This document shows positions 1-32,176 of a stretch of DNA of 32,176 nucleotides, one piece after another (position 1 is the first letter of the stretch; each line of letters opens with the position of its first letter). This stretch comes from a virus, in the IMG/VR virus record IMGVR_UViG_3300020180_000084, positions 1 to 32,176 of that record; one strand, written 5' to 3'. The position numbers and the translations under genes are program-made. Below the pieces are notes generated by a model. That model did not search any database and had not been told where the DNA came from. It worked only from the letters and a program-made list of their open reading frames with translations.

Positions 1-127
1 AACGCCCGGTGCAATGGCTTTTTTAGCTTCGGCGGTCACTGCCTTCTTAGGGTCTTGTTGTTGGTTATTTTTGCTGGCCGTCTTGATCACCTTAGGTGCG
101 TTGACATTTTTAACCGCTGCGGCCAGC
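1..127. repeat. Left copy of 127-bp terminal direct repeat (contig circularity)
   Basis: These 127 bases are identical to 32050-32176. The repeat lies inside a coding sequence that reads continuously across the junction when the ends are joined, so it is an assembly overlap of a circular or circularly permuted genome and not a biological terminal repeat. The exact length of 127 matches a common assembler k-mer size. Confidence 0.95.
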
Positions 128-1674
128 CCGGCTAGGTCAAAGCCGTATGCTTTCCCCTCATCCTGGCTATCGCTAACATCATACTGCGGGTTAATACCGA
201 TCTTGCCTAGTAGGCTAGACCAGCCCTGCCTTTCACTGTCAAGGGTGACGTCACCTACGTTTAGAGCTGCGCCCTTTGTTAGATATTGGCTAACATCTAG
301 GCCTTTTTCTTGGGCTTCGGATAACGACTGGGCAGAGATGCCGGTCAGCTTTGCAAGGGGCTGCATATGGGCTGTAGGGTCTCGGCTGTAGGAGCTTGGC
401 CCGGATTGATAGGACTGAATGGCATTGGCGTAGACATTATAAGAGTCATCTCTTTTTTGTTGCTCGGTTTTTAGTCGGCTCTCTAGGCCGTCTTGTAAGG
501 TTTTAGCCTCTCTTGAGAGAGTGATTTTCTCTTGATTGGATTCGAAGGGATTCGCTGAGGCCCCGGTCTTACTAACCATATTGGCGTCAAGCCCACTGCC
601 TGGCATGAGGCTAGATAGGGCGTTGAATTGTGCTATCTCTGCGTCTTGAGCAAAGTCGCCTGCATTTCTTCTTTTGCCTGCGCTGATTAAGTCACTCATC
701 TTAGCGCCGTTTTTCAGTAAAAATTCGCCGGTTGCTGTGTCTAAGCCTATCTCGGCAAATGCACGGCCCCGAATGTTGCTATTAGGGCTAGATACTTCGG
801 TGCTTAAGCGGGCAAAGATGTCATCATTCGCTTTGTTGGCGCCTACCGCTGTAGTGCTGTAGTCATCAAAGACTTTTTTACTTGCGTCAAGGCTAGTGGT
901 AGCTGCGTTGCCGGTGTCGGTCCTTAGTTGGTCGGTTGCGGCCTTGGCGCCGCCTATGTCGGTGTCTACTCCTGTTAGTATGTCATCCCAGCCCTGCGTG
1001 AAGGTTGAGCCGGTGCCAAAATCTTTCTTGCCTTGCAGAATTGTCTCTCTAGCTGGGCCTTGGCCTACCAGGAAAGAATCTAGCCTCTGCTCACCGGCAT
1101 TATAGTCATCTCTCGGCTCATAGGCTTTTGCAATCGTGTCTCTACGTCCTTCAAAATCCTCTAGAACATCAGCGCTCTTTGCTACGTCTTGGTAGCCTTT
1201 AGACGCGGCATTAAAACCAGAGGCCTCACTAGCCGCATTTGGGCCGGTGTAGCTAGCATCTCTCATGCTTTCATAGGTTTTTCTCCGGGTTTCATCATTT
1301 GCAATTGATGCTGCGTTAGTGCCTAGGTCAGAGATGATTGAGTTATCTCTTTTAGGGGTTTGGTTTCCTACCGTTTCTTTTGCTCCGGCCGCAAAGAGGT
1401 CACCGGTGCTGGTAGCTCCGGCCGCTCTAGCGCTTACGCCGCCTACTACTTTTTGAGCCATAGCGTTAGCTTGGGGCTTATTGGCGTCTACGTAGCTAAC
1501 AAGGTTAGTCCACCCTGTGCCTTTTGCTTTTTCGCCTGCCGCCGGGCCTTCCGCTGCAGATTGACCGGGAGCTCCGGCCCCGCTGGTGCCGGTTGATAAA
1601 ACCTGCTCAGAGCCCTGGGGCTGGCCGCTTTGCTGATTAAGATTTTCCTCATCGTCATCTTTTACGAAAGCCAT
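1..1674 (-). CDS. Large Ala/Ser/Asp-rich virion protein, N-terminal 558 codons (gene wraps across contig end)
   Basis: Start ATG at 1674 has an AGGA ribosome binding site 8 nt upstream, overlapping the stop of the 131-aa gene. The frame stays open to base 1 and continues at 32049 to a stop at 31957, giving 588 aa in all. It begins MAFVKDDDEENLNQQSGQ and is rich in Ala, Ser, Gly, Asp and Asn with no membrane segment or signal peptide. The last 70 or so residues are Lys/Ala/Pro-rich and basic. It sits between the nozzle/131-aa pair and three other large, low-complexity proteins, the place where podoviruses keep internal (ejection) proteins. I do not recognise a family. A role as an internal virion protein is inferred from position and composition only. 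Confidence 0.85.
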   Translation of the reverse strand, partial: MAFVKDDDEENLNQQSGQPQGSEQVLSTGTSGAGAPGQSAAEGPAAGEKAKGTGWTNLVSYVDANKPQANAMAQKVVGGVSARAAGATSTGDLFAAGAKETVGNQTPKRDNSIISDLGTNAASIANDETRRKTYESMRDASYTGPNAASEASGFNAASKGYQDVAKSADVLEDFEGRRDTIAKAYEPRDDYNAGEQRLDSFLVGQGPARETILQGKKDFGTGSTFTQGWDDILTGVDTDIGGAKAATDQLRTDTGNAATTSLDASKKVFDDYSTTAVGANKANDDIFARLSTEVSSPNSNIRGRAFAEIGLDTATGEFLLKNGAKMSDLISAGKRRNAGDFAQDAEIAQFNALSSLMPGSGLDANMVSKTGASANPFESNQEKITLSREAKTLQDGLESRLKTEQQKRDDSYNVYANAIQSYQSGPSSYSRDPTAHMQPLAKLTGISAQSLSEAQEKGLDVSQYLTKGAALNVGDVTLDSERQGWSSLLGKIGINPQYDVSDSQDEGKAYGFDLAGLAAAVKNVNAPKVIKTASKNNQQQDPKKAVTAEAKKAIAPGV

Positions 1675-1679
1675 TTTGT

Positions 1680-2075
1680 TTATCCTGTGATTGCTATGAA
1701 AGAGAGGTTAAATTTTGCGGTTGAGGTAGGTGTGATGCCTGTCACCCCGTCTATTCTGATTCTTTCACCGTCCCAAGTCCAATCAAGAAAGACAGCGTCT
1801 GTGAAAGTTACATGCGCCCCTGAGAGCTCCCTACAAACTATAGCCCAAGCGCCTACGGGTTTGGCCGGTAGGGCCCAGGAAACATAAACCGGATAAACGC
1901 CGTCTAGTGTCACTGAGTTTACACTAGCACTCATATTCTGCCCGAACGTTAAACCGCTATTTAGTATCCTCTGGACATCCTCGAACCCTTTATTAACTGG
2001 TCCTATGATAGCGGCTAGCCAGCTGTAGCTAGGAAGATTTTCCTGCAGGATTTTTTTAAAGTTAAAAAATGCCAT
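1680..2075 (-). CDS. Small tail-associated protein, 131 aa
   Basis: Begins MAFFNFKKILQENLPSYSWL and ends in a beta-rich stretch (FLDWTWDGERIRIDGVTG) that looks like a small all-beta fold after an N-terminal helix. ATG at 2075 follows the nozzle gene stop (2076) directly, with no clear ribosome binding site, so translational coupling is likely. Small proteins of this kind commonly follow the nozzle gene in podoviruses and act as tail-tip or fiber-attachment parts; here that role is inferred from position. It could instead be an internal protein. Nothing seen is specific enough to name it. Confidence 0.8.
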   Translation of the reverse strand: MAFFNFKKILQENLPSYSWLAAIIGPVNKGFEDVQRILNSGLTFGQNMSASVNSVTLDGVYPVYVSWALPAKPVGAWAIVCRELSGAHVTFTDAVFLDWTWDGERIRIDGVTGITPTSTAKFNLSFIAITG

Positions 2076-4547
2076 TTATCTAGTCACCTTTTCACTGCCG
2101 ATCTCACCGAATAGAGAAACGCCCTGGAGTTTCCAAGGGCTGTAAGCGTAGGCGTGCTGCCAGCTCACTACCATTTGACTAGAGCGCTGTTTATCCCTTG
2201 GGACCCACTGCCTTGCTGCCCGTCTAGAACTCTCACCGCCCCAAGGTTCCTCGCCGAAAGTCCCAAGGCCCCACACACTTAGCCCGAAGCCTTGCACCGG
2301 CACTAGTGTCTCTACTGCTACTAAATCTGTCTCAAAGCCTAGGTAGCCTACGCCATTAAAATCATCTTTAAAGAATACGGTAGCGCTACTTAACTGTTTT
2401 TGTACTCCAGGGTTAGCCAGTGTCACAGGTGCCCAAGTAACCTTAGCCGGTATAGCTTTTAATATTTGGGCAGAGGCTATGTTGAAAGTTGGGTTGGCGG
2501 TTACTGTTACCGTGCCGTTAGTGCTTGAGACTGCCGTGATGATTGAAAAGAGCTCATCAGATTGATAGAGGAGGTCGCCTACGCTGGCTAGGTCACTATT
2601 TTCTGAGAGAGTTACTACGTCACCTGTCTGGGCCGTTACTGCGGTGTCTACTAGAAAATCAGCGTAGTCTCTGTATGTATAGCTCTTTCTTTCTTTTGAG
2701 ATTCTAGGTGCATCAGAATCAGCGAAAAAGGGCCTATTACTGTCTACCGCGCCGCATAGCTTTTTAAGGATATGCCTAGTCCAGGATGCAGTAAAAACAT
2801 TGTAAACATGAGCATGGGCAGGTGAGGTCGAAATGTCGTTAGGTACAAAGAGATAGTATTTTCTGTCGCTCTCATAAGAGAGGCCGAAAGCGGTTGATGT
2901 AAGCGTAGCTAGGGTGTTGCCAAAGAGGCTCGTAAGGTCGGTTTCAATCGGTCTAGAGATGACCCTTACCCCGTCAGAGACTTCAATGACGCCCTGGTCT
3001 GAGAGACAGAATATCCGGTTATTTAGGATGGCTGGGGTCTCTGCTCCTAGTATTTTTGCACTATTGTCTAATACTTCAACATTGAAGTTAGGATAAAACC
3101 CGGTTAACCGGCTAATGCCCTCATCTTTAAATATAAATAAGGCCTCTTGTAGGGCTACGATCCGGATGATTGCGCTGTCTTTTGAGCCTACCTGCACAAA
3201 ATTAACTAAGGGGACTGCCTCGGGCTGGTTTGGCTTACTCCATGCTAGGCCATTGACAAAGGTATCATTGGTAGAGGCTTGAGCGGTGCCGCTCGTAGGT
3301 ATGCCCGAAGGTGACCAACACGTAGCCCTTGAGGTCAGGACGTAAAAGGGGCCACCCCCGATATTCTTTTCTTCGAGTAGCATCTTGCCGGGAGTATCGT
3401 CTACACCGGACAAATAGAACCCACTAACTACAGATGAAGCGTAGCGGTTTATAACCCTGATTAAACTAGCTGCAGTATCTTTTATGTTTTGTGCGGCCGT
3501 GCCGCCTGTAGCCACTGCAAACTGGCCACTAGCAATTGTCTCACTTGCCTTAGCCGTATAGACTACGCCGCCAATTGTCAGGGTGTCATCTGCTACTATC
3601 CCTAGGGTGCCGCCTACAGAGATCAGGGTTAAAAAGTATCGGTTTTTTGATACTGTGTTGGCGAAAAAAAGGCACCCGTTAAAGACAGTTATGTCTTTAG
3701 CTAGAGGAGGTCTTTCGTTGCCGTTAGCAATACCCTCTTGACTAGCATTGGTGTAGAGAGAGGCACCCCTTAAGCTGTCGGGTGTGATGTCAGAGATTGC
3801 TACCTTTCCGGCTGTAATTTCAGCGGATGTCGGACTGCCTTCAAATTTTAATTGCAAGTCATCAGAGGGCTCGGCTGCAGTAGTTTGGGCGCTGCCGTAG
3901 AGCTGATAGATCCAAGCTGTAGTAACGCCGGTCGGAATGGTGGTAGTGACAATGGTGTCTCTAAAAGTAGAGAGGGCATTGGTATTTTTTACGACACCCC
4001 TTGCTGATGGGGCACCTAAAACTAGGGTGCCGTTAGCATCCTTAAGTCCCCAAACTAGTCTGTAAGCTATGCTATTAGTACCGTCTAAAAAGCCTGATGC
4101 GCCGGTTGTGACGGCTGATACGTCAAGGGCCTTAAACGCGCCGGCTACCCTTAGAGTGCCGTCGAATTTGTCTAAGACTTTAACTCCTAGAGAGGTTGTG
4201 AGATATACGTTTTGACTGGCTTTGGCTGTCTTAATCTTGATGCCTGTAGGGGCACTTACTGCGCCAACGTCAATCCAACCAGCGTTATAATAAGAGAGAG
4301 TAGCTGCGGCGTAAGGGGTGCCTCGGTGGGCAAAGAGCTTGTCATCATAAAAAAAAAGGCTATCTGCCCTATGAGCTGTGTCAGGGAAAGAATCGGTGGT
4401 AGCTCTTTCCAGGCCGCGTCTTGGCTCAATGATACCGTCTTGGAGTATGTCTACGTCATCGGCTTCAATCAAAGCGCCCTCGGGTGCCTCTGAGAGCTCA
4501 TTGACCGAAGTGAAGCGGCCTTTAGCTTTTAAGGTCATACTTTGCAT
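2076..4547 (-). CDS. Tail nozzle / tail tubular protein B-like, 823 aa
   Basis: This long beta-rich protein has the flow of podovirus nozzle proteins (T7 gp12 / P22 gp10-like). An N-terminal segment has GLERATTDSFPDTAHRADSL and repeated strand-turn blocks. A propeller-like stretch at about residues 455-550 contains EALFIFKDEGISRLTGFYP and ILNNRIFCLSDQGVIEVSDG. Residues about 321-407 form an inserted module (DTLTIGGVVYTAKA to FYVLTSR) that resembles one in the 181-aa protein at 8530. ATG at 4547 directly follows the adaptor stop; a second ATG three codons in is also possible. It would close the tail tube below the adaptor. Family call rests on pattern and position. Confidence 0.8.
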   Translation of the reverse strand: MQSMTLKAKGRFTSVNELSEAPEGALIEADDVDILQDGIIEPRRGLERATTDSFPDTAHRADSLFFYDDKLFAHRGTPYAAATLSYYNAGWIDVGAVSAPTGIKIKTAKASQNVYLTTSLGVKVLDKFDGTLRVAGAFKALDVSAVTTGASGFLDGTNSIAYRLVWGLKDANGTLVLGAPSARGVVKNTNALSTFRDTIVTTTIPTGVTTAWIYQLYGSAQTTAAEPSDDLQLKFEGSPTSAEITAGKVAISDITPDSLRGASLYTNASQEGIANGNERPPLAKDITVFNGCLFFANTVSKNRYFLTLISVGGTLGIVADDTLTIGGVVYTAKASETIASGQFAVATGGTAAQNIKDTAASLIRVINRYASSVVSGFYLSGVDDTPGKMLLEEKNIGGGPFYVLTSRATCWSPSGIPTSGTAQASTNDTFVNGLAWSKPNQPEAVPLVNFVQVGSKDSAIIRIVALQEALFIFKDEGISRLTGFYPNFNVEVLDNSAKILGAETPAILNNRIFCLSDQGVIEVSDGVRVISRPIETDLTSLFGNTLATLTSTAFGLSYESDRKYYLFVPNDISTSPAHAHVYNVFTASWTRHILKKLCGAVDSNRPFFADSDAPRISKERKSYTYRDYADFLVDTAVTAQTGDVVTLSENSDLASVGDLLYQSDELFSIITAVSSTNGTVTVTANPTFNIASAQILKAIPAKVTWAPVTLANPGVQKQLSSATVFFKDDFNGVGYLGFETDLVAVETLVPVQGFGLSVWGLGTFGEEPWGGESSRRAARQWVPRDKQRSSQMVVSWQHAYAYSPWKLQGVSLFGEIGSEKVTR

Positions 4548-5414
4548 TTAGATATTCCATGGGTTACTAACGATGACCCTGGCTTCGCCAACAGTCCTCG
4601 GTGTTAATAGGATGACGGCCGTTTCTAGCATCTCTTTAAACTCTTTGCGGGCCCCTGATGCACCGGATTGATTCATACTCTCTAAGACTTTACTGGCTGC
4701 GCCTTGGCTTAGGACTGGTACTAGCTCGGCTGGTAGCTGCACAAGAGGTGAGGTCCCCTTAAGGCTAATGTAGTCCCCTACTCTTAGTGTGCTCGGTAAT
4801 GCAGCAAAGGTCATATCTGAGCCTGAGATGAGCGTACTAGTTTGGTCAATTGCTAGGCACTCATGGCCGCCGTCTTGCTTTATAAAATCAAAGATATTTC
4901 CTGTTACCCATGTAGAGACAATAGTGCCTACGGTGACGGTTAATGAGTTTATAGCTGTTACTACGGCTGCAGCTGTAGGAAGGACTAGGGCGCTCGGGCG
5001 TAAGGGAAAGTATAGCCTTAAAGTGCGGGTAGTGGCGTTAGGCTTAGGGAAAAGCATAACGTCATTGCCAAGTAGGTAAAAACTTTCAGGGTTGCCGGAT
5101 GCATTTGAATTAATGCGCTCGGGCTCGGTGCGCGGGACATCAGGGATGACGGTAGTGCCGTCTATAATATGGACGTCTCTAAGCTGCAACCCTACTGCCC
5201 TAGCCGGGATAGCGTAGGCAGCTTGGTTTATGGTTATGGCAAAATCTTTGTATGTGACTAGATACTCCTCACGGGCTTTTAAAAGAGCTGGGACAATTTT
5301 TGTCATGGTCTCATTGTCGGCTACTTTTAAAAGCTGGGCATCAGTGTAGGTCGTCTGCCCTTCGGGAGCAAAAGAGTTAGCTTTAATGTCCTCTAAAAGA
5401 TCGGTTGTTAGCAT
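4548..5414 (-). CDS. Head-tail adaptor / tail tubular protein A-like, 288 aa
   Basis: The protein has an N-terminal helical region (TTYTDAQLLKVADNETMTKI) and a beta-rich middle with NPESFYLLGNDVMLFPKPN followed by TLRLYFPLRPSALV. This combination is typical of podovirus adaptor proteins, which form the ring between portal and nozzle. An insertion with an Ala/Val/Thr-rich strand follows (residues about 140-215), then a helical C-terminus. ATG at 5414 has AAAGG 6 nt upstream. Its stop (TAA, 4548-4550) abuts the nozzle start, as expected for two parts of one tail complex. Identity comes from motif feel and synteny. Confidence 0.78.
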   Translation of the reverse strand: MLTTDLLEDIKANSFAPEGQTTYTDAQLLKVADNETMTKIVPALLKAREEYLVTYKDFAITINQAAYAIPARAVGLQLRDVHIIDGTTVIPDVPRTEPERINSNASGNPESFYLLGNDVMLFPKPNATTRTLRLYFPLRPSALVLPTAAAVVTAINSLTVTVGTIVSTWVTGNIFDFIKQDGGHECLAIDQTSTLISGSDMTFAALPSTLRVGDYISLKGTSPLVQLPAELVPVLSQGAASKVLESMNQSGASGARKEFKEMLETAVILLTPRTVGEARVIVSNPWNI

Positions 5415-5423
5415 TTTTGGCCT

Positions 5424-5609
5424 TTAGGCTTTTTTTAGTTTTTTTGCGAGATTTTCTGAGAGGGATTCCATGAGCTCCGCTAGGATGTCATCTTTTGCTA
5501 ACATCTCCATGCCGTGGTCTACCTCTACTACTTCCATTTCATCTTCATCTTCATCTTCGCGGTAGTTATAAGCTTTTTCGCTGTGCCCGCATTTTGCGCA
5601 TTTGTCCAT
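5424..5609 (-). CDS. Small acidic protein with Cys pair, 61 aa
   Basis: N-terminus MDKCAKCGHSEKAYNYRED has a CxxCGH knuckle that could hold half of a zinc site. A run of alternating Asp and Glu follows, then a C-terminal amphipathic helix (ILAELMESLSENLAKKLKKA). AAGGA lies 9 nt upstream of the ATG at 5609. It lies in the virion operon, 9 nt ahead of the adaptor gene. No family recognised. Confidence 0.7.
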   Translation of the reverse strand: MDKCAKCGHSEKAYNYREDEDEDEMEVVEVDHGMEMLAKDDILAELMESLSENLAKKLKKA

Positions 5610-5649
5610 TTTGATTTTCCTTTAAAGAATTTAACTATTAAAGAGCGGA

Positions 5650-5871
5650 TTAACCGCCCATGCCTGCTTTTTCATATACCTGGCAGATAGGGGCGCGTTT
5701 AGCAATGCGCCGATTGATTCTTGTTTTTAAACGCTGCAAAGCCCGAGGATTGCTTAGTAGGCCACCGACCATCCGGCTACGGTCAAGAAGTGCGCCGCTA
5801 TGGCTATAAATTTCAATTACGATTTTTCTTAGTCTGAAAGTGTCGCTATCTCGGTAAACTAGGAATTTCAT
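5650..5871 (-). CDS. Small basic protein, 73 aa
   Basis: The frame is open back to 6012 inside the fiber gene, but the supported start is ATG at 5871: AAAGG lies 6 nt upstream and the start falls just after the fiber stop (5915). The product begins MKFLVYRDSDTFRLRKIVIE and is Arg/Lys-rich in its C-terminal half (LKTRINRRIAKRAP). It sits between the fiber and adaptor genes. Function unknown; it is not obviously a chaperone or decoration protein. Confidence 0.65.
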   Translation of the reverse strand: MKFLVYRDSDTFRLRKIVIEIYSHSGALLDRSRMVGGLLSNPRALQRLKTRINRRIAKRAPICQVYEKAGMGG

Positions 5872-5914
5872 TTTTTGCCTTTCGTTTAAAGTAGAAATAT
5901 TGGAAGTAGTTTCA

Positions 5915-7903
5915 TCATTTAGCCTCAAGTGCTTCAATTCGCACCGATAGTGATAAAATAATTTGTTGTTGCTCTTGCATTGCTTTAATGAGCCTTGACT
6001 CTCCTTTGCCAAGGCCGGCTAACGATAGGTAACCAGTTTTCTCATCTGCACTCACTAAATCAGGATAAATCTTTGCTACTTCTTGAGCGATAAAACCGAT
6101 CTGATGTCCGCTGCCATTTTTGTAATCGAACTCAACCGGTCGAAGGCTCATTATGTTTGATAGCTGACTCGGTAACGAAACAATATTTTCCTTTAGTCTC
6201 TCATCAGATATATTAGTGAAAATCGCTTGTTCGGCACCGTTGCCCGTGATACTGCCGTTGGCAGTTGTAACGCCAGTAAAAAACCGCATAAACGTCTGTG
6301 TGGTGCCGGTTGTTGTGGTTCTTTTACGGATATAAACACCCGCACCCCTGTCATTGGCATCAGTTGCGTTAAGACTTCTAATATCAAGAAGGCCTGCATC
6401 GGTATCAGCCAGGATGCTTACGGACCCTACGGGAGCCGCTACAGCGCCGAATGTTGCCGATCCGGTGCTGGTAATTCTAAATCGGTAAGCTAATGCTGTT
6501 GAATCATAAATGCTAAGACCGTTTGTTGATGAATTGCCATCACCGTCAACGTCACCAACAAACATACTAAATTTGTTAGATGCCGCTCTCTGGAACTGCA
6601 AAAGCGGCCCAGATCCAGAGGTGCCAGAGTTGATATTAAACGTAGCATCTGTGGTGCCAGTAATAGTTTTAGGACCAAAGATAGTTTGTGCGCCTACAGT
6701 AACTATCCCAATGTCTGTGCTACTTGCTGCCGCGCCGGTTGTGAAAAAACCAGGGGCATCAATCTGACCGGAAACAACGTCCGTACCGTTACCGCGCACT
6801 ACTCTGTTATTTGTTACGGCCGCTACTCTTTCAGCTACACCGGAAGTACCGCCCCGGATTAAGTCGCCCCTGGTAGTCATCGGGCTCGTTAAGACCGAAA
6901 TCCAGCTCGTATTTGTGGCGTCTGTACTTAATACCTTGCCGCTATGAGTCGCCTGTGATGGGAGTAAAGCATTAGTTGCTGCGTTGGCTGTGGTTTGTCC
7001 TGTGCCGCCGTTAGCAATTGGTGTCGCGCCTGATAGCTGAGTAGCCGCTAAAACAGTGATTGTGTTGCTTGCGCCCGCTATCGTCTTATTAGTAAGCGTA
7101 GCGCTCGCGCTATTCTTTGTGGTGTCCGATGTATTGTCTACGTTACCTAGGCCTACATCAGCTTTAACTATTCCCGTTGGTGAATTAATTACGGGTGCCG
7201 TTAAGGTTTTGTTGGTCAGTGTTACCGATGCCGCATTCTTTGTGACATCCGAGGTATTGTCTACGTTGCCTAGGCCAAGCTGGGTTGCCGTTGTGCTATG
7301 CGGGTTTGAGGTGCTAGCTATGTGAGATGCTGAGGTAGTGATAGCAGTATCAATCTGGGCATGAGTATTAGTGCCAATCGCAGTTAAATCAGTATGCGCC
7401 CTGGTAGCCAGGTCCGTTAGGTTTGAACCGGTCTTTGATACCTTAGTCCAGGCAATAGCAGCAGCCGCGTCAATGTTGGCGTCTAATAGTAAGGCCCATG
7501 CGTAAGCTGTGCCGCCTGCATTCATCCTTAATGCTGTGTGGGCTGTGCCAAGTGCTAGGGTAACAATTGGAGTGCCGTCAAATTCTAAGACATTTGAAGC
7601 ATTAAGTTTTAAGGCTAGGTCAGCTCCATTGGCTGCGTTACGCCAGGCTACTGACTCATTATTACCAAGCCTTACAATGCCGGTAGTGGATGGTGTTGAG
7701 CGGCTTGAAAACTTCGCGGCCTTAAGACCATAGGTAGCGCCGAAGTCAACATCGGCCGCTGTCAGTGTGAAGGTGCCACCTACTTTTTGCAGGGTGCCGG
7801 TCGCTAGAGCAATGAGGTAGGCGCTAACTTGCCCGCCCCAAGCTCTTTCACCTGTAGCTGGCACTGAGTAACTCGTGCCGTTAAAGCTTACTGTAGTAGC
7901 CAT
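5915..7903 (-). CDS. Fiber protein with C-terminal S74 intramolecular chaperone domain, 662 aa
   Basis: N-terminal part (MATTVSFNGTSYSVPATGER) resembles phage fiber attachment regions. The middle is Ser/Thr/Ala/Asn-rich with two copies of GLGNVDNTSD spaced 41 residues apart, typical of trimeric fiber shafts. The last 99 residues are a peptidase S74 domain: NISDERLKENI, then FDYKNGSGHQIGFIAQEV, then a C-terminal coiled coil. The Ser-Lys dyad of SDxRxK (S566, K571) is intact, so self-cleavage after trimerisation is expected. AAGGA precedes the ATG at 7903. It lies between small head-type genes and the adaptor, so it may be a head fiber or a tail fiber. Receptor or polysaccharide binding is inferred. 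Confidence 0.88.
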   Translation of the reverse strand: MATTVSFNGTSYSVPATGERAWGGQVSAYLIALATGTLQKVGGTFTLTAADVDFGATYGLKAAKFSSRSTPSTTGIVRLGNNESVAWRNAANGADLALKLNASNVLEFDGTPIVTLALGTAHTALRMNAGGTAYAWALLLDANIDAAAAIAWTKVSKTGSNLTDLATRAHTDLTAIGTNTHAQIDTAITTSASHIASTSNPHSTTATQLGLGNVDNTSDVTKNAASVTLTNKTLTAPVINSPTGIVKADVGLGNVDNTSDTTKNSASATLTNKTIAGASNTITVLAATQLSGATPIANGGTGQTTANAATNALLPSQATHSGKVLSTDATNTSWISVLTSPMTTRGDLIRGGTSGVAERVAAVTNNRVVRGNGTDVVSGQIDAPGFFTTGAAASSTDIGIVTVGAQTIFGPKTITGTTDATFNINSGTSGSGPLLQFQRAASNKFSMFVGDVDGDGNSSTNGLSIYDSTALAYRFRITSTGSATFGAVAAPVGSVSILADTDAGLLDIRSLNATDANDRGAGVYIRKRTTTTGTTQTFMRFFTGVTTANGSITGNGAEQAIFTNISDERLKENIVSLPSQLSNIMSLRPVEFDYKNGSGHQIGFIAQEVAKIYPDLVSADEKTGYLSLAGLGKGESRLIKAMQEQQQIILSLSVRIEALEAK
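7079..7276 (-). repeat. Two-copy internal repeat in the fiber shaft
   Basis: Residues 210-234 and 251-275 of the fiber are near-copies, both containing GLGNVDNTSD and then ASxTLTNKT. At DNA level the block with tattgtctacgtt occurs twice, 123 nt apart. Such blocks arise by duplication and set shaft length. Confidence 0.8.
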
Positions 7904-7905
7904 AT

Positions 7906-8490
7906 TTAATCCTTGGCGATAATATTTAGCGTTATAGCTAGAGATCCCGCTGTTACGGTTGCATAAAACCTAGCGTATCTAAAGCCTGGTTTATCTTTTT
8001 CAAGCCATACTGTAGCGGCTACCGTTACGTTGGTAGCTGAACCCTCATCAGAAAAGCCTGCAGATACAAAATTGCTTTTTTGCAGTTTTACTGAGCCGCC
8101 TGCTAAGACTGTGGGTGTAAGGGTGTGGGTGCCGGTGCCGGTGTCGGTGATATCTACTACTGTGCCGGCAAGTGCTAGGGCGTAGGTAGTGGCAAGGCTA
8201 AAGGTATCGGCGCTTAGGACTATGACAAAATAATCTGTCGCCAAGGAGATGCCGGCCGGTAGTGTGGTAGTAGTGCTGCCCCTTACCTTAAGGCCGGTGA
8301 TAAAGCCGTGCGCTACTGCCGTGCAAATATCTGTAACGGCTGCAGTGAAGGTTTTATCGCTTGGGGTTGTGACCGTAGCTACTGCCTGAATTGACAAAAT
8401 ATCTGCATATTCTAGTTCGATATCAAAGGTTGTGGGGCCTACGATATTTGACAGGGTTACCTGTCTATCAATTAGTCTATTTTTTCCCAT
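7906..8490 (-). CDS. Structural protein, probable head decoration or fiber-associated, 194 aa
   Basis: Begins MGKNRLIDRQVTLSNIVGPT and is Thr/Ala/Val-rich and beta-strand-like throughout, with no signal peptide or membrane segment. GAGG lies 6 nt upstream of the ATG at 8490, and the stop is 2 nt from the fiber start. Position after the coat protein and composition suggest a virion surface protein. The middle (about residues 40-125) looks like an Ig-like or beta-sandwich insertion. No specific family recognised. Confidence 0.75.
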   Translation of the reverse strand: MGKNRLIDRQVTLSNIVGPTTFDIELEYADILSIQAVATVTTPSDKTFTAAVTDICTAVAHGFITGLKVRGSTTTTLPAGISLATDYFVIVLSADTFSLATTYALALAGTVVDITDTGTGTHTLTPTVLAGGSVKLQKSNFVSAGFSDEGSATNVTVAATVWLEKDKPGFRYARFYATVTAGSLAITLNIIAKD

Positions 8491-8529
8491 ATGATCCTCT
8501 TTAAATTATGGTGTGGCCGTTAGCTGGTC

Positions 8530-9075
8530 TCATAGGCCCAAAGCGTAGGTAGTGGCCGCTGAGTCAGCGCCGCCGGTGCCGCCTGCTAAAAATGCGGCTG
8601 ATGTCGTAATGGTGGTATCTGCATCAGAGATAGGGATTTTGTTACCTACTAGGCCTTTTTGTAGAGCTGTGACTGTGACTACGCCTAGGGCTGAGGTTGC
8701 TCTAACTACTTTGCCGGTAATAGAGTGCAAATTGATAGCGGCTGCCATCGCGGCTGCATCAGCTGTGTCGTCTGCTCCGTCTACTTCGACATCGTTTTCT
8801 AGGGTAGGTGTTGATGTGAAAGTAAAGGTTTGGCTGCCGATAGTGAGGGCATCAGTTGCAATGACTGAGACTAGAGTAAAGGTGCCGCTGGCTGCCACTG
8901 GGTTAGATGCCCCTGTTTGGACATCAAGAATTCCAACTTGCTGGCCACTAAGAAGGTCCTTGATAAACTGCGCGCAGGCCTGAGCCCCTACTTTTGGCTT
9001 GCCGGCGTGGACTAGCTTTTGATTAAGAAGGGCCTGAGTTAGCGGGGACCTGATTGTAAAAACTACAGATGACAT
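8530..9075 (-). CDS. Structural protein next to coat gene, probable head protein, 181 aa
   Basis: N-terminus (MSSVVFTIRSPLTQALLNQK) is helical. From about residue 74 it carries a beta-rich module (DALTIGSQTFTF, then AAAMAAAINLHS, then VTVTALQKGLVGNKIPIS) that is a common phage virion domain and is also seen inside the nozzle protein here. AAGGA is 7 nt upstream of the ATG at 9075, placed immediately after the coat-gene terminator, so its expression probably depends on read-through. Decoration protein or head-completion protein are the likeliest roles. Confidence 0.75.
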   Translation of the reverse strand: MSSVVFTIRSPLTQALLNQKLVHAGKPKVGAQACAQFIKDLLSGQQVGILDVQTGASNPVAASGTFTLVSVIATDALTIGSQTFTFTSTPTLENDVEVDGADDTADAAAMAAAINLHSITGKVVRATSALGVVTVTALQKGLVGNKIPISDADTTITTSAAFLAGGTGGADSAATTYALGL

Positions 9076-9089
9076 TTTTTAATCCTTTT

Positions 9090-9125
9090 AAGAAAAAAGG
9101 GGCTTGGCTCTTTTTAGCCAAGCCC
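9090..9125 (-). terminator. Rho-independent terminator after the coat gene
   Basis: On the minus strand GGGCTTGGCT pairs perfectly with AGCCAAGCCC (9116-9125 with 9100-9109, 10 bp) around a 6-nt loop, followed by C and six T. It lies between the coat stop (9162) and the 181-aa start (9075). A weaker T run on the other side could give some plus-strand activity. In mid-operon it would make coat mRNA more abundant than downstream messages. Confidence 0.92.
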
Positions 9126-9161
9126 AGTTTTGAGGCTATCCCCATAAGGGCCTAAACCGGA

Positions 9162-10400
9162 TTATGCCGGGTTAGTGATTGTGGTAAACAAGACGCAGCG
9201 TGCTGGTTTTTCGATAAAGATTGACCATTCTGCTTGGCAGATTAGCTGGTAGCCTGCAGAGTTTTCTAGTTTCTCAAAGTAGTCTGATCCGCCGATACCG
9301 AAATTGATATCAACGCGGCCGATTTTCTTGACGCCTTTTTCCGGTACTGCTACCGCGTATCCTGGCATCATAAAAGGGTGTGCAACAATTTTGCACTTGC
9401 CGCCTTGGTAACGGTAGCAGATACCTTCAACGCCGTTTTCGCCTTTTGCGCCGTTGTAGCTGCCGTCTAGCATGCGTAAAGCTGCGAGGTCAGAGTTAAG
9501 AGATTCATAGCCTTCGGAAGAAACCAAAGCTACTACGTCCTCAGAAAGGCCGCCTCTTACTACCGCCTTTGCAAGGCCGCGTAAGATTTTGCTCATAACG
9601 AGAGCGCCTGAGACTGCTACTACGTTGCCCCTAAAGAGCTGGTAGGTAGCTGCGGCGATATTAAAGAGAGTGCCTGTGTTTTCGATTTGAGCAAAAAGGC
9701 CGTGAAACCCGTTAGCATACTGGCCTTTAAACCAGATGATATCAGTTGCACCGCATGCTGTTAAATCTGAGTCATCGCCTGAGACGTTTAGGGTCCTAGT
9801 GTCTGTGTTAACAGAGACTAGAACGATATCAGCGTCAGGGTTTTGAATTGTGCCTGCAGTGTTGCGGCATTCTAGGAGTGAGCCCTCTTTGCCGCCCCAG
9901 ATACCGGCTGCGAAAGTAGCTTCGGACAAAACTAGAGCTCTAGTGAGGCCTGAGCCTGTTTGGCTAAGGATAACACCAACGCCAACGGTTGACTTGCCGT
10001 AAAGGCACTCAATCTCATAAATCTTTGAAAGAGATTCTTTCATCGTGCCAGCGCGCAGCTTGGTCTGAGTGATGAAAGTAGCTTGGTCATCAAGCATAGT
10101 GTTAGCGGCTGAGAGTGAAACCCGGCTGCGCAGCATGATTGGAGCTGCATCGATTTGTGCTTCGCCGTAAACTGCTACGATAGCATCATTATATGTAAAG
10201 GCAGTTCCGTCACCGTATGTAACGCCATTTTCTTGAGTCAAAGCTACTGGCTGCAAAAACTTACGGCCGGCCTTGGTTGCGGGTGTTAGCTCGCCAAGCA
10301 TCTTTTGGATGATTGAAGCCGAAGGGATAAGGTTATCAACTTCTTTAGCTACTTTGTATTTGAAAAGGGCATCTAGCGAGGCTTTAGTATTATCAGACAT
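9162..10400 (-). CDS. Major capsid (coat) protein, 412 aa
   Basis: The coat call rests on length (about 44 kDa), position directly after a scaffold-like gene, and a sequence like podovirus coat proteins of the P22/N4-gp5 type. It starts MSDNTKASLDALFKYKVAKE and has an ITQTKLRAGTMKESLSKIYE helix, a ground-state-like core (GGLSEDVVALVSSEGYESLN) and a beta-rich C-terminus with GYQLICQAEWSIFIEKPARC. An HK97 fold is expected. AAAGG is 8 nt upstream of the ATG at 10400. It has its own leader with a strong hairpin and its own terminator, consistent with high expression. Confidence 0.88.
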   Translation of the reverse strand: MSDNTKASLDALFKYKVAKEVDNLIPSASIIQKMLGELTPATKAGRKFLQPVALTQENGVTYGDGTAFTYNDAIVAVYGEAQIDAAPIMLRSRVSLSAANTMLDDQATFITQTKLRAGTMKESLSKIYEIECLYGKSTVGVGVILSQTGSGLTRALVLSEATFAAGIWGGKEGSLLECRNTAGTIQNPDADIVLVSVNTDTRTLNVSGDDSDLTACGATDIIWFKGQYANGFHGLFAQIENTGTLFNIAAATYQLFRGNVVAVSGALVMSKILRGLAKAVVRGGLSEDVVALVSSEGYESLNSDLAALRMLDGSYNGAKGENGVEGICYRYQGGKCKIVAHPFMMPGYAVAVPEKGVKKIGRVDINFGIGGSDYFEKLENSAGYQLICQAEWSIFIEKPARCVLFTTITNPA

Positions 10401-10512
10401 GGTATTACCTTTAAATTTTGGTTTAATTTAGGGTATTTGTCTGAGTAAACTGGCTTTAGGTAGCTATTCGCGCCTTGCGGTTTCGGGTAGCTTAAAGCGC
10501 CCTAGACGGCTC

Positions 10513-10554
10513 ACCGTATTAAAGACAAATATTGTTTCTTATCTTTAATACGGT
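10513..10554. promoter_or_regulatory. Perfect 13-bp inverted repeat in the coat-gene leader
   Basis: ACCGTATTAAAGA (10513-10525) and TCTTTAATACGGT (10542-10554) are exact inverted copies around a 16-nt spacer. Neither side has a T run, so it is not an intrinsic terminator. It sits just after the scaffold stop in the 163-bp gap ahead of the coat gene. It could be an RNase processing or stabilising hairpin, or a protein-binding operator. I could not find a convincing promoter in the gap. Confidence 0.75.
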
Positions 10555-10563
10555 AACTTTCAG

Positions 10564-11583
10564 TTATTGCCTTAGCATCTCCTCTACTGATGACCATACT
10601 TTCTTAGGAGTTTTAGGGGCTTGGGAGTTTTCGGGTGTGGCGTCTGTCTCGAGATCCCTGTCTTGGAATTTCTTTAGCTGGGCCTTTCTGACCTCCTCGG
10701 CTACATCCTCACCTAGATACTTCATAAGGGCATCTCCCTTTAAAGATGTAAGGGTGCTTTTCTGGGTCCTCTGCCAATCGGCCTCTACTAGGTGCGCTAC
10801 GTCTTTGGGCTCAATGCCGGGGTTTGATTTTAGGCCGGCCCTCATATACTGAGCCATACGGTTTAGGGTCCAGTCATCTTTAGGGATTGAGACACTGTCA
10901 AGGGCTGCAGTAAATTTCTGGGTCCAGTCTTGCCGGTACTGCTCTTTTAAAGTTTCCATGCGCTCCTTTTTTTGGCTGGCTGCGCGCTCCTCATCTTTTT
11001 TTCTGTAGCGGTCTAGCTCCTCTTTATCGGTTGAGCGTTCTTTTTCCTCGGCCTCTCTGGCTTTATCCTCAGGAGTTTTGAGGCTTTCTTGCAGTTTTTT
11101 CCAAAGAATTTTCTCGGCTAAGACCTCTAGGTCTAGGCCTAGGGATTTGTGGCTTAGGACGGCCTCGGGGTTTTCTCTTAGCGCTTTTACGAAGGCTTGG
11201 GCCTGCTTGGCTGTCTTTGTAGCTACGTGCTCCCTGTTTTGGCTGGCTTTGGCTATCTGGGCTAGTCTGATGACTTCTTTCTCATCGTGCTCAACTTCCT
11301 CACCGTCAATTGTGAGTTTTATCTTTCTTTGGGGGCTCTCATCTTTTTCTGGGGCGTCCTTAGAGGCCTCTTTTTCTTCGCTCTCCTCACCGGGCCCGTC
11401 AATGGGCTCTTTCTTTTTAGCTTTAGAAAGTGCCTCTTTAGCGCTGGCCGCACTTTCGGCCTTGGCCATTGCTACTAGGTCCTCTGTCTCTTTTTGAAAG
11501 GCTAGCTTTGCTACTTCTTTCGGATCCGTGAAAACTGCCTCACTGACTTCCGGGCTGGTCTCTACTACTAATTCATCTGGCAT
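10564..11583 (-). CDS. Scaffolding protein, 339 aa
   Basis: Highly charged (Glu, Lys, Asp) and helical throughout, with predicted coiled-coil stretches (KAREAEEKERSTDKEELDRY, ERMETLKEQYRQDWTQKF) and an acidic N-terminus. The C-terminal part is Lys/Arg-containing, as is usual for the coat-binding end of scaffolds. AGGAG lies 8 nt upstream of the ATG at 11583. Its place between portal and coat is the standard one for podovirus scaffolds, which fill the procapsid and leave before packaging. No protease motif is seen. Identity rests on position and composition. Confidence 0.82.
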   Translation of the reverse strand: MPDELVVETSPEVSEAVFTDPKEVAKLAFQKETEDLVAMAKAESAASAKEALSKAKKKEPIDGPGEESEEKEASKDAPEKDESPQRKIKLTIDGEEVEHDEKEVIRLAQIAKASQNREHVATKTAKQAQAFVKALRENPEAVLSHKSLGLDLEVLAEKILWKKLQESLKTPEDKAREAEEKERSTDKEELDRYRKKDEERAASQKKERMETLKEQYRQDWTQKFTAALDSVSIPKDDWTLNRMAQYMRAGLKSNPGIEPKDVAHLVEADWQRTQKSTLTSLKGDALMKYLGEDVAEEVRKAQLKKFQDRDLETDATPENSQAPKTPKKVWSSVEEMLRQ

Positions 11584-11586
11584 ATT

Positions 11587-13653
11587 TTACGCTCCTAGTT
11601 GGGTTTGGCTTATTAACTGCTCATAGGCAGCTTGGCTCTTGGGGTCGGCATTAGGCGGAAGGTTTGGCATATTAGGGTCTCTTGGCATCTCGCCCATGCC
11701 TTGGCCTTGGGACGGCGCCTCTAAGGGTGTGGTGACTTCGTTAGACGGTGCCCCTTCCTCTGCCGGTAGAGGGAGCGGCTGCCCCATAGGACCTGGGAAG
11801 CCTTCTTGCCCGGTAGCCATTAATAGGGCTGGCCTTGCTGTGAGCTCTTGCCACCTTTTCTCATGCTCGGCTACGTGGAGTAAGACGCGGGTTGCAAAGC
11901 TTGCATCCTCTCTGGCCTCAGGGGTTGAGAGTAGGGAAAGATGCTCAATAATGTGAGTTTTATGCATGTCAGAGATGAGTGCTATCACCGGCTTATTTTC
12001 CCGTAGGTTTTCGCCCTCTGCCCTGATGTTAAGCATCTCAAAGCTGCCGCTACTTTCCATAGCTGGGTCTAGCTGGCCGGTCTGCATGACCGTGAGATAC
12101 TGTTGCAGTGTTTTTACTAGGCCTAGAGACATCATGTTTTCTAGGATTTGAAGACGCCCTGAGATTGTCTTTGACAGAGGATTGACGGGCTCAATGACTA
12201 CTCGTGCCACTGCAGCTAGGTCTTGATCCGGGGCAAACTCTTTTCTAAAGCTGCGGTTCGCTGCGCCTATGATATTGGCTACTCGCTTGGATTTTGAAAA
12301 AGCTATCAGGGAATTGATAATGCCGGTTGCGGTGTTTTCCTGGGCGGTTGTGATTGCGCCTTCAAGCATTGAAGCGAATTGGACGGCTTGGGCTACCACT
12401 AGGGCTAGAGCTGAGCCTGACTTAAGTGAGGCCTCTGGGTTACCTCTCACCGTGGAGTTTATGCCTGACAGGGTTTCTATCTCTCTGATTAGGGTGTCTC
12501 TAAAGTTAAAGAGCTCGGGAGCTGTATCGACTAACCTCACAACTTGCGGCATCTCCTCACTCTGCATATTTTTCATGCCGCCCCCTAGCTGCATGACAGA
12601 GATAGGGTCATTGGTCTTAGTCCAGAGGTTATTGATACCGTTAGTCGATTGGTTAGTGATGATTGTGCTCGTTAGGATGTCTAGCATTTGCTGAATACCT
12701 AAGAGCTGCCACTGAGGGCTAAACCCAAAGGTGGTGCCAGTGATTTTCCTTGGGTGAACGATATCTAACGGTATCTCGTTATAGGGTATAGCGCCGTCAA
12801 AAAGCTCTACCTCACCAGTAAAGATAAACATTCGCCCCTTTGGCATAGCATCGGTCTTTTTGTGGTAGGCAGTCCAGAGGACTAGCTCATCTGATGCATC
12901 AACTCTGCCGTTACTATTCATCTTTAAATCAAAACTTCTTACGTCCTCATACTCGCTACTTGATACCGATAGGAGCTCTCCTTTTAACTCTGGTTTCCTA
13001 GCTATTAGGTCCCACCGGTTAGCGTAGCTCCTAACAATAAACCACTGGTTATCATCCACTGACTTAGCATCGATGCGTCTAATAACGTCAAGGGGTCCAC
13101 AAACTTGGAATTTAAGGTCACCCTCTTTTTTAACTTCGTTTTTATCAACATCCGCTATGTAGCTACTCCCTGCGCTTAGGTCCCAAGGCCGGTGAATTGA
13201 TGCCTCACCTAGAGTAAGCGCCATACCAGTCACCTCTACATAGGCGGCTGACAGAGACTTTTCGCGCCAATAGTAATCAACTATGCAGCTCCCTAGTGTC
13301 GCCTGAGATAGGGATTTATAGTCCGAATTGGTCGCCCTACATTGAAAGGCCGGCTTATTGCTGGTAGTGAGCTGGACAGTGTGGTCAGTTACGTTTGAGT
13401 AGTGGTTAGCTTTACCGTATACGAGCTCACCCTGTTTACCCTCTCTTGAGAGGCTAGCAGAATCAAAAAGAGAGCTAGACTTAGCATCAAGCTTACCGCC
13501 GTAATAGGCCCTGTAGCTCCTATCCATTACTTCATAAAGGCCTGTGCGCTCTAGAAAGTCGTAATACTCCCTGATTTTCCCTTGCAGGTGTCCTATTAGC
13601 TCTAGTTTGTTTTTTTCCTGCCAGTAGTAATAGTCTTTTGGAAACTCTTTCAT
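11587..13653 (-). CDS. Portal protein, 688 aa
   Basis: The length, the location between TerL and scaffold, and the sequence fit a podovirus portal. It begins MKEFPKDYYYWQEKNKLELI and has KANHYSNVTDHTVQLTTSNK. The helical part has GINSTVRGNPEASLKSGSAL, a stretch typical of portal stem/clip regions, then a long helical C-terminal half. The last 60 residues are Pro/Gly/Glu-rich and probably disordered. AAAGGGG is 6 nt upstream of the ATG at 13653. Twelve copies would form the ring through which DNA passes and to which the adaptor binds. Confidence 0.88.
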   Translation of the reverse strand: MKEFPKDYYYWQEKNKLELIGHLQGKIREYYDFLERTGLYEVMDRSYRAYYGGKLDAKSSSLFDSASLSREGKQGELVYGKANHYSNVTDHTVQLTTSNKPAFQCRATNSDYKSLSQATLGSCIVDYYWREKSLSAAYVEVTGMALTLGEASIHRPWDLSAGSSYIADVDKNEVKKEGDLKFQVCGPLDVIRRIDAKSVDDNQWFIVRSYANRWDLIARKPELKGELLSVSSSEYEDVRSFDLKMNSNGRVDASDELVLWTAYHKKTDAMPKGRMFIFTGEVELFDGAIPYNEIPLDIVHPRKITGTTFGFSPQWQLLGIQQMLDILTSTIITNQSTNGINNLWTKTNDPISVMQLGGGMKNMQSEEMPQVVRLVDTAPELFNFRDTLIREIETLSGINSTVRGNPEASLKSGSALALVVAQAVQFASMLEGAITTAQENTATGIINSLIAFSKSKRVANIIGAANRSFRKEFAPDQDLAAVARVVIEPVNPLSKTISGRLQILENMMSLGLVKTLQQYLTVMQTGQLDPAMESSGSFEMLNIRAEGENLRENKPVIALISDMHKTHIIEHLSLLSTPEAREDASFATRVLLHVAEHEKRWQELTARPALLMATGQEGFPGPMGQPLPLPAEEGAPSNEVTTPLEAPSQGQGMGEMPRDPNMPNLPPNADPKSQAAYEQLISQTQLGA

Positions 13654-13666
13654 ATCGCCCCTTTAG

Positions 13667-15073
13667 TTATTTAAATGCGCTCTCTAAAGCCTGTTTATGT
13701 TTATCGTTTCTTATAGCGTTTTCAGTGTAGTGGGTCTCACGCCGTAGGCCCATGAGGTTTGGAAAGGGGTTTGATTGGTCTCTGTGTCTGTAACCGTATA
13801 TGAGGGCTGCCACTGCGTCCATATGTCCTAAGCTGTCTGTGCGCATAAAGTCTGTGCGTTTAGCGTTTAGCATGCCGGTCTTTAGTGTTTGGATTAGTAG
13901 GGTGCAGTCCTCATCAATCTCTAGTTTATCGTACTGAAAGGCAAGTCTGATGGAATTTATGCCGGTCTCAAAATCGGTTTTATCGGGCAGTGATGCATTG
14001 TAATTGTGCTCTACTCTAAAATCTGCGTGGGTTTGGCCAGGGGCATCAACATAGCGCCTACCGTTATGGGGCTCGGTGCATCCGCACTTTGGCTCTAAGG
14101 TCTCTAGGGAGCGTAGGCCTTTTATAATGGTAGTGGTGCCTGTTTGGGCTTTATGGGCTGATTCTTTTGTAACTAGTACCTTGCCCCTTTCAAAGTCAAA
14201 TACTAGACAGTAGCCGGCCGTCATATCTTTAATGCCGCCAAAGTCTGCGGCCACCCAACTATGGTAATAGTCTGGTAGTTTAAGGTCCTTAAATACATGC
14301 CTTTCTTCGTTAAACTCGGGCGCAATTGCTCTTGATGCATCAATGATAATTTGACAGAAAAACTCTCTCTGGGCTGTGGTCGAAAACTCACCGCCTACCT
14401 CATCTAACACCCTCTCTCTTTCCTCGGGCGTGAGGTCAGAGATGTCGTCAATACTTAGCTCTAGGTAGTAGCCATTGGACTGGGTCTTGGCTTTATTTAT
14501 GAGATCGACAAAGAAGTGCTCGGGTGATTCAGGGGGCGTAGAGATAAAGACTAGCTTAATGCCTTTTTGCTTCATAGTTGCCGGGATAATGACTGATACA
14601 TAAATCCAACGCAGTTTAGAGACGAAAGCGGCCTCGTCAATGATGATTTTTGATATAGCGTTACCGCGCAAACCGTTTGGGTTTTTGTCTAGGCCTACTA
14701 GTTTGATCTCTGAGCCGTTAGCAAATTTAAACATCTTTTTGGTTGCGATAAACTTCGGTCTCAGATCCGGGGGGCAGTCCTCTAGAATCTGCTCAAAAGC
14801 GGGTAAGACGAACTCCTCTAAGTCGGTCTTAAACGCTGCACCGTAGCGGATTCTTTCACGAGACTTGATGCATTGTTCTAGGCAATAAACCACTAAGGTA
14901 AAAGTCTTGCCCCAACGTCTTGAGATGTTAAATACAGCAATCTGAACTATCTGGGCCTCTAGCTCATACTTTAGCCTTTTTTGCTCGGGGCGTAGTTTCC
15001 AGGATAGCTCACCTCTGCGCCAAAGCTCATCGGTGATCTGGTGGTCTGAATAGATGTTTACTGCAGCGCTCAT
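13667..15073 (-). CDS. terL: Terminase large subunit (packaging ATPase-nuclease), 468 aa
   Basis: ATPase domain: Walker A-type SRRWGKT (residues 51-57), Walker B IIIDEAAF (143-150, D146 and E147), and the coupling motif FISTP (177-181). Nuclease domain: acidic residues in AADFGG (D277), YVDAPG (D343) and GHMDAVAALIYG (D419) fit the RNase H-like metal site. Length is normal for the family. The start overlaps the upstream gene by ATGA, as is common for TerS-TerL pairs. It drives DNA into the procapsid through the portal and cuts the concatemer. Confidence 0.95.
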   Translation of the reverse strand: MSAAVNIYSDHQITDELWRRGELSWKLRPEQKRLKYELEAQIVQIAVFNISRRWGKTFTLVVYCLEQCIKSRERIRYGAAFKTDLEEFVLPAFEQILEDCPPDLRPKFIATKKMFKFANGSEIKLVGLDKNPNGLRGNAISKIIIDEAAFVSKLRWIYVSVIIPATMKQKGIKLVFISTPPESPEHFFVDLINKAKTQSNGYYLELSIDDISDLTPEERERVLDEVGGEFSTTAQREFFCQIIIDASRAIAPEFNEERHVFKDLKLPDYYHSWVAADFGGIKDMTAGYCLVFDFERGKVLVTKESAHKAQTGTTTIIKGLRSLETLEPKCGCTEPHNGRRYVDAPGQTHADFRVEHNYNASLPDKTDFETGINSIRLAFQYDKLEIDEDCTLLIQTLKTGMLNAKRTDFMRTDSLGHMDAVAALIYGYRHRDQSNPFPNLMGLRRETHYTENAIRNDKHKQALESAFK

Positions 15074-15414
15074 AGTTTCCTAGCTAGTAGCTCATCGGTA
15101 CTTAAAAGCCGTGCCGGGTTTTCGTGGCCGCTGTAGCCGCCTAGTTCAATCTCTTTAAGCTGCGGATAGGCATGCCTAAATAAAAACTTGAGCTCGCCTA
15201 GTTGGTCTTTTGGTTCTAGCTTTTTAATGCACTCTAAAAACTCGTGTACGAGATTGATGCCGCATAGGTCAAAGTTTTCGATGAATTTTAAACTGTTTTT
15301 GTTCGGAGTGCCTTTTAACCGGCCGCCTGATTTTTCGCCGCCTTTTTTGCGGCCGGCTTGGCTTTTCTTCTTTGGTTTTTTAGCCTCAGAAATTTCTACT
15401 TTAGAAATAACCAT
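15070..15414 (-). CDS. Candidate terminase small subunit, 114 aa
   Basis: The N-terminal third is very basic (KKPKKKSQAGRKKGGEKSGG, then RLKGTPNKN), a DNA-binding tail seen in small phage packaging proteins. The rest is helical, with FLFRHAYPQLKEIELGGYSG. Its stop overlaps the TerL start by 4 nt, the classic arrangement for a small terminase. A GGGGGTGA stretch just upstream serves as ribosome binding site. No clear helix-turn-helix, so TerS is inferred mainly from position. Confidence 0.65.
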   Translation of the reverse strand: MVISKVEISEAKKPKKKSQAGRKKGGEKSGGRLKGTPNKNSLKFIENFDLCGINLVHEFLECIKKLEPKDQLGELKFLFRHAYPQLKEIELGGYSGHENPARLLSTDELLARKL

Positions 15415-15417
15415 ATT

Positions 15418-15729
15418 TCACCCCCAAGATATTTTAAGAGCTACCTTTAAACGCCCGAATTTATAGGTATCTGTTAGAAGTAGCCCGATGGGTGAGCTAT
15501 CGATTAGCGTTCTATTTTTTACGTAGTCATCAACCGCTCGCCTAAGCTCTATTAGTTTTTCGTTCTCTAGCTCTAGTGTCTCATTGCGAGATCTCAGATA
15601 CCTATTTTCTTCATATTCTGAGCAGTCATCAGCTATATCGTCGCTGTTGTGGTAAGGGCACCAGAACCCGCATTGGCAAAAGGTGCATAATGCGTAAAAA
15701 GACACTGGCACCGGACAGTGTCTACTCAT
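15418..15729 (-). CDS. Cys-rich N-terminus plus coiled-coil protein, 103 aa
   Basis: Residues 5-24 hold five cysteines (CPVPVSFYALCTFCQCGFWC), a possible zinc-binding or disulfide knuckle. A Glu/Leu/Asn-rich coiled coil follows (NETLELENEKLIELRRAVDD). The start overlaps the stop of the 113-aa membrane protein by ATGA, so the two are translationally coupled. No family recognised. It lies immediately upstream of the TerS candidate. Confidence 0.7.
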   Translation of the reverse strand: MSRHCPVPVSFYALCTFCQCGFWCPYHNSDDIADDCSEYEENRYLRSRNETLELENEKLIELRRAVDDYVKNRTLIDSSPIGLLLTDTYKFGRLKVALKISWG

Positions 15730-16067
15730 TGTGATTTTTCCAGATTAAGACCAACCGCTAGGGCTGCAGAGGTTGCTGCCTTTGTAGCTGTGTTTACTTG
15801 GCCTCTAATGGCTAGTATCTCTAGCCGCTGCTCGGCTATTTTTTCCTTTATCTTTGTCAGGTCCTCTTGGATGTAATTAAATTCCTTCATCGCCTTGACT
15901 CTCATGAGGTCTAAATCATTTTTAGTTGCGCTGGTTACAACCTTGCCGTTTTGGGCCGCTAAATCTTTTTGCAATATTTTCGCGTGGTCTTTCATAAAAC
16001 TACGTACGATTAAAAAAGCTATGACCATGGTTACTGGCCAGATGAGGGCTGTAAAATCAAATGCCAT
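15726..16067 (-). CDS. Single-span membrane protein with coiled coil, 113 aa
   Basis: One hydrophobic segment near the N-terminus (FTALIWPVTMVIAFLIVRSF, residues 4-23) is followed by a long charged helix (LMRVKAMKEFNYIQEDLTKI and onward). The layout resembles phage i-spanin or membrane-anchored coiled-coil proteins, but it is far from the lysis genes and no o-spanin partner is next to it. It overlaps both neighbours by a few bases. Function unknown. Confidence 0.7.
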   Translation of the reverse strand: MAFDFTALIWPVTMVIAFLIVRSFMKDHAKILQKDLAAQNGKVVTSATKNDLDLMRVKAMKEFNYIQEDLTKIKEKIAEQRLEILAIRGQVNTATKAATSAALAVGLNLEKSQ

Positions 16068-16353
16068 AACTATCGCCCACCTTTCTAATCAACTTACCTA
16101 AAATGATTCTAGCAACGTCTACATGCTTTCTTTTCTCTGTGACTAGGCCGTCTCTAACGGTCACCTCGGTCATCTCGGCCTCTATCGAGTTAAGTTTTTT
16201 GATTTTAAAATAGGTGCCGGCCTCTAATGTCTGCTCACCATACTCGTTAAATTCGCAGTCATCGGCTACCTCATCGGGTAAACAGATGACTACCCCTGGC
16301 AGGCCGGCTTGAGTTAGGTCATCGTCAATCCTTTTTTTAACTACTTTAACCAT
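16057..16353 (-). CDS. Unknown small protein, 98 aa
   Basis: ATG at 16353 is preferred because AAGGG lies 8 nt upstream; a GTG three codons earlier (16362) would overlap that site. The product has a basic start (MVKVVKKRIDDDL) and an acidic middle (LPDEVADDCEFNEYGEQ), and looks beta-rich and soluble. It overlaps the next gene by 11 nt. No family recognised. Confidence 0.65.
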   Translation of the reverse strand: MVKVVKKRIDDDLTQAGLPGVVICLPDEVADDCEFNEYGEQTLEAGTYFKIKKLNSIEAEMTEVTVRDGLVTEKRKHVDVARIILGKLIRKVGDSYGI

Positions 16354-16365
16354 GCTGATCACCCT

Positions 16366-16656
16366 TTATTGTTTTTGAACCCTGATTAGGAGCTCATCTT
16401 TTAGTCGGTCGGCTGAAAACCTTAGCTGAATGATATTTTTAAACATCGTGTCATCGGCGCTAATAAGCCCCTCATTAACGGCGTCAAAGAATCGGTAGTT
16501 AATGCGCTCTACGGAGCTCGCTATGGTCTCTGCAAAGGCTAGTAGCTCATCAAGCTGGGTGATAGGCGGGGGCGGGGCTGCGAGCCGATTTTTGGTTAGC
16601 CTTGCCATACGCCATTTAAACCAAAATTCTTGTAACTTCTTTAACAGCACGCTCAC
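16366..16656 (-). CDS. Unknown helical protein, 96 aa
   Basis: Two GTG starts compete. GTG at 16656 has AAGGGG 8 nt upstream, while GTG at 16665 overlaps that site, so the shorter form (96 aa) is preferred. The product has a basic aromatic helix (KKLQEFWFKWRMARLTKNRL), then APPPP, then a helical C-terminus. No family recognised; part of the small-gene run ahead of the packaging genes. Confidence 0.6.
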   Translation of the reverse strand: MSVLLKKLQEFWFKWRMARLTKNRLAAPPPPITQLDELLAFAETIASSVERINYRFFDAVNEGLISADDTMFKNIIQLRFSADRLKDELLIRVQKQ

Positions 16657-16676
16657 AGCTTTCACCCCTTTTTTGC

Positions 16677-16955
16677 CTACTTCTTTTCCGCTGCCTCTTG
16701 TGCTGCCGCTAGGTCTGCTTTCTGTTTGGCTCTAAGAGCCTCTTGCTCTACCTTCCAAGCGCTAAAGCCTGGGTGCGCGACAATCCTTTTATCTAGCTCA
16801 ACAAAATTGGCTGTGATGAGATCAACCGCCCTCTGGTGCTTGCCGGCTTCGTTACCGCTGCACTGGCTCTCTAGGAGAAACTTACCGGCGTATTGATAGC
16901 TGTCGGCGGTTGCGATTAGAATTTCAATCGTTACATCGTTACTTACTAGCTGCAT
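16677..16955 (-). CDS. Unknown small protein, 92 aa
   Basis: Begins MQLVSNDVTIEILIATADSY and ends in a Lys/Ala/Glu helix (ALRAKQKADLAAAQEAAEKK). GAGG is 8 nt upstream of the ATG at 16955, right after the T-run of the terminator at 16976-17005. It is therefore the first gene after that stop signal and may head the virion operon. No family recognised. Confidence 0.65.
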   Translation of the reverse strand: MQLVSNDVTIEILIATADSYQYAGKFLLESQCSGNEAGKHQRAVDLITANFVELDKRIVAHPGFSAWKVEQEALRAKQKADLAAAQEAAEKK

Positions 16956-16975
16956 GTATTAGTCCTCTAAAATGG

Positions 16976-17005
16976 TTAAAAAGAAGGTGGTTATGAAACC
17001 GCCTT
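16976..17005 (-). terminator. Probable intrinsic terminator closing the early leftward genes
   Basis: On the minus strand AAGGCGGTT pairs with AACCACCTT (one C-A mismatch in 9 bp) around TCAT, followed by C and five T. The stem includes the stop codon of the 118-aa gene. It separates replication/regulator genes from the packaging and virion genes, with no obvious promoter in the 35-bp gap that follows. Confidence 0.75.
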
Positions 17006-17347
17006 TTTGCTGTCTATATAGTCGATGAGTGCGTCCTCTGGGCTCAAGCTTTCAAAGCCCTGGCTGTAGTCTTTTTCTGTGTAGCGGCCCCTTCTGGTGC
17101 TGAGGGCGTTAACCTCTTTCTCTGAGACCGTTAAAACATCGCGCCTTTTGGCATTGCGGTTATTAAGTAGCTCTTTGATGGTTTTTTTTCCGTGCATGGG
17201 TTTATCGCTAAACTGGCCTAAGTGAAACTCACCGGCAAAGGTGAATAGAAAGATTTTTTCGGTGTCACTTAAAAGGTGATAATAGTCAACCCACATGGGG
17301 TGAGCTTCGCCTTTGTGAAACCTAGAGGTATCTCCTTTTTTTCTCAT
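16991..17347 (-). CDS. Unknown basic protein, 118 aa
   Basis: Begins MRKKGDTSRFHKGEAHPMWV and contains YYHLLSDTEKIFLFTFAGEF, a stretch seen in small phage proteins of unknown role, then a Lys/Arg-rich middle. GGGGG is 7 nt upstream of the ATG at 17347. It follows the XRE regulator by 11 nt and ends inside a terminator hairpin. An early, DNA- or RNA-associated role is possible from charge only. Confidence 0.7.
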   Translation of the reverse strand: MRKKGDTSRFHKGEAHPMWVDYYHLLSDTEKIFLFTFAGEFHLGQFSDKPMHGKKTIKELLNNRNAKRRDVLTVSEKEVNALSTRRGRYTEKDYSQGFESLSPEDALIDYIDSKKAVS

Positions 17348-17358
17348 TTATAGGCCCC

Positions 17359-17664
17359 CTAATCATCTTTTAAAATACTACCTATGCGAATTATTTTTTC
17401 TTTCAACCTTGATATCTCTACATCCGCGCTCTCTAAGGGCCTACCAAAACCCAGCGCATCGTTGGGCGTTATGTCGAGTGCCCTGCAGAGGGCGATTAAA
17501 ATATAGAGGTTAGGTGGGCGAACCCCGTTTAATGCTCGGCTGACATTGACCTCTAAAATCTTAGCTCTTTTTGCTAAAGCCCTCTGGTTTAGGTCTCGTG
17601 CGTTCATGTGAAAGCGGATGCATTCTACGGCCTCTCTGTAAACCTTTATTTTTTTCTCTCTCAT
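17359..17664 (-). CDS. XRE/Cro-type helix-turn-helix regulator, 101 aa
   Basis: Residues about 22-70 form an HTH_XRE domain: LNQRALAKRAKILEVNVSRA supplies the helix-turn-helix and LYILIALCRALDITPNDALG the following helices. The C-terminus is a short charged helix, probably for dimerisation. There is no cleavable S24 domain, so this is a Cro-like or small-repressor type rather than a LexA-like CI. It overlaps the rep-like gene by ATGA. The palindrome at 18579-18594 in the nearby control region is an obvious candidate target, but that link is inferred. Confidence 0.88.
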   Translation of the reverse strand: MREKKIKVYREAVECIRFHMNARDLNQRALAKRAKILEVNVSRALNGVRPPNLYILIALCRALDITPNDALGFGRPLESADVEISRLKEKIIRIGSILKDD

Positions 17665-18464
17665 ATAGCGCCCACCTCTAGCCCGCTAGGTAGCGCCCTG
17701 TGTAGCGCTCTTAGCTCTCTAATAGCTTTTGCTTCAAATTTTTCATGTTTTTTGTGAATAAAAGCATCATACCAGGGCCTAGTAAAAAAAGCCCATTTTG
17801 GAAATTTTTGCTTAAAAAGCTTTAGTGCTTTAGGGCCGAGCTCTCTCTCTAGCCGCGTAAAGACATCGGCCTCTTTAGTTTCCGGATCCACCTTAGCCTC
17901 TGCTAGCTCTACCAGGATAGCGGCCGCACTAGAAACTAACGCGGTTGCTAAATCTCTTGCTGTCACTTCTTTAGGCACAATTTTAAGCAAAGGGGGCTTA
18001 AGGGGTTTTATAACTCTGTTATACTGTTTAACTGTATTTCTGTATGGCATGCTTGGCTCTTGCTCGCTGCACTGCTTGTAGGACTGCTCCAAGCATCTCG
18101 GCTCCTTGTTATAACGGGCACTTGCGGCTGCCCGGGCTTTATCGATGCGAATTTTTGTGCGCTCCACCGCGTGGACGTTGCCAGAGATTTTAAACCAGGG
18201 TTGACCGTCTCTCATCTCAATCTCACGTAAAAATCCGGCTTCAACTAACCAATAAAGCGCCTTCTCGGGCTTGGCATATCGGTCGGTATCGAGCCAAGAA
18301 ATGATGTCCTCTCTACTAGCTTCGGTAACCCCAGCTTGCTGGGAGTCGCGCCATAAAAAAAGCGCGTAGCCCATGACCTCTGCCTTTGACACGCGGCTTT
18401 TTCCACTAGCTTTTTTTAGCTCGGGCTCACTAAAGGCCCTCTCCTCAACGTCTACTTTAGCCAT
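17661..18464 (-). CDS. Replication-initiator-like winged-helix protein, 267 aa
   Basis: ATG at 18464 is chosen because CGGAG lies 5 nt upstream; the frame is open further up but lacks support. Residues about 25-120 match the N-terminal winged-helix layout of phage replication proteins: a LFLWRDSQQAGVTEASREDI helix pair, then EKALYWLVEAGFLREI, then WFKISGNVHAVERTKIRIDK leading to a basic AAASARYN helix. The C-terminal half is helical and basic. As first leftward gene beside an operator it fits an early replication or recruitment factor for the host machinery. No helicase or primase motif is present. Confidence 0.7.
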   Translation of the reverse strand: MAKVDVEERAFSEPELKKASGKSRVSKAEVMGYALFLWRDSQQAGVTEASREDIISWLDTDRYAKPEKALYWLVEAGFLREIEMRDGQPWFKISGNVHAVERTKIRIDKARAAASARYNKEPRCLEQSYKQCSEQEPSMPYRNTVKQYNRVIKPLKPPLLKIVPKEVTARDLATALVSSAAAILVELAEAKVDPETKEADVFTRLERELGPKALKLFKQKFPKWAFFTRPWYDAFIHKKHEKFEAKAIRELRALHRALPSGLEVGAI

Positions 18465-18578
18465 GACTACTCCGAAAAAATGTTGTGCGCTCAAAGAGCG
18501 GGGGCACGGTGGCAAGCCAATAAAATTTTGCCGGGAAAGATGCCCCTAGTAGGAAAGTAAATTGCGGTATTTGCTGCA

Positions 18579-18594
18579 GTAAACGGTTGTTTAC
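18579..18594. promoter_or_regulatory. Operator-like palindrome GTAAAC-GGTT-GTTTAC
   Basis: A perfect 6+6 inverted repeat with a 4-nt spacer lies in the divergent control region, about 115 bp upstream of the rep-like start and 200 bp upstream of the rightward genes. Size and symmetry suit a dimeric HTH regulator such as the XRE protein at 17359. I saw no second full copy. Confidence 0.55.
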
Positions 18595-18709
18595 ATTGAA
18601 GCTGACATATCACCCGAGATGCTCCGAAATTTTCTACCGTGAAACTAATTGGCTGTATTGGCTTGCACTCATCCTGAATTAAAAAGGTGACGGGCGCAAG
18701 ATATTTTTG

Positions 18710-18739
18710 TTGATTAAATTAGTTCTTACCTGCTATGAC
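18710..18739 (+). promoter_or_regulatory. Rightward sigma70-like promoter candidate
   Basis: TTGATT (18710-18715) and TATGAC (18734-18739) are spaced 18 nt. TG two bases before the hexamer makes an extended -10 element. Each box matches four of six consensus bases. Transcription would start near 18746 and serve the rightward small-gene unit. Confidence 0.4.
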
Positions 18740-18797
18740 AAGGTTAGCCAACTTCCGAGAGCCAACATAAAAGATATTTGAAAGGCCCCTACACCTA

Positions 18798-19058
18798 ATG
18801 CTCGAACTTTCTACACGCCAATATTTGGTCAGAGATTTTCTTTTAGCTATGACCACTGTGTCCGGCGATAAAGATGAAAAGATAAACGCGGCTCGTTATT
18901 TTGCTGATGAGATCATCGCTGACCGGGCTACTGCCGCCTTTAATACTGTTAAACATAGTGCGGGTGCGAAAACTTCGACTTACGCCATAACAAAAAGCGG
19001 GGGCACTCAGGTAGCTAGGCGCGAGGCCCGTGACAATCTAGAGGGAGTGTTTAAATGA
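18798..19058 (+). CDS. First rightward gene, unknown, 86 aa
   Basis: The ATG at 18798 is the first usable start after an in-frame stop; AAAGG lies rather far upstream (about 13 nt). The product is soluble and helical (EKINAARYFADEIIADRATA), with a basic C-terminus (GGTQVARREARDNLEGVFK). It overlaps the next gene by ATGA. It leads an early-type operon, but no family was recognised. Confidence 0.65.
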   Translation: MLELSTRQYLVRDFLLAMTTVSGDKDEKINAARYFADEIIADRATAAFNTVKHSAGAKTSTYAITKSGGTQVARREARDNLEGVFK

Positions 19059-19315
19059 GACAGATAAAGCATCAAATGCCAAAAAATCTTTTGCCGAAAT
19101 TTGCGGGGTTTTTGATTGAGGATGGTTGGTCAATACATGCTCACCCTGAACCCAACCAGGCCCTTAAGGCTTGGAAACTTAACTTCAAAGGTGAAAAGAA
19201 AAAATGGTGCATCATTAATCACAGCACCGATATTGATGCCGATGATTGCATGATCACATCCTTTTCTACGCCGATGACTGAGGCTTTTTTTAGGCGGCAT
19301 GGGATATGTTTCTGA
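19055..19315 (+). CDS. Unknown small protein, 86 aa
   Basis: It starts by ATGA overlap with the previous gene. Sequence MRQIKHQMPKNLLPKFAGFL, then WSIHAHPEPNQALKAWKLNF and KKWCIINHSTDID suggests a compact alpha/beta domain. Two cysteines are not arranged as a zinc site. No family recognised. Confidence 0.65.
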   Translation: MRQIKHQMPKNLLPKFAGFLIEDGWSIHAHPEPNQALKAWKLNFKGEKKKWCIINHSTDIDADDCMITSFSTPMTEAFFRRHGICF

Positions 19316-19494
19316 GCTGTGAGCACTTCGTTATCACGATAAAAAGAGATGGTAGAAAGCAGGCGCTTATGATTTGCGTCATATGCCACAAAGTGAAGCC
19401 TAAAAATCACGGCTTGACTAAGTCGCATATTACAAAGCTGGCTGATCTCGGGCGACATATGGCGGTTAAGTATGAGGGCGCGGGGCCTGTTTAA
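19306..19494 (+). CDS. Small protein with CxxC motif, 62 aa
   Basis: It overlaps the previous gene by 10 nt in another frame. The motif MICVICHKVKPKNHGLTKSH has a CxxC pair followed by two histidines, compatible with a zinc knuckle. ATG at 19306 lacks a strong ribosome binding site; the internal ATG at the MICVIC position has AGG 6 nt upstream and could be the true start (41 aa). Confidence 0.5.
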   Translation: MFLSCEHFVITIKRDGRKQALMICVICHKVKPKNHGLTKSHITKLADLGRHMAVKYEGAGPV

Positions 19495-19517
19495 TAATGT
19501 AGCTAGATGAGGTTTTG

Positions 19518-19988
19518 ATGTTAGAGGTTTTAAAAGGGGTTGAGCGGATTGGCGGCGCTGCAGTTTCACAGAAAAGGCCCGCCATGGTTGATGGTGCTTT
19601 TGATTGGGATTTATTTGATGAGCTGAGAAAAGAGAGCCCTATCTTTGTTGACCAGGATACCAACATGATTAGTTTTAGGATGCAAAAGGGTTATGACCAG
19701 GTAAATGGCTGTGGGGTTGATGTATTAGTAGAGACTGCTCGGCAAATTATTAAAAAGTTAAATCACATAAAGCCAAACCAGTATCTAGAGGCCACTGTAA
19801 AAGGGCTGAATGATGCCCTTCATAGCCTTTGGCAAGCCAGAGACTTTGACCATGACGAAGCTGTCATGCAAAGGGTTGTAGATGCTGCGAAGCCCGCTAC
19901 TGCAGACCATGTGGTTGTTTTAGTAGGCGATCAGAAAGAGACGGAAAAGAAGGTAAAAAAGCCAAAGAAGAAAAAGAAAAATGCTTAA
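19518..19988 (+). CDS. Unknown early protein with Lys-rich tail, 156 aa
   Basis: ATG at 19518 has GAGG 5 nt upstream. Residues about 25-60 (FDWDLFDELRKESPIFVDQD) and a helical middle (VLVETARQIIKKLNHIKPNQ) precede a strongly basic tail (KKVKKPKKKKKNA). The tail suggests nucleic-acid or membrane-surface contact. It overlaps the following tiny membrane gene. No family recognised. Confidence 0.75.
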   Translation: MLEVLKGVERIGGAAVSQKRPAMVDGAFDWDLFDELRKESPIFVDQDTNMISFRMQKGYDQVNGCGVDVLVETARQIIKKLNHIKPNQYLEATVKGLNDALHSLWQARDFDHDEAVMQRVVDAAKPATADHVVVLVGDQKETEKKVKKPKKKKKNA

Positions 19989-20136
19989 ATACTTGGCTAT
20001 TGTCGCCATCGTCGCGAATATATTTTTTATTGGCATGATTTTGGGTCGAAATAAAGAGCGCAAGAGCTGGTGTGTTAAACACCAACTTACACCCCTTTAT
20101 GATAAATGCCTCAATAACGGTGCGCTAAAGGATTGA
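19981..20136 (+). CDS. Tiny membrane protein, 51 aa
   Basis: ATG at 19981 overlaps the end of the previous gene by 8 nt. Residues 4-22 (YLAIVAIVANIFFIGMILG) form one membrane span. A basic region (RNKERKSW) and two cysteines (CVKHQLTPLYDKC) follow, on what is probably the cytoplasmic side. No family recognised. Confidence 0.6.
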   Translation: MLKYLAIVAIVANIFFIGMILGRNKERKSWCVKHQLTPLYDKCLNNGALKD

Positions 20137-20138
20137 CT

Positions 20139-20309
20139 ATGATTGATACGGTTGCCGCTATCGCATTTTTTACTATCTTAATGACGCTAAAAATGTTTGG
20201 AAAAATAGACTGGCCCTGGTGGATAGTGACTGCCCCCCTTTGGGTGTGGTTTCTTGTGGCGGTTGTGGCGGGTATCCTCGTGCCCCTTTTTAAGGGCCGT
20301 AGAAATTAA
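20139..20309 (+). CDS. Two-span phage membrane protein, 56 aa
   Basis: MIDTVAAIAFFTILMTLKMF gives a first span and WWIVTAPLWVWFLVAVVAGI a second, separated by GKIDWPW. This pattern recurs in small phage membrane proteins that annotators often label transmembrane Fragile-X-F-type; their function is unknown. The stop overlaps the next start (TAATG). Confidence 0.65.
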   Translation: MIDTVAAIAFFTILMTLKMFGKIDWPWWIVTAPLWVWFLVAVVAGILVPLFKGRRN

Positions 20310-20413
20310 TGGTTGTACTATTATTTAGCCTTTTCATAGCTGCGTGTCTGCCTATTTTTTATATAGGTGGGCTTGTGGCTTGGCTCTTTATTTTAGAGAA
20401 AACCGGTGACTGA
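20309..20413 (+). CDS. Tiny membrane peptide, 34 aa
   Basis: ATG at 20309 overlaps the previous stop (TAATG) and its own stop overlaps the next gene. Nearly the whole peptide is hydrophobic (VVLLFSLFIAACLPIFYIGG, then LVAWLFILEK). The tight coupling on both sides supports a real gene; the size makes it uncertain. Confidence 0.45.
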   Translation: MVVLLFSLFIAACLPIFYIGGLVAWLFILEKTGD

Positions 20414-20819
20414 CTACAACGCTGAGAAAGAATGGAAAGCTATGACTTACATTATGAATGACTTAGGCCAGATTTTAAAGGCGGTGAAGGCTGAGAGAGA
20501 CCACTATGAGGCTACTGCTCACCAAGCTACTACAAAGCTAGCAGAGGCATTGAAAGAGCTAGAGACAGCTGAGGGCCTGAGAGACCACTACAAGCTACTT
20601 TATGGGGCTAACAGCATTGATAAACTCCAGAGGATTTACGATGCAGAGATGAATATCTCTCTTAGCTGGTTTTTTGATGGTGGGATTGATGTCTCGGTAG
20701 GTGACGAGTTTAACGGGATTAGGTTTATGGCTAACCTGCCTACGGTGTCTGATGCTATTGACTGGCTTGCTACTAATACCGTTGGGGCAGATGAGCTCCT
20801 AGTAGGTAGGAAAAACTAA
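20406..20819 (+). CDS. Coiled-coil early protein, 137 aa
   Basis: GTG at 20406 overlaps the previous gene by 8 nt; an ATG at 20442 with GGAAA upstream is an alternative. Residues about 18-65 are a coiled coil (EATAHQATTKLAEALKELET). The C-terminal part (ISLSWFFDGGIDVSVGDEFN, then FMANLPTVSDAIDWL) looks globular. No family recognised. Confidence 0.7.
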   Translation: MTDYNAEKEWKAMTYIMNDLGQILKAVKAERDHYEATAHQATTKLAEALKELETAEGLRDHYKLLYGANSIDKLQRIYDAEMNISLSWFFDGGIDVSVGDEFNGIRFMANLPTVSDAIDWLATNTVGADELLVGRKN

Positions 20820-20832
20820 TAGAGGAGATTAG

Positions 20833-20967
20833 ATGTCATACGGAAACTTAGGCGAAGGGATAACCATGATTTTTGTTATCTGTCTCCTTGCCATGCCTCT
20901 TGCAGCATGGAAACTAATCGACATTCTGCTTTGGTTGCTGGCTAACGTACAAATTGGGCTGAGGTAA
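20833..20967 (+). CDS. Tiny membrane protein, 44 aa
   Basis: AGGAG 5 nt upstream gives a good start at 20833. Residues about 12-40 (MIFVICLLAMPLAAWKLIDI then LLWLLANVQI) are one or two membrane spans. It is followed 3 nt later by the next gene, whose ribosome binding site overlaps its stop. Confidence 0.55.
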   Translation: MSYGNLGEGITMIFVICLLAMPLAAWKLIDILLWLLANVQIGLR

Positions 20968-20970
20968 CGA

Positions 20971-21306
20971 GTGAAGTTTAAAGTTGGGGAGATTTATAAA
21001 GACAGATCAGGAGCAGAATATACCTTTGTTACTCATGCCTATCATAACATGAGCCATGCACAACTAATATTCATAGCAGACGGTGTAGCTCACTACCGGC
21101 ATGTAGACGGTAAATTACGTGTTTCGCATGAGCATGAAAACGACATCAGCCCGCCTGAAAGAAAAACTGTGAAGCTTTACCCTGCGCTGCACAGACCTGG
21201 TGATGGTCATTGGTTTTGCTCTGGCCGTCTTTATGCGGAATGCCCCGATGATGCTATCCGGTTAGTAACTGAATACGGCCCCGTTATTGTTGAGGTTGAT
21301 GAATGA
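20971..21306 (+). CDS. Unknown protein, 111 aa
   Basis: GTG start with GAGG 6 nt upstream. The product has a beta-rich first half with several histidines (HAYHNMSHAQLIFIADGVAH) and a second half with DGHWFCSGRLYAECPDDAIR. It resembles no family I can name. It overlaps the next gene by ATGA. Confidence 0.7.
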   Translation: MKFKVGEIYKDRSGAEYTFVTHAYHNMSHAQLIFIADGVAHYRHVDGKLRVSHEHENDISPPERKTVKLYPALHRPGDGHWFCSGRLYAECPDDAIRLVTEYGPVIVEVDE

Positions 21307-21539
21307 CCACAGAGGAAAGTAAATACAGCTTAGAAGACTCCCGAAAACTTCTAGCCTGGTTTTTAGAAATGCAAAACCTTCAAGCAAAGCTGGAAAGGGC
21401 TGAAGCAGAATTAAAATCTATAACTCTGGTAGCTTTCCAGGCCCAAGAAATGGCAAAAGAAATTAGTGCCAAGCTAACCAAAGCTGAAAAAGTTATCGAA
21501 GCCGCAAGCAACATGAGCCAACGTGAGGTTGATGAATAG
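21303..21539 (+). CDS. Coiled-coil protein, 78 aa
   Basis: It starts by ATGA overlap. Almost entirely helical and heptad-like (MQNLQAKLERAEAELKSITL, then AKLTKAEKVIEAASNMSQ). Last gene of the rightward unit, 74 nt from the convergent endolysin stop. No strong terminator was found in that gap. Confidence 0.65.
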   Translation: MTTEESKYSLEDSRKLLAWFLEMQNLQAKLERAEAELKSITLVAFQAQEMAKEISAKLTKAEKVIEAASNMSQREVDE

Positions 21540-21613
21540 ATGCCTTCCAAACTGGTAAGTTTTTTACTACGTCATTGTAAGTATTAGGGGTAAAGTATCC
21601 GAGGTAGTGGAAA

Positions 21614-21991
21614 CTAGTAGCCGAAAAACTCTGGCACCTTACTCACTCTATTATCTAGGTGAACGATTGGGGCCTTGCCGCCTCTGATGCCTATGCCCAT
21701 TATCCCAGCTTCAAGCGCTGCCTTTACGAGCCTGCCGTTATAGGCCGCCCCCTTTGATCTGACATCAACCGCACCTGCTTTTAAATGCCAGCTATCAACC
21801 GCACCGCTATTTTTATCATTCCAGTAGGGGCATCTAATGCCGCTGGTTACTGTCATAGGTAGGCCAAAGAGCAACCGCACCTCTAATAGCTTACCTCTAA
21901 AGGTAGGCTCTAGGGCTAGGGGCGCCGGGCACTTACTGCCAAGGTCGCACCGACATCTAATCTCTGCCTCTGAGAAATAATCACTAAACAA
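21614..21991 (-). CDS. Endolysin, M15-family L-alanyl/D-alanyl peptidase, 125 aa
   Basis: Motifs of the M15 (VanY/L5-endolysin-like) zinc peptidases are present: SGIRCPYWND, then DSWHLKAGAVDV (H69, D76), then APIVHLD (H111) as the third zinc ligand. Length is typical of a single-domain endolysin with no cell-wall-binding domain. The start is TTG at 21991 with GAGAGG 8 nt upstream. No signal peptide, so release through a holin is expected. It is the last gene of the lysis cassette and would cut peptide crosslinks in peptidoglycan. Confidence 0.88.
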   Translation of the reverse strand: MFSDYFSEAEIRCRCDLGSKCPAPLALEPTFRGKLLEVRLLFGLPMTVTSGIRCPYWNDKNSGAVDSWHLKAGAVDVRSKGAAYNGRLVKAALEAGIMGIGIRGGKAPIVHLDNRVSKVPEFFGY

Positions 21992-21996
21992 AGGGC

Positions 21997-22281
21997 TTAC
22001 CTCTCAATTCCTCTATCAAGCATCTTCAGAACCATGCTCATCTGGCTATTGTGGACTGCCTGCATCCGCTCGATCTCATTGATTGAGATAGATGCAGACC
22101 GTAGCTGTGACAAAAGTTCGGCCTCAACGCTACTGCGCTCACTCTGGATGCGGGTAACGGCGTGGGCTGTACTTTCTACGTCCTTTGATACGCCGGCCAC
22201 CCAAAAGGCAAATGCGCAGGCCGTAAAGGCTAGGGATATTGGCATAAGAGACTTTTCAGAGATGATTGAGCTAATTGCCAT
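21997..22281 (-). CDS. Single-span lysis-cassette membrane protein, 94 aa
   Basis: One membrane segment (LMPISLAFTACAFAFWVAGV, residues about 12-31) is followed by a charged coiled coil (AVTRIQSERSSVEAELLSQL). The layout suits an i-spanin or accessory holin. It overlaps the upstream gene by 11 nt (AGAGG 9 nt before the ATG) and lies just ahead of the endolysin. Confidence 0.7.
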   Translation of the reverse strand: MAISSIISEKSLMPISLAFTACAFAFWVAGVSKDVESTAHAVTRIQSERSSVEAELLSQLRSASISINEIERMQAVHNSQMSMVLKMLDRGIER

Positions 22282-22510
22282 TTCTTGCTGCCTCTCTTTC
22301 TGCCATCTCTAGCTCTATCTGCCTCTCTACCATACGTGCATATTTCTGTCTCATCTTGACACTAAAGTTACCGCTCTCTTTGTTATAGGCATGTATGGCA
22401 TCTAGAAACTTTCTACTAGTCTCTGCTTTCATCATACCTCTAGCCATCATAAAGCTAATGATCTGTAACAGGATTGGAGCTAAAGCCCCAACTAAGCTAA
22501 AGATGCCCAT
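22271..22510 (-). CDS. Single-span lysis-cassette membrane protein, 79 aa
   Basis: An N-terminal hydrophobic segment (IFSLVGALAPILLQIISFMM) is followed by a charged helical tail rich in Arg, Glu and Lys. GGAG is 8 nt upstream of the ATG at 22510. Holin or spanin-type function is suggested by its place between the lipoprotein and the endolysin. Confidence 0.7.
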   Translation of the reverse strand: MGIFSLVGALAPILLQIISFMMARGMMKAETSRKFLDAIHAYNKESGNFSVKMRQKYARMVERQIELEMAEREAARNGN

Positions 22511-22515
22511 GATAC

Positions 22516-23208
22516 TTACTCCGTAGTCCTTATAGGAATTTCTTGGTAGCCGTAGGTTGTGAGCCTATGCCAAAGCCTACCGCCTTTGATGCCTCTGAAA
22601 GAATAGATACACCTACCGGGGCTAATCATTAGCTCCCAGCTCATTGCATCCTTGCTTATCGGGGTTGAGGTGCATTCATCGTCCGGCACTGAGTAGACCG
22701 GCTCACTAAAGACTACCTTTACTATAAGGCCCGTATAGGCCTGGCATGCTGACACGCCGTCAAAGCCCTCTCTAGTACCGTTACAAAGTAGAACCCCCCT
22801 TAGGGTCTCAAAGCCTGACATAAAATCTATATTACCAAGTGAGTGCCTGCCTTTTACTCTTTCAAAGCCAGCTACCTCTACCGGACAGACCCCGTCCTCT
22901 ACCGTAGCTACTGGGACGTAGGTATAGCTCCACCTATTTTTTTTGCCAAAAATACGTCCTGACCCTGCGTCATCCTGTGTCACTTCCCTATGACAAGATT
23001 TAAAGGTCACTAGGTCTAACTCACCAGCAAAGACCATTTCTAGCTGGTACTTGTCTCTTTTAGGTAGCACCGCTACACCTAGATACTCCTTGCCCTCAAA
23101 GAGTATCCTTACATCTCTTTTATAGAGTTTCTCCCCAGGGTTAATGACATCGTTAACCGCACCCGGGCTGCAGCTTAGTAGGCATAAAACTAAGGCTAGG
23201 TGTCTCAT
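22516..23208 (-). CDS. Lipoprotein of the lysis region, 230 aa
   Basis: Signal peptide MRHLALVLCLLSC ends in a lipobox (LLSC, C13). The mature part has seven or more cysteines (for example FKSCHREV, EDGVCPVE, LLCNG, SACQAY, DDECTS, GRCIYS) spread in a beta-rich body, suggesting periplasmic disulfides. It is too long for a usual o-spanin. Options are an outer-membrane exclusion factor or a lysis accessory. No family recognised. Confidence 0.75.
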   Translation of the reverse strand: MRHLALVLCLLSCSPGAVNDVINPGEKLYKRDVRILFEGKEYLGVAVLPKRDKYQLEMVFAGELDLVTFKSCHREVTQDDAGSGRIFGKKNRWSYTYVPVATVEDGVCPVEVAGFERVKGRHSLGNIDFMSGFETLRGVLLCNGTREGFDGVSACQAYTGLIVKVVFSEPVYSVPDDECTSTPISKDAMSWELMISPGRCIYSFRGIKGGRLWHRLTTYGYQEIPIRTTE

Positions 23209-23222
23209 CGTGGTTATACCGC

Positions 23223-23609
23223 CTATGAGGTTTTTTTAACGGATGCATTCAGGCCCTTGAATGCTTCATATATGGCAACCGCACCCCCGCCTGTAACTAG
23301 AGCCATGATAGCCGCGTTAAAGACTGAGAGCCCCCCTGCAACATGGAAGAACCCTGCATAGGATACAGAGAGGACTACTACTGCTATGCGGCTATATTTG
23401 AAGCTTGGGAAAAGCTTTAGGATTTGTACTGCGACTGTAACCAGTGTCATGCCAATGGCTACAGGGGCGCTGGCCTTCCAGTTCTTCAAGAGCTCAATGA
23501 GTGCATAAAGAGCGTCTACAGGTGGGACCTCTACGCCACCGGGAGATCCCTGGGAAAAGGCTACGGCTGATAAAGAGATGGTGACTAGGATTAGAGCTAG
23601 GTTAGGCAT
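23223..23609 (-). CDS. Multi-span membrane protein, holin candidate, 128 aa
   Basis: It starts with a signal-like segment (MPNLALILVTISLSAVAFSQ). Spans follow at about 52-68 (VAIGMTLVTVAVQILKL), 75-95 (IAVVVLSVSYAGFF) and 98-118 (NAAIMALVTGGGAVAIYEAF), and the C-terminus is basic (KGLNASVKKTS). AAGGGG is 5 nt upstream of the ATG. Size, spans and position upstream of the endolysin fit a holin. This is inferred. Confidence 0.7.
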   Translation of the reverse strand: MPNLALILVTISLSAVAFSQGSPGGVEVPPVDALYALIELLKNWKASAPVAIGMTLVTVAVQILKLFPSFKYSRIAVVVLSVSYAGFFHVAGGLSVFNAAIMALVTGGGAVAIYEAFKGLNASVKKTS

Positions 23610-23692
23610 AAGGACCCCTTAGTAATGAATGTAGGTAATAGGTGACAGGTGAATATTCAGACAGTATCGCACTTTTTACATCGCCATTACAA

Positions 23693-23922
23693 CTACCAGG
23701 TATCTAGGGGGGAGTTATAATAGCCTAGGTAATTTAGAAACTCTTGTAGTTTTAGACTGTTAATGCGGTAGTGAATAGAAAGCAGTCTAACGGCTTCGGC
23801 GTGGGCAATGTCTGCGCGCATGCCTGCCTCTAGCAGTATCCCGAACGTCTCTGTAAACCGGTTATCTAGCTCACGGAAGGCTAGCACTGGGCTTTGATAT
23901 TCATACTGAGTTTTTTTGGCAT
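23693..23922 (-). CDS. Small protein needing a -1 frameshift at an A7 run (about 76 aa)
   Basis: ATG at 23922 has an excellent ribosome binding site (GGGAG, 7 nt upstream) but in its own frame ends after 13 codons at 23881. A run of seven A (23911-23917 on the plus strand as T) follows ATG-CC. Slipping back one base there continues as MPKK-TQYEYQSP into the long frame that ends at 23693 (FRELDNRFTETFGILLEAGM and onward). The long frame has only a GTG at 23887 without a ribosome binding site. So either A-AAA-AAA is a programmed frameshift site or one A is missing in the run. Function unknown; the product is helical and soluble. Confidence 0.55.
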
Positions 23923-23995
23923 TTAGCTGCTCCCAAGGGTTGCTTGAGTAAATGCTATTTTAGTTGGCAGGTGAATGCAATGGGGCGGGGTTTGG

Positions 23996-24126
23996 CCTAG
24001 CAAGGGGTTACAGATTGAGCATTCAAAGATTTTAGGTGTCTTTGCCTATTCTACTACCGCATATAGACTACCTACAGACAATAGCATAAAACACCTAAAG
24101 CCCTTGAGCTGTAACCCTTTGCTTGG
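23996..24126. repeat. Long imperfect inverted repeat downstream of the methyltransferase
   Basis: AGCAAGGGGTTACAG (23999-24013) pairs with CTGTAACCCTTTGCT (24109-24123): 14 pairs plus one G-T. Inside, TTTAGGTGT (24031-24039) pairs exactly with ACACCTAAA (24091-24099), with partial pairing between and beyond. No T run follows on either strand, so it is not a simple terminator. It sits in the 242-nt gap between the methyltransferase stop and the frameshifted small gene. Confidence 0.75.
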
Positions 24127-24164
24127 GTTTTCGGCTTTTAACAGGTGTGTTGTTTTTGGTCAAT

Positions 24165-24920
24165 CTATAATCCTATTAGCTCACAAAAGGCTTGCCTGAC
24201 TTGGAGCGGGACCACTGCGTTACCAAGGCATTTAATTCGGTCCAGTCTGTGGGATAATTCATCAACCATTCGACCCACCGGGGATTCAACTTCCCACCAA
24301 CCGCCGTTGTTAGCTTCACCGCTACACCCAGGTTTGATATTTTCTTCTTGGTATTTGTCTTGGGGTCCTTTGATCTGGCCATCCTGGCTAAATAGCTCTC
24401 CGGTGTTTCGTCGATCTCCATTGCTTTTGGTGTGGGCCAAGAGAAACCAGCGCTCTCTTTTGTGCGGCGCTCCAACGTCGAAAGCGGATAAAGTCGTCCA
24501 CCTACAATCATACCCGACCTCGGCCAGCTCTTTGCATACTCGTTCACCGCCACGAGTTCGGATTGCAGGAACGTTTTCGAGGAAAATAAAACTTGGTCGG
24601 ATCTCTTTGACCAACCGCAGGATCTCGAAAAATAAGCCGCTTCGCTCACCTTCCAAGCCCTTTCCAAGGCCTGCAATGCTGATGTCCTGACAGGGGAAAC
24701 CGCCGTAAATAATGTCAACCAATCCTCGAAGCCTTGTGCCGTCAAGCTTTCTGATGTCTGAGAAAATGGGGGCGTGTGGGAGTCGGCCTTCAAGCATTCT
24801 GGAAATGATGATTGATTGGGCGTATTTGTCGATCTCGCAGTAGGTAATGGGTCTAACCCAATCGCTAATGGCGATAGTAATGCCCCCGATGCCGGTAAAT
24901 AAATCCAAGCCATTTAGCAA
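24165..24920 (-). CDS. C5-cytosine DNA methyltransferase, 251 aa
   Basis: Conserved C5-MTase motifs appear in order: I DLFTGIGG (6-13), IV GGFPCQD with catalytic C77, VI FLENV (113-117), VIII GAPHKRERWFLL (150-161), and X CLGNAVVP (231-238). The target-recognition region between VIII and X is short. It would transfer a methyl group from S-adenosylmethionine to cytosine, perhaps to shield phage DNA from restriction. Start is TTG at 24920 with AGAGG 5 nt upstream; an in-frame stop lies just before. The nearby ATG (24913) belongs to another frame. No CTAG and five GATC were counted within it, unlike the neighbours, suggesting recent acquisition. Target sequence cannot be told. Confidence 0.95.
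   Translation of the reverse strand: MLNGLDLFTGIGGITIAISDWVRPITYCEIDKYAQSIIISRMLEGRLPHAPIFSDIRKLDGTRLRGLVDIIYGGFPCQDISIAGLGKGLEGERSGLFFEILRLVKEIRPSFIFLENVPAIRTRGGERVCKELAEVGYDCRWTTLSAFDVGAPHKRERWFLLAHTKSNGDRRNTGELFSQDGQIKGPQDKYQEENIKPGCSGEANNGGWWEVESPVGRMVDELSHRLDRIKCLGNAVVPLQVRQAFCELIGL
24176..24913 (-). CDS. Overprinted 245-codon frame inside the methyltransferase gene
   Basis: A second frame on the same strand is open for 245 codons from an ATG 7 nt inside the methyltransferase. It contains SPVRTSALQALERAWKVSEA, WPRSGMIVGGRLYPL, FSWPTPK and GKLNPRWVEWLMNYPTDWTE. From memory, WPTP and LNPxWVEWLMGFPxGWT motifs recur in many deposited phage proteins. Here WPTP is the shifted reading of LAHT, and the LNP block is the shifted reading of the region before motif X. 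It could be a real overlapping gene sharing the AGAGG site at 12 nt, or a shadow kept open by conserved MTase codons. Confidence 0.3.
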   Translation of the reverse strand: MAWIYLPASGALLSPLAIGLDPLPTARSTNTPNQSSFPECLKADSHTPPFSQTSESLTAQGFEDWLTLFTAVSPVRTSALQALERAWKVSEAAYFSRSCGWSKRSDQVLFSSKTFLQSELVAVNEYAKSWPRSGMIVGGRLYPLSTLERRTKESAGFSWPTPKAMEIDETPESYLARMARSKDPKTNTKKKISNLGVAVKLTTAVGGKLNPRWVEWLMNYPTDWTELNALVTQWSRSKSGKPFVS

Positions 24921-24932
24921 ATTATCCTCTCT

Positions 24933-25244
24933 TCAATCTATTTGTTGGCCTGTTAAAGGCTTAATATAAGGTAGCGGGGGCACTGCTATCTCTAGGGGTG
25001 CGCAGTCCTTGTGCTGGCAATGCCTTAAGTAAGTAGCTAGGGCATTACGGCCTTTTTTGTTGGGCCTGTCGTTCTTACCAACTAGGCAAAGGTCCCTTAG
25101 TATCATTGAAGTCATGCCCGAGACTTCTCTGCCGGCTATGCGCTCGGCTATAGCGCTCGCTATGCTTAAGGGTGTGATTGTGCGCTGCCGCCAATTGGCT
25201 TTTAGGGTTGCGTCCCAAACCTCTCTAGAGGGGGCTAGAATCAT
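24933..25244 (-). CDS. Unknown protein, 103 aa
   Basis: It overlaps the lipoprotein gene stop by ATGA, so it is coupled to it. Contains TPLSIASAIAERIAGREVSG and LVGKNDRPNKKGRNALATYL, the latter basic and possibly DNA-contacting, with a cysteine/histidine cluster (LRHCQHKDCAP). No family recognised. It precedes the methyltransferase by 12 nt. Confidence 0.7.
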   Translation of the reverse strand: MILAPSREVWDATLKANWRQRTITPLSIASAIAERIAGREVSGMTSMILRDLCLVGKNDRPNKKGRNALATYLRHCQHKDCAPLEIAVPPLPYIKPLTGQQID

Positions 25245-26095
25245 TTTTTACCTTCTAATACAATTTTTGCGGCCGATAGCCAGCCCACTAGGCAATAGAT
25301 ATCTGGTCTTGCCCCTCTTGCGTAGCTTGGGCAGTGTGGTTCTGACAAGAGCAGATTGATTGCTTTTGCTTGGTCGCCCTTAAACTTGCCTAGTGCTGCA
25401 ACAAATAAAGGGTTGCCGGGGCTTTCTTCGGCATGCTCCTCTAATCTTTTAAGCATCTCCTCGGTGATTGAGCCGCTTACTTTTTCTTGCAGCAAAATAC
25501 CTTGCACTTGCACGTGCCGCTCGTAGTCCTCTGATACTGGCAGATAAAGGGCCGGGGTGTGTCGGTAGGTTCTGTCACTACTGCCGGATGAGATGTTATA
25601 GATTGCTCTACCTAGTAGGCCTATGAGGTTACCAGTTAAAAGCACCCTTGAAACCATAGCTTTTGGCTCGCCCATGATCCAAGCATTGGCTTGGCCGTAG
25701 TCAGCTAGACGCTTTAAAGCGTCTAGGTCATCTCTCTCTATAGCGCATGCTAAATAGCCGGTAACCATATCTCTAGAGATTGTGGACTTTGAGCCCTGAT
25801 CAATGCCCTCTTTTGAGTAGCAAGCTTTGTAGGGGCGCCTGTGTAGCTCACCGGGGCTATGCTCGGCTAGGTCGATTCTTACTGGCATGCCTAAGGAGCA
25901 GGCTAGGCCGTTCCATAGGAGACCGTCACAGTCATGGTTGTCGATCCAACCTGTTACGGGGTCAAGCTCGTTTTGGACGTCTCTATAAATATGGTCGAAA
26001 TAGATTTGTAGGTCATCGGTATCATTGGTGTGGGGCTCGGCTTTTTTTGAGCTGCAGGCGGTTAGAGACAAAAGAAGGATGATTAACTTGACCAT
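25241..26095 (-). CDS. Lipoprotein of unknown function, 284 aa
   Basis: Signal peptide MVKLIILLLSLTAC has a clear lipobox (LTAC, C14) followed by SSKK. The mature part has a dense run of Asp, Arg and Cys (NHDCDGLLWNGLACSLG, then GELHRRPYKACYSKEGID, then STISRDMVTGYLACAIERDD) that looks like a structured, possibly enzymatic core. A helical C-terminus with NPLFVAALGKFKGD follows. AAGG about 9 nt upstream. It is the first gene after the promoter at 26128-26157, so expressed ahead of the lysis genes. Superinfection exclusion or cell-surface alteration are possible. The core reminds me of phage proteins of unknown role. Confidence 0.8.
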   Translation of the reverse strand: MVKLIILLLSLTACSSKKAEPHTNDTDDLQIYFDHIYRDVQNELDPVTGWIDNHDCDGLLWNGLACSLGMPVRIDLAEHSPGELHRRPYKACYSKEGIDQGSKSTISRDMVTGYLACAIERDDLDALKRLADYGQANAWIMGEPKAMVSRVLLTGNLIGLLGRAIYNISSGSSDRTYRHTPALYLPVSEDYERHVQVQGILLQEKVSGSITEEMLKRLEEHAEESPGNPLFVAALGKFKGDQAKAINLLLSEPHCPSYARGARPDIYCLVGWLSAAKIVLEGKK

Positions 26096-26127
26096 AGTTA
26101 CCCGCCTTAGTGCTAAAGATTTTTAAA

Positions 26128-26157
26128 ACTATACTAGGCGAGATATCGGCGCGTAAA
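26128..26157 (-). promoter_or_regulatory. Sigma70-like promoter for the lipoprotein-to-endolysin unit
   Basis: On the minus strand TTTACG (26152-26157) and TATAGT (26128-26133) are spaced 18 nt, matching four and five of six consensus bases. Start would be near 26121, 26 nt from the lipoprotein ATG. It sits between the protease terminator and the lipoprotein gene. Confidence 0.55.
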
Positions 26158-26167
26158 GGTTTTACAG

Positions 26168-26200
26168 ATAAAAGAACCCCGCCTCGGGTGAAGCAGGGCT
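26168..26200 (-). terminator. Rho-independent terminator closing the virion operon
   Basis: On the minus strand AGCCCTGCTTC pairs with GAGGCGGGGTT (11 bp including three G-T pairs) around a 4-nt ACCC loop, followed by C and four T. It lies 41 nt beyond the protease stop and upstream of the next promoter. Confidence 0.85.
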
Positions 26201-26240
26201 GCCAATAACGTGATTTACAGGAGTAACTAAAACCTACCGG

Positions 26241-27200
26241 TCATTTATCAGATACGCAAGAGTTAAAATCTGTGTAGGCCTTTCGGCATCCTGGGGCAGG
26301 AAACTCAACGCATGCCGCTAGCTCATTTAAAAGAGCCTCGCAGTCTAGCGGATCCGTGCCGCCTGGCTTACATTCGCCTGCACCGTGCCCGCACAAAGAA
26401 ACTCCCTTAGACACTTCATACTCGGCCACCCAACTAACAAACTCGCTATGTCCATAGTGGTTATAATAGCTGCAGGTGTTGTTACCGCGTGAGTTTACGC
26501 CGGTGCCTACTGGCCAGATGCTAGCAAAGGTTCTATCGGCACCGTTGACCATGAGAGTACCGCCTGAGTCACCGCCCCCGAGGTTTGAGGGGCCGCATGT
26601 TACTACGTCTTGGTTGCCGGAATAGGAGCTAATTTTAGCTGTGCCCCAGTAGTGAGTGCCCACATTAGGAGCGCCGAAACCATTGACATACATATCAACG
26701 CCGATTTTGGGCTTAAGCTTTGAAAGGTTTACGAGTTTTGAACCGGCTGGCAGTGAGGTATCTAGCTTGCAGAGTGCCCAATCGTTATAGATTGTGCTTG
26801 TGTTGTAGCGTGGATGCCGGGTGCAGGTGCCGGCGTAGCTTTTGCCTGACTCTCTGTGAGCAAAATTGATGCGCGCTCCTGTGCCTTTGCAGTGAGCTGC
26901 AGTGATGACTACGTTGGGAGCGACTGCGTTAGCTGTGCAGTTACCGATCCAACCCGAGGTTCCAAATTCGCCTGAAACAGTTTTAGTGCCTCGGTAAACT
27001 TCGGTGTCTAAAATTGTATCAACCTCATAGCTAGGGATGCCGCCTAGAAAAATCGGGTAACCTGACCTGTCAAGGCCGATAACGTCGCCCCTTTTAGGCT
27101 CATCAAAACGTAGGCCGTTTTCATCAGTTAGTGGCTGTGCCGCCGTAGCTGTGCAGCTAAAGACTGAAAAGAAACAGAGTAAAAGTAACTTCTTAATCAT
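26241..27200 (-). CDS. Exported trypsin-fold (S1) serine protease, 319 aa
   Basis: Signal peptide MIKKLLLLCFFSVFSCTATA suggests export. The S1 triad is complete: VVITAAHC (H103), YNDWALCKL (D140) and GGGDSGG (S212). Six residues before the catalytic Ser, where trypsin has its specificity Asp, there is Asn (N206), so Arg/Lys preference is not expected. Eight or more cysteines suggest disulfides; residues 270-319 form a separate Cys-rich tail (six Cys). A pro-segment of about 50 residues precedes the catalytic domain. It is the last gene of the virion operon, before a terminator. S1 proteases are rare in phages. Its substrate, and whether it is a virion part or secreted by the infected cell, are unknown. 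Confidence 0.93.
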   Translation of the reverse strand: MIKKLLLLCFFSVFSCTATAAQPLTDENGLRFDEPKRGDVIGLDRSGYPIFLGGIPSYEVDTILDTEVYRGTKTVSGEFGTSGWIGNCTANAVAPNVVITAAHCKGTGARINFAHRESGKSYAGTCTRHPRYNTSTIYNDWALCKLDTSLPAGSKLVNLSKLKPKIGVDMYVNGFGAPNVGTHYWGTAKISSYSGNQDVVTCGPSNLGGGDSGGTLMVNGADRTFASIWPVGTGVNSRGNNTCSYYNHYGHSEFVSWVAEYEVSKGVSLCGHGAGECKPGGTDPLDCEALLNELAACVEFPAPGCRKAYTDFNSCVSDK

Positions 27201-27205
27201 GGAAA

Positions 27206-27229
27206 CCCCCAGGTGTATTAATTGGGGGG
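27206..27229 (-). promoter_or_regulatory. G/C hairpin covering the protease ribosome binding site
   Basis: On the minus strand CCCCC (within 27224-27229) can pair with GGGGG (27206-27210) around 13-14 nt. The G run is the only ribosome-binding-like sequence, 5 nt before the protease ATG, so pairing would hide it. This may lower protease translation. Short stem; speculative. Confidence 0.3.
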
Positions 27230-27236
27230 CATGGTA

Positions 27237-29408
27237 TTAGCTCTTTAGGTATGCGTCAACCGCACCTTGGTTTTCAGCGTTAGGAAAAAGCTGTCTAAAC
27301 ACCCCGTCATATTTTGACGGTGAGGCTTCGGGATTCTTTTTTGACCATATCATAAACTGTACGGCTTTTTTTCTCTCACCTGGGTCAAGTTTGTTTAGAG
27401 ACTTGCCTAGTTTTTTCTCAATAAATTTTGAAAACTGATCGGCTGAGTTGAGGAAACCGCTCGGGGCCCTTACTGCATCCTGCATGACCGATGACTTGCC
27501 TTGGATACTCTGCATACGCTCTACCGCTGGGCTGGTAGGTCCCTGGGCCTGTCTAAACTTGCCTAGGTCGGCTTTGGCTGCCATTGTCCCCGTAGAGGCT
27601 TCGAGCTGGGTGATTAGCTCACTGGCCTTTTCTTTAAATACTGGGTCTAGGTCAGGGTGATTAGCAAAGCCTTTAAGGTCCTCTAAGGAGCTCCTAAACC
27701 TATGCGCTTGGTCGGTGTCTCCTAGTAGTCTGGAGATTTTACCCTCATCAACGCCGCCCCCTCTAAACTCGGTAGCATCAAAGAAGTTTTTCTCTACGCT
27801 CTTTGAAGCTGCGAAAAGGCCATCGGCCTCTACTTTATCGGGGCTAATCTTTAAGACGTTATCAATATCTCCTCTAACTCCCACCAAAAGAGATTCAGCT
27901 AGGTTGTGGCCCCTCTCATTCGCCCATTTAATCTGGCTATCTAGGAGCTCCCTAGCTTTTTGCAAGCGGTTAAACTGCTCGGTTGAGCCTGAGTTTTCCC
28001 ATTTGCCGGGATTGAGTTTATGTTGCCTAGTAGCTACCCCAAATTTAATCATCTGATTAGCATCGTCTAAGACAGCTCTTGTGCTGCCTGGGATTGACTT
28101 AAGAGAGATAGCATCCTCTATAGCGTCCTCAATGCCTTTAAAGACTGGGCCGGCATCAGCTGGGTTAAAGTCAGCTCTTGCTCGGTCTTGGAGCTGGCTA
28201 AACCTTTTGTTTCTAGCATTGATAAAAAGGTCCTGAGATTCTTCGATGACTGGTTTAAGTGCCCCGGCTGCCTCTCTTGGGCTAAACTCCCTGGCAACAT
28301 TCCTGGCATCAGGACCCATTGCTAGCATTTTAGCGTATTTGTCGGCATCTATTTGGCCGGGGTCTAGGATTGCTCCTTTGGTTGCAAACCACTGCTTTAC
28401 TGGGTTATCGCCCTCACTCAGTAGGGCTGAGACAATAGCCTCCTCATCAGTAAAATCACCTAGCTCTTTACCTGCCCCTATGACTACGGCCTCACCTCTA
28501 GTGAGATCAGATAGGGGTCTGATGCGTCTTGCTGCCTCTGCTACTTTTTTAAACTCGGCTAGGTCAGCGCTTATTGCTTTGACTTCGGCTACTGCTCCTT
28601 TAAGCGCCCCTACGGTTGCACCGATCTCATTGATGCCTATGATTCTTGGTAGGTCCTCGCCTACGTCCTTTGAGCCTCTAGCTGCCCCTCTACCAATTGC
28701 TTTTAGGTAGCGGCCGGCATTTTCTCCCATGCTGCGTAGTGCTGCCGGGGCCTCTGGTAGCTTACTAATTGCTTTGCCTGCGCCGTAGCCTAAAAAACCT
28801 GCCCCTGCTCCCATAGCTGTATCTAGTGCCGCCTCGCCTACGTTTTCTAGGCTAGGCTTTGTAAGATCGGCAGTAGAATCACCTAGACCCATAGCACCGC
28901 CTAAGGCTACGCCCCCGCCTAGGGTGTTAGTGATTGGTGCCGCTACCGCACCGGCTACCCCACCAACTAAGCGGCCGCCTATGTATGCAAGGGGTTGTTG
29001 GTCTAGTGCTGCATCGTCGCCCTTTCGGGCAAAATCCCTACTGTCTCTATAACGGTCGGCAAAGCCTTTATCTGAACCGGTAGGATTCACTATTGCCCCA
29101 GCTAGGCCTGTCATCTCGTCGCCTATACTAGTGGCGTTACCAAGGCCCTTGGCTAGTGCTCCGCCGAAAGAGACTTCGGGAGCTACTCTTGTGTTTTCAA
29201 ACTTGTAGCGCTCTAGGTCTTTGTAGCCTTTAGTGACGGCTTGGCCGTAGCTTTCCTCAGTAAACTCAACATTAAAGACATCGGCCCCGTTTTTTGTCAT
29301 TGGGACATATTCTTTGTAGCCTTTGGCTTTTGCTGCCCCTAGGCTTTCCTCACTATCCTCTACGTCATAAAAGGTAGAGCCGTCCTTTGACATCTTTTTA
29401 AGCGGCAT
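27237..29408 (-). CDS. Internal virion / DNA-ejection-type protein, 723 aa
   Basis: Two tandem 28-residue N-terminal repeats (MSKDGSTFYDVEDSEESLGA; MTKNGADVFNVEFTEESYGQ) are followed by a Gly/Ala-rich hydrophobic stretch at about 143-210 (IGGRLVGGVAGAVAAPITNT, GAGAGFLGYGAG) that could enter a membrane. A long helical region follows. Such proteins in podoviruses sit inside the head and form the channel for DNA entry. It is the last large protein before the protease. AGGxGGGGC-type purines about 9 nt upstream of the ATG. No transglycosylase motif was seen. Role inferred from layout. Confidence 0.8.
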   Translation of the reverse strand: MPLKKMSKDGSTFYDVEDSEESLGAAKAKGYKEYVPMTKNGADVFNVEFTEESYGQAVTKGYKDLERYKFENTRVAPEVSFGGALAKGLGNATSIGDEMTGLAGAIVNPTGSDKGFADRYRDSRDFARKGDDAALDQQPLAYIGGRLVGGVAGAVAAPITNTLGGGVALGGAMGLGDSTADLTKPSLENVGEAALDTAMGAGAGFLGYGAGKAISKLPEAPAALRSMGENAGRYLKAIGRGAARGSKDVGEDLPRIIGINEIGATVGALKGAVAEVKAISADLAEFKKVAEAARRIRPLSDLTRGEAVVIGAGKELGDFTDEEAIVSALLSEGDNPVKQWFATKGAILDPGQIDADKYAKMLAMGPDARNVAREFSPREAAGALKPVIEESQDLFINARNKRFSQLQDRARADFNPADAGPVFKGIEDAIEDAISLKSIPGSTRAVLDDANQMIKFGVATRQHKLNPGKWENSGSTEQFNRLQKARELLDSQIKWANERGHNLAESLLVGVRGDIDNVLKISPDKVEADGLFAASKSVEKNFFDATEFRGGGVDEGKISRLLGDTDQAHRFRSSLEDLKGFANHPDLDPVFKEKASELITQLEASTGTMAAKADLGKFRQAQGPTSPAVERMQSIQGKSSVMQDAVRAPSGFLNSADQFSKFIEKKLGKSLNKLDPGERKKAVQFMIWSKKNPEASPSKYDGVFRQLFPNAENQGAVDAYLKS
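29217..29393 (-). repeat. Tandem 31-residue repeat at the N-terminus of the 723-aa protein
   Basis: Residues 6-33 and 37-64 align without gaps (M-S/T-K-D/N-G, then V-E, then EES-G-A-KGYK). The period is 31 residues. Similar short KDG..KGY repeats occur at ends of other phage internal proteins, where they may bind a partner. Confidence 0.8.
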
Positions 29409-29437
29409 TATTTAGGCCCCCGGTCTTTAGGTTTATC

Positions 29438-30592
29438 TTATGGTAAGTCTGCACCGTTAAAGCCGCCTTGGGGTACTTGGGGTGTAGGTGCTTTGTTCGC
29501 TCCTTGAGAGCCGCCGCCTCTGATTCTAGTTTTGATTCTTTCGGCAAAATTATTGTCACTATCAATTTTGAATTTTTTCATATTATTCATAACAGGGTCC
29601 TGACCTAGTAACCCTGCGGCCTTATATTCTAAAGGGTCATCGGGAATGATTGCATTGATGATTTTTTCATCTGCCTGGCTTAACACCCCGAGTTTTGCCA
29701 TATTTTTATATTCAAGTAAGAGGTCCTTGGAAAGCTGTTGGCCCCTGTCAACGTCCTCTCTATTAAAGAGTGCTCCGCCGTTGTGTTTGGTTCTGAGTTC
29801 AATCATCTCATCAAGTTTTGAATCAAAAGACTTTTTAGCCTCATGTCCGGCTTTGATGTCTTTGGCGTCTTGCTCGGTGTTAGCTGCGCCGTAAGGGGTT
29901 GCGAGGGCAAAGTCTTTTTCATCCTGTCTCCTCGTTTTTTCCTCATCCCTGCGCACGCGGTTTTCTTCTCTAAAGTTTTCTCTTTCCTCTTTGCTGTCAG
30001 CTCTTGCGTCCTTTCTCTCGGCCATGCTGTCTCTGCGAATAGTGCTTGCTTGCTCGGCCGCATACATTTTCTCTAGCATCGGTAGGCCCTTTTTGAGCTG
30101 TGCCGCCGTCATGCCGCTAAAGTCTTTTTCAGGCATCATTTTTTTAGCTAGGTCTCTAGCTATCTCTGATTCTTTAGAGTTGACGTCATTATCAACCGCT
30201 GCAGCTTTATCGTTCTCTTGCCAGTCTTTTTCTTTGCGGCCACGGTTTTTATCCTCAAATGATCGGTCCTCTGCCATCCTTTCCATTTGATCTGTTTTAA
30301 GGACGCCGTCCATTCTTTCTTTGCGCATATTTTGGGCATCAATCACCCTTTTATCGGCCTCTGCTCTCATCGAATCAAAGTTAACGGGTTTTACGCCGTT
30401 ATCCGCTGCAGTATACATAGCAAAACCGTCCATGAGGCCGGCACCCATGCGCTGCATATTTGATTTTTTCTCGGCTCGGGCTAGGTCACTTCGGTCACCG
30501 GCCGCTGCGTATTTTTCCGTAAGTGAATCATATACAGCTTTTTTTTGCTCAGGGGTTAGTGACTGATCATCGTCGTAATTCATTTGAGGCAT
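29438..30592 (-). CDS. Highly charged coiled-coil internal virion protein, 384 aa
   Basis: Lys, Glu, Arg and Asp dominate, with long heptad-like helices (ARADSKEERENFREENRVRR) and no membrane segment. A short Gly/Pro/Gln-rich C-terminus ends it. It starts at ATG 30592, where the upstream stop (GGATAA) doubles as ribosome binding site. It lies among the other large internal-type genes. An ejection-protein role is inferred from position and composition. Confidence 0.78.
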   Translation of the reverse strand: MPQMNYDDDQSLTPEQKKAVYDSLTEKYAAAGDRSDLARAEKKSNMQRMGAGLMDGFAMYTAADNGVKPVNFDSMRAEADKRVIDAQNMRKERMDGVLKTDQMERMAEDRSFEDKNRGRKEKDWQENDKAAAVDNDVNSKESEIARDLAKKMMPEKDFSGMTAAQLKKGLPMLEKMYAAEQASTIRRDSMAERKDARADSKEERENFREENRVRRDEEKTRRQDEKDFALATPYGAANTEQDAKDIKAGHEAKKSFDSKLDEMIELRTKHNGGALFNREDVDRGQQLSKDLLLEYKNMAKLGVLSQADEKIINAIIPDDPLEYKAAGLLGQDPVMNNMKKFKIDSDNNFAERIKTRIRGGGSQGANKAPTPQVPQGGFNGADLP

Positions 30593-30595
30593 TAG

Positions 30596-31951
30596 TTATC
30601 CCTTCTTTTTTGCTAGAGAGGCTAGTATGAGGCCAATAAGGTTATCGGTGTCTAGCATTTTACCGTCCTCGGTGTCTTTGACTACGTGCTTACCTAGTTC
30701 AGTACCCTCTACGTCTTGAGCCATGATGCCAACGCGTACGCCCTCTTGAGTGCCGGGTTTAGATGTATCTTTGTATTTAAACTTTTTACCGCCACTGGCT
30801 GCGGTAAAAAACTCCTCTAGCTCATCGTCAGAGATTCTAGATACGTCTTTCTTTTCTCTTTCATCTGACATTAGGGCCCCGGCTGCAGTCATTACCCCCT
30901 GCTTTTTTTGACCGATCGCTGCCTCTTTTTTGTCGGCACCGGCTTGAGCCGCTGCCCCGGCTTGAGTAAGTGCGCCCCCTCTGCCCTGCATCTTTGTTAC
31001 TTTATTGGCGAAGTCTTGCTGCGGGAGATCAATTTTTGCGCTGTTATTTTGGCTTATGTTTTTGTCGGAGTTACCTTGACGGCCCGCGAGGTTTGTTTTT
31101 GCTGCGTCCATGGCTGTATTTTTGTTAAACATGCCGGTTTCAAGCTTATTGCCTGCATTAAATTGACCCATTTGGTTGGTTGCGGCCGCATTAAACTCTT
31201 TATTATCGTTTAGGGTGCCGGCATTGAATTTAGAGATCGCGTCAAAGGCCTCGGCTCTCTGGGCGTTTTCTCCGAAGTCTTGGCCCCTGATAGCGCCGGC
31301 TAGCTGGCCGCCCTCACGCATAGCTTGCATTGATCTGTCCTGTGCCATGCCTGCTACGTCAAGGCCTTCTTGGGCTACTCGGTCGGTAGCGGCTTGGCTT
31401 GAATCTAGCTGGGCTAGGAGCTCCATGCCGGATCCGCCCATGCCTCTTTGCTGCATGCCTTGGAGTATGGCATCTCTACGGCCTTTATCGCCTGATGCTG
31501 CGCCGCTTGAGATTCTACTTAGGACGGCCCTATCGGATGCATTAAAGCCGCCGCCGTCTACTAGCTCGTTAAGCGCCCCAAGGCTTGCCATTTGATTTTC
31601 TTTTAACCTCGGGTCACCTTCGATATCGTCGAATGCTGTGCCGGAGACGGTGTCGGCGCCGGCAAGCCTAGCGTCTACATCCTCATATGTAACGTCCTCA
31701 CCTTGGTCTAGGTCGTTAAGCCAAGAATATTCGTCTAGGTCCGTCCCCTCTAGGTCAGGTGTTGAAAGACCGTCCCACTGTTTACGATTTTCTTCGGCGA
31801 TTTTATCGGCTTTGGCTTGGGCCTCATCTCCTGACGCGTCTAGCCAGGGGTTGGCACCGTCTAGGCCCTTGCCTATTACATCCCAGTTACCAAGGGCTCC
31901 TGTGGTGCCCTTGCCGCCTAAACCGCCTACTGAAAATTTCTTCTTTGCCAT
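30596..31951 (-). CDS. Internal-type virion protein with C-terminal S74 chaperone domain, 451 aa
   Basis: N-terminus is Gly/Lys-rich (MAKKKFSVGGLGGKGTTGAL). The middle is Gln/Ala/Met-rich (MQQRGMGGSGMELLAQLDSS, VAGMAQDRSMQAMREGGQLA), typical of phage internal or tail-tip proteins. The last 90 residues are an S74 domain: SDEREKKDVS with the Ser-Lys dyad (S362, K367), FKYKD, and VGIMAQDVEGTELGKHVV. Self-cleavage at S362 would release the chaperone after assembly. It shares the junction GGATAAACAAAATGGC with the 588-aa gene. Function beyond virion assembly is not clear. Confidence 0.83.
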   Translation of the reverse strand: MAKKKFSVGGLGGKGTTGALGNWDVIGKGLDGANPWLDASGDEAQAKADKIAEENRKQWDGLSTPDLEGTDLDEYSWLNDLDQGEDVTYEDVDARLAGADTVSGTAFDDIEGDPRLKENQMASLGALNELVDGGGFNASDRAVLSRISSGAASGDKGRRDAILQGMQQRGMGGSGMELLAQLDSSQAATDRVAQEGLDVAGMAQDRSMQAMREGGQLAGAIRGQDFGENAQRAEAFDAISKFNAGTLNDNKEFNAAATNQMGQFNAGNKLETGMFNKNTAMDAAKTNLAGRQGNSDKNISQNNSAKIDLPQQDFANKVTKMQGRGGALTQAGAAAQAGADKKEAAIGQKKQGVMTAAGALMSDEREKKDVSRISDDELEEFFTAASGGKKFKYKDTSKPGTQEGVRVGIMAQDVEGTELGKHVVKDTEDGKMLDTDNLIGLILASLAKKKG

Positions 31952-31956
31952 TTTGT

Positions 31957-32176
31957 TTATCCCAATAGTGATTTAATTTTTTTAGAAGATGGGAGGGCCT
32001 TTATCGGTGCTAAAGCTGCCTTCTTACTTAAAGGGGCCGCAGTAACAGCAACGCCCGGTGCAATGGCTTTTTTAGCTTCGGCGGTCACTGCCTTCTTAGG
32101 GTCTTGTTGTTGGTTATTTTTGCTGGCCGTCTTGATCACCTTAGGTGCGTTGACATTTTTAACCGCTGCGGCCAGC
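31957..32176 (-). CDS. C-terminal end of the 588-aa virion protein (gene continues from base 1674)
   Basis: This is the 3' part of the gene starting at 1674: bases 32050-32176 duplicate 1-127, and 31957-32049 complete it to the stop. The tail is basic and low-complexity (KKAVTAEAKKAIAPGVAVTA, then APIKALPSSKKIKSLLG), like histone-type DNA-binding tails. There is no separate gene start here; a GTG at 32139 is internal. Confidence 0.85.
   Translation of the reverse strand, partial: LAAAVKNVNAPKVIKTASKNNQQQDPKKAVTAEAKKAIAPGVAVTAAPLSKKAALAPIKALPSSKKIKSLLG
32050..32176. repeat. Right copy of 127-bp terminal direct repeat
   Basis: Identical to 1-127. See the left copy: joining the ends removes one copy and gives a 32,049-bp circle. 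Confidence 0.95.

Follow-up and report, generated by a model that had tools for sequence, protein, structure and literature searches.

Locus and genome

A gene for a 319-residue S1-type serine protease lies on the minus strand of a 32,176-nt stretch of viral DNA (IMG/VR record IMGVR_UViG_3300020180_000084), which was analysed as a whole and is referred to here as the window (Table 1). At the base composition of the window, an open frame of 319 codons has a probability of ~6e-8 of arising by chance, and the codon usage of the gene is typical of the genome. Its start codon is separated by 36 nt from the third of the ejection-type genes, and a terminator-like hairpin of 10-11 pairs, followed by a U-tract, begins 40 nt past its stop codon; an earlier note on this DNA, made from the sequence alone, had correctly placed the gene between the ejection-type proteins and a terminator. 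Promoter-like sites did not exceed chance level. The simplest reading of this layout is that the protease is probably transcribed late, together with the virion genes including that for the 723-aa protein. A CCCCCC...GGGGG inverted pair (27201-27230, minus strand) could hide the GGGGG stretch just 5' of the protease start codon.

Table 1. Position of the protease gene, its parts and its flanking features in the window
Feature	Position	Strand	Basis or remark
Upstream ejection-type (internal virion) protein, 723 aa	27237..29408	(-)	Syntenic homologues in L002, G222, G241
S1 protease gene	26241..27200	(-)	319 aa plus stop; ATG at 27200, stop at 26241-26243
Predicted export signal, residues 1-21	27138..27200	(-)	Sequence; type I site between TATAA and Q, or lipobox VFSC (Cys16)
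Predicted pro-segment, residues about 22-67	27000..27137	(-)	Low pLDDT; superposition
Catalytic domain, residues ~68-277	26370..26999	(-)	Pfam, model, structure comparison
Catalytic H103	26892..26894	(-)	Invariant in alignments
Catalytic D140	26781..26783	(-)	Invariant in alignments
N206, S1-pocket position (chymotrypsin 189)	26583..26585	(-)	Six residues before S212; alignment
Catalytic S212	26565..26567	(-)	Invariant in alignments
C-terminal tail, residues 278-319	26244..26369	(-)	Linker and two-helix hairpin; sequence, model
Terminator-like hairpin and U-tract	26175..26200	(-)	Consensus match only
Next downstream gene, 284-aa lipoprotein	25241..26095	(-)	Also in phages G222 and L127

An exact overlap of 127 bp between its ends (1-127 = 32050-32176), together with a virion gene that continues across the junction, shows the window to be a complete, circular genome of about 32.05 kb (~32,049 bp). 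A mis-join at the protease, a possibility raised in the earlier note, was looked for and is unlikely in view of this circular overlap, the intact gene order and the native codon usage. Terminase, portal, major capsid protein (MCP), tail, fibre, M15 endolysin and holin-like genes are recognisable, whereas searches of the window for Rfam families and tRNA genes found none. Several other genes deserve mention in their own right. A 451-aa virion protein encoded upstream of the ejection-type genes (30596-31951) ends in an S74 (endosialidase-type chaperone) domain, and the end of the tail fibre (5915-7903) is S74-like by PHROG matches. The lipoprotein next to the protease belongs to an unnamed family common to three phages, in which its position differs (window 25241-26095; L117:16287-17108; L127:2318-3241); in L127 the lipoprotein occurs together with an S1 protease and with an M15 endolysin resembling the window's. 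Between the lipoprotein and lysis genes lies a C5 cytosine methyltransferase gene (24165-24920) with a long ORF in an overlapping frame.

Among named phages, one of Silvanigrella aquatica comes nearest, at 25-30% identity; in IMG/VR, the relatives G221, G241 and G222 are closer, their portals being 46-50% identical and their set of virion genes the same. Neither the 723-aa protein nor TerL, each scanned alone, gave matches, nor did the tail-protein alignment A3. No PF00089 or PF13365 gene was found in these three closest syntenic relatives, and the protease is likewise absent from the Silvanigrella phage. Behind its ejection-type gene, G222 has a weak CHAP-like gene; a GDSL lipase whose start resembles that of a lipoprotein is encoded elsewhere. 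The earlier description of the protease as the last gene of the virion operon thus stands as a statement of position and fails as a conserved property, because syntenic relatives lack the protease and its homologues are placed otherwise. Since the metagenome-assembled genome (MAG) bins with related phages disagree (Flavobacteriaceae, Bacteroidales, Spongiibacteraceae, Proteobacteria), no host was assigned; the Bdellovibrio-like host hinted at previously finds a faint echo only, through the Silvanigrella aquatica phage at its 25-30% identity.

Architecture and active site of the protease

The protein matches Pfam PF00089 with 45.5 bits (cut-off 20.6). Residues H103, D140 and S212 correspond in alignments to the S1 triad (H57-D102-S195) and are unchanged across bacterial S1 enzymes and 14 phage relatives. 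AlphaFold models of 15 family members have core pLDDT values of mostly 80-98, and that of the window protein, which has the chymotrypsin fold, superposes on chymases and trypsins with a Z of about 24 and an rmsd of 1.7-1.8 A over 183 residues, among them 2rdl_A (VIA Z 24.6, rmsd 1.7 over 183 residues). The complete triad read earlier from the sequence is thereby confirmed. With S1A enzymes (PF00089) the protein shares the double beta-barrel, the H-D-S triad, the GDSGG motif and the N-terminal activation geometry, as well as the pair C88-C104, equivalent to C42-C58. Unlike them, it has Asn at position 189 and no Cys at 191 (Cys at 202 may replace it), a pro-segment of its own and a helical tail with twin CX9C motifs. 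The pocket residue, Asn206, was rightly given as Asn rather than Asp and recurs in the closest relative, L125; the Asp at 189 that marks trypsin specificity is thus absent.

The N-terminus, MIKKLLLLCFFSVFSC-TATAA followed by Q, is compatible with type I cleavage, and its stretch LLLCFFSVFSC matches the lipobox pattern as well. A lipobox also occurs in 5 of the 14 relatives, including L125 (LMSC), the remaining N-termini resembling plain signals. The protease is thus predicted to be Sec-exported, either free or perhaps lipid-anchored at Cys16, the anchor being an option beyond the signal peptide already proposed. Residues 1-68 of the model are of low confidence and residue 69 superposes on residue 17 of chymotrypsin, and therefore V68 is the expected mature N-terminus and residues ~22-67 the likely pro-segment, in agreement with the one postulated before.

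In the model, the C-terminal tail forms helices at 287-299 and 304-317, a predicted hairpin that bears two CX9C motifs. The separate tail with six cysteines of the earlier note is correct in its count; C287, C297, C305 and C315 are the only cysteines of the tail proper, while C270 and C277, conserved across the family, form part of the final stretch of the protease domain. Assignment to the twin CX9C (CHCH) proteins (PF16860) was rejected at 15.0-15.8 bits against a cut-off of 26.4, the cysteine spacing alone being in agreement.

Related proteases on phage contigs and chromosomes

Single-protein scans of IMG/VR and GTDB genomes with the window protease gave no match, nor did tblastn against phages (E up to 10) and plasmids. 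Motif patterns, drawn from an alignment with bacterial S1 enzymes and then from the first members found, uncovered about 15 related proteases in IMG/VR on other, mostly unrelated phage contigs (L125-L132, L137, L138, L140, L160-L162, L167, L169), so that the homologues which the earlier note had proposed to look for in phages do exist and are not bacterial only. L125 comes closest, with 41% identity that extends over the pro-segment, and has CGPSNLGGGDSGG in common with the window protein; the remaining members are alike in their cysteine pattern, in NSR(G) (most of them) and in a CG...C ending, while their C-terminal tails differ. In a maximum-likelihood tree the phage proteases form one group (support 100/98), separate from ordinary bacterial S1 enzymes, within which the window protein pairs with L125 (100/99); an isolate-genome copy (L139) and the chromosomal copy of G454 also fall inside this group. 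Most members have no PHROG, no close matches were present among 50,697 phage records, and no description of this phage S1 protease family was found in the open-licence literature. Some 16 environmental phage contigs from several lineages carry this distinct S1 subfamily, in some cases alongside papain-type proteases. The latter (PF00112) were observed at L131:5629-6579, L138:5930-7069 and L137:14299-15171, those of L131 and L138 having export signals and lying <1 kb from the S1 gene.

Neighbourhoods vary from member to member. An SLT transglycosylase, a lysis gene, overlaps the protease gene or lies 91 nt upstream of it in L126 and L128; DUF5675 is found nearby in L138 and L160, in the latter in one run with the protease; other neighbours are GH108 (L131), terminase (L132, L137) and tail-type genes (L125, L128). 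Compared with the other ORFs on these contigs, the protease did not lie significantly closer to recognised lysis genes (nine loci, combined p 0.16), even with lysis-gene seeds partly drawn from the protease's own neighbours, a bias towards a link, and a family-wide lysis association was therefore rejected.

Chromosomal relatives are rare. In the phylum of G021, 1 of 398 genomes carries a true family member (153 bits, all others <=60 bits), as do 3 of 385 genomes in the class of that genome; the 296 genomes of the phylum of G019 yielded generic matches only, at most 57 bits. The chromosomal copies of G454, G942 and G1075 belong to the same subfamily by profile (139-193 bits) and share the CG...C ending. 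Next after each of the three lies a gene for an exported subtilase of 775-817 aa (L204:9593-12791, L211:9538-12673, L212:9308-12626), possibly a conserved operon of two proteases. These pairs are sited on bacterial chromosomes, unlike the window gene on its phage genome; because they occur, the family is not phage-specific in function, and they point to a matching, unstudied bacterial S1 plus subtilase pair.

Among named phages, searches that used a family member as query turned up a single record, the 'serine protease' gp109 of Rhodococcus phage Shagrat (OQ938576; 24%). It is likewise an S1 protease gene; it falls outside the family in the tree and does not lie with virion or lysis genes. PHROG 9683 ('protease'), which the window protein does not match, and the Trypsin_2 proteins of ~85-kb relatives are further exported or anchored trypsin-fold phage enzymes, some of them from the window's own phage clade.

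Possible functions of the protease

Phage prohead proteases are cytoplasmic enzymes without an export signal, encoded between the portal and the major capsid protein. This role was rejected for the window protein on account of its S1 fold, its export signal and the distance of its gene from those for portal and MCP; it is not a capsid-maturation protease, as the earlier note had implied, and is unlikely to be a component of the particle. The targets suggested in that note, namely the host envelope, competitors or other surfaces, are plausible.

We regard the protease as an accessory gene because G221, G222 and G241 share the virion genes yet lack it; such a gap among near relatives whose core genome is alike is expected of a moron gene. 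The reading we favour, to which we would give an even chance, is that of an exported, perhaps lipid-anchored accessory (moron-type) S1 protease acting on the host envelope or its surroundings. Fold and triad, the export signal, a family on phage contigs with patchy presence, the late position before a terminator and the lysis neighbours in L126, L128 and L160 suggest as much; the non-significant lysis association across the family and the chromosomal S1 plus subtilase pairs count against it. Late transcripts continuing past the virion genes as far as the terminator would supply the protease, which would leave the cytoplasm through its signal, free or as a lipoprotein, and would be cut near V68. 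The enzyme, with its four-Cys helical tail, could then cleave proteins in the host envelope or in its immediate surroundings. The likeliest pay-off would be a clean-up of the surface around release that helps the envelope to open, and with surface proteins removed, cell and debris might bind less phage.

An alternative that we consider possible but improbable is the exclusion of superinfecting or competing phages, with the exported enzyme cutting phage receptors or the tail proteins of rivals extracellularly. A bacterial analogue may be seen in a secreted protease that lowers phage titres extracellularly and that phages escape through tail-protein mutation (PMC13175485), and the differing C-terminal tails could aim the enzyme. 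The gene is often placed at transcription-unit edges, as accessory genes are, although this is significant under one of two ORF cut-offs only (strand opposed to both neighbours in 5 of 16, more often than for other ORFs, p 0.015, under one and in 3 of 16, p 0.10, under another). Against exclusion, the window protease has no PADLOC match.

Lysogenic conversion, by which the gene would alter the secreted proteins of a lysogen (in nutrition, predation or host association), is in our view rather unlikely. Of the exported S1-fold proteases that phages encode, the best known is a toxin carried by a staphylococcal phage, exfoliative toxin A of Staphylococcus aureus, which is of S1B type and has a Gram-positive host and an animal target. 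The window protease is likened to it by description, and nothing suggests an animal target here. Carriage of that exported S1-fold protease as an accessory gene of phage phiETA (PMC13304586) may nevertheless serve as a precedent by analogy, and a helix-turn-helix (HTH) repressor-like gene in the window and an integrase in the relative G241 would fit. However, no integrase was recognised in the complete window genome, part of whose genes were scanned against Pfam, and a gene that follows virion genes and precedes a terminator is expected to be expressed late rather than in lysogeny.

More speculative, and in our judgement doubtful, is a broader role as an envelope weapon, in which unrelated phages would have taken an exported S1 family from bacterial S1 plus subtilase pairs for stripping receptors from host surface and debris at the end of infection and for destroying rival virions. 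Such an enzyme would be the proteolytic counterpart of a receptor-destroying enzyme, with tails differing from phage to phage. If receptor removal, envelope opening or rival killing were true, sequence surveys would be filing a proteolytic layer of phage-host interaction under generic 'trypsin'.

We find it very unlikely that the protease is a virion or ejectosome component at work in the periplasm during DNA entry. The 36-nt gap to the third ejection-type gene makes a common transcript probable, and a Trypsin_2 protease is present in 6 of 7 large (82-88 kb) clade members, in L018 and L019 membrane-anchored and encoded between TerL and portal; these two, unlike the window protease, are of PF13365 type. 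Yet the export signal and disulfide-type cysteines suit release from the infected cell, not packaging, the syntenic relatives keep the same virion genes without the protease, and homologues elsewhere are not, as a rule, among virion genes, so that the tie to the virion suggested earlier is not supported beyond local position. Least probable of all is a bacterial gene that was picked up recently or is decaying and that does nothing for the phage: rare chromosomal relatives do exist, but triad and pro-segment are intact and conserved across the divergence from L125 (41% identity), codon usage is native and the phage members form one clade.

The Trypsin_2 carriers observed among the ~85-kb clade members are L018:11510-12250, L019:11507-12247, G225, G247, G258 and G265, and the protease of L018 is similar to the protease portion of the PADLOC RT-Protease_XI models.
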